DNA from: an uncultured Actinomycetes bacterium
GTDB taxonomy: Bacteria > Actinomycetota > Actinomycetes > Nanopelagicales > Nanopelagicaceae
Assembly: GCA_903827945.1 (NCBI GenBank)
Contig: CAIKKN010000006.1
Location: 62,001-126,000, forward strand
Length of the DNA: 64,000 nt
Direction of reading: 5' to 3'
The notes beneath the pieces were generated by a model. It saw nothing but the letters and a program-made list of their open reading frames with translations, made no database searches and was not told the DNA's origin. The position numbers were made by a program, and so were the translations under genes. The first letter of the stretch is position 1. Every line of letters starts with the position of its first letter. This document shows, in pieces, positions 1 through 64,000 of this stretch.

Positions 1-105
1 ACGACATGCCTGAGTTCCAGAGTAATCAAACTCGCAGGCTTGGCCAATAACAATTGGACCACTTCCGATCACCAGAACACTCTTAATACTTGAATCTTTA
101 GGCAT
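1..105 (-). CDS. carB: carbamoyl-phosphate synthase large subunit (N-terminal fragment, runs off window)
   Basis: Only the first 35 codons are present. They read as the opening beta-strand and nucleotide loop of the large subunit ([20 protein letters not shown]), which is highly characteristic of CarB. The large subunit uses ammonia from the CarA glutaminase, bicarbonate and two ATP to make carbamoyl phosphate for pyrimidines and arginine. Its ATG overlaps the end of carA by 8 bp (ATGCCTAA), so translation is probably coupled. Last visible gene of the pyrR-pyrB-pyrC-carA-carB operon. Confidence 0.95.
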
Positions 106-1228
106 TATGAACCGCCTTTGCTTTCGTCATCATTTCTGCAAAGCGATCAAAGAGATATGCCGCATCGTGCGGACCTGCTGCAGATTCTGGGTGATACTGA
201 ACGCTAAACGCCGGACGTTCAAGAAGTTCCAAACCTTCTACGACGCCATCGTTAAGGTTAATGTGCGATACAAAACCTGCTCCAAAAACTGTTGTAAAGT
301 TCGCGTCTACCGGAGCTGCAACAGCAAACCCGTGATTATGTGAAGTGATTTCAACCGTGCCGTCACGCAAATTCTTAACAGGTTGATTTATGCCTCGATG
401 GCCAAATGGAAGCTTATATGTTTCAAAACCGAGTGCACGTCCAAGAATTTGATGACCAAAGCAAATTCCGAATATTGGCATCGAATCAAGCAGGAACTCT
501 CTTACCAAATCCACAATTGCATCCATCGTTGCAGGGTCTCCGGGGCCATTTGAAAGAAATACTCCATCTGGGTTGATGGCCATAATCTCTTCCTTAGTGG
601 CTGATACAGGAAAAACATGAACTTCTATCCCCCGCAAAGACATCAGCCTTGGCGTTGCAGATTTTATTCCAAGATCGATGGCCGCGACAGTAAATTTCTT
701 TTGCAATTCATCTGGGACAGGAACTATGTACTTAACCTGCGTTGATACATCATCAGCCAAGAAAGCGCCTGTCATCAAAGGCGCCTGCCTTACCTTTATA
801 ACCATCTCTTCGCGAGAGAGCGACTCTCCAGAGAAAATCCCAACTCGCATTGCCCCACGACTACGAAGATGACGAGTGATTGCTCGAGTATCTACACCTT
901 GAATTCCAACTACTCCAGCGTCAATCAAGGAATCTTCAAGCGATGTTTCCGAACGCCAATTACTCACTCGTGGTGATGGGTTTCTCACAACGAAACCAGA
1001 TACCCAAATCTTCTTTGACTCTTCATCTTCGTGGTTCATTCCGGTGTTGCCGATATGCGGGGCTGTCATGATCACAACCTGCTTATGATATGAAGGGTCA
1101 GTTAAAGTCTCTTGATATCCCGTCATTCCAGTAGTGAAGACCGCTTCACCGAAAGTCTCACCGAGGCAAGCCCAGGACTCACCCTCATAAATTGCACCAT
1201 CATCTAGAACTAGGAATGCCTTACTCAT
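98..1228 (-). CDS. carA: carbamoyl-phosphate synthase small (glutaminase) subunit
   Basis: 376 aa, the usual CarA length. It hydrolyses glutamine and passes ammonia to CarB in the cytoplasm. The N-terminal CPSase small-chain domain covers about residues 1-150. The class I glutamine amidotransferase domain follows, with the nucleophile Cys256 in GICFGHQ and the His346/Glu348 pair in VQYHPESA. The ATG overlaps the pyrC stop by 8 bp and the stop overlaps carB by 8 bp, so this is tight operon packing. Expression is expected to follow the PyrR element in front of pyrR. No separate promoter is evident. Confidence 0.97.
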
Positions 1229-2510
1229 GCTTTAACCCCGTCAATGTTTCATTTTTAACAACAAATACACCCTCATAGATTGTGTGAATCACTTTGGCTG
1301 TTAGCGCCGTTCCGTGGAAAGGGGTGTTCTTACTCTTCGAAGACATCTTCTCGCGATCAACTTGCCACGCCGACTTTGGATTCACAAGAGTTAGATTCGC
1401 TGGCGAACCAGCAGTGACTGCTCCTCCTTGTCGAGAGTACCGGCCAATTTTGGCAGGATTAGTAGACATCACTTCGACCAATCTTGGCCAACTCATCGCT
1501 CCAGTCTCAATCATCGTCTTGACTATGACCCCAAAGGCAGTTTCCAATCCGATCATTCCAAAGGCAGCAGCGCTCCATTCGCACTCTTTATCTTCAGTGG
1601 GGTGAGGCGCGTGATCTGTTGCAACGATATCTATTGTTCCATCCGCAAGACCAATACGAAGCGCCTGTACATCTGCATCAGTTCGCAGAGGTGGGTTAAC
1701 TTTGTAAACTGGGTCATAACTTTCCACAAGGTCATCGGTAAGTAATAAGTGATGAGGAGTTACTTCCGCAGTCACGTTAATGCCTTGCGACTTTGACCAT
1801 CGAACAAGTTCTACTCCACCTTTTGTAGTCAGATGACAAATGTGAAGGCGACTCTTTACATGATCGGCCAGGAGAATATCTCTAGCGATAATTGCTTCTT
1901 CGGCAACGGCGGGCCATCCAGCTAATCCAAGTCGCGAAGAAACCTCGCCTTCATTCATTTGCGAAGCTTGCGTCAACCGTGGATCTTGCGCATGCTGTGC
2001 GATGACTCCACCGAAAGACTTTACATATTCAAGGGCGCGACGCATTACTAATGGATCACTGACGCATTTGCCATCATCGCTAAATACTCGCACTTGAGCA
2101 GCAGAATCAGCCATTGCGCCAAGTTCGGCAAGCTGCTCACCTGCAAGCCCAACAGTTACAGCTCCGATAGGAAAGACTTCGCACAATCCAGCCTCTTTTC
2201 CTAAACGAAACACCTGTTCCACAACACCAGCAGTGTCGGCTACCGGGGATGTGTTTGCCATAGCAGAAACGGCGGTAAATCCACCTTTAGCTGCAGCTTT
2301 TGCTCCAGTCAGCACAGTTTCGGAATCTTCACTACCCGGCTCTCGAAGGTGGGTATGCAAATCAACAAAGCCAGGAAGGACCATAAGACCCGAGCAGTCG
2401 ATCAATTCCCCTACAGTCAAAGAACCGACAGATGAAATCGTTTGGCCCTCCACGACCACATTTGTAGTTGTTCCATCAGCGAGAGTGACACCGGTCAATG
2501 TATAGGTCAT
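1221..2510 (-). CDS. pyrC: dihydroorotase
   Basis: 429 aa, a class I dihydroorotase that cyclises carbamoyl-aspartate to dihydroorotate, the third step of UMP synthesis. The amidohydrolase metal site is visible: His52 and His54 in [10 protein letters not shown], His173, His226 in HICHL, and Asp299 in ATDHAPH. The FSDDGK segment near residues 143-147 is typical of this class. The ATG overlaps the pyrB stop in an ATGA tetranucleotide. A dihydroorotate dehydrogenase is not in the window. Confidence 0.96.
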
Positions 2511-3457
2511 TGCGAAACCTCCGAGAGCGACGCTCCTCCAAGGAGCAGATACAAAACAGCCATACGGACCGAGACTCCGTTACCTACCTGATTGACAATT
2601 ACAGAACGTGATGAGTCTGCAGATGCTGCTGATATTTCCAAACCACGGTTCATTGGTCCAGGATGCATGACAATGCCGCTCTGCTTCATTCGCAATAACC
2701 TATCTTCGTTCAAACCATATCGCCTTGAATATTCTCGTTCACTAGGGAAGTAAAAATTTTGCATTCGCTCCAATTGGATTCGAAGCATCATCACCACATC
2801 AAATTCCGGAAGCTCCTCATCTAAATCATATGAAACCAGAACCGGCCAGCTTTCCACACCTACTGGCAATAGAGTTGGCGGCGCGATAAGTGTTACGGAA
2901 GCTCCAAGTTTTGTAAGAAGAAGAACGTTTGAGCGGGCAACACGTGAGTGCAATATATCTCCAACGATTGCAACTTTAAGTCCAGAGAAATCAGACTTAC
3001 GTTCTGGGAAACGTTTGGATATTGTGAAAGCATCAAGAAGGGCTTGCGTTGGATGCTCGTGAGTGCCATCGCCTGCATTAATGACCGTTGCATTGATCCA
3101 ACCCGAATCAGAGAGTCTTTGCGCGGCTCCTGATGATCCATGTCGGATCACTACCGCATCTGCTCCAATGGCCTGCAGTGTTTGCGCTGTATCTTTAAGG
3201 CTCTCGCCTTTGCTTACACTCGACCCTTTGGCTGAAAAGTTGATTACATCGGCAGAAAGCCTTTTTGCGGCCGTTTCAAAGGAGATGCGCGTTCGAGTGG
3301 AATCTTCAAAGAAGAGATTAACCACGGTACGGCCTCGAAGCGTCGGCAGCTTCTTCGTTGGCCCTTCTGTAATTCTTTCTAATTCAGCGGCAGTTGAAAG
3401 AATTGAAAGTACGTCATCTTTCGAAAGATCGTTAATAGATAGAAGTTGATTTTTCAT
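2507..3457 (-). CDS. pyrB: aspartate carbamoyltransferase catalytic chain
   Basis: 316 aa from the chosen ATG (MKNQLLSI). The frame stays open 8 codons further upstream, but this ATG sits in an ATGA overlap with the pyrR stop, matches the family start, and is the better choice. Condenses carbamoyl phosphate with aspartate. Diagnostic motifs are the carbamoyl-phosphate loop STRTRISFE, the HPTQALLD motif, and GPMNRG near the C terminus. No pyrI-type regulatory chain is present, as expected for Actinobacteria where control runs through PyrR. Confidence 0.96.
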
Positions 3458-3981
3458 GGCGCAGGCACAATCTCTACGCAATCAATCTCATCTATTTCTG
3501 AGAGCTGAACTCGCACGCTCTCCTTCGCAGAAGTTGGCAAATTTTTTCCTACATAATCGGCTCTAATTGGTAATTCACGATGTCCGCGATCAACTAGGAC
3601 GGCTAGTTGAACTGTTCGTGGGCGGCCCAGTTCTCCGAGTGCATCAAGAGCTGCTCTGATTGTTCTGCCGGAAAAGAGGACATCATCGACTAGGACTACA
3701 TCCTTTCCTTCTATTCCTCCTGTTGGCATCAGGGTTTCAAGAAGCGGACGGGGAGGACGAAGCCGCAGATCATCTCTGTGCATTGTTATATCTAGAGTTC
3801 CAACAGGAACTTTTGAACCTAGTCCCATCAGAATTTGCGCAATTCGTGATGCTAAGTAAGCACCGCGAGTGGGAATTCCGAGTAAAACAACAGAATCCAA
3901 GCCTTGGTTTCGTTCAATGATTTCATGGGAGATTCGTTTCAAGGCGCGATCAATATCGGCCGACTCCAAAATAGCGCTCAT
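3454..3981 (-). CDS. pyrR: bifunctional pyr operon RNA-binding regulator / uracil phosphoribosyltransferase
   Basis: 175 aa. PyrR binds pyr mRNA when UMP is high and lowers expression of the operon; many members also have weak uracil phosphoribosyltransferase activity. The PRPP loop is clear ([21 protein letters not shown], around residues 100-120). It is first in the operon and is preceded by an AAGGAG ribosome binding site (3987-3992) directly adjoining a PyrR-type hairpin, so it probably autoregulates translation. Divergent from the BldD-like gene, with 119 bp between the two starts. Confidence 0.95.
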
Positions 3982-3985
3982 CTTT

Positions 3986-4010
3986 GCTCCTTCGCCGCCT
4001 CTCAGGACGG
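3986..4010 (-). promoter_or_regulatory. PyrR-binding RNA hairpin next to the pyrR Shine-Dalgarno
   Basis: On the minus strand the leader reads CCGUC-CUGAGA-GGCGG: a 5-bp stem (4006-4010 with 3995-3999) closed by the hexaloop CUGAGA (4000-4005). This fits the PyrR consensus loop CNGNGA with the expected U-G pair near the loop. The GAAGGAG containing the ribosome binding site follows immediately. In mycobacteria, PyrR binding to such an element represses translation rather than transcription. No terminator/antiterminator pair is seen here, so the same mode is inferred. Confidence 0.75.
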
Positions 4011-4088
4011 ATCGTTAAAGGGTGGTAAAGCTTGCAGGGGCAAAAATACCACCTGTGGATGAAAAAAGCGGAATCGACTCAACTCCCC

Positions 4089-4094
4089 TACTTT
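4089..4094 (+). promoter_or_regulatory. putative -10 box for leaderless transcript of the BldD-like gene
   Basis: TACTTT lies exactly 6 nt before ATG 4101, which would put the transcription start at or next to the A of the start codon. No Shine-Dalgarno sequence precedes this ATG. No convincing -35 box was found. Confidence 0.4.
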
Positions 4095-4100
4095 CAGCTT

Positions 4101-4613
4101 ATGACAATAAATATCACACCCCACGCTCCCGTTGAAGCTACCCCGCCCACCATTCAAGCTCTTGCTGCCTCTATTCGAAGAATTCGCAAGAGTAAAGGTT
4201 GGACCCTCAAGGATGTTGAAAAGGCTTCCGGTGGAATCTGGAAAGCAGTGGTTATCGGCTCATATGAACGTTGTGATCGGGCTCTGTCTCTCAATAAAGC
4301 CATAGCCTTGGCGGCCTTCTACAAAGTGCCGCTCGATGAAATGTTAGGTATCACTCCTCCACTGGAAGTGAAGGTTGATCGTCTGACTTTTGATCTGCGC
4401 AAAGTCAAAGAATCGCGTGAGCCTTCCCTTGCTCCCCTACAAAGATTTGTTAGCGCAATAAGTACCGCTCGTCGTGATTGGAATGGAGAAGTTCTCTCAG
4501 TCAGGGGTTCAGATACTCTCGCCTTGTCCTCTGCGATTCAAATTCCACAAGGACAAATGCAGCAGGGGCTCTTGGCCTACGGCCTTATTTTTACAAACTC
4601 AAAGAAGGCTTGA
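4101..4613 (+). CDS. bldD: BldD-family transcriptional regulator with c-di-GMP-binding signature
   Basis: 170 aa from ATG 4101, close to the 167 aa of Streptomyces BldD. In-frame ATGs lie upstream, but the protein homology begins here and a TACTTT box sits 6 nt before it. Residues 18-83 form an Xre-type helix-turn-helix; the stretch GIWKAVVIGSYERCDRALS is very BldD-like. The C-terminal domain carries R124-R125-D126, eight residues, then R135-G-S-D138, which is the RxD-x8-RxxD motif that binds tetrameric c-di-GMP in BldD. Its 3' end overlaps nusB by 23 bp in the opposite orientation. Targets are unknown; no diguanylate cyclase lies in the window. Confidence 0.85.
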   Translation: MTINITPHAPVEATPPTIQALAASIRRIRKSKGWTLKDVEKASGGIWKAVVIGSYERCDRALSLNKAIALAAFYKVPLDEMLGITPPLEVKVDRLTFDLRKVKESREPSLAPLQRFVSAISTARRDWNGEVLSVRGSDTLALSSAIQIPQGQMQQGLLAYGLIFTNSKKA

Positions 4614-4998
4614 GCGCAATAACCCGACCCAGAACTCCGTTGATATAGCCAGCCGATTCATCTGTCGAAAGTTCTTTAGCTAGGGATACTGCCTCCGAAA
4701 CCGCAATTTTGTCATCTAAATCTTCGCTCCAAAGGATTTCAAAAAGAGCGATTCGCAATAGGTTGCGGTCAATAGATGGCATGCGATCAAGATCCCACCC
4801 TTGCGCGTAGGTAATTATTAATTCATCAATCTTCTCTATGTGAGTGGCCACGCCTTCTAGGAGGCTCTTTACATAAGTGCCCTCTGATAACTCATCGGCT
4901 GGCCGCGTCTGGTAAATATCTAATGCAATCGCTTTGCGCATATCCGCTTCATAGAGAAAATCTAAGGCTCTTTTGCGAGCTTTTCTTCTGGCGCTCAT
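4591..4998 (-). CDS. nusB: transcription antitermination factor NusB
   Basis: 135 aa. NusB binds the boxA RNA of rRNA leaders together with NusE (ribosomal protein S10) and promotes antitermination. The sequence has the family pattern: a basic N terminus (SARRKARKRALDFLYEADM), then the helical region with DRMPSIDRNLLRIALFEI and the C-terminal AVSEAVSLAKELSTDESAGYINGVL. It lies 12 bp downstream of efp in the same direction, an arrangement standard in Actinobacteria and Firmicutes. Confidence 0.95.
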   Translation of the reverse strand: MSARRKARKRALDFLYEADMRKAIALDIYQTRPADELSEGTYVKSLLEGVATHIEKIDELIITYAQGWDLDRMPSIDRNLLRIALFEILWSEDLDDKIAVSEAVSLAKELSTDESAGYINGVLGRVIALKPSLSL

Positions 4999-5010
4999 AT
5001 TCTAAAAACG

Positions 5011-5571
5011 TTAATTCGCGCGGCCGAGATACGATCCATTGCGAGTATCCACAAGAACCTTCTCATCCTGCTTGATAAACAGAGGAACCTGAATCGTTAT
5101 TCCAGTTTCAACTGTTGCAGGCTTTGTTCCACCCGATGATCTATCTCCCTGCAGTCCTGGCTCGGTGTAGGTAATAGTGAGTTCCACGGAGGCAGGTAGT
5201 TCGATATAGAGTGGATTTCCTTCATGAATTGCAACTATCGCTTCGCAATTCTCAAGCATAAAGTTCACAGACTCCCCAACAACACTTTCAGGGATTGAGA
5301 TTTGATCGAAATTCTTAGCATCCATGAACATAAAATCATCGCCATCACGGTATAAAAATGTCATGTCACGCTTTTCAAGTGTTGCGATTTCAACTTTTAC
5401 ACCAGCATTGAAAGTTTTCTCAACGACCTTGCCAGTTAGTACTTGACGCATCTTTGTTCGAACGAAGGCTGGACCTTTACCAGGCTTAACGTGCTGAAAC
5501 TCGATTACAGTCCAAAGTTGACCATCGAGATCAAGAGTCATGCCATTCTTCAAGTCATTAGTTGTAGCCAT
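5011..5571 (-). CDS. efp: translation elongation factor P
   Basis: 186 aa, standard three-domain EF-P. It binds between the P and E sites and relieves stalling at polyproline stretches. The tip loop of domain I is [13 protein letters not shown] with the tip lysine in PGKGPAF. This PGKGP form is the one in which actinobacterial EF-P can work without lysine modification. The C-terminal OB domain ends with [13 protein letters not shown]. The 75 bp upstream, before aroQ, are AT-rich and may hold its own promoter, but no box stands out. Confidence 0.96.
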
Positions 5572-5646
5572 GATTTAAACCCAGTCCATTCCTAAATATC
5601 ACAATAAAATAACTACCAGCCGAGAAGAATACCCGAGCAAATGGAA

Positions 5647-6078
5647 TTACTTGAGCATTCCTTTAAGCGCGATAAGAGCTAAACGGTAGGAATCTGGACC
5701 AAAACCCGCGATAGTTCCAGAGGCAATACCCGAAATAACGGAAGTGTGGCGAAATTCCTCCCGGCGGAGCGGATTACTGATGTGCACTTCAATAAGAGGT
5801 ACGGTGAGCATTTCTGCTGCATCTCGTATTGCATATGAATAGTGTGTAAATGCTGCAGGATTAATGATGACCGGAATCTTGCCCTCGGCGGCTTCGTGCA
5901 GCCACGTGATGATTTCAACTTCGCTATCACTTTGACGGACGTCGGCTTCAAGGTCAAGACTGCTTCCTTGATCTTCAATAAACTTCTTGAGGCCAGCAAA
6001 ATCCAAATCTCCATAGAGCGAGGAGTCCCGAAGATCCAAACGACCTAAATTTGGTCCGTTCAGTACAAGTACTTTCAT
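5647..6078 (-). CDS. aroQ: type II 3-dehydroquinate dehydratase
   Basis: 143 aa, the size of the small dodecameric type II enzyme. It converts 3-dehydroquinate to 3-dehydroshikimate. The start LVLNGPNLGRLDLRDSSLYG contains the catalytic-loop region of the family. NPAAFTHYSYAIRDAAEM and VHISNPLRREEFRHTS complete the active site with its conserved Asn, His and Arg. The ATG overlaps the aroB stop in ATGA, and it is the last gene of the aroE-C-K-B-Q run. Confidence 0.95.
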   Translation of the reverse strand: MKVLVLNGPNLGRLDLRDSSLYGDLDFAGLKKFIEDQGSSLDLEADVRQSDSEVEIITWLHEAAEGKIPVIINPAAFTHYSYAIRDAAEMLTVPLIEVHISNPLRREEFRHTSVISGIASGTIAGFGPDSYRLALIALKGMLK

Positions 6079-7127
6079 ATGGACATTCTCTCATAAGTTG
6101 CTGCTAGCACGTCAGTTGAAACATCCTCTAGCCAATGCGGGTTGCCGATGCTATTAAGTCCGATAAATCGCAGAGACGCACCTCGGGCTTTCTTGTCCGA
6201 GCGCATGAGTTCCAACAAGGGGGCAAATGCAACGTTTGTCTTGATTGGTAGGGCGAACTGTTGCAAAAGAGATCTGTGTAAATCAACAACTTCTTCCTTT
6301 AAGCCCAATAGTTTCACACTTAATTCAGCAGCGAATACGAGGCCAATAGAAACAGCCTCACCATGGCGAATGTCGTAGTGAGAAAACTTCTCAATCGCAT
6401 GACCAAAAGTATGCCCGTAATTTAGAATTTCGCGGAGCTTGCTTTCTTGAAAATCAGCCGAGACTACATCCGCCTTGACGGTGATGCTTCGAAAAATCAA
6501 CTCCTCTGCAACTCCTCGAGCTGCTTCTACTGTGTTCTGGTTTTGCAATATCTCCAGTAACGAGGCGTCTCGAATAAATCCAACTTTTATGACTTCCGCC
6601 AAACCGGCAGAAAAATCACGGTCGGAGAGCGTATTGAGGAAACGTAGATCAATATGGACTCCTGTTGGGGAATGGAATGATCCGATGAGATTCTTGCCTA
6701 CATGGCTATTGATTCCAGTCTTGCCTCCAACGGAAGCATCCACCATCGCAGCAAGCGTTGTCGGTATGGCATACCAAGTTATCCCGCGCAACCATGTAGC
6801 AGCAGCGAATCCGCCAAGGTCTGTTGTGGCTCCCCCGCCAATAGCAATCAAAGCGTCGCTTCTCGTAAGTCCGGCTTCCCCCATTGCCTGCCAAATTTTT
6901 TCTAGGACGGATATGTCCTTCTGTCCCTCGCCATCTGGCACGATAAATAGCGTGGAATTCTCTAGTGGATGCAGGAATTGTTCAAGATGATATGTGTCAA
7001 CAATGTATTGGGTAGATAAGACGAATATCTTGGCATGGGATTGACTGACATCATTGAGGATTCCTTCGAATCGTTCGCCAATGTGCACCTTGTATTGATG
7101 TTCAGCATTAACAGTTATGTGTCTCAT
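6075..7127 (-). CDS. aroB: 3-dehydroquinate synthase
   Basis: 350 aa from ATG 7127 (MRHITVNAEHQY). The frame is open for another 23 codons, but this ATG forms an ATGA overlap with the aroK stop and gives the family length. Converts DAHP to 3-dehydroquinate with NAD and Zn2+. Key segments are GGGATTDLGGFAAATWLRGI (NAD and substrate), KTGINSHVGKNLIGSFH, and the zinc-site histidines in NYGHTFGHAIE. Confidence 0.95.
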   Translation of the reverse strand: MRHITVNAEHQYKVHIGERFEGILNDVSQSHAKIFVLSTQYIVDTYHLEQFLHPLENSTLFIVPDGEGQKDISVLEKIWQAMGEAGLTRSDALIAIGGGATTDLGGFAAATWLRGITWYAIPTTLAAMVDASVGGKTGINSHVGKNLIGSFHSPTGVHIDLRFLNTLSDRDFSAGLAEVIKVGFIRDASLLEILQNQNTVEAARGVAEELIFRSITVKADVVSADFQESKLREILNYGHTFGHAIEKFSHYDIRHGEAVSIGLVFAAELSVKLLGLKEEVVDLHRSLLQQFALPIKTNVAFAPLLELMRSDKKARGASLRFIGLNSIGNPHWLEDVSTDVLAATYERMSI

Positions 7128-7633
7128 AGTTGCTCCAAATATTTTGCAATATTGTCTGCGACTTCGGCCGGCTTGGCCGAATCTGTGGAAAGGCAAAAGC
7201 CTGCCAAACGCTTATATATTGGGGTTCGCTGCTCCAAGAGGTTAAGCCATTGCTGCCTAGGGTTGATCAAAAGCATAGGTCTATCTTTATTAAACCCAAC
7301 ACGCGGGGCAGCTTGAGAAATGCTCACTTCTAAGAGAATGACTCTTCTCTTCAAATCTCCAAGTAGTTCTTGCGTTTCCTCGTTCATGACCGATCCGCCA
7401 CCTAGCGAGAGAATTCCTTCGCAGGAATTTATGGCTTCCTTAACAATCTCCTTTTCAACTTCACGAAAATATGGCTCTCCATCCTCCACAAATATGTCAG
7501 AGATTGTCTTTCCACACCTTGCCTCAATCATTTGATCGGTATCTTGAAACTGACAGTTCAGGCGTTTGGAAAGTGCCTTCCCTACTGTCGATTTCCCAGC
7601 ACCGGGAGCTCCAATGAGAATTGCAATAGGCAT
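7124..7633 (-). CDS. aroK: shikimate kinase
   Basis: 169 aa. Phosphorylates shikimate at the 3-hydroxyl. Walker A is GAPGAGKSTVG at residues 8-18, followed by the shikimate-binding DTDQMIE (Asp32/Asp34 region) and the GGGSV motif near residue 78. A DRPML segment marks the lid. It sits 20 bp after aroC and overlaps aroB by 4 bp. Confidence 0.95.
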   Translation of the reverse strand: MPIAILIGAPGAGKSTVGKALSKRLNCQFQDTDQMIEARCGKTISDIFVEDGEPYFREVEKEIVKEAINSCEGILSLGGGSVMNEETQELLGDLKRRVILLEVSISQAAPRVGFNKDRPMLLINPRQQWLNLLEQRTPIYKRLAGFCLSTDSAKPAEVADNIAKYLEQL

Positions 7634-7653
7634 TTTTCGGGTCTTTTCCGGTA

Positions 7654-8838
7654 TTACTTAATCTGTAAGTTGGCCATATAGGTCTCGTAATTACGACGAG
7701 TTTCTGAGACTGAATCGCCACCGAACTTCTCTAATACTGCATCAGCAAGAACAAGAGCACACATTGCTTCGGCAACAATCGCAGCCGCAGGAACTGCACA
7801 GACATCTGAGCGTTGATTGATTGCCTTAGCTGGCTCACCAGTTGTGACATCGATTGTGTCCAAAGCGCGAGGTATTGTAGAAATCGGTTTCATAGCGGCT
7901 CTCACTCGCAAGATTTCACCGTTACTCATCCCGCCTTCTGTGCCTCCCGCGCGATCACTCCTGCGAACGACTCTGCCATTTGGGCCAGGTTCAATTTCAT
8001 CGTGAGCAACTGATCCTCTTCGCTTTGCGGTTCTAAATCCGTCGCCAAGCTCCACACCTTTAATAGCCTGAATTCCCATCATCGCTGCTGCCAATCTGGC
8101 ATCCAACCGACGATCCCAATGAGTATGCGAACCAAGTCCTGGCGGTAAGTCATATGCCAAGACTTCAACAATTCCTCCGAGGGTATCGCCTTCCGAGTGC
8201 GCAAGATCAATTTCTGCAACCATCTTTAAACTCGTTGCAGGATCGGCACAGCGCACCGGATCAGCATCAATGCTCTGCCGATCGTCATACGTCGGAGTTG
8301 GAAATTCTTCTGGAACTTCAACGCTTCCAATTGAAATTACATGGGAGGAGATTCTTATACCTATTGCTTGTTGCAAGAATGCTCTCGCAACTGAGCCCAA
8401 TGCAACGCGTGCGGCAGTCTCTCGCGCACTCGCTCGCTCAAGAATCGGTCTTGCGTCGTCGAAACTGTATTTTTGCATTCCAACTAAATCTGCATGACCA
8501 GGACGTGGACGCGTGAGGGGCGCATTTCTGGCAAGTGATGCAAGAACTTCTTCGTCTACAGGATTTGCCGACATCACTTTTTCCCATTTTGGCCACTCTG
8601 AATTGGCAACTTGGATTGACACTGGGCCACCTTGGCTTTCACCATGGCGAACGCCGCCTATAATTGAAACTACATCTGCTTCAAAATTCTGACGAGCTCC
8701 TCGTCCATACCCAAGGCGCCTGCGTTGCAGATCTGCATCAATATCCTGTGATGTTATGTGAACGTGGGACGGAAGACCTTCAAGAATTGCAGACAAGGCT
8801 TCTCCGTGAGATTCACCAGCAGTTAGCCAACGCAGCAT
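7654..8838 (-). CDS. aroC: chorismate synthase
   Basis: 394 aa. Makes chorismate from EPSP using reduced FMN. The three signature blocks are present: GESHG near the N terminus, [13 protein letters not shown] around residue 110, and the C-terminal region with GGMSNGE. A GGAGGG ribosome binding site precedes the ATG, and 89 bp separate it from aroE. Together with pabB, pabC and trpD elsewhere in the window it feeds folate and tryptophan synthesis. EPSP synthase (aroA) is not in the window. Confidence 0.96.
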
Positions 8839-8927
8839 TTTCCCTCCAAAGTTAGAGCCCTATTCTGGCAGAAACCCAAGGCCCTTCGCGGTACATATCG
8901 CTTTCTGAGATGCGGGGATGAATTGAA

Positions 8928-9728
8928 CTAATTACGGGTGGAAATTGCTTCTTCTAAGAGAATGGAACGCATATGCGCATAGTCAAAGCTCTTACCCGAC
9001 ATAAGGTGTATCTGATCTAGCGCTTGCTCGACCAGAATATGTAAACCATGTATGACATTGCCGCCAAGGCTTCCCCATTTTGCCGAAAGATTTGTCGGCC
9101 AGGGCGCATATAGAGCTTCAATGAGGGTTCCATCAGCGCTTGTTACACGAGAGGCAATAGCGTCGCTAACTCCAGCAGGAGTTGTAGAAATGACAAGGTC
9201 GTAGCCTTCCAAACTACTCTCCATCGACTTGAGATTTAGTTGAGTGGAGTCCATGCATTTACCCAACAACAAATCTCTGGCGGCGCTTCTGCGCATTACA
9301 TCCACAGAATCGACCAATCCATCAAGGGCTCCAAGTGCAGCGCGGGCCGTTCCTCCCGCTCCTATGATCGCAACTTTTCTAAATGTAATTTGTGCCAAAA
9401 GTCGGTCGAACGCCAGGACGTCAGTGGATAAACCGTTGTACGCATCTCCAATTCGAATTAACGTATTAACCGAGTGAATCTTTGCCGCCCTAGGGTCTAC
9501 AGAGATTTTCAGCTCCGGTAGAAAACTCGCTTCCTTTAATGGCATAGTGAGTGAGAATCCCGTCCAATCACTTTCCTTCGCGTTATTTAAGAAGGATGGA
9601 AACGCTAAGTCATCTACCTCGATCTTGAAATATTCGCCTTCAATCTGCAGAATTTCATATGCGCGCTTATGCAAAAATGGCGATAGGGAGTGCTCAATAG
9701 GCGAACCGAGTACTGCTGCCTTAATCAT
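8928..9728 (-). CDS. aroE: shikimate dehydrogenase
   Basis: 266 aa. NADP-dependent reduction of 3-dehydroshikimate. The substrate loop GSPIEHSLSPFLH opens the protein; MPLKEASF carries the catalytic lysine; GAGGTARAAL is the Rossmann nucleotide loop near residue 123. The C-terminal GLHILVEQALDQIHLMSGK matches the family. The ATG overlaps the mltG stop by 4 bp, linking the shikimate run to the cell-wall and recombination genes upstream. Confidence 0.93.
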   Translation of the reverse strand: MIKAAVLGSPIEHSLSPFLHKRAYEILQIEGEYFKIEVDDLAFPSFLNNAKESDWTGFSLTMPLKEASFLPELKISVDPRAAKIHSVNTLIRIGDAYNGLSTDVLAFDRLLAQITFRKVAIIGAGGTARAALGALDGLVDSVDVMRRSAARDLLLGKCMDSTQLNLKSMESSLEGYDLVISTTPAGVSDAIASRVTSADGTLIEALYAPWPTNLSAKWGSLGGNVIHGLHILVEQALDQIHLMSGKSFDYAHMRSILLEEAISTRN

Positions 9729-10741
9729 TTGAAAGCACCTGCCGCTCTATTTTTATTGTATTCGGTGACCCAGTCTTGAAATTGAGTGTATTCCTTGGTG
9801 AATCGAGTGTCATGCGGCTTGACCGTAATGAAGTAAAGGAAATCATGTACAGCAGGGTTCAGTGCTGCTCTTATTGCTAGTTCACCGGCGCTAGATATAG
9901 GCGTTGGTGGTAGGCCCGTGTACTTGTACGTGTTGTAAAGAGAATCAATCTTTGTTGCAGCCGTCGAAAGAGCTATTTGACCTCGTAGTCCTGCGGCGTA
10001 TTGAACTGTTGAATTGAGTTGCAATGGCATGCCAATGCGAAGACGGTTGTAGATAACACCAGCAACTTTGGCGTAATCACTTGGATCACCTTCAATTTGC
10101 ACCATGGACGCCACCGTGAGTACTTGATAGGCGCTGTACTTTTTATACCCACTACTTAAGCCCAATTGCACTGACTTAGTCGCGAAATTGGCCATCATTG
10201 TCTTCAGCGCAGAAACCGTTGTTGTCTTAGGCGCGAAAGTATAGGAGGCGGGGAAAAGCTGACCTTCGATGCTATTTTTTGAATTAGATATAAAGGGATG
10301 AATCGCTGCGACCAAACTCGAAGAACTTTTCACAATATCTGAATTCTTTGAGAGCAATTTCAGGACATCGGAGAGGGTTGAACCTTCAACGATATTGGTC
10401 ATATTTGTAAAACGTTTGCGATCCAGCAACTCTTCGATTGCCTGAATACTGGAGATGTGTCGTTGAATCATGTGGCTACCAGCGGATATACCATTTGCAC
10501 CACTTCTGGACTGATTTGCTAGTGCAACAAAAGTGGCAGCTTCTTTGATAACTCCCTTGCTTTGTAAATCTTTTGCGATTTCTGTTCCAAATTCACCATC
10601 AGAGATGACAATAAGAACTTCGCCGCCGGGCTTGTTTGTCGGATAATCATGCGAGGGACGCGTGGCGGTATAGATGCTAAAACCGAGTGAAATTACTAAC
10701 GCGATAAGAACATACCGGCGAGTTGTTGTTTTATAACTCAT
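9725..10741 (-). CDS. mltG: endolytic murein transglycosylase MltG
   Basis: 338 aa from ATG 10741, which overlaps the ruvX stop by 11 bp; an upstream in-frame ATG would lie deep inside ruvX and was not used. One transmembrane helix (about residues 9-25) with a short basic cytoplasmic tail, then an extracytoplasmic LysM-like and YceG domain. MltG cleaves nascent glycan strands and sets their length. The catalytic glutamate is Glu217 in ASMVQIEGD; IEGQLFPASYTF (about 158-169) is the family block before it. Confidence 0.93.
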   Translation of the reverse strand: MSYKTTTRRYVLIALVISLGFSIYTATRPSHDYPTNKPGGEVLIVISDGEFGTEIAKDLQSKGVIKEAATFVALANQSRSGANGISAGSHMIQRHISSIQAIEELLDRKRFTNMTNIVEGSTLSDVLKLLSKNSDIVKSSSSLVAAIHPFISNSKNSIEGQLFPASYTFAPKTTTVSALKTMMANFATKSVQLGLSSGYKKYSAYQVLTVASMVQIEGDPSDYAKVAGVIYNRLRIGMPLQLNSTVQYAAGLRGQIALSTAATKIDSLYNTYKYTGLPPTPISSAGELAIRAALNPAVHDFLYFITVKPHDTRFTKEYTQFQDWVTEYNKNRAAGAFK

Positions 10742-11156
10742 GGTTCGCCTCTTGCGAGAGAGCAATCTCCAAAATCGTTGCCGCCGCCGCTGAATCAATC
10801 AAATTCTTTGCACTCTTTGCACTCTTCCCCGAATCACGAAGATTACGGGCGGCTGAAACGGTTGTGAAGCGCTCATCTATCCGCACAACAGGTATTGCAA
10901 ACTGCCATTCCAGTGCTTTGATAAAACTTTCTACCGATTCCATCTTTGCACTCACTGCACCAGAAAGGTGGCGTGGAATTCCAACAGCAAAGTAAATGGG
11001 TGCATATTCACTTACCAGCGCCGCAATTTCAGAGAGAAAGTCTGCCTGCGTAGAAATATTTCCGTACGGAGTTGCCAGCAAGCCCGAAGCGTCTGATATT
11101 GCTACTCCGATGCGAACATCTCCGTAGTCAAATGCAATTCTGCGCCCGTTCCGCAT
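10731..11156 (-). CDS. ruvX: RuvX/YqgF-type Holliday junction resolvase-like nuclease
   Basis: 141 aa with an RNase H-like fold. The first acidic residue is in AFDYGDVRIGVAISD (about 9-23), and RIDERFTTVSA carries the second. YqgF proteins act in 16S rRNA 5' maturation and have been proposed as resolvases. The ATG overlaps the alaS stop (TAATG). The alaS-ruvX-mltG-aroE order is the standard actinobacterial one. Confidence 0.92.
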   Translation of the reverse strand: MRNGRRIAFDYGDVRIGVAISDASGLLATPYGNISTQADFLSEIAALVSEYAPIYFAVGIPRHLSGAVSAKMESVESFIKALEWQFAIPVVRIDERFTTVSAARNLRDSGKSAKSAKNLIDSAAAATILEIALSQEANHEL

Positions 11157-13840
11157 TACTTACCTACAGTTGAACCTAGAGCCGCTTTCATTTCACGAAT
11201 CGCATCCGCGATATTTGCAGCTTTCACTCCCCCACCTTGCGCGAAGTCATCTTTACCGCCTCCGCCTCCGCCGAGAACTGTCGAGCCAATTTTGACCAAC
11301 GCGCCAGCTTTAGCGCCGAGGTTTCGGGCCCCCTCAGATGCTGCGACGACCAAAGACACTTTCTCTTCATTCACAGATAAGAGTCCAACTACTGAATTTT
11401 CATTTCGATTTCTTAAATCAAGGGCAATAGATCGCAAGTCATCTAGGGAGATTCCATCGCCAATGTATTCAAACACAGTCGTGATCCCAAACATGAGTTC
11501 GGCCTTGCCTATGAGCTCGCCTGCTCCTGCCAACGCTTGCGCTGACTTTAGGCTCGCTAACTCTCGCTCGATCGACTTCATTCTTTCCAATAAATCAGAG
11601 ATGCGCTCTGGAAGATCTTCCACTCGACTACCTTTGATGATCTCTGTCAGTGAATTCAAGAGAACGTGTTCCTTAGCAAGGAAATTGAAGGCATCAAATC
11701 CGACAAGTGCTTCAACGCGTCGCACTCCGGCACCAATCGAGGATTCTCCAAGTAATTTTACAAGGCCAAGTTCAGTTGAAGACTTTACATGGGTGCCTCC
11801 GCAGAGTTCACGGGCCCAATCACCAACACTTACGACTCGAACTGTGTCACCGTATTTCTCACCAAAGAGCGCCATGGCTCCTATGGCTTTTGCTTCCGGC
11901 TGTGTCATCTCTTGCGCGGTGACGAGAAGATTTTCAATAAGAAGTGAGTTAACACGTTGTTCAACATCTCGCATAACCGACATTGGCAGATTGCCAGAAG
12001 ATGGAAAATCGAAGCGAAAACGACCCGGCGCATTTTCAGAACCAGCTTGGGTTGCCGTTTCTCCGAGGGCCTCGCGGAAGGCCTTATGAACCATGTGCGT
12101 TGCAGTATGAGCGCGAGAAATTGCAAGACGTCGCTCATTATCAATAGATGCCAAGGCAATATCGTTGACAGTTGCCTGCCCACTAACAATTCGACCTCTA
12201 TGCACAAAAAGACCAGGAACAGGCTTTTGAACGTCATCAATTTCGATGATTGTTCCGTTTGCCAATGTAATTCGTCCACCATCGGCTAATTGACCGCCAC
12301 CTTCTGCGTAAAAAGGCGTTCTATCTAGAATGACTTCAACGTCCTCATCTACGCTCGCCTCTTTCACGCTTTTACCGTCAACAAGAATGGCTTTTAGATT
12401 CACTTCTGAAGATATTTCCGAGTATCCGAGGAACGTTGTTGCACCAATTGAGTCAAAAATCTTGCGGAATTCACTCACATCAGCGTGGCCGGTCTTCTTT
12501 GATCGAGCATCGGCTTTAGCGCGTTCCTTCTGCTCTTTCATTAATCTGCGAAAGCCATCCTCATCCACGTTCAGGCCTTGCTCACTGGCCATCTCAAGTG
12601 TCAAATCAAAAGGAAAACCATAGGTATCGTGAAGTTTGAAAACAGTATCGCCCGTCAGCTTTGTACTCTTCTCTTTCTGCACATCGCCCACAGCAACATC
12701 AAATATCTGCGTACCTGATTTAAGAGTTTGAAGAAAGGAATCTTCTTCACCGGCAGCAACTGCCAAAATGCGTTTTGAATCAGTTACCAATTCAGGATAC
12801 TGCGTACCCATTGCGCCAATTGCGGCGGTGATGAGTTCGCCGGTATTGTGATCTGGAGCTCCAAGAATGCGCATATTGCGAATTGTTCGACGCATCATGC
12901 GACGCAATACATATCCGCGTGCTTCGTTGCCAGGTAAAACCCCGTCTCCAATAAGCATCATGGCTGTTCTCGCATGGTCAGCTACAACACGTAAGGAAAC
13001 ATCACTCTTTTGGTCTTTACCGTATTTAACGCCGGATAACTCTGACGCTTTGTTGAGAATCTGCATAGTTGTATCAATTTCATAAATATTTTCAACACCT
13101 TGCAACAGCGCCGCAGTACGCTCTAGTCCAAGACCCGTATCAATGCTTTTAGCAGGAAGTTCTCCAACGATTGGGAAGTCATCCTTTGTTCCACCGTCGC
13201 CACGCGTATTCTGCATGAAAACCAGATTCCAAACTTCAAGGTATCGATCCTCATCCGCTACTGGTCCGCCTTCTCTGCCATAAGCAGGTCCGCGATCGTA
13301 GTAAATTTCAGAGCAAGGACCACATGGTCCGGGAACTCCCATGGACCAAAAATTGTCGGCCATTCCTCGACGTTGAATTCGTTCACGCGGCACGCCAACC
13401 TTGTGGTGCCAGATATCTGCAGCCTCGTCATCATTCAAATAAACCGTAACCCAAAGTCGTTCTTCTGGAAATCCATAACCGCCTTCTGAAATCGGCTTAG
13501 TTAAGAGTTCCCACGCCATCGTGATAGCGCCTTCTTTGAAATAATCACCAAAAGAAAAGTTGCCACACATTTGGAAAAAGGAAGCGTGTCTTGTTGTTTT
13601 GCCAACTTCGTCGATATCTAGAGTACGAACACATTTTTGAACCGACGTCGCTCTTGCATACGGTGGTTTTACCTCGCCAAGAAAATATGGTTTAAAAGGA
13701 ACCATGCCTGCATTTACCAACAAGAGATTTGGATCATCAGCAATCAAAGAGGCTGATGGAACAACCGTGTGTTTTAGCCCTTGGCTATTACCACTCTCGA
13801 AAAAACGCAACCATCGTGCGCGAATATCTGCGGAATCCAC
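11156..13840 (-). CDS. alaS: alanine--tRNA ligase
   Basis: 894 aa, GTG start. Full-length class II enzyme: an N-terminal catalytic domain with the [18 protein letters not shown] and [18 protein letters not shown] blocks, a tRNA-recognition region, an editing domain with zinc ligands in [11 protein letters not shown] and CGGTHVKSS, and a C-terminal DHHA1 domain ending in the Gly-rich [16 protein letters not shown]. It deacylates mischarged Ser- and Gly-tRNAAla. Four bp downstream of the DUF948 gene. Confidence 0.97.
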
Positions 13841-13843
13841 GGA

Positions 13844-14122
13844 CTAATCTTGGTCCTTATTAGAATGACGGCGGCCAGCAAAACTTGCAACGGTGCCAAG
13901 AATCTTCATGACGCTACCTTCTTTATCCAAAATTCCGTTTATCGCCGTCGATACTTTGCCTGTTAGCGCCTGCGCGGTCGATGTAATCCGATTAACGTTA
14001 TTGACGGTCTTTTGAACTTCATCAATTAAACGTGAAATTCGGATGATTGCGTAGCTCAACGCCAAAGCGATAATGAGCAGCGCGCTTGCCGCAATAATCG
14101 TTGCGATTCCTCCTGGACCCAT
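13844..14122 (-). CDS. DUF948 family membrane protein
   Basis: 92 aa. One N-terminal transmembrane helix (about residues 7-28, GIATIIAASALLIIALALSY), then an amphipathic, probably coiled segment (ISRLIDEVQKTVNNVNRITS) and a charged C-terminal tail. This is the layout of DUF948 proteins, which lie directly upstream of alaS in many Actinobacteria. Function is unknown; a cell-envelope role is sometimes suggested. Confidence 0.75.
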   Translation of the reverse strand: MGPGGIATIIAASALLIIALALSYAIIRISRLIDEVQKTVNNVNRITSTAQALTGKVSTAINGILDKEGSVMKILGTVASFAGRRHSNKDQD

Positions 14123-14131
14123 GTGCTCAGA

Positions 14132-16393
14132 CTACCCGAAAGTCGGAATCTGAACGGCAGGCTTTTCGTGGCCCTTGTGAGCAATGAGTGCAGCTTCGTG
14201 ATATCGCTCAATTAAAGCCACATTTTCAGTGCTTTGATACGGAGCGCCGTCCACTAATGGTCCTTTGCCCCCTTCCATCACTGCGACTACATCTTCGCCA
14301 GAAATGGTTTTATGAATTTCAAGTGCATGAGCGAGTGAAAGCACTTTCCCTTTGTTGTCTCGCAGCACCATTTCTGCCTTAGCGAGCAAGCTGGAAAGAT
14401 TATCTTCAATACGATCTGCTAATGCGCGACGCAATTCTCGAGCACCGTCATCTTTTCCTTTGGCGCCTCCAGGAGCTCCCACTTCAAATCGGCGGTTGGA
14501 AGCGTGGGAACTAATTGTTGACCCCATCCCCCAATGGCCTTCCATGAAACTGGCAACAGTCGTTGCGCTCTCAAGATCACCTGAAACACCGGATGAATTA
14601 TCGCCATCAAAAAACATTCTTTCACCAGCGAGAGAAGCAAGTGAGACCAAGATGTCGGCTTCGTACTCAGTTCTCCAGCGCGTAAACTGATCATCTGGCG
14701 GAATAGAAGCAACCATTCCCAGGTAATCCGAACCCTTTTCGATAGTTGCAAGATCAATGGACATGTGATGGCGCATCAAATATGCCATAACACCATGACA
14801 GGCTTCGTGAACTGCAACTGCGTGACGCTCGCGCTCGATGTACTCAACGTCCTCAGCAGGTCCTAATTCTTTGAATTGTTTTGCCTTAATGACGTCGGCA
14901 AAAGTTATAGTCGTGCGGCCATCTCGAATAACGTTGATGAGCGCTTCATTAATCGTATCTTTGATAGTTGCACCTGTTGCGTAAGGTGTAATCGTCGCAA
15001 GTTTGTCGACTTCATCTTCACTCAGACTATGGGAGACTTTATCGAGGTAACCTTTATAGGTTCTCACTCTTCCTGCTTTGCTTGGGTATCCCACTCGATA
15101 CATGCGATCAATTCGACCCGGGCGCAGAAGCGCTTCATCGAGCGCTTCAGGCATATTTGTCGCCAGGACTATAAGGATTCTGTACTTCGGAGGAAGTTTT
15201 GGACGTAACCCGAGTGTGCGACGCACAACACGATTGAAGAAACCGCGAGGCTTCTTAAGCCCCGACATTTCGGTGAGCAGAGCTTGGAGCGTTCCCATAC
15301 CTCCACCACCGCCACTCATTGCCGTATTCGCAACAAACTTTTCAGAACCAAAACGCTTTCTAGCGATAAGAGCGGTTGCGCCTTCGGAAAGATAGGTACC
15401 CCCGTGGCATGAAGTGTCGGAATTGGAGTAGCGACCTTGTTGAGTAGAAATTCCGCGGTTTCCCAATGAATCGGCTTCATCAAAGAATGCAACAACGCCG
15501 CCGTATCTAAGAGAAAGCTTCCGCAATTTCCTGAAAAGTGACTTAACCTTCAAAACACCTACGCCAAAAAACATATTATTAAAGGCGCCCGGGTCTACAA
15601 ATACGAATGGCTTTCCGGTTTCTCCCGCCATTGATTCAGCCATCAAAGTCTTGCCGGTTCCTGGGGGTCCCCACAGCAAGATTCCTCCAGGCACATAACC
15701 ACCATGCTTTTCAATCTCTTCCGGAGATTCTAAAAATAGTAAATTTTCACGGATGCGATTGAGAACATGATCCTGTCCCCAAACATCTGAGAAGCGCGTA
15801 CGTATATCGTCTGGGAAATATGTATCGATTCCGCCTTTGCTCAGGAACCAAAACATCGCAAAAAATTGTATGAGGATGAAGAAAACTGCAAAGGCTAATT
15901 GGGCAAGCATCGGCATCGCGCTCCACAGCGCTTTTGGAGCTAGAAAAAGCGCAGTAACTGGTGTCTGCTTGTAATACGCGCCCAGCGCTACAGCTATCAA
16001 GCAGATAAAGAGAACACCTTTAATAACTCTTGAAAGACGGTAACGATTCCAATCGCTGAGGCGATGTAAATTGCGATCGACTGTCGAGAAATACTTCAAC
16101 CAAGCTCCATGATAAGGGGCCACAATTTCAGCTGCTAGAAAGTGCAGTTGCCGAATAATTTCAATTGCAGCGAGAGCAAGAAGCCACCAGCGTGAATTTA
16201 GATTTTCTTTAAACGCATCAGAAAAACTCAAAATAGGATTATTGGACATATCTGCCCAAACAAGCACCATGAATATAATCGCGAAGAAGATTATGAATTT
16301 GAAGCGGTCAAAAGTTGAAAGGTGGACACGTGTCTTTCTATCTGTATCGCGCGGGCGCCCTTGTTCTGCTACCTGTGGCTGAGTATCCGACAT
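14132..16393 (-). CDS. FtsH-like membrane AAA+ zinc metalloprotease (divergent)
   Basis: 753 aa from ATG 16393, which overlaps the preceding stop (TAATG). Hydrophobic segments at about 31-48, 69-90, 124-142 and 163-186 give a more membrane-rich N terminus than the two helices of classical FtsH. The AAA domain has Walker A GPPGTGKT (242-249), Walker B FFDEAD (303-308) and RPGRIDR (424-430). An insertion of about 60 residues lies between Walker B and the second region of homology. The peptidase domain keeps HEACH (529-533, an HExxH zinc site) and a likely third ligand Asp606. It is therefore probably an active ATP-dependent protease. It is not the canonical FtsH in sequence. Substrates are unknown. 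Confidence 0.8.
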   Translation of the reverse strand: MSDTQPQVAEQGRPRDTDRKTRVHLSTFDRFKFIIFFAIIFMVLVWADMSNNPILSFSDAFKENLNSRWWLLALAAIEIIRQLHFLAAEIVAPYHGAWLKYFSTVDRNLHRLSDWNRYRLSRVIKGVLFICLIAVALGAYYKQTPVTALFLAPKALWSAMPMLAQLAFAVFFILIQFFAMFWFLSKGGIDTYFPDDIRTRFSDVWGQDHVLNRIRENLLFLESPEEIEKHGGYVPGGILLWGPPGTGKTLMAESMAGETGKPFVFVDPGAFNNMFFGVGVLKVKSLFRKLRKLSLRYGGVVAFFDEADSLGNRGISTQQGRYSNSDTSCHGGTYLSEGATALIARKRFGSEKFVANTAMSGGGGGMGTLQALLTEMSGLKKPRGFFNRVVRRTLGLRPKLPPKYRILIVLATNMPEALDEALLRPGRIDRMYRVGYPSKAGRVRTYKGYLDKVSHSLSEDEVDKLATITPYATGATIKDTINEALINVIRDGRTTITFADVIKAKQFKELGPAEDVEYIERERHAVAVHEACHGVMAYLMRHHMSIDLATIEKGSDYLGMVASIPPDDQFTRWRTEYEADILVSLASLAGERMFFDGDNSSGVSGDLESATTVASFMEGHWGMGSTISSHASNRRFEVGAPGGAKGKDDGARELRRALADRIEDNLSSLLAKAEMVLRDNKGKVLSLAHALEIHKTISGEDVVAVMEGGKGPLVDGAPYQSTENVALIERYHEAALIAHKGHEKPAVQIPTFG

Positions 16394-17046
16394 TATTTGC
16401 CTCTCACCGTGAATGACGTTGCAATCTTTTCGAGTGCAACTTTCTGCTTGTTGTAACAACTAGTTGAACAGCGAATGATCAAAACATAAATCGTTGTGTG
16501 ATCATTCGACAAAACTGAAGTTTGATTGACGGTCTGAGAGCTTCCATCTGAGCCGGTGAATTGGAAGACGGTATGCACACCTCGGCCGCCCTTCTGGATG
16601 TACTCCTCATCGTTGGAAATATCAAAAAGTGGAGACTTGATTGTCCCATTTGCCCAAGAAGTAACGGGAAGTATCAAGTCTCGAAGAGAGTTATATGAAA
16701 TAGAGTTCACTTCATCTGGAAGTAGTGAACGCACGCGTCCGTAAACAATTGGCTGATCCGGGGTCTTTAAACTCAAGACATCTGTTGCTGTATAGGTTGC
16801 CTTTGGAGTCACAGCCTCTTGCCATAAAACTGAAGCTGCCCGCTCGGCGGCTCCTACTGCACTCGATGTTGATTCCTGGCGTCCCAGTGCTAGTTGAGAA
16901 ATGTGATGCCAACCAGAAGGAGTGGCAAAAAATGCTCCATCATCTTTATCTGCTACATACAACTTAGAAGGCTTGGCGCACGAGGACAGAAGTGCAACTC
17001 CCAAAAGGATTGAGAGGAGCTTCAAAAATGATTTACTTCTCATCAT
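16393..17046 (-). CDS. predicted lipoprotein, function unknown
   Basis: 217 aa. Type II signal peptide: basic start, hydrophobic core and a lipobox LLSSC with Cys23 as the lipidation site. The mature part has no family I recognise. It is acidic-neutral with several YxxL and aromatic segments and a C-terminal block VYVLIIRCSTSCYNKQKVALEKIATSFTVRG that resembles small mycobacterial-type lipoproteins. It lies directly upstream of, and overlapping, the FtsH-like protease and 3 bp from aspS, so it may be functionally linked to the protease. That link is inferred only from position. Confidence 0.7.
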   Translation of the reverse strand: MMRSKSFLKLLSILLGVALLSSCAKPSKLYVADKDDGAFFATPSGWHHISQLALGRQESTSSAVGAAERAASVLWQEAVTPKATYTATDVLSLKTPDQPIVYGRVRSLLPDEVNSISYNSLRDLILPVTSWANGTIKSPLFDISNDEEYIQKGGRGVHTVFQFTGSDGSSQTVNQTSVLSNDHTTIYVLIIRCSTSCYNKQKVALEKIATSFTVRGK

Positions 17047-17049
17047 TCG

Positions 17050-18804
17050 CTATTTATTTTCATCCTCTGGAAGGAAATCGACACCAGCTTCTTTTCTCTG
17101 CGCAGGTGTAATTGGTGTTGGAGCACCAGTTAACGGGTCACCACCGCTGGCGGTTTTTGGAAAAGCTATAACTTCTCGAATTGAATCCGTGCCGGCAAGT
17201 AGGGCACAAAGTCGATCAACTCCGAGTGCGATTCCACCATGTGGAGGTGGTCCGTATTGGAATGCTTCCAAAAGGAATCCAAACTTGCTCTGTGCTTCGT
17301 CATTACTGAGACCAATAGTTTTGAAAACTCGTTGTTGCATAAGTCGATCGTGAATACGAATAGACCCGCCGCCAATTTCACTTCCATTCAGGACGATGTC
17401 ATAGGCATATGCAAGTGCTGCGCCCGGATCAGTGTCGAAAGAGTCAGCAAATTCAGGTTTAGGCCCGGTGAAGGGATGGTGGACTGCTGTCCAACCAGAA
17501 CTGGCATTGGAAGCATCAATTTTTTCGAACATGGGAGCATCTACTACCCAGAGAAACTTCCATGTTCCTTCAGCGATGAGATTGCATCGCTTACCGATTT
17601 CAAGTCGCACTGCCCCCAAGAGCGCTTGAGAAGAGCTCTTTTCACCTGCGGCGAAAAAGATAGCATCGCCGGGTTTAGCTTTCACAACATCGCATATGCC
17701 CTTTGATTCTTCTTCACTTAAATTCTTTGCAACTGGACCGCCAAGGGTTCCGTCTTCTTGGACAAGAATGTACGCCAAGCCTTTTGCTCCACGAGCTTTT
17801 GCCCAATCTTGCCATGCATCTAGCTCCCGTCGAGGAGAGGCTGCGCCGCCAGGCATAACAACAGCTCCGACATAGTCAGCTTGGAATACTCTAAAAGTTG
17901 TATCAGCGAAGAAATCCTTTACCTCAACGATTTCATTTTCAAAACGTAAATCGGGCTTGTCCGATCCATAGCGACGCATCGCTTCCCAGTACGTCATCCG
18001 CGCAATTGGCAAAGGAATTTCATAACCAACTACCTTTTTAAATACTTGAGAAAGAACATTCTCAGCGACGGCAAGAACATCATCTTGGTCAACGAAGGAC
18101 ATTTCGATATCAAGCTGAGTAAATTCAGGCTGTCTATCAGCACGGAAATCTTCATCTCTAAAACAGCGCGCAATTTGGTAATAGCGCTCCATGCCCGCAA
18201 CCATCAGAAGTTGCTTGAAGAGTTGTGGTGATTGTGGGAGCGCGTACCAAGACCCAGGTTGAAGACGAACTGGAACCAAGAAGTCTCGCGCACCTTCCGG
18301 AGTTGATCGGGTCAAATAAGGCGTTTCTATCTCGAGGAAATCTAGATCATCCATCACGCTTCGTATTGCTGATGTCACTTTAGAACGTAGTCGCAGATTC
18401 CTGGCAGGCCCTTCTCTGCGCAAATCCAAATATCGGTATTTCAAACGGATCTCTTCAGATACATTTACTGTTTCACCGCTATCAACCTGGAATGGAAGCG
18501 CTGCGGCTTCACTTAAGACGGTGAGATTTTCACAATTAATTTCTATCTCGCCCGTCGGAATTCCAGCGTTTTCATTTCCGTTTGGTCTGGCCAGCACCGT
18601 ACCGGTGATTAAAACGCACCACTCAGCTCGTAGTGCTCCCGCAATTTCATCCTTGATGACAACTTGGACTGCACCTGTTGAATCACGTAAATCGATGAAG
18701 GCGACCCCACCGTGGTCTCGGCGACGAGCCACCCAACCAGCAAGTGTTACAGTCGAGCCGACATCGCTCTTTCGCAAGGTTCCTGCATCGTGCGTTCTTA
18801 ACAT
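17050..18804 (-). CDS. aspS: aspartate--tRNA ligase
   Basis: 584 aa, bacterial-type AspRS with an N-terminal OB anticodon domain ([19 protein letters not shown]), class II motif 2 [18 protein letters not shown], the GAD insertion domain, and motif 3 [16 protein letters not shown]. Many Actinobacteria use a non-discriminating AspRS plus GatCAB to make Asn-tRNA; that cannot be decided here since neither asnS nor gatCAB is in view. Shares a direction with hisS 42 bp upstream. Confidence 0.96.
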
Positions 18805-18846
18805 GAGTCAATCTCCAGTAATCCAGTAATTAGGTCAATCTGCAAT

Positions 18847-20103
18847 TTAAAGGAGCTTTCTAAGATCCTCTTGCAAGGTTCGAAGCGTAACGGAAGAGGA
18901 AACTCCCGTTTGCATATTCTTGAGTTCGGCGCTTCCTGAGGCTATTTCATTCTCGCCAAGGACTAGAGCAAAGCGAGAACCCGATTTGTCGGCGGCTTTC
19001 ATGGCCCCTTTTAGACCTCGATCACCATATGCAAGGTCGGTGGAAAAGCCGGCCACTCGTAGCTCTTGCGCCAAAACAACTGCTCTTCTTTTAGCCGACT
19101 CACCGATTGGCACAATAAATAACTGCAATGCAAAATCTTGCGGGATTCCAACTCCTTCGGCCTCGCATGCAAGGAGTATTCGATCAACGCCTAGCCCAAA
19201 TCCAATTCCCGATAAATCAGATCCTCCGAGTTGTGCCATCAGGCCGTCATAGCGACCGCCTCCGCCAATTCCAGATTGCGATCCTAATCCGTTATGAACA
19301 AATTCAAAGGCAGTTCCCGTGTAGTAATCCAAACCTCTCACCATGCGCTTGTTAATTGAATAATCGATGGAGAAATCATTTAAACACTCTTGCACTTTCT
19401 GGAAGTGGGAGGCGCTCTCCTGCGTCAGATAATCCATCAGCACCGGGGCGCCTGCCATAAGGGCGCGAACTTCATCTCGCTTGTCGTCAAAAAGACGAAG
19501 AGGGTTGAGATTTGCTCTTTGCGTCGTCGCCTCATCAAGATCTAGCGTCGCGATATATGTACGTAGATCTTTTGTATAACGCTCTCGCGTAGGCGCATCG
19601 CCAAGGGAAGTAATTTCGAGTGAGTAATTCTTCAGTCCCAATTTCTTAAATGCTCTGTCAGCGACTGAAATAACTTCAGCATCAATTTCAGGATCTTGTA
19701 AACCAATTGCCTCTATACCCACTTGATAGAACTGGCGGTAGCGTCCAAGTTGTGGACGTTCTGCTCTAAAGAATTGCCCTGAGTACCAAACTTTTACTGG
19801 AAGCTGTCCGCGATCAAGATTGTGCTCGATAACCGATCGCATGACACCGGCTGTACCTTCTGGCCTTAAAGTTATTGATCGACCACCGCGATCTTCAAAT
19901 GTATACATTTCTTTTGAAACAACATCGGTTGATTCACCCACCCCGCGGGCGAATAATTCTGTATCTTCAAAGACTGGCAACTCAATGAGTTGATAACCGC
20001 TTCGCCGTGCCGAATCGATTAACGTCTCCCTAACAAACTCGAAGTACTTTGAACGATCTGGGAAGTATTCGCTCACACCTTTTGGGGCCGCAAACTTATT
20101 CAT
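18847..20103 (-). CDS. hisS: histidine--tRNA ligase
   Basis: 418 aa, class II HisRS. N-terminal [10 protein letters not shown], the [13 protein letters not shown] block, motif 2 [20 protein letters not shown], and the histidine-specific [28 protein letters not shown] is motif 3, followed by the anticodon-binding domain. Upstream is a metallo-beta-lactamase-fold gene, an order typical for Actinobacteria (rel, peptidylprolyl isomerase or MBL hydrolase, hisS, aspS). Confidence 0.96.
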
Positions 20104-20139
20104 TCTTCTTGGTTGCTCCCCTCTTCTAGTTCTGCTGAA

Positions 20140-20829
20140 TTACTCACGCGAGTCCAAGAACTCGTCAGTCAGGTATGGGTTCTTCCTGCGTTCTCGACCA
20201 ATTGTAGTTTGCGAACCGTGGCCAGGAAGAACAATTAGCTCATCATCGAGCGTCAAGATTTGATTTCTCAATGTTTTTTTCATCTCCGAAGGAGAACCGG
20301 AGGGCAGGTCTGTTCGACCAATTGATCCTTCGAAGAGGACATCACCGGCGACCAATATTTCACTATTGACAACAAAAACGGCTGAGCCGGCTGTATGTCC
20401 TGGCGCGTGCCGTACTTGCATTGGAAGTCCCGCGATAGTCAATTGCTCCACTCCGTGAAGCTCGATTACCTCTTTGGGTTCTTTGAACGAAGTAGCGCCA
20501 AACGCTTTGAGGATTTGATCAGATGGCCCACCTGGCGTCAAAATCTTCATGGGGTTAGAGATGAGAGCGCGGTCGCGAGCATGGATCAGAGCAGGAATCT
20601 CATAACCATCAGCGACGGGCAATGCTGAAAACATGTGGTCAAGGTGTCCATGTGTCAGAAGAACAGCGACAGGCTTCAGGTTGTGGCGATTTACGACCTC
20701 CTGGACTCTTTTGAAAATGGATGGGTTTGAAATACCCGGGTCAACGATCACGCATTCAGCGCCCCTCTGTGTTGCCAATATCCAACAATTGGTTGCGAAA
20801 TAGTCGGCTACAACAGATTCAACGAGCAT
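20140..20829 (-). CDS. MBL-fold (glyoxalase II-like) hydrolase
   Basis: 229 aa from ATG 20829 (MLVESVVADYF); an earlier in-frame ATG exists but the family start is here. The dinuclear zinc signature THGHLDH lies near residue 76, with later ligands in HAPGHTAGS and LPGHGSQT. The GSIGRTDLPSG segment is typical of the hydroxyacylglutathione hydrolase-like branch. The exact substrate (hydroxyacyl-thiol or other) is unknown. Divergent from the DUF349 gene across a 184 bp spacer. Confidence 0.88.
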   Translation of the reverse strand: MLVESVVADYFATNCWILATQRGAECVIVDPGISNPSIFKRVQEVVNRHNLKPVAVLLTHGHLDHMFSALPVADGYEIPALIHARDRALISNPMKILTPGGPSDQILKAFGATSFKEPKEVIELHGVEQLTIAGLPMQVRHAPGHTAGSAVFVVNSEILVAGDVLFEGSIGRTDLPSGSPSEMKKTLRNQILTLDDELIVLPGHGSQTTIGRERRKNPYLTDEFLDSRE

Positions 20830-21013
20830 GGGGACATCATGCCATTTTGACGTGCTTAGGCGCGTATTCGCCCTCATTGTTCAGTGTGAGGTTTGGCGCC
20901 CGCTTCGTCTTTGCCTAACGAGGGGAAGCGAGTACCTTTGCCAACTAATAGTCCATATAACGGAACCTCAACGGGGCGACCTGATGAGTAACGCGCAACA
21001 GAAGGAGCACATC

Positions 21014-22303
21014 ATGAGCGAGCCAACATTCTCTCCAGCATCAGCACTCGTCGGAGATCCATCTCAATTTGGCCGAGTCGCCGAAGATGGCGTCGTATAT
21101 GTGAGACTCCCAGAAGGTGAACGCGCTGTTGGTTCATACCCAGGTAAGACTCCGGAAGAAGCACTGGCATATTTTGTTCGCAAATTTGAAGCGGTTGCTT
21201 CAGAAGTCGCATTACTTGCTGCCCGAATCAAAAGTGGCGCACTCGTACCTTCAGATGCCCTTGAAGCAGTAACAAAACTTCGTCACCAAGTTGCCTCTTT
21301 AAATGGCGTTGGAGACCTCGCAACACTCGCTGCCTCCGTTGAGCAAATTCCAGATCTCATCGAAGGCCATCGGGCTGCATACGAAGCGCGCAAAGAAGCT
21401 GAGAAGGTTGTCAAAGATGCAAAGCGTGCCGAAGCACTCATCATTAAAGAAAAGATTGTTTCTGAAGCGGAATCCCTAGCTCTTTCAGAAAGTTGGAAGA
21501 CGACAGGCGAGCGTTTGAAAGTCCTACTTGAAGAATGGAAGGCAGCGCCTCGTCTTGATAAAGCTGCAGATGCAACTCTTTGGAAGAGATTTTCTGCCTC
21601 CCGAAATAAGTTTGATAAGCGCCGCCGTACCCACTTCTCGCAATTAGAGGCAGCCTCATCGGCAGTTGCTTCCAAAAAAGAAGAAATTGTCGCAGAAGCT
21701 AAAAAGTTGGCAACTTCCAAAGAATGGCTTCCAACTGCAAAGCGTTTCAAGGAACTGATGGATGCCTGGAAGGCCTCAGGTCGAGGTAAACAGAGTGTTG
21801 ATGCAAAACTTTGGGACCAGTTCAAAGCAGCGCAAGATCAATTCTTTGCTGCAAAAAGCGTTGATTTGGAAAAGCGTCAAGGAACCATGGCTGAAAATCT
21901 CAAAAAGCGCGAAGAGCTCATCCTTGAGATTGAAGCACTCCTTCCTGTGACGGATCTGAACTCAGCCCGCAAGAAGTTCCATGACCTAAGCGAGAAGTGG
22001 TTCAAGATTGGAATGACTGAGAGATCAAAGCGTGCAGCCTTTGATGCTCGTTTCTTGAAAGTTGAAAGTGAAATTGAGTCCATTCAAGAAGAGCAGTCAC
22101 GTAGAACCGATCCCACAGCCATCGCTCGCGCAAATAACGTGGTGCAAGGTCTACTTGATGCAATTGAAGAGTATGAAGAAAAGGCCGCTAAAGCAGAAGC
22201 CGCTGGAAACAGCGCTAAAGCTTTGGTTGCTCGTGAAGCGGCAGAAGCTCGCAAAATTTGGCTAGCAGAAGCTCAAAAAGGCCTCGCCGACTTCAATAAC
22301 TAG
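21014..22303 (+). CDS. DUF349 domain protein
   Basis: 429 aa from ATG 21014, chosen because a perfect AAGGAG (21002-21007) stands 6 nt before it; an in-frame ATG at 20984 is less likely. After an N-terminal segment (SALVGDPSQFGRVAEDGVVYVR) the protein is a chain of charged helical DUF349 repeats, each with a WKTTGERLKVLLEEWKA-like core (about 155-205, 230-285, 305-365), ending in a Lys/Glu/Ala coiled coil. Such proteins often lie beside rel in Actinobacteria. Function is unknown. Convergent with rel, with only 3 bp between stops. Confidence 0.85.
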   Translation: MSEPTFSPASALVGDPSQFGRVAEDGVVYVRLPEGERAVGSYPGKTPEEALAYFVRKFEAVASEVALLAARIKSGALVPSDALEAVTKLRHQVASLNGVGDLATLAASVEQIPDLIEGHRAAYEARKEAEKVVKDAKRAEALIIKEKIVSEAESLALSESWKTTGERLKVLLEEWKAAPRLDKAADATLWKRFSASRNKFDKRRRTHFSQLEAASSAVASKKEEIVAEAKKLATSKEWLPTAKRFKELMDAWKASGRGKQSVDAKLWDQFKAAQDQFFAAKSVDLEKRQGTMAENLKKREELILEIEALLPVTDLNSARKKFHDLSEKWFKIGMTERSKRAAFDARFLKVESEIESIQEEQSRRTDPTAIARANNVVQGLLDAIEEYEEKAAKAEAAGNSAKALVAREAAEARKIWLAEAQKGLADFNN

Positions 22304-22306
22304 CAC

Positions 22307-24478
22307 TTAATTGTTTGTGACGCGATAAACGTCGTAAACGCCTTCAATTCCGCGAACCGCGGCAATCACTGAATCTAGGTGAGATGCATCCGCCATTTCA
22401 AAGGTAAACCTAGAAATCGCAACGCGGTCCTTGGAAGTTGAAACCGCCGCGTTAAGAATATTCACATGTTGATCTGAAAGTGCCTGGGTTACATCTGAAA
22501 GCAATCTATTTCTATCAAGTGCTTCTACTTGGATATTTACCAAGAAAATTGATTTTGCTGAAGCATTCCACTTAACTTTGACGATTCTGTCACCTTGCGT
22601 GCCCTTTAGGTCAATGACATTTATGCAATCAGTTCTATGTACTGAGACCCCACTCCCCCTTGTTACAAATCCGGTGATTTCATCGCCAGGTACGGGAGTG
22701 CAGCAGCGCGCAAGCTTCACCATGACTTCTCCAACGCCTTCAACTTCTACGCCAGAGGAATTCTTTTTTGTTGGCTCACGATGAGAGGGAACAAAGAAGT
22801 GATCAACGCTTGACTCTGCATGCATCGGTTCATCAGAAAATAGATGCGCCAGCTTCTCGGTTATGGAAGGCGCAGAGACGTGACCATTACCTATAGCCGC
22901 GTAGAGGGATTCGATATCTGGATAATGTAAATCATGTGAGAGCTCCAGAATTGCTTGGCCAGCAAAGATTTTTTGAAGTGGCAGCCCGGCTTTACGCATT
23001 TGGCGAGCAAGTGATTCACGTCCCGCATCAATCGCCTCTTCTTTACGCTCTTTTGTAAAGTGCGCCTTAATCTTTGAACGGGCTCTTGGAGAGACGACGA
23101 AATTTAGCCAATCTCGACTTGGTCCCGCATTTGGATTCTTATTTGTAACAACATCAACTACATCACCATTGGCAAGGGTTGACTCGAGTGGTACCAACTT
23201 CCCATTTACTTTTGCTCCAACGCATCGTCCACCAACCTCTGTATGTACTGCATATGCAAAATCCACTGGCGTGGAGCCAGCAGGCAATGCAATAACACTG
23301 CCCTTTGGAGTAAAAACAAAAACTTCAGGTGTTTTTAGGTCGAAACGAAGTGCATCGAGAAATTCATTTGCGTCCTCGGTCTCTTGTTGCCATTCATGTA
23401 ACTGTTTAAGCCAGAGTACGTTTGGATCTTGCGGCTCACTTGTCGAACTCTTTTGTTTATATTTCCAGTGGGCAGCGATACCAAATTCAGCTCGGGAGTG
23501 CATTTCAAAGGTACGGATTTGGATTTCTACTGCTTTCCCAGTCGGGCCAATAACCGTTGTGTGCAGAGATTGATAAAGATTGAACTTTGGCATAGCGATG
23601 TAATCCTTGAAACGGCCTGGAACCGGGCTCCATCTGGCGTGAATCGCTCCGAGTACTGCATAACAATCTCGGACATTCTCCACCAATACTCGAATGCCAA
23701 CTAGGTCATAGATCTCATTGAAGTCGCGCCCGCGAACAACCATCTTCTGATAGACGGAGTAATAATGCTTCTGCCTACCAGTAACCTTCGCGACTATTCC
23801 ATCTGCGGCAAGATCACCCACGACTGCATCAATAACCGATGTTGTAAGTTTTTCACGAGAAGGATTTCGTTCAGCTACCAATCTCTCGATTTCTTCAAAC
23901 TTCTTTGGTTCAAGGGCTTTGAATGAAAGATCTTCTAACTCCCACTTAAGTGCATTCATACCCAGCCTGTGAGCAAGTGGGGCATAAATATCGAGGGTCT
24001 CGCGAGCCTTCCGTGTTGCAGATTCAGGAGTCACAAATGCCCATGTGCGTGCATTGTGCAATCGATCTGCAAGTTTGATAACCAAAACTCGGATATCTCG
24101 AGACATAGCGACAACCATTTTGCGCAGCGTTTCAGCTTCAGCACTTGGTCCATATGTGAGCTTGTCCAGCTTTGTTACTCCGTCAACTAACTGCGCAACT
24201 TCCTTACCGAAGTCCGCCTCAAGTTGGGAAAGGTTGTATTCAGTATCTTCGACCGTGTCATGCAAAAGAGCTGCCACGATAGTAGAGATGTCCATTCCCA
24301 GGTCTGCCAAAATTTCAGCAACAGCAACTGGATGCGTTATGTAATCTTCACCAGATTTTCGTATTTGACCTTCATGCGCCTTTTCTGCGATGAGAAAAGC
24401 TCTTTCGAGTTCCTTGGAGTCAAATCCAGGATGGTGACCTGCGAGTGACTTTGCGAGCGGCTCTATTAATTGATGCAT
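22307..24478 (-). CDS. rel: bifunctional (p)ppGpp synthetase/hydrolase Rel
   Basis: 723 aa long-form RelA/SpoT homologue. The HD hydrolase site is intact: His49 region (THPVAVAEIL) and H73-D74-T-V-E77-D78. The synthetase domain follows with GRQKHYYSVYQKM (234-246) and R289-F-K-D292; the RxKD form, rather than the ExDD of monofunctional RelA, indicates a bifunctional enzyme. The C-terminal half contains TGS (VFVFTPKGSVIALPAGSTPVDF) and a final ACT domain. It controls the stringent response. Overall domain order HD-synthetase-TGS-ACT is complete. Confidence 0.96.
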   Translation of the reverse strand: MHQLIEPLAKSLAGHHPGFDSKELERAFLIAEKAHEGQIRKSGEDYITHPVAVAEILADLGMDISTIVAALLHDTVEDTEYNLSQLEADFGKEVAQLVDGVTKLDKLTYGPSAEAETLRKMVVAMSRDIRVLVIKLADRLHNARTWAFVTPESATRKARETLDIYAPLAHRLGMNALKWELEDLSFKALEPKKFEEIERLVAERNPSREKLTTSVIDAVVGDLAADGIVAKVTGRQKHYYSVYQKMVVRGRDFNEIYDLVGIRVLVENVRDCYAVLGAIHARWSPVPGRFKDYIAMPKFNLYQSLHTTVIGPTGKAVEIQIRTFEMHSRAEFGIAAHWKYKQKSSTSEPQDPNVLWLKQLHEWQQETEDANEFLDALRFDLKTPEVFVFTPKGSVIALPAGSTPVDFAYAVHTEVGGRCVGAKVNGKLVPLESTLANGDVVDVVTNKNPNAGPSRDWLNFVVSPRARSKIKAHFTKERKEEAIDAGRESLARQMRKAGLPLQKIFAGQAILELSHDLHYPDIESLYAAIGNGHVSAPSITEKLAHLFSDEPMHAESSVDHFFVPSHREPTKKNSSGVEVEGVGEVMVKLARCCTPVPGDEITGFVTRGSGVSVHRTDCINVIDLKGTQGDRIVKVKWNASAKSIFLVNIQVEALDRNRLLSDVTQALSDQHVNILNAAVSTSKDRVAISRFTFEMADASHLDSVIAAVRGIEGVYDVYRVTNN

Positions 24479-24512
24479 AGATATCCGCCCGCGATCACAC
24501 TATTTTGACTAA

Positions 24513-25595
24513 TTAGTGCTTCTTGGAAGATTTGCGTTTCGGTTGATTTCGCGGACCTCTAACACGGTCTTCCTTCGAGTGGGTTGAAGTAACAACTCCA
24601 GGAATCGACTCGGCAACAATTTTTTCACCTGTTGCACCATTTCGAACGGCTACCCGCTTGCGAAGAGCAATCATTGCTGGTTCGCGCTCACGAAGAGTTG
24701 CAAGTATCGGAGTAGCTACAAAGATTGATGAATAAGTACCAATTGCAAGGCCGATAAAGAGAGCCAAAGAGAGGTCTTTAAGCGTTCCCGCTCCAAGAAG
24801 GCCAGCACCCACGAAGAGAATTGAAGCAACTGGAAGTAGGGCAATCAGTGATGTATTAAATGAGCGAACAAGAGTCTGATTTACTGCCAAATTCGCGGCC
24901 TGTGAGTATGTCTGCTTAGCCGTGCTTGTGAGTGAGCGTGTGTTCTCTCGGACTTTGTCGAAGACAACGACGGTGTCATACAGTGAATATCCAAGAATTG
25001 TTAGGAAACCAATAACCGTGGCAGGCGTTACATCAAAACCAACTAATGCATAGATACCTACAGTGATCAGTACGTCATGGATAACAGCAACAATTGCTGC
25101 GATCGCCATTTTCGGCTCAAATGCCATTGCGAGATAGAGCATCACAACAATGATGAACCCAAAGAGACCGTACAAGGCCTTCTTTGTAATTTCCTTACCC
25201 CATGACGGGCCAATGCTTAGCGTGTCAATATTCGCCGACTGCACGTTGTAATTCTTTGCAAGATTTGCCTTCAAATTATCAGATTGCGTATTTGCAAGAC
25301 CACCGGTTTGAACGCGGATCTTATTATTGCCAATCTTCTGAACGATTGCCTCAGAAGTGATTCCTGCAACTTTAAGAGCTTGATTAGCACCATCGATAGT
25401 CGAGTTCGGTGCGGTAACAGTGAATGCTGCGCCACCTTTAAATTCGATACCAAGTTTCAAACCTTGGATTCCAAGTGCTGCTGCTGCCACAATAATGAGT
25501 ACGCCAGAGAATGCGTAGAAGCGTTTGCGATTCCCGATGAAATCGACTGAAGTGTCGCCGCGATAAAGACGACCACCAATTCCTGAGAGAGCCAT
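24513..25595 (-). CDS. secF: protein translocase subunit SecF
   Basis: 360 aa, somewhat longer than the usual ~310 because of a basic, disordered C-terminal tail (RVRGPRNQPKRKSSKKH). Six predicted membrane helices with the first at about 27-45, a periplasmic P1 domain containing EFKGGAAF, and the SecD/F family block TILGYSLYDTVVVFDKVREN. With SecD it couples the proton gradient to late steps of Sec export. The ATG overlaps the secD stop by one base. Confidence 0.94.
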   Translation of the reverse strand: MALSGIGGRLYRGDTSVDFIGNRKRFYAFSGVLIIVAAAALGIQGLKLGIEFKGGAAFTVTAPNSTIDGANQALKVAGITSEAIVQKIGNNKIRVQTGGLANTQSDNLKANLAKNYNVQSANIDTLSIGPSWGKEITKKALYGLFGFIIVVMLYLAMAFEPKMAIAAIVAVIHDVLITVGIYALVGFDVTPATVIGFLTILGYSLYDTVVVFDKVRENTRSLTSTAKQTYSQAANLAVNQTLVRSFNTSLIALLPVASILFVGAGLLGAGTLKDLSLALFIGLAIGTYSSIFVATPILATLREREPAMIALRKRVAVRNGATGEKIVAESIPGVVTSTHSKEDRVRGPRNQPKRKSSKKH

Positions 25596-27127
25596 TACGC
25601 AACTTCCTTTCCTGTAACAACACCCAAGCTCTTTGCAGAGAAGCCAGATAAAGGGCCTCCATGCGCATAGAACGGAAGTCGGGCGAGAAGAGTGACAAGT
25701 GGTTTTGTAAAGAAGAAGACGACGAAGAGATCAACGAAGGTTGTTAGCCCAAGTGTGAAAGCGAATCCTCGAACACCGCCTACTGCGAAGAAGTAAAGAA
25801 GAGCTGATGCGATAAGCGATACAAAGTCAGCTACCAAGATGGTGTGACGCGCACGTTGCCATCCAGTTTCGACAGCAGTTCGCAGTGAACGTCCCTCGCG
25901 AACTTCATCACGAAGGCGCTCAAAATAGACGATAAATGAGTCTGCGGTAATACCAATGGAAACAATCGCGCCTGCAATACCGGCCAGAGTCAATGTGAAT
26001 CCAATGTATTTGCCGAGCAACAAGAATGCGAGATAAGTAATTCCACCGGCCACAGCAAGTGAGCCAACCGATACAACGCCAAGCCCACGGTAATAAAGGA
26101 GTGAATACAAGAGCACCAAACCTAATCCCAGCGCTCCGGCGATAAGTCCAGCATGCAATTGATCAGCGCCAAGTGTTGGAGAAATCTGTTGTACTTCTCC
26201 GCGATCGAAGGCGAGTGGCAATGCGCCGTATTTCAAAACGTTAGCAAGATCCGTTGCATCAGTCTGTGTGAAGTTGCCAGAGATCTGAGCACTTCCACTT
26301 GTGATTGCTTCAATGATGCGAGGTGAAGAGACGACAAGTCCATCTAGAACAATCGCTGCTTGATTCGCTGGCGCTGGCAGACTTGTGATGCGAGTTGTCA
26401 TAGCTGCAAAAGCTTTTGTTCCAGAACCGTTAAATGTTAATGAAACCATCCAACCTGATCCGCCTTGTTGATCTAGTACAGCTGACGCCTTACTTACTTG
26501 GCTACCCAAAAGTTCAGCAGGGGCCAAAATATATTTTGTCGACCCATCGCGGCTACAGGTTACAAGGGCGTCCGTCGGTGCATCAACACTTCCGCCTTGA
26601 CGGTTCTTTGGATCAGTGCAATCAAGAGCAGCAAATTTTGCATCCAGTGCGGCTGTTACACCCGTTGGATAACTCGCGGCTGCTTTAGCACTCGCAGCTG
26701 TGGTCGACGTTGTCTTTGCATTTCCAGCACCTGAAGCAAGTGCCTGACGGAAACGCAATTCAGCGGTTTGTCCGACTAGCTTCACAATTCTGTCTCCAGT
26801 ATCACCGGGAACCGAAATAACAATCTGACGATTTGTTCCGCTTCCTTGAGCTGAAACTTCAGATTCGGCAACACCGAGTGAGTTAACGCGCTGGCGAATG
26901 ATTGAAACGGCTTGATCGATTGCCGCCGAAGTCACTTGTCCGCCCGCAGTACCGCGCGGGGTTAGCGTGACGCTTGTTCCGCCTCGCAAATCAAGGCCTA
27001 ATTTAATTTTGGTCGCACTGGCAAGACCAGCAAAAACAGAGAAGCCAATAAGGGCAAGAGCCAAGATCGCAATAGTGCGAGCTGGACGCGATTGCTTTTG
27101 GGTGGCTTTAGAAATATTCGCAGACAT
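25595..27127 (-). CDS. secD: protein translocase subunit SecD
   Basis: 510 aa. An N-terminal membrane helix (about 18-37), the LGLDLRGGTSVTL motif, a large extracytoplasmic P1 domain, then five C-terminal helices with ITADSFIVYFERLRDEVREGRS. The order ruvB-secD-secF is conserved in Actinobacteria. The small yajC gene usually found between ruvB and secD is missing: only 11 bp separate the two genes. Confidence 0.95.
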   Translation of the reverse strand: MSANISKATQKQSRPARTIAILALALIGFSVFAGLASATKIKLGLDLRGGTSVTLTPRGTAGGQVTSAAIDQAVSIIRQRVNSLGVAESEVSAQGSGTNRQIVISVPGDTGDRIVKLVGQTAELRFRQALASGAGNAKTTSTTAASAKAAASYPTGVTAALDAKFAALDCTDPKNRQGGSVDAPTDALVTCSRDGSTKYILAPAELLGSQVSKASAVLDQQGGSGWMVSLTFNGSGTKAFAAMTTRITSLPAPANQAAIVLDGLVVSSPRIIEAITSGSAQISGNFTQTDATDLANVLKYGALPLAFDRGEVQQISPTLGADQLHAGLIAGALGLGLVLLYSLLYYRGLGVVSVGSLAVAGGITYLAFLLLGKYIGFTLTLAGIAGAIVSIGITADSFIVYFERLRDEVREGRSLRTAVETGWQRARHTILVADFVSLIASALLYFFAVGGVRGFAFTLGLTTFVDLFVVFFFTKPLVTLLARLPFYAHGGPLSGFSAKSLGVVTGKEVA

Positions 27128-27138
27128 GAGGCAGGAGT

Positions 27139-28197
27139 CTAGGCTTCATTTGTCGGTGTGTCGAAAAGGCTGGCTAGACCAGCACTCGAGCCGTTTGGAG
27201 CCTTCAAACCAAGCTGATTCCAGCCCAATTCTGTTGCAACTCTGCCTCTAGGCGTACGTGCCAGGAATCCCATTCTGACAAGGAAAGGTTCAGCTAAAGA
27301 TTCGATTGTTTCAGCCTCCTCCCCGATTGCCATTGCCAGAGTCGTAATGCCCACAGGCCCACCTGCAAAGCGTTTTATAAGAACTTCCAACAATGATCGG
27401 TCCATTCGATCGAGTCCGCTTTCGTCAACTTCATACATTTCAAGAGCGTCTCTAGCATCTTCTAATCGAATATGACCATCTCCACGTACTTGTGCATAAT
27501 CCCTTACCCGGCGGAGCAATCTATTTGCCACGCGCGGAGTTCCACGCGACCTTGATCCGATTTCATCGATTGCATCGCCGTCAATTCCAACTTCAAGTAA
27601 CTGTGCGCTTCGCTTAACGATGTGCGAGAGAGATGAGTTCTCGTAGAAATCAAGTTGGGCTGTGAATCCAAACCGATCTCGCAATGGACTGGGGAGCAAC
27701 CCAGCTCTCGTTGTTGCGCCGACCAAAGTGAAATGTGGCAGCTGCAGTGGAATAGCCGTGGCGCCGGCTCCCTTGCCAACAATTACATCGACGCGAAAGT
27801 CCTCCATAGCAAGATAAAGCAATTCTTCAGCTGGCCTCGACATGCGATGAATCTCATCTAGGAACAATATTTCTCCTTCTACCAATGAAGAGAGAATCGA
27901 TGCCAAATCACCCGCGTGCGTAATAGCCGGTCCACTTGTGATCCGAATCGGTGCGTTCATCTCGGAGGCAATAATCATCGCAAGAGTCGTCTTTCCGAGT
28001 CCCGGAGGACCCGACAATAGAATGTGATCTGCAGGATGATTTCTAGATTTTGCAGCGTCTAACAAAAGTTGAATCTGATTTGAAACACGTTCCTGCCCGG
28101 TGAAATCAGCGAGAGACTTCGGGCGAAGTGCTAATTCTTGAAGACGTTCAGCCTCGGCAGCAGCTGAACTAAGAATTGAATCATTTTCTCTGCTCAT
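27139..28197 (-). CDS. ruvB: Holliday junction branch-migration ATPase RuvB
   Basis: 352 aa, canonical length. Walker [12 protein letters not shown], Walker B LFLDEIHR, sensor region [18 protein letters not shown], and a C-terminal winged helix with FLARTPRGR. RuvB forms the hexameric motor that drives branch migration with RuvA. Its ATG overlaps the ruvA stop by 4 bp. No SOS (LexA) box was evident in the short spacers of the ruvCAB cluster. Confidence 0.97.
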
Positions 28198-28787
28198 TTG
28201 CGACCTCGTGTTTGTAATGCAAATTTTAGAAGGGCGCTTATATCTGTAGTACCCACATCACTTCCAAAATGGCTGGAAACTAAATCGAGGGCGTCGTCAG
28301 TATCTCGCGGGGTAAAGCCCAGACCCATCAGCGCTTCACTCACTTGATCTCTCCAACCGGCCGCTCTCATAGAAGATGAGATGTTTAGCGATTTAACCTT
28401 CTCCTTCAATTCAAGAATCAGTCGCTGTGCACCCTTCTTACCTAATCCCGGAATCCGTTCTAAAACAGCTGGCTTATCGTTGACTATCGCAGAAACGATT
28501 TCTTGCGCGTCGTAAACAGAGAGGGCGGACTGGGCTACTTTTGGTCCGATGCCAGTTACTGAAAGCAGTATTTCAAATAGTTCGCGATCTTGTTGATTCT
28601 CAAAACCAAACAAGGTGAGTGAATCTTCACGGACGATGAGTATCGTATGTAAATGCGCAGTAACTCCAACGTTGAGTGATGCAGCTAGCCGCGGAGCGAT
28701 CTGCACAAGAATGCCTACTCCCCCGACATCAATTACTGCCGAGTTAAGCGTTGTAGCTTTTACCTTTCCCGATAATGAGGCAATCAT
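28194..28787 (-). CDS. ruvA: Holliday junction-binding protein RuvA
   Basis: 197 aa. An N-terminal OB fold ([12 protein letters not shown]), tandem helix-hairpin-helix motifs ([13 protein letters not shown] and [19 protein letters not shown]), a flexible linker, and domain III that contacts RuvB ([20 protein letters not shown]). Tetramers bind the four-way junction. It overlaps both ruvB and ruvC by 4 bp. Confidence 0.96.
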
Positions 28788-29317
28788 TTCTTGACCAATC
28801 TACGAACTTTGTTTTCTTCTAGGGCTGCAGCTACTCGTGCATTTCCGGCACCGCGCCAATGGTGGCAAATTGCTAGAGCGAGTGCGTCAGTGCTATCTAC
28901 CGGCTTGGGAATTTCATCGAGTCCCAGAAGTTTTTGAACCATGATTGCCACTTGTTTCTTGTCGGCTCTACCTGAACCTGTTACGGCAGCCTTAACTTCA
29001 GAGGGAGTGTGCATCATGACAGGAATTCCCTTTCGAGCAGCAATCAAAAGCGCCACTCCAGCAGCTTGGCCTGTTGCCATCGCTGTGCGCACGTTGAGTT
29101 GTGAAAAGACGCGCTCCACAGCCACGACATCTGGATTGTGTAGCTCAATCCATTCAATTAACTGTGCCTCTAACTCAAGCAATCTTTTTTCCAATGGGAG
29201 ATCAGCCGAAGTTCTGATTACGCCAACTCCAACCATTTTGAGATTTTGAGCGCCGTTGCTTTCAACAACGCCAAGCCCACATCTGGTTAGACCGGGGTCA
29301 ACTCCCAAAACTTTCAT
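28784..29317 (-). CDS. ruvC: crossover junction endodeoxyribonuclease RuvC
   Basis: 177 aa. RNase H-like resolvase with acidic active-site residues: Asp7 in [10 protein letters not shown], the glutamate in VAVERVF, and the aspartates in [14 protein letters not shown]. It cuts Holliday junctions symmetrically after RuvAB processing. First gene of the ruvC-ruvA-ruvB-secD-secF group, 30 bp after yebC. Confidence 0.96.
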
Positions 29318-29347
29318 GGTTGACAGCCTATCGAGAGCCAGAAGTTA

Positions 29348-30100
29348 CTACTCGAGGCTCGCCATTACTTCATCAGATACATCGAAGTTTGCAAAGACAT
29401 TTTGAACGTCATCCAAATCTTCAATCACATCGATAAGCTCGAAAACCTTTTTTGCGTTCTCCGCATCGAGTGGCACTGTAACCGAGGGCAGGAATGAACT
29501 ATCTGCAGACTCATAATCAATCCCAGCTGCCTGTAGAGCCGTTCTGACCGCGACCAAATCGGAGGAATCACAGACAACTTGGAAGTTATCTCCAAAGTCA
29601 TTCACATCTTCCAAGCCAGCATCAAGTGCTGCTTCCATTATTTTGTCTTCGCTGACGCCACCTTCTTTTGAAACCATGATTACGCCCTTGCGATTGAACA
29701 TGTACGCAACCGAACCTGGGTCAGCCATATTTCCGCCATTTCGAGTTACAGCGACTCTTACTTCACTTGCTGCGCGATTGCGATTGTCAGAAAGACACTC
29801 AATCATTATTGCAACACCTCCGGGTCCATAACCCTCGTACATGATGGTTACATATTCAGCGCCTCCTGATTCAAGGCCGGCACCTCTCTTGATTGCGCGT
29901 TCAATATTGTCGGCTGGGACAGAATTGCGTTTCGCTTTGGTGACCGCGTCATATAAAGCTGGGTTTCCAGCAAGATCTGCTCCGCCAAGGCGAGCGGTTA
30001 CTTCAATTCCTTTAATATATTTTGCAAAACTCTTTGCACGACGAGAATCAAGAATTGCTTTCTTGTGTTTGATGGTCGCCCATTTGGAATGGCCTGACAT
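29348..30100 (-). CDS. yebC: YebC/PmpR-family transcriptional regulator
   Basis: 250 aa. The family N terminus [24 protein letters not shown] is unmistakable, followed by [19 protein letters not shown] and [14 protein letters not shown]. YebC proteins are DNA-binding regulators; some have recently been linked to relief of ribosome stalling. It stands between pdxT and ruvC as in most Actinobacteria. Upstream spacer carries three tandem 11-bp units. Confidence 0.94.
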
Positions 30101-30124
30101 TTATATGTACCCCAGTCTCGCTTC

Positions 30125-30157
30125 TAGTTATTTAATAGTTATTTAAGAGTTGTTTAA
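30125..30157. repeat. three tandem 11-bp repeats between pdxT and yebC
   Basis: Plus-strand copies are TAGTTATTTAA (30125-30135), TAGTTATTTAA (30136-30146) and GAGTTGTTTAA (30147-30157). The third copy includes the pdxT stop codon (30154-30156), so the array seems to have grown from the end of pdxT into the spacer. On the minus strand every copy carries TTAAATAACT-like AT-rich sequence. Confidence 0.8.
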
Positions 30158-30741
30158 GAACTATGGAAAATTTCAGTGACAAAGTATCTATGAACCCTGT
30201 TATCCCCTGTCAATTCTGGATGAAACGAGGTAGCCAAGATGCTCTTTTGTCGCACAGCTACAGGGTGGGAAACCCCGTCTATTTCTACCGCCGCAAGGAC
30301 CTCAACCCGCGAATTGAGGGTTTCAACCCACGGTGCGCGTATGAAGACGGCATGAACTGATCCAAGACCCAGAAAGTCTAAATCAGTCTCGAAAGAATCT
30401 ACTTGGCGACCAAATGCATTTCGTCGAACTTTCACATCCAGTCCTCCGAAAGTTTCCTGTCCTTCAGCCCCATCCACCAATTCATTTGCCAAGAGGATCA
30501 TTCCGGCACACGAACCGTAAGTTGGAAGTCCCTCTCTTATCCGCCCAGATATAAGGTCAAATAAGTCAAAACTTCTCGCCAATTTTGCAATAGTTGTCGA
30601 TTCACCGCCTGGAATGATCAACCCATCGATTGAGCTAATCTCCGCGCTTGTCCGAACGGGTCTCGCGTCCACTCCGCAATCGTTAAGAGCAGAAATATGT
30701 TCGCGAACATCACCTTGGAGTGCAAGAACTCCCAACTTCAC
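30154..30741 (-). CDS. pdxT: pyridoxal 5'-phosphate synthase glutaminase subunit PdxT
   Basis: 195 aa. A class I-like glutaminase that supplies ammonia to Pdx[12 protein letters not shown] at the start, the oxyanion strand PGGESTTI, the nucleophile cysteine in [11 protein letters not shown] (about residue 78), and the catalytic His-Glu in [10 protein letters not shown]. Eight bp downstream of pdxS, so it is co-transcribed. This is the DXP-independent vitamin B6 route. Confidence 0.96.
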
Positions 30742-30748
30742 GAACTAA

Positions 30749-31657
30749 TTACCAGCCGCGTTCAGCCAAACGATGTGGAACAGGAATGTCTGCAACGTTA
30801 ATCCCAACCATTGCCTCTCCAAGACCACGAGAAACATCGGCGATCACCTTTGCATCTGAGAAATATGTAACAGCCTTTACGCAGGCAGCAGCGCGTTGGG
30901 CTGGATTGCCAGATTTGAAAATTCCTGAACCGATAAATACTCCATCAGCGCCAAGTTGCATCATCATGGCAGCATCGGCCGGTGTTGCAACGCCGCCTGC
31001 CGTGAAGAGAACAACTGGAAGTTTTCCTTCACGAGCAACTTCGCAAACTAATTCATAAGGAGCTTGGAGTTCTTTCGCCGCAACGTAAAGCTCATCTTCT
31101 CGGAGAGAAGAAAGGCGACGGATCTCTTGGTGAATCTTGCGCATATGTGTAGTTGCGTTAGAAACATCTCCGGTACCTGCTTCGCCCTTTGATCGAATCA
31201 TTGCCGCGCCTTCATTAATGCGACGAAGTGCTTCACCTAGATTTGTTGAACCGCATACAAACGGAACAGTGAAATTCCACTTATCAATATGATTTTCGTA
31301 ATCCGCAGGAGTAAGCACTTCTGATTCATCGATGTAATCGACGCCAAGGCTTTGTAGAACTTGCGCTTCTACGAAATGACCGATTCGTGCCTTTGCCATA
31401 ACTGGGATAGAAACTGCAGCTTGAATTGCTTGAATCATGTCAGGGTCTGACATGCGTGCCACTCCACCTTGCGCGCGGATATCTGCTGGCACACGCTCTA
31501 GAGCCATGACCGCAACAGCGCCGGCATCTTCAGCAATTTTTGCTTGTTCAACGTTGACGACATCCATGATGACGCCACCCTTTAACATTTCAGCCATTCC
31601 ACGTTTTACGCGCGCGCTACCGACATGCTTCTTCTCGTTGTTCAGCTCGTTGCTCAT
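30749..31657 (-). CDS. pdxS: pyridoxal 5'-phosphate synthase lyase subunit PdxS
   Basis: 302 aa. Builds PLP from ribose 5-phosphate, glyceraldehyde 3-phosphate and ammonia. [20 protein letters not shown] at the start, catalytic lysines in [14 protein letters not shown] and [12 protein letters not shown], and the phosphate loop [14 protein letters not shown] strong GGAGG ribosome binding site precedes the ATG, suggesting a leadered transcript starting in the 37 bp spacer after the DUF3048 gene. Confidence 0.97.
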
Positions 31658-31694
31658 AATTCCTCCAGGCTAGACCTCAAATCTTACTTTAGTT

Positions 31695-32714
31695 TTAGGA
31701 TGACTTTGATGGTGTTGGAGCCACTGGATATGTGAAAAGAGGCTCATTGTCAGTCAGGGCTATCCAAATTTGCCCCGGCGCAAAGTTCGCATTTGTTCCA
31801 TCTTTAAGGGTCCAGGTTGTTCCTGTCTCGGCGCTCGCCCTATTCCAATAGATGGGAATGGCCTCGCCATCGCGAAGCAGGTAGGCAGTACCTGAGCCGA
31901 CAGTATTGCTAAATGGAGTAACTCCCCCAACCTTGTCGTGATACTCGGAGGCCGTTATCGATACTTTTTGAATGATCAAAGTTGGCGAACCGAGCTGGAC
32001 TCCAGTTGCTGCCAAATTTGGAGCACCGTCATATGAGAGCAACCATCGTTTTTCAGAAGAAGACCAAATGGCTGAATACCTAGATGCGGGCCACTTGAAG
32101 GAGACTGAAGTAATTGCTCTTCCACCAACTGGTTTGCTACCAAACTTCCACCCTATTGATTTAACCGTATCAATTTTCTTTCCTTGCGAAATTGCTTTGT
32201 TCAATAAATCCTGCGGATGCAAAATCAGGTTTGTTGGGGCGCTGCGAGTTAAATCCCTCGAATACAAAGTTGCAGGCTCTCTTTCTGCTCCCAAATTCTC
32301 GAGGTTCGCTGCATTGATAACTGGGAATAGTTTTGTTTGGGCTCCGCTGAAAGCGAATGCGATGTGACCGTATTGAGCCAAGATATCCATATCACTTATA
32401 CGCGCACTTCGTACCGGCCCGATTAGCGAGGGCATACGCTCCGGAGTTGTGAAGATTGCCGCCAAACGAGTTAGGCCACCTTCGACTTGTTCAATGTAAA
32501 CGACATCAGCACTATCAAGCCCAATCTGTGGATGTGCTTGTGGGGTGTCATCAATCTTCACCGCAAGAACGGGGCCATCTGAACCTGGCATACCCGTAAG
32601 GACGTTCACATGATCTGAAGCGCTCTTCTTCCCCGTGGTTGTTCCAGCACCACCGCAGCCCGATAAGACTAAAACAAAGGCAAGAGAACTGCTGATGAAA
32701 AACGCGCGCTTCAT
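31695..32714 (-). CDS. DUF3048 family lipoprotein
   Basis: 339 aa. Signal peptide with lipobox VLSGC (Cys20). The mature protein shows the DUF3048 N-terminal pattern GPVLAVKIDDTPQAHPQIGLDSADVVYIEQVEGGLTRL (reported as successive blocks around residues 50-85), then the C-terminal domain with GTGTAYLLRDG-like glycine-rich turns and TWTLKDGTNANFAPGQIWI. Related to YerB of Bacillus; extracytoplasmic, function unknown. Its ATG directly abuts the stop of the LemA-like gene. Confidence 0.85.
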   Translation of the reverse strand: MKRAFFISSSLAFVLVLSGCGGAGTTTGKKSASDHVNVLTGMPGSDGPVLAVKIDDTPQAHPQIGLDSADVVYIEQVEGGLTRLAAIFTTPERMPSLIGPVRSARISDMDILAQYGHIAFAFSGAQTKLFPVINAANLENLGAEREPATLYSRDLTRSAPTNLILHPQDLLNKAISQGKKIDTVKSIGWKFGSKPVGGRAITSVSFKWPASRYSAIWSSSEKRWLLSYDGAPNLAATGVQLGSPTLIIQKVSITASEYHDKVGGVTPFSNTVGSGTAYLLRDGEAIPIYWNRASAETGTTWTLKDGTNANFAPGQIWIALTDNEPLFTYPVAPTPSKSS

Positions 32715-33221
32715 TTATAACTCATCATCTTCGAAATGATATTTCTCAGGCCATTTAGCGCGGCCGGCGAGATGGAAGAATCTAAAAACTAATTTACTGC
32801 GCAGGTTACGAACCGAACTAATTGCTTCTAAGTGAATAGCGATAGCCGTGCGGATTTTGTCGGTGAGGGAAGACAATTCATCGATGAAGGCAACCTTGAT
32901 CGTTATCTCACCGCTTAGCGCATTTCGGTGAAGAAACTTTAGTGATTCTGAAAGTGTAGTTTCAGCGTCCTCACGATCCCCTATGTTTGCAGCTCTGCTT
33001 TGATATGCAGAAGAAGTTAAAATCATCTCTGTCGCCGGATCGATGTCGCTTAACCGTGCGATTTCAAGTGCAAGGGCCGCGCGGCGTTGAAGGAGTGCAT
33101 CTAAGTGCTCCCAGCTGGTTTCAACTCTGTGGTGGCAGCGATCTAATCGTGTGGCTGAAAAAGAGAGATACCAAGCAAGGAGAAGAATTCCAAGGATAGA
33201 AATCAAAATTGAATTACTCAC
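32715..33221 (-). CDS. LemA-like membrane protein (tentative)
   Basis: 168 aa. One N-terminal membrane helix (about 4-22) followed by long helices. The segment RLDRCHHRVETSWEHLDALL resembles the LemA core, where a short helix pair precedes a run of the form W-x2-[IL]D-x-LL-x-RR. The C terminus is acidic (HFEDDEL). LemA assignment is by pattern only. It overlaps pimA by 8 bp, and proteins of this size and shape are often found directly after pimA in Actinobacteria. Function unknown. Confidence 0.5.
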   Translation of the reverse strand: MSNSILISILGILLLAWYLSFSATRLDRCHHRVETSWEHLDALLQRRAALALEIARLSDIDPATEMILTSSAYQSRAANIGDREDAETTLSESLKFLHRNALSGEITIKVAFIDELSSLTDKIRTAIAIHLEAISSVRNLRSKLVFRFFHLAGRAKWPEKYHFEDDEL

Positions 33222-34386
33222 TTCGCAACCTCTTCCATCCGCGGTTTTCCGACGCTAAGGTGACAGGGACTCCGCTGGCAATAGCAACTTCATAGACATC
33301 GAGAATCTGGGCGGCAACAGTTCCCCAATCAAAGATCTTTGAATACTCAAGGGCTCTAGCTGCAAGAGCTTTTCTTGCTTCATCATCCTTGAGGAGTCGA
33401 ATAGCAACTGATGCCAAATCTTTGGAAGATTCATTTTTGAATGTTGCACCAAACTCTCCATTTTGCAATAAATCCGAAAAGGCTTGAATGTCACTGGCAA
33501 CTACCGCACTACCACCAGCCATCGCCTCGGCCAGAATAATTCCAAAGGACTCTCCATGAATATTTGGAGCAACGTAGAGATCAACTGATTTGAAAAAATT
33601 CGCTTTCTCTTCTTCAGATAACCTGCCGAGAAAACGTATTCTGCTGCGCATCGCCGAATCAACGTTCTTCATCACTTGCTCTTCATCGCCGGGACCAGCA
33701 ACCAAAAGTTGTACGTCAGGGATCGAGCGCGCAATTTCAGGCAGGGCCGAGAGCAAAACAGAGAGGCCTTTTCTTGGCTCATCAAATCTTCCTAGAAAAC
33801 CGATTGTGTGAGGACGATACCAATCGGAGTTCCGCTCACCGCGGGAATACTTTCCGGCATCAATTCCATTTGGAATCACAACGGCTTCGGTTTGGAAGTG
33901 AACCTTCAACGTTTCGCGCGCCATCTCACTAACAGCAATTCTTGCGCTTAACTTTTCCAAAATTGGTTCCAGAATCGGTCCGATTGCATAAATCGCTTTC
34001 TGTTTCGGGGCGCTTGCATGGAATGTTGCGACCATCGGGCCCTCGGCCGCAACGCACGCTAAAAGTGAAAGTGACGGTATTGCGGGTTCATGGAGATGTA
34101 TCAAATCGAATTCCCCAGTTGAGATCCATTGTCTTACTCGTGATGTGGCAATTGGTCCAAAGAGAATACGAGCAACTGCCCCATTAAAAGGAATAGGGAC
34201 TGGTCTTCCAGCCGGAACAACCCAGTCTTCTATGACCGATGACTCATCTGATACTGGGGCTAAAAGCGAGACGATGTGACCTTCGCGTTGAAAGTGCTCG
34301 GCAAGTTCCTTCATATGAATCTGCACGCCGCCTGGTGTATCCCAACCGTAAGGGCAAACCATCCCAATCCGAAGTTTTCTATTCAT
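33214..34386 (-). CDS. pimA: phosphatidylinositol alpha-mannosyltransferase (PimA-like, GT4)
   Basis: 390 aa, GT-B glycosyltransferase family 4. The N terminus RIGMVCPYGWDTPGGVQIHM is nearly diagnostic for PimA, with the GGVQ glycine-rich loop. HLHEPAIPSLSL carries the conserved histidine, and the GT4 E-x7-E motif is in ESFGIILAEAMAGG. PimA moves mannose from GDP-mannose to phosphatidylinositol on the cytoplasmic face. Its ATG overlaps the acyltransferase stop and the gene belongs to a pgsA-acyltransferase-pimA cluster like that of mycobacteria. Confidence 0.9.
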   Translation of the reverse strand: MNRKLRIGMVCPYGWDTPGGVQIHMKELAEHFQREGHIVSLLAPVSDESSVIEDWVVPAGRPVPIPFNGAVARILFGPIATSRVRQWISTGEFDLIHLHEPAIPSLSLLACVAAEGPMVATFHASAPKQKAIYAIGPILEPILEKLSARIAVSEMARETLKVHFQTEAVVIPNGIDAGKYSRGERNSDWYRPHTIGFLGRFDEPRKGLSVLLSALPEIARSIPDVQLLVAGPGDEEQVMKNVDSAMRSRIRFLGRLSEEEKANFFKSVDLYVAPNIHGESFGIILAEAMAGGSAVVASDIQAFSDLLQNGEFGATFKNESSKDLASVAIRLLKDDEARKALAARALEYSKIFDWGTVAAQILDVYEVAIASGVPVTLASENRGWKRLRSE

Positions 34387-35276
34387 GCGCGCTCCGAAGG
34401 CTCTTTAAAGTCGCCATCGATCCAAATTCGTTGAAGCATGTGCCAGTCGACAGTGTTCGCTACAATATTACTTGCAAACCTATCGGCACACTCCTGAACC
34501 ATCTGCTCAATCTTTTGCGCTTGTGTTCCAGTGTTTGGGATCGCAATCGGTTCTTGGAAAACAATTCTTATTTTGCCTGGTTCGTAGGTGACAAAAGCCG
34601 TGATGAGTGGTGCTCCGGTTTGAATCGACAAAACTGCTGGACCGAGCGGCATCCTTGATGGGTGGCCTAAGAAATTTACGTTAACGCCAGACTTAGACAA
34701 ATCCCTATCTGCAACTAGTGCAACAAGTCCCCCAGCACGCAACCTCTGGGAAAGTGTGCCAAGTGAGCGTGCACTCGCATCCAAAACTTCCATTCCGACA
34801 GCCTCCCGATACGCAAGAAACTTTCTAAATAGTTTCTCTGGTTCAAGATGCTCGGCAACAGTGACTACTTTGTAACCTAGAGCGCAGAAATACGCGCCTG
34901 CATGATCCCAATTTCCCGCGTGCGGAAGGGAGACTATGCAGCCGATTCCTTGATCTATCGGGTCGGTGAGAAAGTGTTGATTTTCGACTACAACATCGGC
35001 GATGATCTTTTCTTTGCTCCACGAAGGCAATCGAAATGTGTCACACCAATAGCGAAGATATGAACGCATTCCATTCTTAACAAGTTCTTCCAGCTCGAGG
35101 CCGTTAAGTTCTGGGTGCACCCTGGCGTAATTCAAACGAAGGCGATCAATCTGCCTTCCGCCTCTTCCATAAATTCGATCCGCAACGAATTGCGCAAGAG
35201 CGTATGCAATTTTACTCGGCAAGTAGCGAACGATAAACCAAGCGCCGTTGTATGCCCAGTAAGTTAAATTCTTCAT
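34383..35276 (-). CDS. patA: phosphatidylinositol mannoside acyltransferase (PatA-like)
   Basis: 297 aa, of the lysophospholipid acyltransferase (LpxL/HtrB) superfamily. The HxxxxD catalytic motif is His119-AGNW-Asp124. DLSKSGVNVNFLGHPSRMPLGPA matches the substrate-binding block. In mycobacteria the equivalent enzyme puts palmitate on the mannose of PIM1. Overlaps both pgsA and pimA by 4 bp, which supports the PIM assignment over lipid A synthesis; Actinobacteria make no lipid A. Confidence 0.85.
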   Translation of the reverse strand: MKNLTYWAYNGAWFIVRYLPSKIAYALAQFVADRIYGRGGRQIDRLRLNYARVHPELNGLELEELVKNGMRSYLRYWCDTFRLPSWSKEKIIADVVVENQHFLTDPIDQGIGCIVSLPHAGNWDHAGAYFCALGYKVVTVAEHLEPEKLFRKFLAYREAVGMEVLDASARSLGTLSQRLRAGGLVALVADRDLSKSGVNVNFLGHPSRMPLGPAVLSIQTGAPLITAFVTYEPGKIRIVFQEPIAIPNTGTQAQKIEQMVQECADRFASNIVANTVDWHMLQRIWIDGDFKEPSERA

Positions 35277-35875
35277 CGAGTTGCCTTATAAACAATGGCA
35301 AGTCTTTCAATGGTGGTGAAAAGTGTTGCAAGAGCAAGGATCCACATTCCTATTGCAAGGGCGTAAGGAATGGATAGTCCGGCCAGCGTAAGTGCGAGGA
35401 ATGTAATAATCAATCTTTCGGTGCGTTCGGCAAATCCACCATTGCATTCAATACCCAATGATTCTGCTCTTGCCTTTATGTATGAAACAAGATTTCCACC
35501 AACAAGCGCCGTCAAAACGACGGGTAAAAGTTGATCATTTCTCTGCGAAAGCCAATATGCCAAGGAACCTAAAACGGCGGCATCCGTGATTCGATCTAAA
35601 GTGGAATCTAGAAGCGCTCCCCACTTGGATCCTGTCTCAGATAGACGTGCCATAGTGCCGTCAAGCGCGTCGCTTAATACAAAAATTAGAGTGATTACAA
35701 CTCCGATAAAGAACTTTCCTCGAGAGAAGAAGTAAATTGCAGAAACTGATGAACCAATGGCACCGATGGCGCTCACAGCATTGGCACTGAGACCAAGACG
35801 AAGGAGCCCTCGACAGACCGGAGTAATTATCCGCGTGACAGGCGCTCTCAAAGAGTTCTGAAGCATCAGTCTCAT
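35273..35875 (-). CDS. pgsA: CDP-alcohol phosphatidyltransferase (phosphatidylinositol phosphate synthase type)
   Basis: 200 aa from ATG 35875 (MRLMLQNSL). An in-frame ATG further upstream would overlap the divergent gene; the chosen start leaves 16 bp between them. The family motif D-x2-DG-x2-AR-x8-G-x3-D-x3-D is complete: Asp69, Asp72-Gly73, Ala76-Arg77, Gly86, Asp90, Asp94. About six membrane helices. In the actinobacterial pimA cluster this enzyme joins CDP-diacylglycerol to inositol phosphate. Substrate is inferred from context. Confidence 0.88.
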   Translation of the reverse strand: MRLMLQNSLRAPVTRIITPVCRGLLRLGLSANAVSAIGAIGSSVSAIYFFSRGKFFIGVVITLIFVLSDALDGTMARLSETGSKWGALLDSTLDRITDAAVLGSLAYWLSQRNDQLLPVVLTALVGGNLVSYIKARAESLGIECNGGFAERTERLIITFLALTLAGLSIPYALAIGMWILALATLFTTIERLAIVYKATR

Positions 35876-35891
35876 CGTAGGCTTTTGCACT

Positions 35892-36458
35892 GTGAGCGAC
35901 CTAATTTCAGTAGCAATTATCGGCAAGTCTTCTCAGGATTTGGCGACTTCGCTCAATCTGAGCCCTGTTCCCCTCGAGGAAAGCGACCTTGCCATATTCA
36001 TTGTCAGCGCCATCGATGGAATCGTCCGGGCAGACATTGACTCGTGGCAATTTGCCCGGGACATGTACATCCCATCAATCGTTGTTATCTCTGAGACCGA
36101 TAACGCTGACCTGGATTTTGATGACATGACGGCTATCGCATCAAAAATGCTCGATCCCGTTGCAAGTAAATATTTGGTTCTCCACTCGGATGCCGGAGAA
36201 CCAACCGCGCTCATTGATTTAACGACCCTGAAGATTCTGGATTACTCCTCAGGAGTGCCTTCGATAATTGAGAGCGATGATGAACATAAAGAGCTCGTGG
36301 GTGAATATGTTCTGGAGTATCAAGAATTGCTTGAACAATCTGGTGACGACGGATTTACAAGAGGGCTTCTATTTCCGGCACTTCCTTGGATTAAGGCCTC
36401 AAACCTTGGCTTAGATCAGATGAAAGAATTAATTAACCAAATCCCAGCCGCCGGCTAG
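35892..36458 (+). CDS. unassigned protein resembling a decayed EF-G GTPase domain
   Basis: 188 aa, GTG start, acidic. No family was recognised outright, but two stretches look like elongation factor G. Residues 31-70 (SDLAIFIVSAIDGIVRADID, then a QFAR and IPSIVV run) match the EF-G region that leads into the NKxD motif, here changed to S-E-T-D70. Residues 125-185 match the helix pair and the FPVL-GSA-GV-LLD-PSP block after it, here FPALPWIKASNLGLDQMKEL and IPAAG. The P-loop is absent (IIGKSSQD at the N terminus instead of GHxxxGKT) and the switch regions are missing. It should not bind GTP normally. It is the only plus-strand gene between 22.3 and 40.9 kb and overlaps the HIT gene by 30 bp. 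Confidence 0.6.
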   Translation: MSDLISVAIIGKSSQDLATSLNLSPVPLEESDLAIFIVSAIDGIVRADIDSWQFARDMYIPSIVVISETDNADLDFDDMTAIASKMLDPVASKYLVLHSDAGEPTALIDLTTLKILDYSSGVPSIIESDDEHKELVGEYVLEYQELLEQSGDDGFTRGLLFPALPWIKASNLGLDQMKELINQIPAAG

Positions 36459-36968
36459 AGCGCTTCGCGTATCTTGAAGTAACTGCGGCAGCACTTTTGT
36501 TTGTCCAATGATTGGCATGAAATTAGCATCGCCAGCCCAGCGCGGAACTACGTGTTGATGAATATGAGCCGCGACCCCTGCACCGGAGACCGAGCCCTGA
36601 TTCATTCCTAGGTTAAAACCATTGGCACCGGAAACCTTACGCAAGACTTTCATTGCATGTGCAGTTAGTTCAGATATTTCACTTCTCTCTGATGCACTTA
36701 AATCCGTAAGGTCTGCCACGTGGCGATACGCGCACACAAGAAGATGACCGGCGTTATATGGATATAAATTCATAACTACATAGGCCTCTTCGCCGCGATG
36801 AACGACTAGACCTTCTTCATCATTCATTCCCGGCACAGCGCAGAACGGACATGGCACATCATTACCCGGCAGTGGTCGATTCTCACCAGATAAATAATTC
36901 ATTCGATGTGGTGCCCACAAGCGAGACCAACCATCAGGCATTCCTGCCCCGCCAGTTAGCTCAGACAT
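36429..36968 (-). CDS. HIT-family hydrolase/phosphorylase (Ap4A phosphorylase-like)
   Basis: 179 aa. Histidine triad HxHxHxx is H135-I-H137-Q-H139-V. An N-terminal CPFC (Cys40, Cys43) with downstream histidine suggests a zinc site. Layout and the LWAPHRMNYL start match the mycobacterial diadenosine tetraphosphate phosphorylase that also sits between thrS and pgsA. Acts on dinucleoside polyphosphates by inference. Three bp from thrS, so co-transcribed. Confidence 0.85.
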   Translation of the reverse strand: MSELTGGAGMPDGWSRLWAPHRMNYLSGENRPLPGNDVPCPFCAVPGMNDEEGLVVHRGEEAYVVMNLYPYNAGHLLVCAYRHVADLTDLSASERSEISELTAHAMKVLRKVSGANGFNLGMNQGSVSGAGVAAHIHQHVVPRWAGDANFMPIIGQTKVLPQLLQDTRSALAGGWDLVN

Positions 36969-36970
36969 AA

Positions 36971-38959
36971 TTAAATCTGCTTACGTTCTTTTACTGCGTT
37001 CAAAACCTCTTGCATGGCATCTTCAATTGAAATGCCATTCTTTTGTTCTCCGTTGCGGTAACGGAAGGAGACAGTATTTGCTGCCTGATCTTCTTCACCA
37101 GCAATCAACATGAATGGAATTTTCTCCAACTGTGCATTTCGAATCTTCTTCTGCATTCGCTCATCTGCAGTATCAACATCGATACGAACTCCGCTTTTAC
37201 GCATCTTCGCTGCGATATCTTGCAAATATGGCAGAAACGCATCGGCTACGGGGATGGCGCGAACTTGAACTGGGGCCAGCCACGGTGGGAATGCGCCTGC
37301 GTAATGCTCGGTAAGGACGCCAAAGAATCTCTCAATCGAACCAAATAGCGCTCGGTGGATCATCACAGGTTGCTGACGCGATCCATCACTTGATTGATAT
37401 TCCAAATCAAATCTTTGAGGTAACTGGAAATCAACTTGAATCGTGGACATTTGCCAGGTTCGACCAATTGCATCTTTTGCTTGTACAGAAATTTTTGGTC
37501 CATAAAAAGCGGCCCCGCCAGGATCAAGCACTAATTCCAAATTCTGCTTCTCGGCTGCGAGACGTAGCGCTTCGGTGGCCTCTTCCCAATCCTTATCTTC
37601 GCCAACTGATTTAGCTGGATTCCGAGTTGAAAGTTCAAGGTAGAAATCGACTAGACCATAATCGCGCAGCAAATTGAGAACGAATGTAAGAAGTGAATCA
37701 AGTTCTCCCGGCATCTGCTCTTTTGTGCAATAGATATGTGCATCATCCTGCGTGAATCCGCGAGCGCGCGTTAAGCCGTGAATCACTCCTGATTTCTCAT
37801 ATCGATACACAGTGCCAAACTCGAATAGGCGAAGAGGCAGTTGGCGATATGAACGACTGCTTGATTTATAGATCAAGTTATGGAACGGGCAATTCATCGG
37901 CTTCATGTAATACTTTTGGCCGGCCTTTTTAATTGTCCCATCGGCGTGGAGTTCTTCATCCATGATCATCGGTGGATACATTCCTTCTGAATACCAATCA
38001 AGGTGACCAGAAGTTTCAAAAAGCGCTGCTTTTGTTAGATGAGGTGAATAAACGAATTCGTAACCTTCTTCTTCATGGCGATGCCTTGAGTAATCCTCCA
38101 TGGCGCGCCGAATAATTCCGCCCTTTGGATGAAAGACTGCAAGTCCACTTCCAATTTCATCTGGAAAGGAGAAGAGATCAAGTTCTGTTCCAAGTCTGCG
38201 GTGATCTCGCTTTTCAGCTTCAATGAGGAGTGCTAGGTGAGCATCAAGATCCTCTTGTGAGGACCATGCGGTTCCATAAATTCTTTGCAGCATCGGATTC
38301 TTTTCAGAACCACGCCAGTACGCCGCAGCCGTACGCATTAATTTGAAGGCCGGAATCTGCTTTGTAGATGGAAGGTGAGGCCCTCTACATAGATCACTCC
38401 AGACGGGTTGTCCGTCTCGCCCAAGGTTGTCGTAAATAGTGAGTTCGGCTCCACCTACTTCAACATTGGATTCATCATCACTGCCAGACTTCAAGCCAAT
38501 AAGTTCGCACTTGTAAGGCTCGTGCGCCAATTCTTTAAGTGCGTCGGCCTCGCTTGTAACTCGTCGGCGAAAACGTTGCCCAGCCTTTACGATCTTTCGC
38601 ATTGCCGATTCAAGTTTTACAAGGTCCTCGGGAGTGAATGGCTTCTCTGGATCAAAGTCATAATAAAAACCATCGGTGATTGGAGGCCCTATTCCAAGTT
38701 TTGTCTCTGGGAAAACTTCTTGAACAGCTTGGGCAAGAACGTGGGCAGTGGAATGTCGAAGGACCGATAAGCCCTCGGGTGATGAAATGAGAATCGACTC
38801 AATGACGTCGCCATCCTGCAACTCCGTCCAAAGGTCACGGAGTTCTCCGTTGACCTTACAAACGACCACATCTGTCATTGGCGCGAAGATATGTGTTGGC
38901 CTGGTCTCTGGATCTATGAGTTCCTTGGAGCCGTTGACGCTTACAGATATCTGGGACAT
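36971..38959 (-). CDS. thrS: threonine--tRNA ligase
   Basis: 662 aa, full length. N-terminal TGS domain, the editing domain with [11 protein letters not shown] and a distal HxxxH-type site, the catalytic domain with [12 protein letters not shown] (zinc cysteine) and [15 protein letters not shown] (motif 2), and [20 protein letters not shown] (motif 3). The C-terminal anticodon-binding domain ends in KERKQI. First gene of the thrS-HIT-pgsA cluster. Confidence 0.97.
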
Positions 38960-38971
38960 GGGTGAAATCTA

Positions 38972-39766
38972 TCAAGAATTTGGAATGGAACGAGAGTTAA
39001 TAAGGTAATCGGCCCGAAGCTTTTCTGCTGCGGCCGATATTTGGTACTTTTGCATGAAACCGTCGAGATCGTGAAGCTCTGTAACTAAGTCAATTTCACG
39101 CAAACTTGATATAACAAACAAACCCGAAGCATCCTTAAGGTCATCGATCGTGATGGTGGCTTCCTTCACATCTTTAAACCAATCCAGGAGCACACCTCTT
39201 ATTATTCCGGGCAAGCAACCAGATTCAACTGCAGGGGTAATAAATGTTCCTCGGGATTCAAGAAGGAGGTTTGCCGTTCCTGTTTCTACAACTTCATCTC
39301 GTTCGTTAAAGAAAATTAGATCATCGCAGTGATGCTTTTTTGCAAGGCGAAGTCCAGCACTTGCGTCTCCATAAGACATCGACTTCTTCCCTGTTAAAAA
39401 TGAGCCGCTGAACCTTAATTTCGGAGACAGAAGCAGTTTTTGTGGTGCTATGCGAAGAGGGGCTGACTCATGCGAAAGTAGATATTCACCATTTGAGAAG
39501 AGCGAGATTCGAAATCGCCCTCTTTCAAAACCTGCCGTTCGACTTCTCAGGATTTCGATACGTTGGCGAAGCAGATCTTCGTCGATCTCTTCAAATAGAA
39601 GTTCTTTAGCCGAATTTAGTAGCCTCTTAATATGTCGATCCAAGAAAAAGAGTGAACCAAATTCACTTTTCAAAGTCTCAAAAATTCCATCACCAAGCAA
39701 CCATGGATGGCTCGTAGCCGCCAGATGCAACTCCCCCGTGGGATCTTTGGAATGCAAGTAATTCAC
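38972..39766 (-). CDS. pabC: aminodeoxychorismate lyase-like class IV aminotransferase
   Basis: 264 aa from GTG 39766, which forms a GTGA overlap with the pabB stop. An earlier in-frame ATG lies inside pabB and is unlikely. The fold type IV pattern is clear: LGDGIFETL near the start, the catalytic lysine in KKSMSYGDASAGL, and ETGTANLLLE followed by CLPGIIRGVLLDW for PLP phosphate binding. It is expected to release pyruvate from aminodeoxychorismate to give p-aminobenzoate. A D-amino-acid or branched-chain aminotransferase is the alternative. Confidence 0.8.
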   Translation of the reverse strand: MNYLHSKDPTGELHLAATSHPWLLGDGIFETLKSEFGSLFFLDRHIKRLLNSAKELLFEEIDEDLLRQRIEILRSRTAGFERGRFRISLFSNGEYLLSHESAPLRIAPQKLLLSPKLRFSGSFLTGKKSMSYGDASAGLRLAKKHHCDDLIFFNERDEVVETGTANLLLESRGTFITPAVESGCLPGIIRGVLLDWFKDVKEATITIDDLKDASGLFVISSLREIDLVTELHDLDGFMQKYQISAAAEKLRADYLINSRSIPNS

Positions 39767-40764
39767 TCGTGAAGTCTCCCATCTGCAATGGCAATCAACC
39801 GTCTTGCCTTTAATTCCGTCTCTTCCCATTCTGCTGCCGGATCACTTCCCCACGTAATACCAGCGCCTGTTCCAAAATTGATTTTGTTATCTTCCTTCCA
39901 AAAGATTCGGATGGCAACAGAAAGCTCACCAGATATATCAGAGCCGCGCTTTTCAATCCAGCCAAGCAATCCGCAGTAAGGCCCTCTGGCACCTTCATTT
40001 GAAGCGATAAGTTTTATTGCCGAACTCTTTGGGGCGCCAGAAATGGATCCCGCAGGCAAAACTGCTTGTGCTATTTCAGGCCAAGAAATGCCATCTCGCA
40101 AAGTTCCCACCACATCGGAGACCAAATGAAATAGGCCAGGGTGCTCTTCAACGCCCAACAAGCGAGAGACATCCACGCTTCCTTCTTTGCAGATTCGACT
40201 CAAATCATTTCGAATCAAGTCAACAATCATGACATTTTCTGATTGATCCTTTTCACCAAAAGTTGGTTCAACTGAAGTCCCTTTTATGGGACTCGATTTT
40301 AGGTGTACACCTTCTTCGTCGGTTGTAAATGATAGAAATAGTTCCGGAGAGGCCGAGGCAATCTCTTTCCCATCTGCGCGAAAGTATGCGGCATAGGGTG
40401 CGGGATTATCATTGATGATTTGACTAAAAATGCCTTCCAAATTATCTGGGCACTCTCTTCTTAAAATTCTGCAGGCATTAACTTGATATACATCCCCCGC
40501 TGCGATTGCTTCTCGCATGCGCGATACGTAGTCAATGTAAGAGTCGATGTTTTGCGTTGATTCCCAACGTCCCTCCGACTTTTCAACGGGGCTTTCAGGA
40601 AATGCGCCGCCCGTTACCTCATCGAATCGGATCAAAGTCCAGCGGCCTTCATAATCGACCTGAATTGCCCAGAAGCCATCTTTTTCCAGCGATGTTGGGT
40701 CATGAGAAATTTCGACGGCCCGGCTCGCTAATCGCCCGCCCATCCAAAAAAGCTCACTTCCCAT
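39763..40764 (-). CDS. pabB: aminodeoxychorismate synthase component I
   Basis: 333 aa, shorter than the ~450 aa of E. coli PabB because the N-terminal lobe is reduced. The chorismate-binding core is intact with SSPIKGTSVEP (the PIKGT lysine marks PabB against the PIAGT of TrpE), RNDLSRICKEGSV, and the GSISGAPKSSAI loop. With a PabA glutaminase (not in the window) it makes aminodeoxychorismate. Together with pabC it forms a two-gene folate operon with a 4-bp overlap. Confidence 0.88.
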   Translation of the reverse strand: MGSELFWMGGRLASRAVEISHDPTSLEKDGFWAIQVDYEGRWTLIRFDEVTGGAFPESPVEKSEGRWESTQNIDSYIDYVSRMREAIAAGDVYQVNACRILRRECPDNLEGIFSQIINDNPAPYAAYFRADGKEIASASPELFLSFTTDEEGVHLKSSPIKGTSVEPTFGEKDQSENVMIVDLIRNDLSRICKEGSVDVSRLLGVEEHPGLFHLVSDVVGTLRDGISWPEIAQAVLPAGSISGAPKSSAIKLIASNEGARGPYCGLLGWIEKRGSDISGELSVAIRIFWKEDNKINFGTGAGITWGSDPAAEWEETELKARRLIAIADGRLHE

Positions 40765-40871
40765 GCCAGAAACTTAGTCAAGGCTGGCTTGGATTGGCAC
40801 ACGCCCTGCACTGTGCGGTAGATTTCCCCTCTGCCTGAAAAGGCGGAGTATTAAGAAGCAGTAAAAGTAAT

Positions 40872-40944
40872 GCGGACGTAGCGCAGTTGGTAGCGCGGAA
40901 CCTTGCCAAGGTTCAGGTCGCCGGTTCGAACCCGGTCGTCCGCT
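40872..40944 (+). tRNA. tRNA-Gly (anticodon GCC)
   Basis: 73 nt. Acceptor GCGGACG (40872-40878) pairs with CGTCCGC (40937-40943), discriminator U. Anticodon stem GAACC/GGTTC closes the loop TTGCCAA, anticodon GCC. The T loop is GTTCGAA. CCA is not encoded in the gene. Confidence 0.96.
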
Positions 40945-40994
40945 CTCAGTCGGTTAACCAGCGAGTCAATTTTCACGAAAAGCAAAAAAAAGAT

Positions 40995-41068
40995 GGTCGG
41001 ATGGCCGAGAGGCGAGGCTCAGGACTGCAAATCCTGCTACACGGGTTCAAATCCCGTTCCGACCTCCA
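40995..41068 (+). tRNA. tRNA-Cys (anticodon GCA)
   Basis: Acceptor GGTCGGA pairs with TCCGACC (41058-41064), with the U73 discriminator that CysRS requires. Anticodon stem CAGGA/TCCTG closes loop CTGCAAA, anticodon GCA. The bases after the discriminator read CCA, so the 3' end appears encoded. Fifty bp after tRNA-Gly. Confidence 0.96.
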
Positions 41069-41117
41069 TAATTAAGCTCCTAACAAAATACAACGAAGTG
41101 AAAGGGTGGCGATCCAA

Positions 41118-41474
41118 ATGACAGATGGTCCAAATCGCCCTTGGGGTCGTTACGAAGTTTTGCAAGATTTGCCAACTCACAAAGTGAAGGCGATCTGGGT
41201 TGACCCAGGTAAGCGCCTTTCCTACCAACGACACAAGCATCGCAGCGAACATTGGTACATCGTGTATGGAACCGCAGAAGTTGTGCTCAATGATGTCTCC
41301 TCAATTTTGCAATCTGGAGATACGGTCACTGTTCAAGCTAACGAACTTCACCGCATAGGCAACGTTGGAAAGGTTCCTATGTGCTTTATCGAAGTTCAGA
41401 CAGGCACCTACTTTGGCGAAGATGACATTGAGCGTATTCAGGACGACTACGGTCGCGATGAAGATCAGAAATAA
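41118..41474 (+). CDS. cupin, mannose-6-phosphate isomerase type II-like
   Basis: 118 aa from ATG 41118; AAAGGGTGG (41101-41109) serves as ribosome binding site. A GTG four codons upstream is in frame. Single cupin domain like the C-terminal part of bifunctional GDP-mannose pyrophosphorylase/mannose isomerase: RPWGRYEVL, then GKRLSYQRHKHRSEHWYIV (metal-binding histidines) and GDTVTVQANELHRIGNV. It could isomerise mannose 6-phosphate for GDP-mannose, which the PimA pathway needs. Substrate not certain. Confidence 0.75.
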   Translation: MTDGPNRPWGRYEVLQDLPTHKVKAIWVDPGKRLSYQRHKHRSEHWYIVYGTAEVVLNDVSSILQSGDTVTVQANELHRIGNVGKVPMCFIEVQTGTYFGEDDIERIQDDYGRDEDQK

Positions 41475-41514
41475 TTAGGTTAAACTTATTTATCGCAACA
41501 AGCAGTAACAGCAA

Positions 41515-41589
41515 GGATCGTTGGCTCAGCGGTAGAGCACCACATTGACATTGTGGGGGTCACTGGTTCGATCCCAGTACGGTCCACCA
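41515..41589 (+). tRNA. tRNA-Val (anticodon GAC)
   Basis: Acceptor GGATCGT pairs with ACGGTCC (one G-U), discriminator A, and CCA is encoded (41587-41589). Anticodon stem CCACA/TGTGG closes loop TTGACAT, anticodon GAC. T loop is GTTCGAT. Lies 40 bp downstream of the cupin gene. Confidence 0.95.
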
Positions 41590-41856
41590 AGCTTCATTTT
41601 TCCGACATCGCTTCGCGTGCAAACGCAGGCATTCACTCTCGCCACCACTGGCGCCAAGTTTGCTCGTAGGGATCCTTCGTTACGCGCTTGCGAAGAATGT
41701 TCGCAAAGGTTTGGCTCCGCAAGAGACGGTCTAGACCCAAACATTTGGCAGACTTTCTTGAGGGTATCTCTCCCAATTTCGAGGCGCCGCTGCTACCTTA
41801 TTGCCCGTAATTGTCCGCGCATCGAATGATGCCCTCTCCAACTCGGAGGTTAATTG
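41590..41856. other. 267-bp spacer between tRNA-Val and the permease, no gene seen
   Basis: No convincing coding sequence, hairpin or tRNA is visible. Short frames on either strand lack a ribosome binding site and have compositions unlike the neighbours. The last 12 bp hold the GGAGG (41845-41849) of the permease. A promoter for the permease must lie here, but no clear -35/-10 pair was found. Confidence 0.6.
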
Positions 41857-43353
41857 ATGGCAAGCAAACCAGGGAAAGCGTCAAACACTGAGCAGAAATT
41901 AGCTGCCAACGTCTTGGGCCTTTTTGAATCGACCATTATGGGCATCGCAGGTTCTGCTCCGGCCTATTCGATCGCAGCGACCACGGTCACTCTTGCAGTA
42001 ACCGTTGGCTTATTTGGTCCCGGCGAACTTTTGTACTCTGGAATTGCAATGTTTGGTGTTGTGATTGCCTTTCATTACATGGGCAAAGTTCGACAGAACG
42101 CGGGTGCAACATACATTTGGGTACGTAACGCTCTACATCCGATCCTTGGATACCTAGCCGGTTGGTCACTTGTTACTGCATCGATTATTTTTGGATTGGT
42201 TTCCACTGTTCCTGCTTCAACAAGCTTGCTCTCACTTTTCTCTAATAACGAGGCCATTGTAAATAATGTGCATTGGACGACTCTTGTCGGCGCAGCAATT
42301 TTTGTCTTTATGGTTGGAATCATCGCCTACGGAATCAAGTTCACCGCCAAAGCTCAAGTCATCATGACAGTCACCGAGTTGGGACTTCTCTGGGTCTTTG
42401 ACGTTTTAGCTTTGATGCATCACCCACATACACATAAATTTAGCTGGAGTTGGTTTTCATTTAGCCAAATTAAATCCTATGCAATCCCTGACAATGTGGT
42501 CGGAACTGCAGCAAGCTTTGACTCGAAGTATGTGGTTGCTTCTGGCCTCAGTGCCATTTTGATCGGTGCCGTTTCTGGCGCGTTCTTCTATTGGGGCTGG
42601 GATGTAACGGCTAACCTCAATGAAGAGACAAAGGAAGGGCAGTCAACTGCTGGTAAGGGCGGAATCTTTGGAATTCTTTTCGTCTTCTTCACATTCCTTT
42701 TAACCATTGTTGCAATCAATATGGTTCTTAGCGATGCCACGCTTTCATCAAGTGGAAGTGTGCTCAGTGATTTTGCTGCCGTCATTGTTCCGGGTTGGTT
42801 TGGAAAATTCATCGTGGTCTCAGTTTTGCTTTCCACGGTGGCAACAATCGAAACACAGATGATCCAAGTGACACGAACTCTCTTCTCTATGGGCCGCGAC
42901 TACTCAATGCCAACTTCCTTTGGGCAAGTTCACAAGAAGTTCCAAACTCCATGGAATGCAACGGTCTTCACCACTGTCTTTGTGCTGCTCTTCTTTATTG
43001 GTTCGCAGTTCATCAGCTCAGTAAATGACATTGCCCAAGCTGGCGTTGCAGCTATTGGTATACAAATCTGTTTCTACTACGCCCTTGCATCGGTGTCGGT
43101 AATCGTTCTTTATCGTCGCCACCTGATGCGAAATATTCAGACATTCTTTATGGTGGGCGTATGGCCAGCTTTATCAGGCCTATTCCTTATCGCTGTTCTG
43201 ATAAAAGTAATCCCAACACTGTCGCATCTAGCCCTTTGGGTTGGAGTTGGAACAGTGGCCATCGGCGTTATTCCAATGTCTATTTACTGGTCACAAGGTT
43301 CGGATTACTTCAAGCGGCCAACCTCGGAAGAACGTCACGCGCAACTTCCATAA
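41857..43353 (+). CDS. APC-superfamily amino acid/amine permease
   Basis: 498 aa, about 12 membrane helices. ATG 41857 is preceded by GGAGG at 7 nt spacing. The first helix shows the APC substrate loop GIAGSAPAYSIAATT, and YWGWDVTANLNEETKEG resembles the family block after helix 6. No single substrate can be read off. It precedes a cysteine synthase on the other strand and, farther on, an FAD amine oxidase-like gene, so an amine or amino acid is plausible. Ends at a strong terminator. Confidence 0.85.
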   Translation: MASKPGKASNTEQKLAANVLGLFESTIMGIAGSAPAYSIAATTVTLAVTVGLFGPGELLYSGIAMFGVVIAFHYMGKVRQNAGATYIWVRNALHPILGYLAGWSLVTASIIFGLVSTVPASTSLLSLFSNNEAIVNNVHWTTLVGAAIFVFMVGIIAYGIKFTAKAQVIMTVTELGLLWVFDVLALMHHPHTHKFSWSWFSFSQIKSYAIPDNVVGTAASFDSKYVVASGLSAILIGAVSGAFFYWGWDVTANLNEETKEGQSTAGKGGIFGILFVFFTFLLTIVAINMVLSDATLSSSGSVLSDFAAVIVPGWFGKFIVVSVLLSTVATIETQMIQVTRTLFSMGRDYSMPTSFGQVHKKFQTPWNATVFTTVFVLLFFIGSQFISSVNDIAQAGVAAIGIQICFYYALASVSVIVLYRRHLMRNIQTFFMVGVWPALSGLFLIAVLIKVIPTLSHLALWVGVGTVAIGVIPMSIYWSQGSDYFKRPTSEERHAQLP

Positions 43354-43369
43354 TAGATAGTTAAAGTTG

Positions 43370-43403
43370 AAATACCCTCGTGTAACAGCGGGGGTATTTT
43401 TTA
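43370..43403 (+). terminator. Rho-independent terminator after the permease gene
   Basis: AAATACCCTCG pairs with CGGGGGTATTT (43370-43380 with 43389-43399; 11 bp including one G-U) around the loop TGTAACAG, followed by a T-rich run. It lies between the convergent permease and cysteine synthase genes. The minus-strand side has a weaker T run, so it may act partly in both directions. Confidence 0.9.
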
Positions 43404-43405
43404 TT

Positions 43406-44290
43406 TCATTGGTTGAGCCAGTAATCGTTTATATATTTTTCGCCTTCATCGCAGAAGAATGTAACAACTGTCTCTAGATTCAGCTGCTCTTTCAACTGCT
43501 TCGCAGCAAGCATGTGGGCACCTGATGAAGGGCCAACAAAGATTCCATGCGTCTTTGCAAGTCTTCGGGTTTCCTCAACGGCGTCGTGTGAGTGAATATG
43601 GATGAACCCATCAATTTCTGAACTATGTCGTTCGATTATGCCCGGTATAAAGCCATCGGAAATACCTTCGATGAGATGTTTGGCTACTTCACCACATGCA
43701 ATGGTGCAAGACTCGGATGGTTCAAGGGCGTAACTCAAAGATTTTGGGTTCACCTCCTTAAAAGCACTGCCGACGCCAATCAAAGTGCCGCCGGTACCAA
43801 CTCCGCCAACAACGAGATCAGGCTTTGCAGGCAGTTCTTTCAATAATTCTTGCCCCAACCAATCGTGATTTTCAATTACATTCCATTCGCTATCAAATTG
43901 TTGGGGTGCAAAGAATCCAGGTTGGCTTGCCAGGCGACGAACTTCTTCAAGTGCCTTGTTGACGTGAAAATCTCCGATTGTTCGAACCTCAGCGCCGAAA
44001 GCACGCGAAATAGCAGTGCGCTCTTGGCTTAGCCCTTCTGGCATCACAACCAACATTTTGTAACCTTTTACTGCAGCAACCATGCTCATGGCATTTCCAG
44101 TATTGCCACTACTTGCTTCAACGATAGTGTCCCCTGGAGATAGCAATCCTTCTTGCTCTGCTCTCTCAATCATATATTTTGCTATGCGAGCTTTGATTGA
44201 ACCCGACGGATTGAGGTACTCCATCTTCACATATATGCCTTCTATGTTTATCAGCGGCGTATTACCGATCGCATCCAAGATGGTTTTCAT
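43406..44290 (-). CDS. cysK: PLP-dependent cysteine synthase (CysK/CysM family)
   Basis: 294 aa. The fold type II core is intact: PLP lysine Lys33 in NPSGSIKAR, the substrate loop EASSGNTGNAM (58-68), and the phosphate loop GGVGTGGTLIGVG. It makes cysteine from O-acetylserine (or O-phosphoserine) and sulfide; cystathionine beta-synthase activity is the alternative. Family-length C terminus without a CBS domain. It has a TAGCGT box 6 nt upstream of the ATG and no Shine-Dalgarno. Confidence 0.88.
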   Translation of the reverse strand: MKTILDAIGNTPLINIEGIYVKMEYLNPSGSIKARIAKYMIERAEQEGLLSPGDTIVEASSGNTGNAMSMVAAVKGYKMLVVMPEGLSQERTAISRAFGAEVRTIGDFHVNKALEEVRRLASQPGFFAPQQFDSEWNVIENHDWLGQELLKELPAKPDLVVGGVGTGGTLIGVGSAFKEVNPKSLSYALEPSESCTIACGEVAKHLIEGISDGFIPGIIERHSSEIDGFIHIHSHDAVEETRRLAKTHGIFVGPSSGAHMLAAKQLKEQLNLETVVTFFCDEGEKYINDYWLNQ

Positions 44291-44296
44291 GGCTAA

Positions 44297-44302
44297 ACGC
44301 TA
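44297..44302 (-). promoter_or_regulatory. putative -10 box for leaderless cysK transcript
   Basis: On the minus strand TAGCGT is followed by TTAGCC and then the ATG at 44290: exactly 6 nt. No ribosome binding site is present. Confidence 0.35.
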
Positions 44303-44323
44303 TCAACCAAGTCAATAGCCGGC

Positions 44324-44452
44324 TATAATTTGCGCACTGTAGCGAACAACAGATTGTTAACAGACATCTGCGTTATGGGGTAGGAATCCGGAGGACCCGG
44401 GCCAACTTAGATAGTAGTAAAGGGGTGATTCCGGCGAAGGCCGGATGACGCG
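44324..44452 (+). promoter_or_regulatory. TATAAT promoter and structured leader ahead of the FAD oxidoreductase
   Basis: A perfect TATAAT (44324-44329) is followed by about 115 nt of leader rich in alternative pairings. GGAATC (44383-44388) pairs with GATTCC (44427-44432), and ACCC (44395-44398) with GGGT (44423-44426) inside it. ACCC can instead pair with GGGT at 44378-44381. CCGGC-GAAG-GCCGG (44431-44444) competes with the GATTCC helix, since C44431-C44432 are shared. The GAAGG in its loop region lies 12 nt before ATG 44453 and could be the weak ribosome binding site. It matches no riboswitch class I know. Function unproven. Confidence 0.45.
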
Positions 44453-45865
44453 ATGGCAAACATCGACCCTTACATTCTCAAACACCTTTCGAATATGCAG
44501 CCAGATCTATATTGGCTCGATTCAGACCCGCTTGAACCACAACCACATTCATTGCTCATCGGTGACGTCACTACTGATCTCTGCATAGTCGGCGGCGGAT
44601 ACACAGGGTTATGGACAGCGCTGCTTGCAAAGCAACGAAATCCCGAACGTGAAGTAATCATTATTGAAAAAAGCTGGACTGGCGCTGGGGCGTCGGGACG
44701 CAACGGGGGCTTTTGCAACAATTCCTTAACTCACGGATTCACAAATGGTTATGCCAGGTTCAAAGATGAAATGGCAACAATCGAACGTCTTGGCCGAGAA
44801 AACATGGATGCAATCGAAGAAACGATCAAGAGTTTTGGTATCGAATGCGACTGGCGACGAACAGGCGAACTACGAGTAGCTGACGCAGAATGGCAGATGC
44901 CTCTCCTCCATGAAGAAGCAAAGCTGCGAAATGAATACGGCGATCACGTCGAGGTCTTGTCACAAGAAGAAACCATGAATCGCGTTGCATCGCCCACATA
45001 CAAAGGTGCCTTGTGGGATGCCGATGGAACCGCCCTCGTTGATCCCGCGCGCCTTGTTTGGGGTTTGGAGCGTGCATGCCTTTCTCTCGGTGTTCGAATT
45101 TTCGAAAATTCAGAAGTAACATCTCTAGAAAGAACGCGTGAAGGAATTATTGTTCATTCACCTTATGGAAGCATCTTCGCCCAAAAAGTTGCACTTGCAA
45201 CAAATGTATTTCCGTCTTTGGTGAGAAGTGCACGAAAGTATGTAATTCCTGTTTACGACTTTCAACTTGTGACTGAGCCCCTAACAAAGGATCAACATAA
45301 GGCCATCGGCTGGAAAGGTCGTGAGGGCATTTCTGAGTCCCGCAATCAATTCCACTATTATCGAATGACTGCCGAGGGTGAAATTCTCTGGGGTGGTTAC
45401 GATGCGATTTATAATTTCCGCGGCAAGGTCCGACAGGAATATGAAAAATCTGCCGACACCTATGCACATCTTGCTGCCGACTTCTTAGATACATTTCCTC
45501 AACTCAAAGGAATCAAGTTCACTCATGGTTGGGGTGGAGCAATTGATACGTGCTCCCGATTCTCACCATTCTGGGGAACTGCCCACAAGGGCCGCGTTGC
45601 ATATGTACTGGGCTTCACTGGGTTGGGAGTTGCAGCAACTCGATTTGGCGCAGATGTAATGCTTGATCTCCTTGATGGGATTGACTCTGAAAGAACGCGG
45701 CTCAAAATGGTTAGAAAGAAGCCACTTCCCTTCCCTCCTGAACCTTTTCGTTGGTTTTTTATTAGGCTCACTCAATGGTCGATTTATCGCGCCGATCATC
45801 ATGAGGGCAAACGAAATCTCTGGCTGAAATTCTTAGACTCAATTGGGTTGGGCTTCGACTCTTAA
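44453..45865 (+). CDS. FAD-dependent amine/amino-acid oxidoreductase (DAO superfamily)
   Basis: 470 aa. Dinucleotide loop GGGYTG (47-52, within TDLCIVGGGYTGLWTALLAK), adenine-ribose acid Glu72 in VIIIEK, then GAGASGRNGGFCNN, a block shared with gamma-glutamylputrescine oxidase-like enzymes. The C-terminal FAD segment is LGFTGLGVAATRFGADVMLDLL. It probably oxidises a primary or secondary amine, giving an aldehyde or keto acid plus ammonia. The substrate is unknown. Preceded by the structured leader at 44.3 kb. Confidence 0.8.
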   Translation: MANIDPYILKHLSNMQPDLYWLDSDPLEPQPHSLLIGDVTTDLCIVGGGYTGLWTALLAKQRNPEREVIIIEKSWTGAGASGRNGGFCNNSLTHGFTNGYARFKDEMATIERLGRENMDAIEETIKSFGIECDWRRTGELRVADAEWQMPLLHEEAKLRNEYGDHVEVLSQEETMNRVASPTYKGALWDADGTALVDPARLVWGLERACLSLGVRIFENSEVTSLERTREGIIVHSPYGSIFAQKVALATNVFPSLVRSARKYVIPVYDFQLVTEPLTKDQHKAIGWKGREGISESRNQFHYYRMTAEGEILWGGYDAIYNFRGKVRQEYEKSADTYAHLAADFLDTFPQLKGIKFTHGWGGAIDTCSRFSPFWGTAHKGRVAYVLGFTGLGVAATRFGADVMLDLLDGIDSERTRLKMVRKKPLPFPPEPFRWFFIRLTQWSIYRADHHEGKRNLWLKFLDSIGLGFDS

Positions 45866-45892
45866 GTTCACCTTGCGTTTGCCTCTATACGC

Positions 45893-45898
45893 TATCTT
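45893..45898 (+). promoter_or_regulatory. putative -10 box for leaderless corA transcript
   Basis: TATCTT stands exactly 6 nt (CACCGC) before the corA ATG. No Shine-Dalgarno is visible in the short spacer. Confidence 0.4.
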
Positions 45899-45904
45899 CA
45901 CCGC

Positions 45905-46873
45905 ATGATTGTGGACACTGCCTTATATCTTGCGGGCAAGAGAATTGACGGCCCACAGGATATTTCAGATTTGGTAGATCTTGCACGTACCCAAAATGGT
46001 TTTGTTTGGGTAGGGCTAGCTGAGCCAACTCAAGAAGAATTTGACCATGTTGTCGGTGAACTTAATTTCCACCCACTTGCTGTTGAAGATGCTGTAAACG
46101 CAAATCAGCGACCAAAAATTGAAACATATGAAGATCTCACTTTTTTTGTTATCAAGACAGTTTTCTTTGACAAGACCGAGAGTGAGATCTCTACAGGTGA
46201 GCTTCTTTGTTTCATCGGTGATGGATTTATTGTCGTCGTTCGCCACGGGGCTGGCACACCACTGGTCACAGTACGTCAGGATTTGGAGGCGCGTGCTGAT
46301 TTTCTTAAAGAGGGTCCTTATGCGGTTGTTCATGCAATTGCTGACCGTGTTATTGATGGGTACACAGAAATTGCTACTGCACTTGAGTTGGAGATTGTCT
46401 CTCTTGAAACCCAAGTATTTGGAGGCCAACGAAAGACATTCTCGGAAGATATCTATTTCTTGAAGAGGGAATTTATCGAATTTCGTCACGCAATAGAACC
46501 GCTCGTTCTGCCGATTCAGAAACTCACCACAAACATCTTCAATGTTCCGCCTAAGGTTCAACCATTCTTTCGTGACACTCTTGATCATTTGCAACGAGCC
46601 TGCGAACAGGTGGCCGGCTTAGATTCGCTCTTGGCTTCGGTGCTCCAAGCAGATTTGGCACACGTGCAGGTACAGCAGAATATTGATGTTCGGAGAATTT
46701 CGGCTTGGGTTGCGCTGGCCTCCGGGCCCACGATGATTGCCGGCATATATGGGATGAACTTTCACCACATGCCCGAACTCAGCACTCAGTACGGTTACTA
46801 CGTTGTCATAGGCGTAATGGTTTCACTTACATCATTCCTTTTTTATAAATTCAAGAAATCAGGATGGTTGTAA
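45905..46873 (+). CDS. corA: magnesium/cobalt transporter CorA
   Basis: 322 aa. Long soluble N-terminal funnel domain, then two C-terminal membrane helices. The signature YGMNFHHMPEL lies in the loop after the first helix (about residue 280), and the protein ends in the basic FYKFKKSGWL. It forms a pentameric Mg2+/Co2+ channel. Independent of the upstream gene because a leaderless-type promoter lies in the 39 bp spacer. Confidence 0.95.
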   Translation: MIVDTALYLAGKRIDGPQDISDLVDLARTQNGFVWVGLAEPTQEEFDHVVGELNFHPLAVEDAVNANQRPKIETYEDLTFFVIKTVFFDKTESEISTGELLCFIGDGFIVVVRHGAGTPLVTVRQDLEARADFLKEGPYAVVHAIADRVIDGYTEIATALELEIVSLETQVFGGQRKTFSEDIYFLKREFIEFRHAIEPLVLPIQKLTTNIFNVPPKVQPFFRDTLDHLQRACEQVAGLDSLLASVLQADLAHVQVQQNIDVRRISAWVALASGPTMIAGIYGMNFHHMPELSTQYGYYVVIGVMVSLTSFLFYKFKKSGWL

Positions 46874-46882
46874 CCTGTCTGA

Positions 46883-47557
46883 GTGAGCACTCTTCTCCTT
46901 CTTAAGCTAACCCTTGGTCCGATAATGGTTTTGTTCGCCCACTATCTGCAGAAAAATTATGGGCACGGAATCGGTGGTCGACTGATTGGTTTACCGATTA
47001 CAACAGGGCCATTCATTTTGATTATTTGCCTTCAAGAGGGGCGAAGTTTTGGAGCGCATGTCGCACATGGTGTACTTCTTGGACAGATCGCCCTCTCTAT
47101 GTATTGCTGGGTCTATGCGATGGCAAGTGCAAAGTTCAATTGGTGGATCTCCCTCGCAATCGGAACGGCAACATGTTTGCTCACCGGGTACATAACTACG
47201 CAATACAAAATCTCTACTATTCAAACAATTCCTATTTTGCTAGCGGTTTGGGCTATTGCCATGAAGTGGTGGCCTCCGGCGATTACATCGCCCCAAAAGG
47301 TAAAACCTCCTGCCTGGGAACTTCCCGCTCGTATTCTTGTGACGTTGGCCGTCCTCTTTGGTCTTTCAACGCTAGCGCCACATTTGGGCGCTAGCGTTTC
47401 CGGAGCTTTCTCCACTTACCCAGTAATAGCTTCAGTAATAAGCGCTTTCAATCATCGCCGATATGGTCCTGCTGCAACCATGGCAACACTACGTGGCCTG
47501 ATGGAGACGCTTCCTGTCACGATAGCTTTTATCTCAATTCTTGCCTATGTTTTGTAG
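46883..47557 (+). CDS. unknown multi-pass membrane protein
   Basis: 224 aa, GTG start 9 bp after corA, so probably co-transcribed. Around six predicted membrane helices (about 5-18, 36-52, 62-80, 87-103, 113-127, 150-165, 205-222). I recognise no family. The N-terminal YGHGIGGRLIGLPITTGP and the C-terminal GASVSGAFSTYPVIASV show an internal similarity of glycine-rich LIGLPIT / GAFSTYP turns that suggests a repeated half. Small, Cys-poor, basic. Might be a solute carrier or an accessory of CorA. This is only a positional guess. Confidence 0.55.
   Translation: MSTLLLLKLTLGPIMVLFAHYLQKNYGHGIGGRLIGLPITTGPFILIICLQEGRSFGAHVAHGVLLGQIALSMYCWVYAMASAKFNWWISLAIGTATCLLTGYITTQYKISTIQTIPILLAVWAIAMKWWPPAITSPQKVKPPAWELPARILVTLAVLFGLSTLAPHLGASVSGAFSTYPVIASVISAFNHRRYGPAATMATLRGLMETLPVTIAFISILAYVL
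47368..47398. repeat. 12-bp perfect inverted repeat inside the membrane-protein gene
   Basis: AACGCTAGCGCC (47368-47379) and GGCGCTAGCGTT (47387-47398) are exact reverse complements with a 7-nt spacer. It is not followed by a T tract, so it is not a normal terminator. Both arms lie in coding sequence and each contains GCTAGC. Confidence 0.85.
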
Positions 47558-47598
47558 TCACTAGTTATGTCGCATCTATCCGGTACTTTTAATTCATT

Positions 47599-48189
47599 AT
47601 GGACCGTCACTTAAACCAAGTTACCTTCGTTGTTGTGGACCTTGAGACAACAGGTGGGGCGCCATACGGAGGAAGTGAAATTACTGAATTCGGTGCGGTC
47701 AAAATTCGTGGTGGTGAGGTCCTGGGCCAGTATTCAACTTTCGTGAATCCACTGTCTCCAATTCCAATTTTCATAACTGAGTTGACCGGCATCACCGATG
47801 AGATGCTTGTAGATGCACCTTTAATTCACGAAGTTCTCCCCCAATTCTTTGATTGGTGTGGACCAGAGTCTGAGACTGTGCTGATTGCTCATAACGCACC
47901 ATTCGATATAAGTTTTCTGAAAGCAGCGGCGCTAAAGTTGGAGCAGAAATGGCCCGCTTACATAATCTTAGATACGGTCAAAATTGCTCGATGTGCAATC
48001 GATAGGGATGAAATTCTCAACTACAAATTGTCTACGCTCTCCCAGTTTTTCCAGACAGAAGTGCAACCCACCCATAGAGCCCTTGATGATGCACAAACCA
48101 CTGTAGAAGTTTTTCACCGCCTCCTCGAAAGGTTAGGCACTACAACAAAAACTCTGGGCGAATTACACGGACTTAAGCGGGGTAAATAG
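47599..48189 (+). CDS. DEDDh 3'-5' exonuclease (DNA polymerase III epsilon-like)
   Basis: 196 aa. Complete DEDDh site: Asp14 and Glu16 in VVDLETTGG, Asp103 in HNAPFDISFL, and His158/Asp163 in THRALDDAQTT. Proofreading-type exonuclease; in Actinobacteria related domains occur free-standing or joined to UvrC-like endonucleases. This one has no extra domain. Its 3' end overlaps trpD by 17 bp on the opposite strand. Confidence 0.88.
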   Translation: MDRHLNQVTFVVVDLETTGGAPYGGSEITEFGAVKIRGGEVLGQYSTFVNPLSPIPIFITELTGITDEMLVDAPLIHEVLPQFFDWCGPESETVLIAHNAPFDISFLKAAALKLEQKWPAYIILDTVKIARCAIDRDEILNYKLSTLSQFFQTEVQPTHRALDDAQTTVEVFHRLLERLGTTTKTLGELHGLKRGK

Positions 48190-49231
48190 CAGCAATCTCT
48201 TGAGACAACTTCGACCAAGATTCAACGAGGGCCGCTGCAGCACCGTTATCAATTGCTTGTCTGGCTAGGACTAAACCATTGGCGAACTGTTGCTCTACTG
48301 AAAGACTGAAATCGGCCTTAAAAGCGGAGATCGCCGCGGCTGCATTCAAGACGACTGCATCCCTCACTGGACTTTCTTTGCCTGCGAAGACTTTATGAGC
48401 AACGGCAACGTTAAACGCTGCATCTCCGCCCACCAACGCCTCAATCGGCGAAGTCTCTAGCCCAAGATTTGTTGGATCTAACTTCTCAATTCTTATCTTC
48501 CCGTCTGAAACTTGATAAACGGTACTTGTTGTTGCAAGGGAGAGTTCATCAATCCCGTCATCACCACGAAAAACAAATCCCTCGAAACCGCGGCGTGCAA
48601 GAACCTCGGCCATAATTGGCTGAAACTTTGCTTTCGCGACTCCAACTGCAATAGCAATTGGTTTTGCCGGGTTTGCCAGAGGTCCCAGGATATTAAAAAT
48701 CGTGGAAACACCTAACTCTTTTCTAGCGGGAGCTGCATGTCTAAGGGCTGGGTGAAATTTCGGTGCAAAGCAAAATCCAATACCGATACGGTGAACTATT
48801 TCTGCAACGCCTTCGCCATTGATATTTATATTCACACCAAGAGCCTCAAGAAAATCTGCAGAACCACACATAGATGAGGCCGCGCGACTACCGTGTTTGA
48901 CGACGCGGGCGCCTGCTGCGGTCGTAACGATTGCTGCCATTGTTGAAATATTTACTGTATTAAAGCCATCGCCCCCAGTGCCAACAATGTCTACTGCCCG
49001 CTCAGGGATCGTAATAGGCGCGGCGTAGGCATACATTTGATCAATCATTGCGGCAATTTCAGAAGCCGACTCACCTTTGGCGCTGAGCTTTGTTAAGTAA
49101 TCCTTGATGTCAGTTATTGAGGCTTCGCCTTTAAGAATCTGCCCCATGGCCCAAAGAACTTCGGGATTCGTTAAATCTTCTTTCGAATCAAGTTGCTCGA
49201 GGATGTGTTGCCAAGAAAGATTTGTGGACAT
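48173..49231 (-). CDS. trpD: anthranilate phosphoribosyltransferase
   Basis: 352 aa. PRPP-binding loop GTGGDGFNTVNISTMAA (about 82-98), followed by KHGSRAASSMCGSADFLEAL, then FNILGPLANPAKP. Second step of tryptophan synthesis, on chorismate-derived anthranilate. It stands apart from other trp genes next to the cytochrome block, as is common in Actinobacteria. Confidence 0.95.
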   Translation of the reverse strand: MSTNLSWQHILEQLDSKEDLTNPEVLWAMGQILKGEASITDIKDYLTKLSAKGESASEIAAMIDQMYAYAAPITIPERAVDIVGTGGDGFNTVNISTMAAIVTTAAGARVVKHGSRAASSMCGSADFLEALGVNININGEGVAEIVHRIGIGFCFAPKFHPALRHAAPARKELGVSTIFNILGPLANPAKPIAIAVGVAKAKFQPIMAEVLARRGFEGFVFRGDDGIDELSLATTSTVYQVSDGKIRIEKLDPTNLGLETSPIEALVGGDAAFNVAVAHKVFAGKESPVRDAVVLNAAAAISAFKADFSLSVEQQFANGLVLARQAIDNGAAAALVESWSKLSQEIAAIYPA

Positions 49232-49243
49232 TCTCTTGAGGAA

Positions 49244-49663
49244 TTAGCGCAGCACAACAGTGCGCGAGCGCAGTAGGTCGGCAGCCTTAGTAGCAAATGT
49301 AAATGGATCGATGGGATGCAATACGACATCATCTGCACGCGACCATGTGGCAAGCCATGAATCTTGAGGACGGCCCGCGATTAGCAAAACTGGTGGACAA
49401 TTAAAAACCTCGTCCTTAAGTTCTCGAGCTATTCCAATTCCGCCTTCTGGATTTGCCTCTCCATCTAGAATAAAGAGATCTACGCGCTTCTTGGAATCAA
49501 CGTACTGGCGAAGTGCTGGACCGGTGGCGATTTCGGTAATTCGGTGCTCGGGCAGGTCTGAAGCCACCTGGCGACCAAGGGCGGCAATGACATTGGCCCG
49601 GATGTCGACGTCATGGCTATAAACCACAATGTGAAGGGGCGCTCCGGCTGTTGATTGGCTCAT
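49244..49663 (-). CDS. stand-alone receiver-like protein with degenerate active site
   Basis: 139 aa with a CheY-like fold and no output domain. The phospho-acceptor candidate is Asp67 in LFILDGEAN, and acidic residues Asp18/Asp20 (SHDVD) match the metal site. The conserved lysine before the final proline is replaced by His115 (VLHPIDPF), and the Ser/Thr position is weak (LIAGRPQD). So phosphorylation is doubtful. It lies between trpD and ctaE, as in many Actinobacteria. No sensor kinase is nearby. A role in respiration is inferred from position only. Confidence 0.7.
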   Translation of the reverse strand: MSQSTAGAPLHIVVYSHDVDIRANVIAALGRQVASDLPEHRITEIATGPALRQYVDSKKRVDLFILDGEANPEGGIGIARELKDEVFNCPPVLLIAGRPQDSWLATWSRADDVVLHPIDPFTFATKAADLLRSRTVVLR

Positions 49664-49783
49664 AATGGGTCAAGTCTAGCCCCGAGAGTGGCCCAATTGC
49701 CCCTCTGGATTACGCGTGACACGTCTCACCCAAGGAGGCGACTTGGGCTCACGTTTGAGTTCGGGAATTAGGCATGTATCGGG

Positions 49784-49789
49784 AATAAT
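49784..49789 (+). promoter_or_regulatory. putative -10 box for leaderless ctaE transcript
   Basis: AATAAT lies 6 nt (CCCCTT) before the GTG start at 49796. No ribosome binding site is seen. The first base differs from TATAAT, so this is tentative. Confidence 0.3.
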
Positions 49790-49795
49790 CCCCTT

Positions 49796-50443
49796 GTGAC
49801 CTCAACTACCGCACATACCCAAACCGGCCCAAACGGAACTAGCCGACTCAACCGTCCAAATATGGTCGCCGTTGGCACCATTGTTTGGCTCTCAAGTGAA
49901 TTGATGTTCTTCGCCGCACTCTTCGCAATGTACTTCACTACTCGCGCTGTGCAAGGTCCAAGTATTTGGGCATCCTCCACGGGAATGTTGAACGTAAAGT
50001 TTGCAGCAATCAATACAACGGTGTTGGTCTTATCTTCTGTGACATGTCAGTTCGGCGTATTCGCTGCTGAACGTTTCCAGTTGAAGAGAACTTCTTCAAT
50101 TTTCAAATTCTCTAAGTGGGGAATGCGCGAATGGTTTGCTCTTACATTCTTGATGGGCGCTTTCTTCGTTGGCGGTCAGATTTATGAGTATGCAAATCTT
50201 GTTCATGAAGGTCTTTCACTTTCATCCCGTGCCTACGGTTCAGTTTTTTACATCACTACTGGTTTCCATGGACTTCACGTAACTGGTGGTCTTATTGCAT
50301 TCTTGATTCTCATGGTTCGTGTTACTAAGGCACGTCGTTTTGGACATTCCCAAGCAACTTCAGCAATCGTTGTTTCTTATTACTGGCATTTCGTCGACAT
50401 CGTGTGGATTGCGCTCTTCTCGGCAATCTATTTGATCAAATAA
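49796..50443 (+). CDS. ctaE: cytochrome c oxidase subunit III
   Basis: 215 aa, GTG start. Five predicted membrane helices with [15 protein letters not shown] in the first and the family core [18 protein letters not shown] and [14 protein letters not shown] near the C terminus. It is part of the aa3 terminal oxidase with CtaD and CtaC, encoded 5 kb away on the other strand. First gene of the ctaE-qcrC-qcrA-qcrB operon; 16 bp from qcrC. Confidence 0.94.
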
Positions 50444-50459
50444 CTGGAGCAGACTCTCA

Positions 50460-51263
50460 ATGACATCATTCGCTCGCGTTAGTAAGTACCGCAGACACAA
50501 GTTCGCAGGACCTGTACTTGTTGTGGCAGCACTTCTCACAATCGGATCTGCTTTCTCAATCGCTTCAGCACTTCCAAGTGCAACGAAGATGAGCGCAGGC
50601 GCAACAACCACGCAAATTGCTGAGGGAAAAAAGATTTTTGCCGCTGGTTGCTCGTCTTGTCACGGATTAAATGCCGAGGGAAGTTCTATAGCTCCAGCCC
50701 TTATTGGAGTTGGCGCGGCTTCTGTAGATTTCCAAGTAGGCACCGGTCGCATGCCAATGGCTGACATGAGCCAACAGGCCGAGCGTAAACCGCCTAAATA
50801 CAACGCAGAAGAAACTGCAGCCCTCGCCGCTTATGTGGCATCCCTTGCTCCCGGACCAAGCGCCGTAGATGGCGCGAATCTCAATTACGAACGCGATGGA
50901 AACACCGCGCAAGGTGGAGAGCTATTTCGCACAAACTGCGCAATGTGTCACAACTTTGCCGCTCAAGGTGGAGCACTTTCTCAAGGTAAGTACGCCCCAA
51001 CACTTATGGGCGTGCAACCGAAGTACATGTATGAAGCGATGATCACTGGACCTCAATCCATGCCGATCTTTTCTGACAAAACGATTACTCCTGCGGAAAA
51101 ACTTTCAATCATCAAGTGGATCAAGGCAGCACAAAACGAGCCATCACTTGGCGGTGCAACAACTGGACGAGTAGGTCCCGTAACAGAAGGCTTGCTTGCA
51201 TGGCTGCTCGGATTAGGTTCACTTATTGGCGTAGCCGTATGGCTCGCAGCGAAGGCGAGATAA
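50460..51263 (+). CDS. qcrC: cytochrome bc1 complex diheme cytochrome c subunit
   Basis: 267 aa. N-terminal membrane anchor (about 17-37), two heme c sites C64-SS-C67-H68 and C160-AM-C163-H164, and a C-terminal helix (about 243-263). The fused diheme c1/c replaces soluble cytochrome c in the actinobacterial bc1-aa3 supercomplex and hands electrons directly to the CuA of CtaC. Five bp before qcrA. Confidence 0.94.
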   Translation: MTSFARVSKYRRHKFAGPVLVVAALLTIGSAFSIASALPSATKMSAGATTTQIAEGKKIFAAGCSSCHGLNAEGSSIAPALIGVGAASVDFQVGTGRMPMADMSQQAERKPPKYNAEETAALAAYVASLAPGPSAVDGANLNYERDGNTAQGGELFRTNCAMCHNFAAQGGALSQGKYAPTLMGVQPKYMYEAMITGPQSMPIFSDKTITPAEKLSIIKWIKAAQNEPSLGGATTGRVGPVTEGLLAWLLGLGSLIGVAVWLAAKAR

Positions 51264-51267
51264 CCAC

Positions 51268-52266
51268 ATGACTAACAACAGCATCGAAAAGTTTCAAGAT
51301 CCAGGCCTTCCAGAACACATACACCGCAAAGCCGATCACGACGAAAAGGCTGCAAAGACTGCCGAGCGCCAAGTCGCAATTCTCTTCCTACTCTCTGCAG
51401 TAGGGACTGTTCTTGCAATTGGTTCTTATATTTTTATGCCTCAAGACGTAGTCATTTTTATACCAATCATGGGCGATCAAAATGCAGCGCAACTCTTTCT
51501 AGGTCTTGGAATCGCAATGGCAACATTCTTCCTCGGCATGGGAGCTGTTCACTGGGCAAAAACCCTTATGCCGGACACTGAAGTTGTTGCGGAGCGCCAC
51601 GAATTTCGTTCCGAAGAATCCGACCGTGAAGATTTTGTTGCCACCGTTAAAGAACAAGGTGGATCAGCAGGACTTGGTCGTCGCACACTAATTAAGCGTT
51701 CACTTGGTTTAGCTGGCGGACTGGCTGCGCTGACACCAATCGTCATGCTTCGCGATCTTGGTCCACAGCCAAAGAAGCAATTAGAGACAACGAGTTGGGA
51801 AGCTGGCACACGTCTTGTAACAGACCCAGGCGATCGCCCGATCAAACCTTCAGACTTAGAAGTTGGAGCCGTGGCGCAAGTTCTTCCTGCACTCAAAGAT
51901 GGCGAAGAGCGCACATTAGAAAACATTGGCAAAGACGCGGTTCTCTTGATTCGCTTAAATCCAAGTGAGTTCAATCTTGATTCAGAACGCCTCTCATGGA
52001 CGCACGATGGCATCATTGCATTTTCAAAGATTTGTTCCCACATGGGATGCGCAGTTGCCCTCTACGAGCAACAGACAAAACATCTTCTTTGCCCTTGCCA
52101 CCAATCAACATTCGACGTGACCCGCGCAGCAAAAGTTATTTTTGGACCTGCTGCCCGTCCGTTGCCACAACTTGCCATCACACTAGATAGCGAAGGCTAT
52201 TTAGTCGCTAAACAACCGTTTACTGAACCTGTCGGACCTAGCTTCTGGGAGCGTAATACCAAATGA
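51268..52266 (+). CDS. qcrA: cytochrome bc1 complex Rieske iron-sulfur subunit
   Basis: 332 aa. Three membrane helices precede the C-terminal Rieske domain, an actinobacterial feature. Cluster motifs are CSHMGC and CPCHQST, each with Cys-x-His. Before the third helix lies RRTLIKRSLGLAGGLAAL, a twin-arginine type sequence; in Streptomyces the third helix of QcrA is inserted by Tat. The stop overlaps the qcrB ATG in ATGA. Confidence 0.94.
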   Translation: MTNNSIEKFQDPGLPEHIHRKADHDEKAAKTAERQVAILFLLSAVGTVLAIGSYIFMPQDVVIFIPIMGDQNAAQLFLGLGIAMATFFLGMGAVHWAKTLMPDTEVVAERHEFRSEESDREDFVATVKEQGGSAGLGRRTLIKRSLGLAGGLAALTPIVMLRDLGPQPKKQLETTSWEAGTRLVTDPGDRPIKPSDLEVGAVAQVLPALKDGEERTLENIGKDAVLLIRLNPSEFNLDSERLSWTHDGIIAFSKICSHMGCAVALYEQQTKHLLCPCHQSTFDVTRAAKVIFGPAARPLPQLAITLDSEGYLVAKQPFTEPVGPSFWERNTK

Positions 52267-53855
52267 GCCAAAAAGAACGAATCATTGGCGGCGTAGCAAA
52301 CTACGTTGACGAGCGCACCGGAGCGGCCAAGTGGCTCAACAAGAACCTTAAAAAGGTTTTCCCTGACCATTGGTCATTTATGTTGGGCGAAGTTGCTTTG
52401 TACTCCTTCATCATTTTGCTCTTGTCTGGAACATTTCTAACATTCTGGTTTGATCCTTCACAGCGAGATGTCATTTACAACGGTTCTTACATGCCACTTC
52501 AACATGTTCAGATGTCTGCTGCATATGCTTCCACGTTACACATCTCCTTTGATGTTCGTGGTGGACTTCTTATGCGCCAGATTCACCACTGGGCAGCGCT
52601 TCTATTTATGGCAGCTATCATCGCCCATCTACTTCGCGTTTTCTTCACTGGAGCATTTCGCAAGCCACGTGAAGCTAACTGGTTGATCGGAGTTGGCCTA
52701 GTAACTCTCGGAATCGTTGAAGGATTCCTTGGTTATTCACTACCTGATGATCTTCTATCTGGAACTGGAATCCGTATTGCAGAAGCAATTCTTCAAGCTA
52801 TTCCAGTAGTTGGCTCATACATCGCATTCTTTGCATTCGGCGGAGCTTTCCCCGGACATGTATTTATTCCACGTATTTATACAGTGCACGTACTTCTGCT
52901 ACCCGGTGCTTTCTTGGCACTCATCACCATTCACTTAATGCTTGTTTGGTATCAGAAGCACACGCAATATCCTGGTCCTGGACGCACAGAGAAGAACGTT
53001 GTGGGTTACCCATTAATGCCTGTCTATATGGCAAAAGCGGGCGGATTCTTTGGCATCGTATTTGGTGTCACAGCATTCCTTGGAGCAGTTGCGTCTATCA
53101 ACCCAATCTGGCTCTATGGTCCTTATACACCTGGTCAAATTTCTGCCGGATCCCAGCCTGACTTCTACATGGGTTGGCTTGACGGATTAGTTCGTATGTC
53201 TCCCCCAATTGAAACGCATGCATTTGGGCATACGATTTCATGGAATATTTTAATACCGGGCTTAATCGTTCCTGGAATTCTTTTCACCGGAATGGCTCTT
53301 TATCCATTCATTGAGAGTTATATTTCTGGAGACAAGCGCGAGCATCACCTATTAGATCGACCTCGCAACGTTCCTAATCGCACAGCGCTCGGAGTTATGT
53401 CGCTGACATTCATCATGGTTGTTCTCATTAACGGTGGAAACGATCTCATCGCAACACATTTCCACATGTCAATCAACCAGATTATGTGGATGTCTCGCAT
53501 CGGGGTCTTCATACTTCCGCCTCTCTCTTTTGTTATTACAAAGCGGATCTGTCTGTCGCTCCAACGCGCTGACCGAGATCTTGTTCTTCATGGACGCGAG
53601 ACCGGCCGTCTTGTAATGCTCCCCCATGGTGAGTTTGTTGAAGTTCACGAACCGATTTCAGCTGAGAAGGCATGGACTCTTACTTCACACGAGCAACCAA
53701 AAGCTATTCCGCACGTTTCTGAGGATGCCAATGGTGTGGCAAAGCCAAAGTCTTTGGTCAACAAACTTCGTTCACGCATGAGTACAGCAAACGCTGAACA
53801 AAGGCCCGCTGCTACAGCCACAGAAGCTAAAGAGCTTGAAGGCGGACACCACTAA
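52263..53855 (+). CDS. qcrB: cytochrome bc1 complex cytochrome b subunit
   Basis: 530 aa. Eight or nine membrane helices with the heme-ligand histidine block IHHWAALLFMAAIIAHLLRVF and the quinol-site region RIYTVHVLLLPGAFLALITIHL. A hydrophilic C-terminal tail of about 100 residues extends into the cytoplasm, as in other Actinobacteria. With QcrA and QcrC it oxidises menaquinol. Confidence 0.95.
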   Translation: MSQKERIIGGVANYVDERTGAAKWLNKNLKKVFPDHWSFMLGEVALYSFIILLLSGTFLTFWFDPSQRDVIYNGSYMPLQHVQMSAAYASTLHISFDVRGGLLMRQIHHWAALLFMAAIIAHLLRVFFTGAFRKPREANWLIGVGLVTLGIVEGFLGYSLPDDLLSGTGIRIAEAILQAIPVVGSYIAFFAFGGAFPGHVFIPRIYTVHVLLLPGAFLALITIHLMLVWYQKHTQYPGPGRTEKNVVGYPLMPVYMAKAGGFFGIVFGVTAFLGAVASINPIWLYGPYTPGQISAGSQPDFYMGWLDGLVRMSPPIETHAFGHTISWNILIPGLIVPGILFTGMALYPFIESYISGDKREHHLLDRPRNVPNRTALGVMSLTFIMVVLINGGNDLIATHFHMSINQIMWMSRIGVFILPPLSFVITKRICLSLQRADRDLVLHGRETGRLVMLPHGEFVEVHEPISAEKAWTLTSHEQPKAIPHVSEDANGVAKPKSLVNKLRSRMSTANAEQRPAATATEAKELEGGHH

Positions 53856-53858
53856 TTC

Positions 53859-54329
53859 ATGATTAGGTCTGCGAAACCTGACGACCTGCCTGAAATAATC
53901 TCGCTCATAAAGGAGCTTGCTGATTACGAGCGAGCTCCCGGTGAAGCTAAAGCAACCCCTGAAGATCTTGCGGTCGCGCTATTTGGCAGTTCACCTAAGG
54001 TTTTTTGTGAGATTGTTGAAGTAGATAATGAAATTCTTGGCTTTGCCATCTGGTTCCTAAATTTCTCAACGTGGCAAGGAAAACACGGAATCTATCTAGA
54101 GGACCTCTACATTCGCCCTCAATATCGCGGCCTAGGCTGGGGTAAGAAACTTCTACAACATCTTGCAGCAAAGTGCGTCAAGAACGACTGGGGTCGCTTC
54201 CAGTGGTGGGTACTGGACTGGAATGAACCCGCAATCGAGTTCTACACGTCTCTAGGAGCAACAGCCATGGATGAGTGGACTGTCTACAGAGTCAGCGATA
54301 GTGCGCTCAATGATCTTGGAAAAGATTAA
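53859..54329 (+). CDS. GNAT acetyltransferase, spermidine/thialysine acetyltransferase-like
   Basis: 156 aa. GNAT fold with the acetyl-CoA pyrophosphate loop RPQYRGLGWGKKLL (112-125). It shows the small-amine subgroup pattern LIKELADYERAPGE, then GFAIWFLNFSTWQGKHGIYLED and WWVLDWNEPAIEFYTSLGA, typical of SAT1/thialysine acetyltransferases. It starts 3 bp after qcrB and so rides on the respiratory operon. Substrate is probably a small amine, by inference. Confidence 0.8.
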   Translation: MIRSAKPDDLPEIISLIKELADYERAPGEAKATPEDLAVALFGSSPKVFCEIVEVDNEILGFAIWFLNFSTWQGKHGIYLEDLYIRPQYRGLGWGKKLLQHLAAKCVKNDWGRFQWWVLDWNEPAIEFYTSLGATAMDEWTVYRVSDSALNDLGKD

Positions 54330-54335
54330 CAAAAC

Positions 54336-54860
54336 TTAAAAAAGCTCCTTGAAATAAAAGGTTGTCGGACGAAGCTCGCCATTTGGCGAAGCAGAATGCG
54401 AAGGCATTTCACCTAAACGCGTCCATTGCAAACTCTGATAGAGGCTATCGGCAACGGAATCGGTTTCTGTGTCCAAAATTAATAGCGACTTCTCGCTCAT
54501 TCTTGCTTCCATTTCCAATAGTGAAAGCAGCTTTTTCCCAACCCCAAGACCTTGCTTTTCGCGGGCGACAATGAGTTTCGCTACCTCTGCGCGATGTTTT
54601 GCGTTTGGATTCTTTTCAAACGCCAATACAACAACACCGATAGGGACCCGCTCCTCTTGCGCATAAACAATTTTTGCATTGCCATGTGAAACATCTGAAA
54701 GGATTGAGGACCAGAAAGCCTCAAGTTCACTTAACGGCGTTTCAAGTAGGTAACCCATTGATGCTCCACTTTGCACTGCCTCATAGAGAAGTTTGGCAAA
54801 GGGCAAAGAAAAGTCCTCAAGCTCTTCGTGAGAAGAGTTGAGGACGTGAAAATCAATCAT
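54336..54860 (-). CDS. GNAT family acetyltransferase
   Basis: 174 aa. Acetyl-CoA loop VAREKQGLGVGKKLLSLLE at about 115-133 and the RLGEMPSHS-type C terminus (GELRPTTFYFKEL) are seen in the RimI-like group that acetylates small substrates or proteins. Substrate unknown. Four bp from ctaF and in the same direction, so it can be co-transcribed with cta genes. Convergent with the preceding GNAT gene across 6 bp. Confidence 0.75.
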   Translation of the reverse strand: MIDFHVLNSSHEELEDFSLPFAKLLYEAVQSGASMGYLLETPLSELEAFWSSILSDVSHGNAKIVYAQEERVPIGVVVLAFEKNPNAKHRAEVAKLIVAREKQGLGVGKKLLSLLEMEARMSEKSLLILDTETDSVADSLYQSLQWTRLGEMPSHSASPNGELRPTTFYFKELF

Positions 54861-54863
54861 TAA

Positions 54864-55274
54864 TTAGTGGAGATCAACGTGGTTTGGATTCGGCTTTTCG
54901 TACTCAAGAACAAACCCAAAGATGCTGATAACAAGTGCTCCGATAGCAATAATCGTTAACCACCAACCGATAAGTAGACCCATACCAGCTGCGCACGCAG
55001 AGAGCGCGAGTGGAAGTGGCCACCATGAATGTGGTGAATAGAATCCAAGCTCTCCAGCAGAATCCGCGATTTCACCTTCGAAGTTATCTTCTGGAAGCAC
55101 TCCATTTGTTCGTTTAGAAATGAACCACAAGTAAAAGCCAATAAGGCTCGCTAGGCCACCGCTGAGCATGATGGCAGTGATTCCAAGCGCTTCGCCACCA
55201 ACCTGCCAGTAAATGACAGTAATGAGGAAGTAGAAGACTGCAAGCCCTGCGAATAAACGCCAACCAGCTTTCAT
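54864..55274 (-). CDS. ctaF: cytochrome c oxidase subunit IV (actinobacterial type)
   Basis: 136 aa with four predicted membrane helices (about 7-25, 30-50, 85-102, 107-127). The short charged loop between helices 2 and 3 (KRTNGVLPEDNFEGEIADSAGE) and the aromatic FYSPHSWWPLPLAL are characteristic of the CtaF subunit of actinobacterial aa3 oxidases. It is 42 bp downstream of ctaD in the ctaC-ctaD-ctaF order. Confidence 0.85.
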   Translation of the reverse strand: MKAGWRLFAGLAVFYFLITVIYWQVGGEALGITAIMLSGGLASLIGFYLWFISKRTNGVLPEDNFEGEIADSAGELGFYSPHSWWPLPLALSACAAGMGLLIGWWLTIIAIGALVISIFGFVLEYEKPNPNHVDLH

Positions 55275-55316
55275 ATGTGCTACCTAATCCGTTTCTTTTT
55301 GATTCGCTACGAAGCG

Positions 55317-56990
55317 TTAGTGGAGCTTCTCGGTATGGATATCTGGGTGATGCAAGTCGAATGCCGGACGCTCTGAGCGGATACGAGGCATCGACAAGAA
55401 ATTATGCCGTGGTGGTGGGCACGATGTAGCCCATTCCAAAGATGCCCCGTAACCCCAAGGATCATCCACTGTCACCTTTGGGCTGTTTCGAGAAATCCAG
55501 ACGTTAATAAAGAAAGGAACCATGGAAAGGGCGAGAAGCACAGAGCCCACGGTTGAAACTTCGTTCATCCATGTAAATCCATCAGTAGGTAAGTAGTCCG
55601 CGTAACGACGAGGGAAACCCTTGATTCCCAGCCAATGCTGGACAAGGAAGGTCGTGTGGAAACCAAAGAAAAGCGTCCAGAAGTGGATCTTTCCGAGGCG
55701 ATCATTCAACATGTGACCGGTGAATTTAGGCCACCAGAAATAGAAGCCTCCGAACATTGCAAATACAACGGTTCCAAAGAGTACGTAATGGAAGTGCGCC
55801 ACGACAAAGTATGAAGCCGATACAGCAAAATCCATTGGCGGTGAAGCCAAAATAATTCCAGTTAATCCACCGAACAAGAAGGTAATCAGGAATCCGATAA
55901 TGAAAAGCATCGGTGTTTCAAAGGTGAGAGCGCCTCTCCACATAGTTCCGATCCAGTTGAAGAACTTAACTCCTGTAGGCACTCCGATAAGGAATGTCAT
56001 AAATGAAAAGAAAGGGAGCAGCACTTGTCCGCTGGCAAACATATGGTGAGCCCAAACAGAAACTGAAAGTGCGGAGATCGCAATTGTTGCTGCAATCAAG
56101 CCCTTGTAACCAAAAACTGGCTTGCGGGAGAAAACAGGAAGAATTTCTGTGGCGATTCCAAAAAATGGAAGAGCCAAAATGTAAACCTCTGGATGTCCAA
56201 AGAACCAGAAGAGATGTTGCCACAGCATGGCTCCACCGTTCGCTGGATCAAAGAGATGCGAACCAAAGAGTCGATCCGATTCCAGTCCAAGGAAGGCTGC
56301 TGCAAGTGGTGGGAAGGCAAGCAGAACGAGAATTGAAGTGAGAAGCACATTCCATGTAAAGATAGACATACGAAACATCGTCATTCCAGGCGCGCGCATT
56401 GTGAAGATTGTCGTAATGAAGTTAACGCCGGAAAGAATTGTTCCGATACCACCCATAGCTAAACCGATAATCCAAAGGTCACCACCTATGCCCGGTGAAT
56501 ATTGCGAGTTAGCAAGTGGTGCGTATGCAGTCCAGCCGAAGGAAGCAGCTCCCCCGGGACTTAAGAATCCTGCGAATGCCATCAATCCACCGAAGAGATA
56601 CATCCAGTAGGAGAACATGTTTAAGCGAGGGAATGATACGTCGGCCGCGCCAATTTGAAGCGGCATGATGACGTTAGCAAATCCTACAAAAAGAGGGGTC
56701 GCAAACATAAGTAGCATGATTGTTCCGTGCATAGTGAAAAATTGGTTGTACTGCTCCATGCTGAAGAATTGAAGACCAGGAGCTGTCAATTCACTTCGAA
56801 GGGCTAAAGCAAGAATTCCACCAATGATGAACCACGTGAAAGAAGTGATCAGGTACATGTAACCAATGGTCTTGTGGTCTGTTGAGGTTACCCACTTAAC
56901 GAATAGGCGACCTTTGCTCTCTTTACGCGTTGCGCCAGATGAATAACTTGAGGCAAGGGAAGGCGCTGTTGGCTCTACAAACGTTGTCAT
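55317..56990 (-). CDS. ctaD: cytochrome c oxidase subunit I
   Basis: 557 aa with twelve membrane helices. Heme a and CuB ligands are recognisable: the helix II histidine in [30 protein letters not shown] on helix VI (His-Tyr cross-link pair), HHMFASGQ on helix VII, and [17 protein letters not shown] on helix X. It is the proton-pumping catalytic subunit of the aa3 oxidase. Two bp after ctaC. Confidence 0.97.
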
Positions 56991-56992
56991 AT

Positions 56993-57730
56993 TTATGCCA
57001 CCTTCACTGAGTTGATGTACGTCTGATAGTCAGCAGGTGAAACTACTTTCACCTTGAAAAGCATTTGTGAATGAGCACGTCCACACAAGATGTTGCATCG
57101 ACCTGGGAACTCACCAATCTTGTTGGCAGTAAATTCAAGATGATTTTCGACGCCCGGAAGTGTTTGCATTTGAATCATAAATTCTGGAATCCAGAATCCG
57201 TGAACAACGTCATTTGAGGTCAACGTGAAACGAACTTTCTCACCTTGAGGCAAGACTAGGACTGGGGTTTGATCTGGGGTACCAGTGACCGTTGGTTTGT
57301 TTGCAGCATCGTCATAGGTGAACTGCCACGACCATTGGATTGCATTCACATGGATGCTGTGCTGAGCTGGAGACTTATCAATATGAGTAATCTTTGTTTC
57401 AGCCTTCGCTGTGTAAAAGAAAAGAACTGCAACGATGATGAATGGGATAACTGTGTAAGCGATTTCAACTGGAACGTTGTATTGCGTCTGTCGTGGAAAG
57501 TCTTCGTTCTTCTTGCGGTGGAAAAACACTGGCCACAGAATCAGAATCGCTGTGAGCACTCCGACTACACCGGCTGTAATCCATGCACCAATCCACAGTG
57601 AGTGAGAATTTTCGTTCACTGAAGATGCATCAGGTGAATACCCACCAGAGGCAAAAGCTGAACTCTGTGAGGCGAGAACCGCCACCAAGAGTGAGCCTAG
57701 GGCGAGCGTGGATTTGAAGGCTTTTCGCAT
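56993..57730 (-). CDS. ctaC: cytochrome c oxidase subunit II
   Basis: 245 aa. Signal peptide-like start (cut before about residue 28), two membrane helices (about 45-70 and 90-112), then the CuA cupredoxin domain. CuA ligands lie in HGFWIPEF, and [12 protein letters not shown] near residues 215-227. It accepts electrons from QcrC. A TATCCT box lies exactly 6 nt before the ATG, with no ribosome binding site. Confidence 0.95.
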
Positions 57731-57736
57731 TGGGCA

Positions 57737-57742
57737 AGGATA
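57737..57742 (-). promoter_or_regulatory. putative -10 box for leaderless ctaC transcript
   Basis: Minus-strand TATCCT followed by TGCCCA and then ATG 57730. Spacing is exactly 6 nt. The 62 bp between ctaC and the divergent desulfurase-like start must contain both promoters. Confidence 0.4.
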
Positions 57743-57792
57743 CTTGCCAGCCTCCCCTGTATTCGCCCACCGCCACTTTCAGGGGTACCGTA

Positions 57793-58845
57793 GTGAGCGT
57801 GGTTCCCATCACAAGTTCATTCCAATCAGAGTCGCCCCTCCATCCGAAGGCAGCCAAGCTGCTCAGTGAGGTCTTCGAGCGCGGCTGGGCTGACCCTGCA
57901 AAAATTCATGAACCATCTAGGCAACTTGGGCGCCTTCTCCAAGAAGCAAAGGAAACTTTTTCCGCAGCCTTTGGGGTGAGATCTGATGAAATCTACTTTC
58001 TCGGTGAACCTCCTTTGGGCTTCCATTTAGGAATTAGTGGTCTGCTGACGCCAGAGTCGTGTCTCTACTTCTCAGGAACCGATCGCGCGCCAGTGCATGC
58101 ACTTGTGAGCCATCGCCGAGGGCAGAATTTGAGCGCCCTCGAATCAGTGAGCGAGAAGGGAACCTCACGCGATGTTCTTGTCTACCAACCGATCAATCCT
58201 GAAACCGGCATTTTCTCCCCGCATCCAGAGAATTTCTTAGGTAAGGTTTTTGTTGATAACACTGCTTATGGAGTGCGCGCCGAGCTCCCAGAGAACTGGG
58301 CCACTGCCATGTGGCAATCGCGCTCGTGGCAAGGACCAGCAGGCTTAGGCGTAATTGCAATTAAGAATGAGACGAGTTGGCGCAATCCTCTGCCTCATAC
58401 AGATGCTTCAAAGGTTCCTCAATCTTTTTCCATCCCTCTTGCACTTACTACCGCAGTCGCCCTTGAATCTTTCACGGCTGATTACAATGAAGCGCGCACG
58501 CGAACAATTGAATTTCGTGAAAGAATTTCACGTTATCTAATTCAAAAAATTGGTGATGTATCCGTTGTCGGCGAAGATTTGCAAACTTCCCCATACTTAC
58601 TTTCAGCAATAATTGCAGGCGTTGATTCTGAAAAGCTCGTCAGTGATTTGAACGCACGCGGTATTGCAATTGATACGGGATCAGCCTGTATGAGCGGCAG
58701 TCTGGCGCCGAGCCATGTTCTGGCTGCAATGGGCTTGTCAGTAACAGGCAATATTAGAATCACCCTGCACCCGCAAATAAATAATTCTGATATCGAGAAT
58801 TTACTTCATCATCTGCGCGAATTGATTTTGCAACAGCGAAATTAG
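57793..58845 (+). CDS. cysteine desulfurase-like aminotransferase class V homologue lacking the PLP lysine
   Basis: 350 aa from GTG 57793 (AGGGG at 57781-57785 as ribosome binding site; GTG 57799 is an alternative). The fold and spacing match IscS/NifS: a conserved Asp155 in VFVDNTAYGV, the GPAGLG turn (181-186), and Cys299 in GSACMSGSLAPSHVL, which aligns with the IscS persulfide cysteine. But the His-Lys pair that holds PLP, expected three to four residues before GPAG, is R177-S178, and the PLP-stacking histidine is replaced (TDRAP near 96). It should not make the internal aldimine. It could act as a sulfur carrier or protein partner. It lies beside an A-type Fe-S carrier in the same region. 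Confidence 0.7.
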   Translation: MSVVPITSSFQSESPLHPKAAKLLSEVFERGWADPAKIHEPSRQLGRLLQEAKETFSAAFGVRSDEIYFLGEPPLGFHLGISGLLTPESCLYFSGTDRAPVHALVSHRRGQNLSALESVSEKGTSRDVLVYQPINPETGIFSPHPENFLGKVFVDNTAYGVRAELPENWATAMWQSRSWQGPAGLGVIAIKNETSWRNPLPHTDASKVPQSFSIPLALTTAVALESFTADYNEARTRTIEFRERISRYLIQKIGDVSVVGEDLQTSPYLLSAIIAGVDSEKLVSDLNARGIAIDTGSACMSGSLAPSHVLAAMGLSVTGNIRITLHPQINNSDIENLLHHLRELILQQRN

Positions 58846-58847
58846 CG

Positions 58848-59837
58848 TTATCCAATCAAACTTGGATGTAAGTGGGGTTCCACTTCTGCTGCGGCTAGAT
58901 TGCCGTATGCCTCAGTAAAACGTTCCAAGAATTCATCTTTATTGAATCGATATTCCTGAGTTCCCTTGTTCTCCAAGCAATACGTCGCTAGTAACGAACC
59001 TATCTGCGCGCAACGCTCGTGAGACAAGCCCCAGGAAAGACCAGCTAGAAAACCTGACCTAAAGTTATCGCCAACACCTGTGGGGTCAACCTTTGCTCGC
59101 TCCTTTGGGGTGGCGACATTGATTGTCTCTTTCCCGTGTTCCTCAATACGAGCCCCCTGCGAACCCAAAGTGGTGACTCGAATTTCAACTTGATCGAAAA
59201 GTTCGGAATCACTCCAGCCGGTTTTTTGAAGAGTAAGTGCAAGTTCATATTCATTTAAAAATAGGTATTTGGCGCCTTGGATGAGCAACTTAATTTCGCG
59301 GCCATCCATACGCGCTAACTGTTGTGAAGGGTCGGCGGCGAATGCAATACCAAACTGCCGAGCAGTTTCTGAATATCTAATCATTGCTTGCGGATCATCT
59401 GGGGAGATGATCAATAAATCTAAATTTCCAACTTTTTCGATGATGGGAGTTAATTCAATTTCCCGAGCTTCACTCATTGCGCCTGGGAAAAATGAAGCGA
59501 TTTGATTGTGCTCAAGATCTGTCGTCACCATAAAGGTCGCCGTATAAAGCGTCTGCGAAATCTTTACATGCGAGGTGTCCACGCCGTGACGTTTTAGCCA
59601 TGCGTCGTAGTCCGGCCAATCTTTTCCAACGGCTGCAATCAAAATTGGCGTAAGGCCAAGTGCCCCCATGCCGAATGAGATATTTGCAGCACATCCCCCG
59701 CGACGAATCTCTAGAGAATCGACGAGAAAGGAGAGAGAAACGTTTGTGAGTGCGCCATCGACAAGCGAGTCCTTGAATTTGCCTTCAAAAGTCATCAAGT
59801 GATCGTTTCCGACCGACCCGGCCACACCAATTCGCAT
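58848..59837 (-). CDS. PfkB-family sugar/nucleoside kinase (adenosine kinase-like)
   Basis: 329 aa. Ribokinase fold with the N-terminal GGCAANISFGMGALG (47-61) and the catalytic Asp257 in DPTGVGDNFRSG. The order of this gene, the Fe-S carrier and ctaC is conserved in Actinobacteria, where the kinase is the adenosine kinase of the sugar-kinase type. Substrate inferred from context, not from a unique motif. A TAGCCT box sits 6 nt before the ATG. Confidence 0.75.
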   Translation of the reverse strand: MRIGVAGSVGNDHLMTFEGKFKDSLVDGALTNVSLSFLVDSLEIRRGGCAANISFGMGALGLTPILIAAVGKDWPDYDAWLKRHGVDTSHVKISQTLYTATFMVTTDLEHNQIASFFPGAMSEAREIELTPIIEKVGNLDLLIISPDDPQAMIRYSETARQFGIAFAADPSQQLARMDGREIKLLIQGAKYLFLNEYELALTLQKTGWSDSELFDQVEIRVTTLGSQGARIEEHGKETINVATPKERAKVDPTGVGDNFRSGFLAGLSWGLSHERCAQIGSLLATYCLENKGTQEYRFNKDEFLERFTEAYGNLAAAEVEPHLHPSLIG

Positions 59838-59843
59838 GAGCGC

Positions 59844-59849
59844 AGGCTA
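59844..59849 (-). promoter_or_regulatory. putative -10 box for leaderless PfkB-kinase transcript
   Basis: Minus-strand TAGCCT, then GCGCTC, then ATG 59837. The spacing is 6 nt and no ribosome binding site is present. Confidence 0.35.
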
Positions 59850-59875
59850 CTTAAAGTTTAGAGAAAAGAAGCGGA

Positions 59876-60235
59876 TTAGTTGAATGAATCGCCACACGCG
59901 CAAGAACCTTGCGCATTTGGATTATCAATCGTGAAACCCTGCTTTTCGATTGTGTCCACGAAATCTACAGAAGCGCCCATTAAATAAGGGGTACTCATTT
60001 TGTCGGTCACAACTTTGACTGCGCCAAATTCGGTAACTGTGTCCCCATCGAGTGCACGGTCATCAAAATAGAGTTGGTAGCGCAAGCCTGAACATCCGCC
60101 AGGTTGGACTGCGACACGCAAACTCAGATCGTCGCGACCTTCTTGAGCCAAGAGAGCAGCCACTTTTACTGCAGCGGTGTCAGTCAAAAGAATGCCTGTT
60201 GCTGTACTTGTAATATTCACTTCTGTGGTGCTCAT
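59876..60235 (-). CDS. erpA: A-type iron-sulfur carrier (ErpA/IscA family)
   Basis: 119 aa. The three cluster cysteines are Cys48 in PGGCSGLRYQL and Cys112/Cys114 in GSCACGDSFN. It accepts Fe-S clusters from a scaffold and passes them to apo-enzymes; NadA next door carries a [4Fe-4S] cluster. AAGGAG stands 4 nt before the ATG, so unlike its neighbour it uses a normal ribosome binding site. Divergent from nadA across 79 bp. Confidence 0.92.
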   Translation of the reverse strand: MSTTEVNITSTATGILLTDTAAVKVAALLAQEGRDDLSLRVAVQPGGCSGLRYQLYFDDRALDGDTVTEFGAVKVVTDKMSTPYLMGASVDFVDTIEKQGFTIDNPNAQGSCACGDSFN

Positions 60236-60302
60236 AGCTCTCCTTGTTTTCTAACCCGATAAAACCTAAATAAAAGAATACTGCAAAAAGAGGACTCTGG
60301 AT

Positions 60303-60308
60303 TAGTGT
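60303..60308 (+). promoter_or_regulatory. putative -10 box for leaderless nadA transcript
   Basis: TAGTGT, then AGAGCC, then ATG 60315. The spacing is exactly 6 nt and no Shine-Dalgarno is seen. Confidence 0.4.
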
Positions 60309-60314
60309 AGAGCC

Positions 60315-61457
60315 ATGGCACTCACCGACTTGCTGCTCCTTGGCCAGAATTCTGACCTATTAAGCGAGCGAGGCGTCTCATGCGATGGGGCTCTGCCCTC
60401 TCCCAGTGATCCTTCACTCCTAGAACGCGCCCTGGCTGCAAAGAATTCCCTAGGTTCTAGAGCAATGATTTTGGGTCACCACTACCAGCGCGATGAAGTC
60501 ATCGCCTTCGCAGATATAACCGGTGACTCGTTTAAGTTGGCTCAGGCAGCAGCCTCCAATCCAACGGCTGAATTGGTCTTCTTTTGCGGTGTTCACTTTA
60601 TGGCCGAGTCTGCAGATGTATTAACCACTTCGCGCCAAAAAGTGATTCTTCCCGACTTGGCTGCCGGCTGCTCTATGGCAGATATGGCCTCACTGACAGC
60701 CGTGCAAGACTGCTGGAAAGTTCTGGAAAAACTTGGCGTGGCATCCAAAACACTTCCTATTACCTACATGAATTCAACGGCAGCCATTAAATCTTTCACT
60801 GGTGAAAACGGCGGCACAGTGTGTACTTCATCCAATGCAGAACGCGCAATGTCGTGGGCTTTTGAATCAGCCGAGAAGATTCTTTTTCTTCCCGATCAAC
60901 ACCTCGGTCGAAATACTGCAGTTCTAAAATTGGGAATTTCACTTGAAGAATGCCAGGTTTGGAATCCGTGGAAACCAAATGGTGGATTAAGCGACCAAGA
61001 AATTAGAGACGCGAAGGTCTTGTTGTGGAGAGGTCACTGTTCAGTTCACGGGCGCTTCACGACGGAGAATATTTCCGATATCCGCTCTCGCGTACAAGGA
61101 GTTCAGGTGCTAGTTCACCCAGAATGCCAGCATGATGTTGTTTCACATTCAGATGTCGTCGGAAGCACGGAATTCATAATCAAGACAGTTGAAAATTCGC
61201 CACCAGGCAGCAAGTGGGCTATCGGGACCGAGCTCAATCTCGTACAACGACTGGCCAAAGCTCACACTGACAAAGAGATTTACTTTCTCGATAAGACGGT
61301 CTGCTATTGCTCGACCATGAACCGCATTGACTTGCCTCACTTAGTTTGGGCCCTTGAATCTGCGGTCTCTGGCCGCGTGGTCAACCAAATTGTTGTAGAG
61401 GCAAACGTGGCGCACTTCGCACGAGTTGCGCTGGAGCGAATGCTGGCTCTACCGTAA
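60315..61457 (+). CDS. nadA: quinolinate synthase
   Basis: 380 aa. NadA condenses iminoaspartate with dihydroxyacetone phosphate to quinolinate in NAD synthesis. The repeated NadA domains show AMILGHHYQRDEVIAFADI, FFCGVHFMAESADVL, VHPECQHDVV and TVCYCSTMNRIDLPHL. Cysteines in GGTVCTSSN and HPECQ are candidate [4Fe-4S] ligands. L-aspartate oxidase (nadB) and nadC are not in the window. Followed 4 bp later by a DUF3043 gene. Confidence 0.95.
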   Translation: MALTDLLLLGQNSDLLSERGVSCDGALPSPSDPSLLERALAAKNSLGSRAMILGHHYQRDEVIAFADITGDSFKLAQAAASNPTAELVFFCGVHFMAESADVLTTSRQKVILPDLAAGCSMADMASLTAVQDCWKVLEKLGVASKTLPITYMNSTAAIKSFTGENGGTVCTSSNAERAMSWAFESAEKILFLPDQHLGRNTAVLKLGISLEECQVWNPWKPNGGLSDQEIRDAKVLLWRGHCSVHGRFTTENISDIRSRVQGVQVLVHPECQHDVVSHSDVVGSTEFIIKTVENSPPGSKWAIGTELNLVQRLAKAHTDKEIYFLDKTVCYCSTMNRIDLPHLVWALESAVSGRVVNQIVVEANVAHFARVALERMLALP

Positions 61458-61461
61458 CCAC

Positions 61462-62004
61462 ATGAGCGAAGATAAAACCCCTAATAGCGATAGCAAGAAG
61501 AATCGTCCGACTCCAAAGCGTAAAGAGGCTGAGGCGGCGCGAAAAGTGAATTCGCTGTCACCAGCCACAACAAAAGAAGGTCGTGCTCGCGAGAAGCAAC
61601 TATCCCGCGAAAAGCGCGCAGAGGCGAGAGTCGCCTACATGCGCGGTGATGAGAACGCACTTCCAGCAAGAGACCGCGGCGTAGCAAAGCGTTGGGTTCG
61701 AAATTACATCGACTCACGTCGCACTATCGGTGAATATTTTATGCCACTTATTTTTGCGGTCCTGGTTCTCACAGTAATTCCAAATAGATACGTACAACTT
61801 GCCGCTATTTTCTCAATGTACTTAGTAATGCTGTACACCTTTGTTTCGGGATTCTTTATGACCCGAAAGATTCGCAAGGAAGTCGAAGCTCGCTTCCCTG
61901 GAGAGCCAACAAAGGGTATTGGAATGTACGGCTTCCTTCGATCAACACAGATGCGCAGAATGCGTGCGCCATCCCCACAGGTAGCGCATGGAGATACTTT
62001 CTAG
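61462..62004 (+). CDS. DUF3043 family membrane protein
   Basis: 180 aa from ATG 61462, 4 bp after nadA. A long basic, lysine/arginine-rich N-terminal part (about residues 1-90), two adjacent membrane helices (about 93-107 and 112-133), then a short cytoplasmic tail ending in RRMRAPSPQVAHGDTF. This is the DUF3043 layout. Function unknown. A terminator lies 26 bp downstream, inside the end of the next gene. Confidence 0.8.
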   Translation: MSEDKTPNSDSKKNRPTPKRKEAEAARKVNSLSPATTKEGRAREKQLSREKRAEARVAYMRGDENALPARDRGVAKRWVRNYIDSRRTIGEYFMPLIFAVLVLTVIPNRYVQLAAIFSMYLVMLYTFVSGFFMTRKIRKEVEARFPGEPTKGIGMYGFLRSTQMRRMRAPSPQVAHGDTF

Positions 62005-62027
62005 CAGTTTCTGTCGAATCTTAAACT

Positions 62028-63029
62028 TTAAGCCCGAGGATTCGGGCTTTCTGTTTTTGCGGGGTCAGTCTCTGGAAGTGAACCCAAAGCGTTATCAATC
62101 TGCTTCATAACTTCGGCAGAAAGCTTTACACCCGAAGCCTTAACATTTTCTTTGACTTGTGAAGGTTTTGTTGCTCCCATAATTACAGATGAGACATTTG
62201 TGTTTTGCAAAGCCCAAGCAAGAGCTAATTGCGACATAGTGAGATCCACTGAATCAGCAATGGGTTTCAGATTCTGTACGGCTTCTAACACCTCATCGCG
62301 CATCCAACGAGAAATCATATTTGCGCCACCTTTTTTGTCGCCGGCGCGAGAACCAGCAGGTGCTTTCTTGCCTGGCAAATACTTTCCGGTTAAAACTCCT
62401 TGGGCGATCGGAGACCAGACAATTTGACCGATTCCTTCGCGCTCGCAAAGAGGAACAACCTTCTTCTCAATTACTCTCCACAACGCTGAATATTGCGGCT
62501 GGCTTGAAACGAAACGGTTAAAGTTATTTTCTTTTTGGAATTTGAGTGCGAGGGCAATTTGATCGGCATCCCACTCGGAGAAGCCTATGTAGTGAACTTT
62601 GCCTTGCCGAATTAAGTCTTCAAATGCGCGAAGAGTCTCTTCGATAGGTGTCTCAACATCAAAACGATGCGCCTGATATAAATCAATATGGTCGGTATTC
62701 AATCGTTTGAGAGAAGCATGAACTGATTCCATAATATGTTTGCGAGATAAGCCACGGTCGTTCTTGCCCGTACCAGTAGGCCAATAAACCTTTGTGAAAA
62801 GCTCATAGGATTCTCTGCGAACGCCTTTTAGGGCTTTTCCCAGCACGGTCTCAGCGCGGGTACCCGCATACACATCTGCAGTATCAAGGGTTGTAATTCC
62901 CACATCAAGAGCGGCACGTACGCATTTGATTGCCGCTTCCTCTTCCACCTGGGAACCGTGTGTAATCCAGTTTCCGTAAGAAATTTCCGAGACATACATT
63001 CCTGAACTTCCAAGGCGACGATATTCCAT
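62028..63029 (-). CDS. aldo/keto reductase (voltage-gated K+ channel beta subunit-like branch)
   Basis: 333 aa, TIM-barrel AKR. Catalytic tetrad: Asp and Tyr in TLDTADVYAGTRAETVLG, Lys in YELFTKVYWPTG, His in LYQAHRFDVETP. NADPH-binding blocks are GFSEWD, WSPIAQGVLTGKYLPG and VIMGATKPSQVKENV. The sequence is closest to YajO/KCNAB-type reductases of broad aldehyde specificity. Its last 3' bases form a terminator for the convergent gene. Confidence 0.88.
   Translation of the reverse strand: MEYRRLGSSGMYVSEISYGNWITHGSQVEEEAAIKCVRAALDVGITTLDTADVYAGTRAETVLGKALKGVRRESYELFTKVYWPTGTGKNDRGLSRKHIMESVHASLKRLNTDHIDLYQAHRFDVETPIEETLRAFEDLIRQGKVHYIGFSEWDADQIALALKFQKENNFNRFVSSQPQYSALWRVIEKKVVPLCEREGIGQIVWSPIAQGVLTGKYLPGKKAPAGSRAGDKKGGANMISRWMRDEVLEAVQNLKPIADSVDLTMSQLALAWALQNTNVSSVIMGATKPSQVKENVKASGVKLSAEVMKQIDNALGSLPETDPAKTESPNPRA
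62030..62058 (+). terminator. Rho-independent terminator for nadA-DUF3043, inside the AKR coding end
   Basis: AAGCCCGA (62030-62037) pairs with TCGGGCTT (62042-62049), loop GGAT, followed by TCTGTTTTT. The stem starts inside the AKR stop codon (62028-62030) and the arms encode its last residues (SPNPRA), so one sequence serves both genes. Confidence 0.88.
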
Positions 63030-63036
63030 GCAAAGA

Positions 63037-63042
63037 AGGCTA
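63037..63042 (-). promoter_or_regulatory. putative -10 box for near-leaderless aldo/keto reductase transcript
   Basis: Minus-strand TAGCCT with 7 nt to the ATG at 63029. Same pattern as neighbouring genes, one base longer. Confidence 0.3.
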
Positions 63043-63090
63043 CTATCAGAACTCTAAAAATACTACCGAGAAAGATTGAGGCAGCGGGGC

Positions 63091-63399
63091 ATGTTGAGAA
63101 TATTGGGACCAGAAAAGAAAATTATGGCATCCATGACAATCGCCGTTTTACTCTTTTCGCCTGTTACTTTATTTTCTGCGGCAGCCGATCAAATTCAAGC
63201 AAGCCCGGCAGCCACCGCCCAAACCTCAGCGACGCAAACATCCGATGATTCACAACATGAAGAATCTCCTCCAGCCCATCGAATAGATGAAGAGCGGGAC
63301 AACCATTTTGAAGGTGCCCAACTTATATTGGTCGGAGCGGCCTTAGTTATTGCTCTTGGACTCGCCTACCGCGCCGGTCGCCGCCGCCGCGAACACTAA
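63091..63399 (+). CDS. small exported, C-terminally anchored protein of unknown function
   Basis: 102 aa from ATG 63091. Signal peptide with hydrophobic core ASMTIAVLLFSPVTLF and a likely cleavage after SAAA. The middle is disordered, low complexity (Ala/Ser/Thr/Gln, then acidic SDDSQHEES). A C-terminal helix ILVGAALVIALGLAY is followed by RAGRRRRE as stop-transfer. The alternative start ATG 63124 would still keep the signal peptide. I recognise no family. It ends about 40 bp before the cobalamin riboswitch. Confidence 0.65.
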   Translation: MLRILGPEKKIMASMTIAVLLFSPVTLFSAAADQIQASPAATAQTSATQTSDDSQHEESPPAHRIDEERDNHFEGAQLILVGAALVIALGLAYRAGRRRREH

Positions 63400-63439
63400 T
63401 TCTCTCCAAAAAACAAAAATACTTCCCAGCTTTCTGATA

Positions 63440-63600
63440 ACTTTTACCCGCCCGCAAGGGTGAAATGCTTGAGAGCGAAGTCCGGTGAAATACCGGCGCT
63501 GTCCCGCAACTGTAAAAATCTTCAGTCTCAATCGAAGATTTAAGCCAGGTCGCCTCTCCTCATTTGGATGTATCCGACCTCGGAGGAAGGTCGGGCCTCT
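63440..63600 (+). promoter_or_regulatory. cobalamin riboswitch
   Basis: Classic core: GTCCGGTGAAATACCGGCG (about 63479-63497), then the invariant CCGCAACTGTAA (63504-63515), a hairpin AAATCTTC/GAAGATTT (63516-63541), and the B12-box-like AAGCCAGGTCGCC (63542-63554). A further 7-bp hairpin CCGACCT/AGGTCGG (63574-63594, loop CGGAGGA) could be the P13 partner for the kissing loop. It controls the downstream BtuF-like gene. Confidence 0.93.
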
Positions 63601-63603
63601 TAG

Positions 63604-63632
63604 GTCTTTGGTGAACTCTCCAAGACTTTTTT
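63604..63632 (+). terminator. first terminator-like hairpin after the cobalamin riboswitch
   Basis: GTCTTTGG (63604-63611) pairs with CCAAGAC (63620-63626) with one bulged T, followed by TTTTTT (63627-63632). It may be the transcription-attenuation element. Confidence 0.6.
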
Positions 63633-63645
63633 AGCCCACACCTTT

Positions 63646-63672
63646 CTCCCTCAAAGTTTGAGGGAGTTTTTT
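63646..63672 (+). terminator. second terminator, with the btuF ribosome binding site in its 3' arm
   Basis: CTCCCTC (63646-63652) pairs with GAGGGAG (63660-63666) around AAAGTTT, then TTTTTT (63667-63672) and the ATG at 63673. The arms extend further as CTCCCTCAAA/TTTGAGGGAG on paper, but the loop needs the AAAGTTT. GGGAG in the 3' arm is also the only ribosome binding site, 6-7 nt before the ATG, so the hairpin can both terminate and block initiation. Confidence 0.75.
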
Positions 63673-64000
63673 ATGTTCAAGAAGTATGTTGTCTTTATAG
63701 CTTTGCCGGCAATGGCGATATCCGCCGCCCTCACACCGTTAGCTCATGCAACGGATGCACCTCATAAAATCATTTCACTCTCCCCTTCTGCGACAGAAGA
63801 TCTCTTTGCAATTGGCGCAGGAACCCAAGTGATTGCAGTTGATCAACTTTCCAATTTCCCATCATCGGCGCCCGCCTCAAAACTAGATGCATTCTCTCCA
63901 AATGTTGAGGCAATCGCGGCGTACAAGCCTGATTTAGTGATTCTCAATTCTGGAGCAACAAAAGCCGAGTCCGTTAGGTCCGCACTTAAGAAATTGAGAA
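63673..64000 (+). CDS. btuF: cobalamin (BtuF-like) periplasmic substrate-binding protein, partial
   Basis: The first 109 codons are present; the gene runs past the window. Signal peptide MFKKYVVFIALPAMAISAAL with a cleavage site near LAHA. The mature start KIISLSPSATEDLFAIGAG and KPDLVILNSGATKAES match class III (BtuF/FepB) metal-chelate binding proteins. Directly behind a cobalamin riboswitch, so vitamin B12 uptake is the likely role. Permease and ATPase genes should follow beyond the window. Confidence 0.85.
   Translation, partial: MFKKYVVFIALPAMAISAALTPLAHATDAPHKIISLSPSATEDLFAIGAGTQVIAVDQLSNFPSSAPASKLDAFSPNVEAIAAYKPDLVILNSGATKAESVRSALKKLR

Follow-up and report, generated by a model that had tools for sequence, protein, structure and literature searches.

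The 188-aa protein encoded at positions 35892-36458 of the window (the whole 64,000-nucleotide stretch of DNA analysed here) is almost certainly an orthologue, eroded in place, of the actinobacterial EF-G-like factor EF-G2. The remnant consists of the G-domain core minus switch I, beta2, beta3 and switch II, together with most of the G' subdomain. The relic and its neighbors are arranged as follows:

35273..35926, - strand: pgsA-like gene, the divergent neighbor of the relic, in a locus conserved in relatives
35892..36458, + strand: eroded EF-G2 orthologue, 188 aa, GTG start, predicted pI 4.05
36429..36968, - strand: HIT-type gene, convergent with the relic and overlapping it by 30 bp
36971-38959, - strand: thrS, beyond the HIT-type gene

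The gene at 35273..35926 is taken to be pgsA from the original prediction and sequence inspection, and the HIT-type and thrS genes are presumed to be such from established sequence motifs, not a family search. The relic frame has no internal stops and a GC content of 0.473, similar to that of its neighbors (0.46–0.49), in keeping with its earlier description as full-length, stop-free and of balanced composition. It had also been called the sole gene on its strand in 18 kb, and the flanking rightwards-transcribed frames indeed end at 22303 and begin at 41854, with none other between them. Candidate pgsA ATG codons at 35875 and 35866 place the two start codons 16-25 bp apart. No clear Shine-Dalgarno sequence is visible upstream of the relic GTG, and leaderless translation is therefore possible.

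The relationship to EF-G2 is evident at several levels of comparison. The single relic sequence matches the NCBIfam EF-G2 model (NF009377) at 3.2e-12 and 45.7 bits, below the family cut-off of 890 bits, and Pfam GTP_EFTU at 1.1e-4, under its gathering score; a single-sequence search of the PDB recovers M. smegmatis EF-G2 (9k0z). A profile built from full-length EF-G2 sequences matches the relic at 5.8e-21, and hhalign alignment of the relic profile with the full-length EF-G2 profile gives a probability of 99.8 (E = 4.6e-30) over 161 columns, corresponding to window residues 24-184. The EF-G2 model is matched by 29 of 30 relic orthologues and is the best family match, with no other family fitting them better. 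Chance similarity or a different fold is ruled out by the profile-profile match and the structure search (see below). The proposed alignment with EF-G thus holds in that the similarity is far above chance, but the parent is the paralogue EF-G2 and not EF-G1.

An AlphaFold2 model with the 30 natural orthologues as input (pLDDT 88.8, pTM 0.85) has the predicted topology beta1-alpha1-beta4-alpha3-beta5-alpha4, four G' strands, a long helix, and beta6-alpha5. In the PDB, Foldseek places T. thermophilus EF-G-2 (1wdt) and M. smegmatis EF-G2 bound to the ribosome (9k0z) at the top, with E-values of ~4e-10 and a TM-score of 0.7, followed by EF-G and RF3. Structure prediction and structure search thus both return the EF-G domain I fold rather than an unrelated one, and bear out the description of the protein as a free-standing relic of the EF-G GTPase domain. 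The GTPase fold expected of a pseudoGTPase is likewise present in the predicted model and in the Foldseek matches, with the sheet cut to beta1-beta4-beta5-beta6; as we read the model, loss of beta2-beta3 would take one edge of the sheet and leave this core, and the protein should fold stably. The segments of the relic are:

35910..35951, + strand: beta1, degenerate P-loop position and alpha1 (residues 7-20); AlphaFold2 secondary structure and alignment to full EF-G2
35958..35963, + strand: deletion junction, residues 23/24; EF-G2 57-119 absent here, DTPG in 0/30 orthologues
35976..36104, + strand: beta4-alpha3-beta5, ending at the former NKxD site S-E-T-D70 (residues 29-71); family search, PDB search, AlphaFold2, motif scan and hhalign
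36171..36272, + strand: G' subdomain beta-sheet (residues 94-127), starting with YLVLH; AlphaFold2, conservation and hhalign
36276..36350, + strand: acidic helix A of G' (residues 129-153); AlphaFold2, alignment to EF-G and conservation
36375..36434, + strand: beta6-alpha5, the end of the G domain (residues 162-181), with the G5 SA motif lost; AlphaFold2 and hhalign

Two parts of domain I are deleted, EF-G2 residues 57-119 (switch I, beta2, beta3 and DTPG/switch II) and 251-274 (a helical hairpin of G'), and domains II-V are gone, leaving domain I only of the five-domain architecture. The P-loop, switch I and switch II had all been thought missing; both switches are indeed absent, but the P-loop segment is present in degenerate form. 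Window residues 6-20 align to EF-G2 35-52, with EF-G2 GHSGSGKTTL replaced by GKSSQDLA, and the degeneration is clearest in orthologues such as L041, where ALIGHPTADLP stands opposite EF-G2 VLVGHSGSGKTTL. Beta1, the P-loop position and alpha1 seem to remain, a reading drawn from model topology and multiple alignment, since this segment lies ahead of the point at which the local profile alignment begins.

None of the 30 orthologues has any of the Walker A/G1 (GxxxxGK[ST]), G3 (DTPG, DxPG) or G4 (NKxD) motifs, in agreement with the view that this is not a working GTPase. As judged from sequence, every canonical GTPase motif is missing and the relic is predicted neither to bind nor to hydrolyse nucleotide. 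Conservation peaks in the first G' strand, YLVLH (4.1 bits). Next come beta6 and the second G' strand, both at 3.2 bits, then alpha4 at 3.1 bits, and values are low, about 2.1 bits, around the rim of the former nucleotide site. It is improbable that the relic binds a nucleotide or small ligand at a rebuilt site and acts as a non-canonical switch or sensor: the predicted model retains a Rossmann-like core that includes beta1 and alpha1, and the conserved G11, D75 and H98-x3-G102-x-P104 segment are otherwise unexplained, but G1, G3 and G4 are absent from all 30 orthologues and the rim is among the less conserved parts.

Matches at E <= 0.01 were found in 143 of 151 sampled Nanopelagicaceae genomes; a few of the weakest are EF-G proper, so that ~141 of the 151 keep the relic. 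In the non-matching genomes the locus is mostly missing or cut by a contig end, as a close pgsA is absent or the sequence ends just past pgsA. The Nanopelagicaceae (f1) loci examined share one gene order, thrS-HIT-[gene]-pgsA-acyltransferase-pimA, and in every one the relic lies between the HIT-protein gene and pgsA. This same-locus conservation extends over the 17 sampled Nanopelagicaceae genera, one of which has a full-length form and one an intermediate. The full-length form, in genus g14, is a 736-aa EF-G2 with intact motifs (GHSGSGKT, DTPG, TKLD); the intermediate, in genus g6, is an EF-G2 form of 343-349 aa (~345 aa) at the same spot. Full-length EF-G2 occupies this position in most other Actinomycetia families examined. 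A second full-length EF-G2 was not seen in the 151 genomes searched, and their remaining full-length matches (~35% identity) are taken to be EF-G1.

The locus is thus the ancestral EF-G2 locus, at which EF-G2 was shortened in place to one domain by internal deletion and C-terminal truncation. In a thrS tree g6 and g14 form a pair (97/89) whose sister group is the relic-bearing genera (99/96). The simplest account is therefore a single origin of the ~190-230-aa form in the common ancestor of the relic-bearing genera, and a separate one of the ~345-aa form of g6. The C-terminus of the g6 intermediate (L035:7122-7427, L051:7707-8009) is EF-G domain V-like in order and position, although the resemblance is not significant (hhalign probability 3.8; domain E-value 0.7). 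A functional link to pgsA or phospholipid synthesis by position was considered and rejected, as the full-length EF-G2 of relatives is already there; since this is the ancestral EF-G2 locus, adjacency to pgsA tells nothing about function. The g14 locus has three extra open reading frames between full-length EF-G2 and the HIT gene (L043:8833-10715), two of which by sequence inspection are homocysteine methyltransferase-like and RNA methyltransferase-like and the third is short; the short-relic loci have no room for them.

Purifying selection maintains the relic. Among close orthologues dN is 0.10-0.27 and dS is saturated (1.5 or more), and the relic dN is similar to that of pgsA, HIT and the acyltransferase. 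Together with the same-locus conservation over Nanopelagicaceae this agrees with the proposal that the gene is retained and not decaying. A decaying pseudogene that has not yet acquired stops might be suspected from the stepwise shortening along the lineage and from one disrupted-looking copy (L273), but it is very unlikely given that relic orthologues are open and without internal stops across Nanopelagicaceae at about 30-85% identity, that dN is far below the saturated dS, and that lengths are confined to 188-234 aa in 30 orthologues; the open frames and low dN led us to reject it. Equally slight is the prospect that a transcript or divergent promoter regulating pgsA or the HIT gene is what is kept, rather than a protein. 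The divergent starts are only ~16 bp apart and the convergent HIT overlap is 30 bp, as such a reading would have it, but selection acts at the amino-acid level over the frame outside the overlaps, and full-length EF-G2 shows the same arrangement.

Shortening is not restricted to Nanopelagicaceae. Families f34 and f39 were searched with the full-length protein as query, which favors no segment. Some f34 genera have full-length EF-G2 and others short forms of 228-419 aa; f39 likewise includes genera with full-length EF-G2 and others with short forms of about 315-345 aa. All of the shortened forms retain EF-G2 profile positions of about 112-226 (beta4 to the G' helix), which in several of them are nearly all of the recognizable part, and EF-G domain I is likewise matched by a model of a 248-aa f34 form (pLDDT 84.4). 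Full-length and short states on the thrS tree require at least six changes (parsimony, reversals allowed). EF-G2 has been shortened independently in these two further families, each time with the same segment retained. Short EF-G2 forms seem to occur mostly in small genomes. The relic profile has no match in the small f5 genomes G198, G225, G242, G258, G273 and G285, one of which is 100% complete, suggesting that EF-G2 or its relic has been wholly lost there. The same-locus shortenings in f34 and f39 (L112-L117, L193-L202) are independent, with full-length copies in sister genera. The full-length EF-G2 genes of f39 in L191 and L192 have no pgsA, HIT or thrS within the 9-11 kb around them, unlike the f39 short forms, which are at the usual locus.

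EF-G2 is widespread, but what it does is not well defined, in part because ribosome-dependent GTPase activity is lacking in mycobacterial EF-G2. PMC3150367 describes M. smegmatis EF-G2 as binding guanine nucleotides but without ribosome-dependent GTPase activity, and its function has been termed ambiguous (PMC9067457); a parental role without GTP hydrolysis is thus plausible. In M. tuberculosis EF-G1 the G' subdomain glutamates E221, E225 and E228 touch the L7/L12 stalk (PMC8446442), and the negative L7/L12-binding G' region is also conserved in EF-G II (PMC3150367). These glutamates are taken as E224, E228 and E231 of V. vulnificus EF-G because the spacing is identical, and profile alignment to that protein maps the contact positions to E145, Q149 and D152 of the window protein, with acidic residues at these sites in 73%, 57% and 83% of orthologues respectively; E131, E138 and E142 are acidic in 97-100%. 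This genome also encodes a bL12 with the usual KIAVIKEVR C-terminal surface.

A role in translation, as originally suggested, is one that we infer for the relic. The likeliest mechanism, although one to which we give somewhat less than an even chance, is that the relic is a module independent of nucleotide and uses its acidic G' helix to bind the bL12 stalk. The relic would work nucleotide-free as a ribosome-stalk ligand, with its conserved helix A binding the bL12 C-terminal domain in the manner of its EF-G counterpart, and would compete with EF-G and other factors that the stalk recruits, or modulate their recruitment. Such a stalk role could be the remainder of a non-translocating EF-G2 role. 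Against the stalk model, one of the three contact positions in the window protein is Q and not E, the acidity is general (pI 4.05) and not limited to helix A, and the relic alone might bind bL12 too weakly. The YLVLH conservation peak may be structural, and helix A may therefore be kept for folding and not for bL12.

Nearly as likely as a stalk ligand is a pseudo-G-domain that acts as a protein partner off the stalk, for example by pairing with EF-G1 or another GTPase or by scaffolding, in the way of several eukaryotic pseudoGTPases. A predicted folded core retained without nucleotide motifs would suit this role, as would the finding that the G' strand and its neighbors, not the acidic helix alone, are most conserved; however, the neighborhood is just the ancestral EF-G2 locus and indicates no partner gene, and the L12-facing positions are mostly still acidic. 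For the stalk-ligand reading there is a broader and more tentative form, which we regard as possible: that a free-standing, nucleotide-free half G domain plus G' evolved repeatedly in small-genome Actinobacteria as a dedicated bL12-stalk ligand regulating factor recruitment, the same segment being converged on in three families.

The relic has in common with actinobacterial EF-G2/EFG II (NF009377; 9k0z; 1wdt) its locus, the beta4-alpha3-beta5-alpha4-G' sequence, the acidic G' helix and the predicted domain I fold, but differs in length (188 aa versus ~700 aa) and in lacking the G1-G5 motifs, the switch regions and domains II-V. The archaeal SelB-like factor aSelBL, with its disrupted G domain, is similarly a translational GTPase descendant with P-loop deletions that is still kept though it probably lacks the usual GTP hydrolysis (PMC3037878). 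It retains the more conserved domains II and III and ribosome and tRNA sites, whereas in the relic no more than a portion of the G domain and G' is left. Eukaryotic pseudoGTPase domains (p190RhoGAP, PMC5593906; degenerate septins, PMC10731463) have likewise lost the catalytic site and keep the fold as a binding or architectural element. Unlike the relic, they come from other GTPase families and are not derived from translation factors. To our knowledge, their core sheet is not cut down by a beta2-beta3 deletion.

Degenerate translational GTPases and pseudoGTPases are already known, but a literature search for truncated or free-standing EF-G2 fragments found no report, and the available parts of PMC4342817 and PMC3150367 do not report a truncated form. 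The locus offers a natural deletion series of full-length, ~345-aa and ~190-250-aa forms. Retention by selection of one segment alone, independently in at least three families, points to the part of EF-G2 that does the lasting job, which a small domain makes testable. It also shows that selection can continue to act on a translational GTPase after all of its switch elements have gone, here in a family of abundant small-genome freshwater bacteria, and suggests that a piece of a molecular switch may still be of use when the switching itself is lost.

Relic loci also occur in records with unexpected titles. One Bacteroidetes-titled record (L273:918-1693) has a Nanopelagicaceae-type locus with the relic split over two frames, which may mean that the gene is truly disrupted, that sequencing introduced an error or that the genome carries the wrong label. 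Four MAGs titled Bifidobacterium breve (L235, L247, L259 and L264) contain the Nanopelagicaceae relic and are probably mislabelled.
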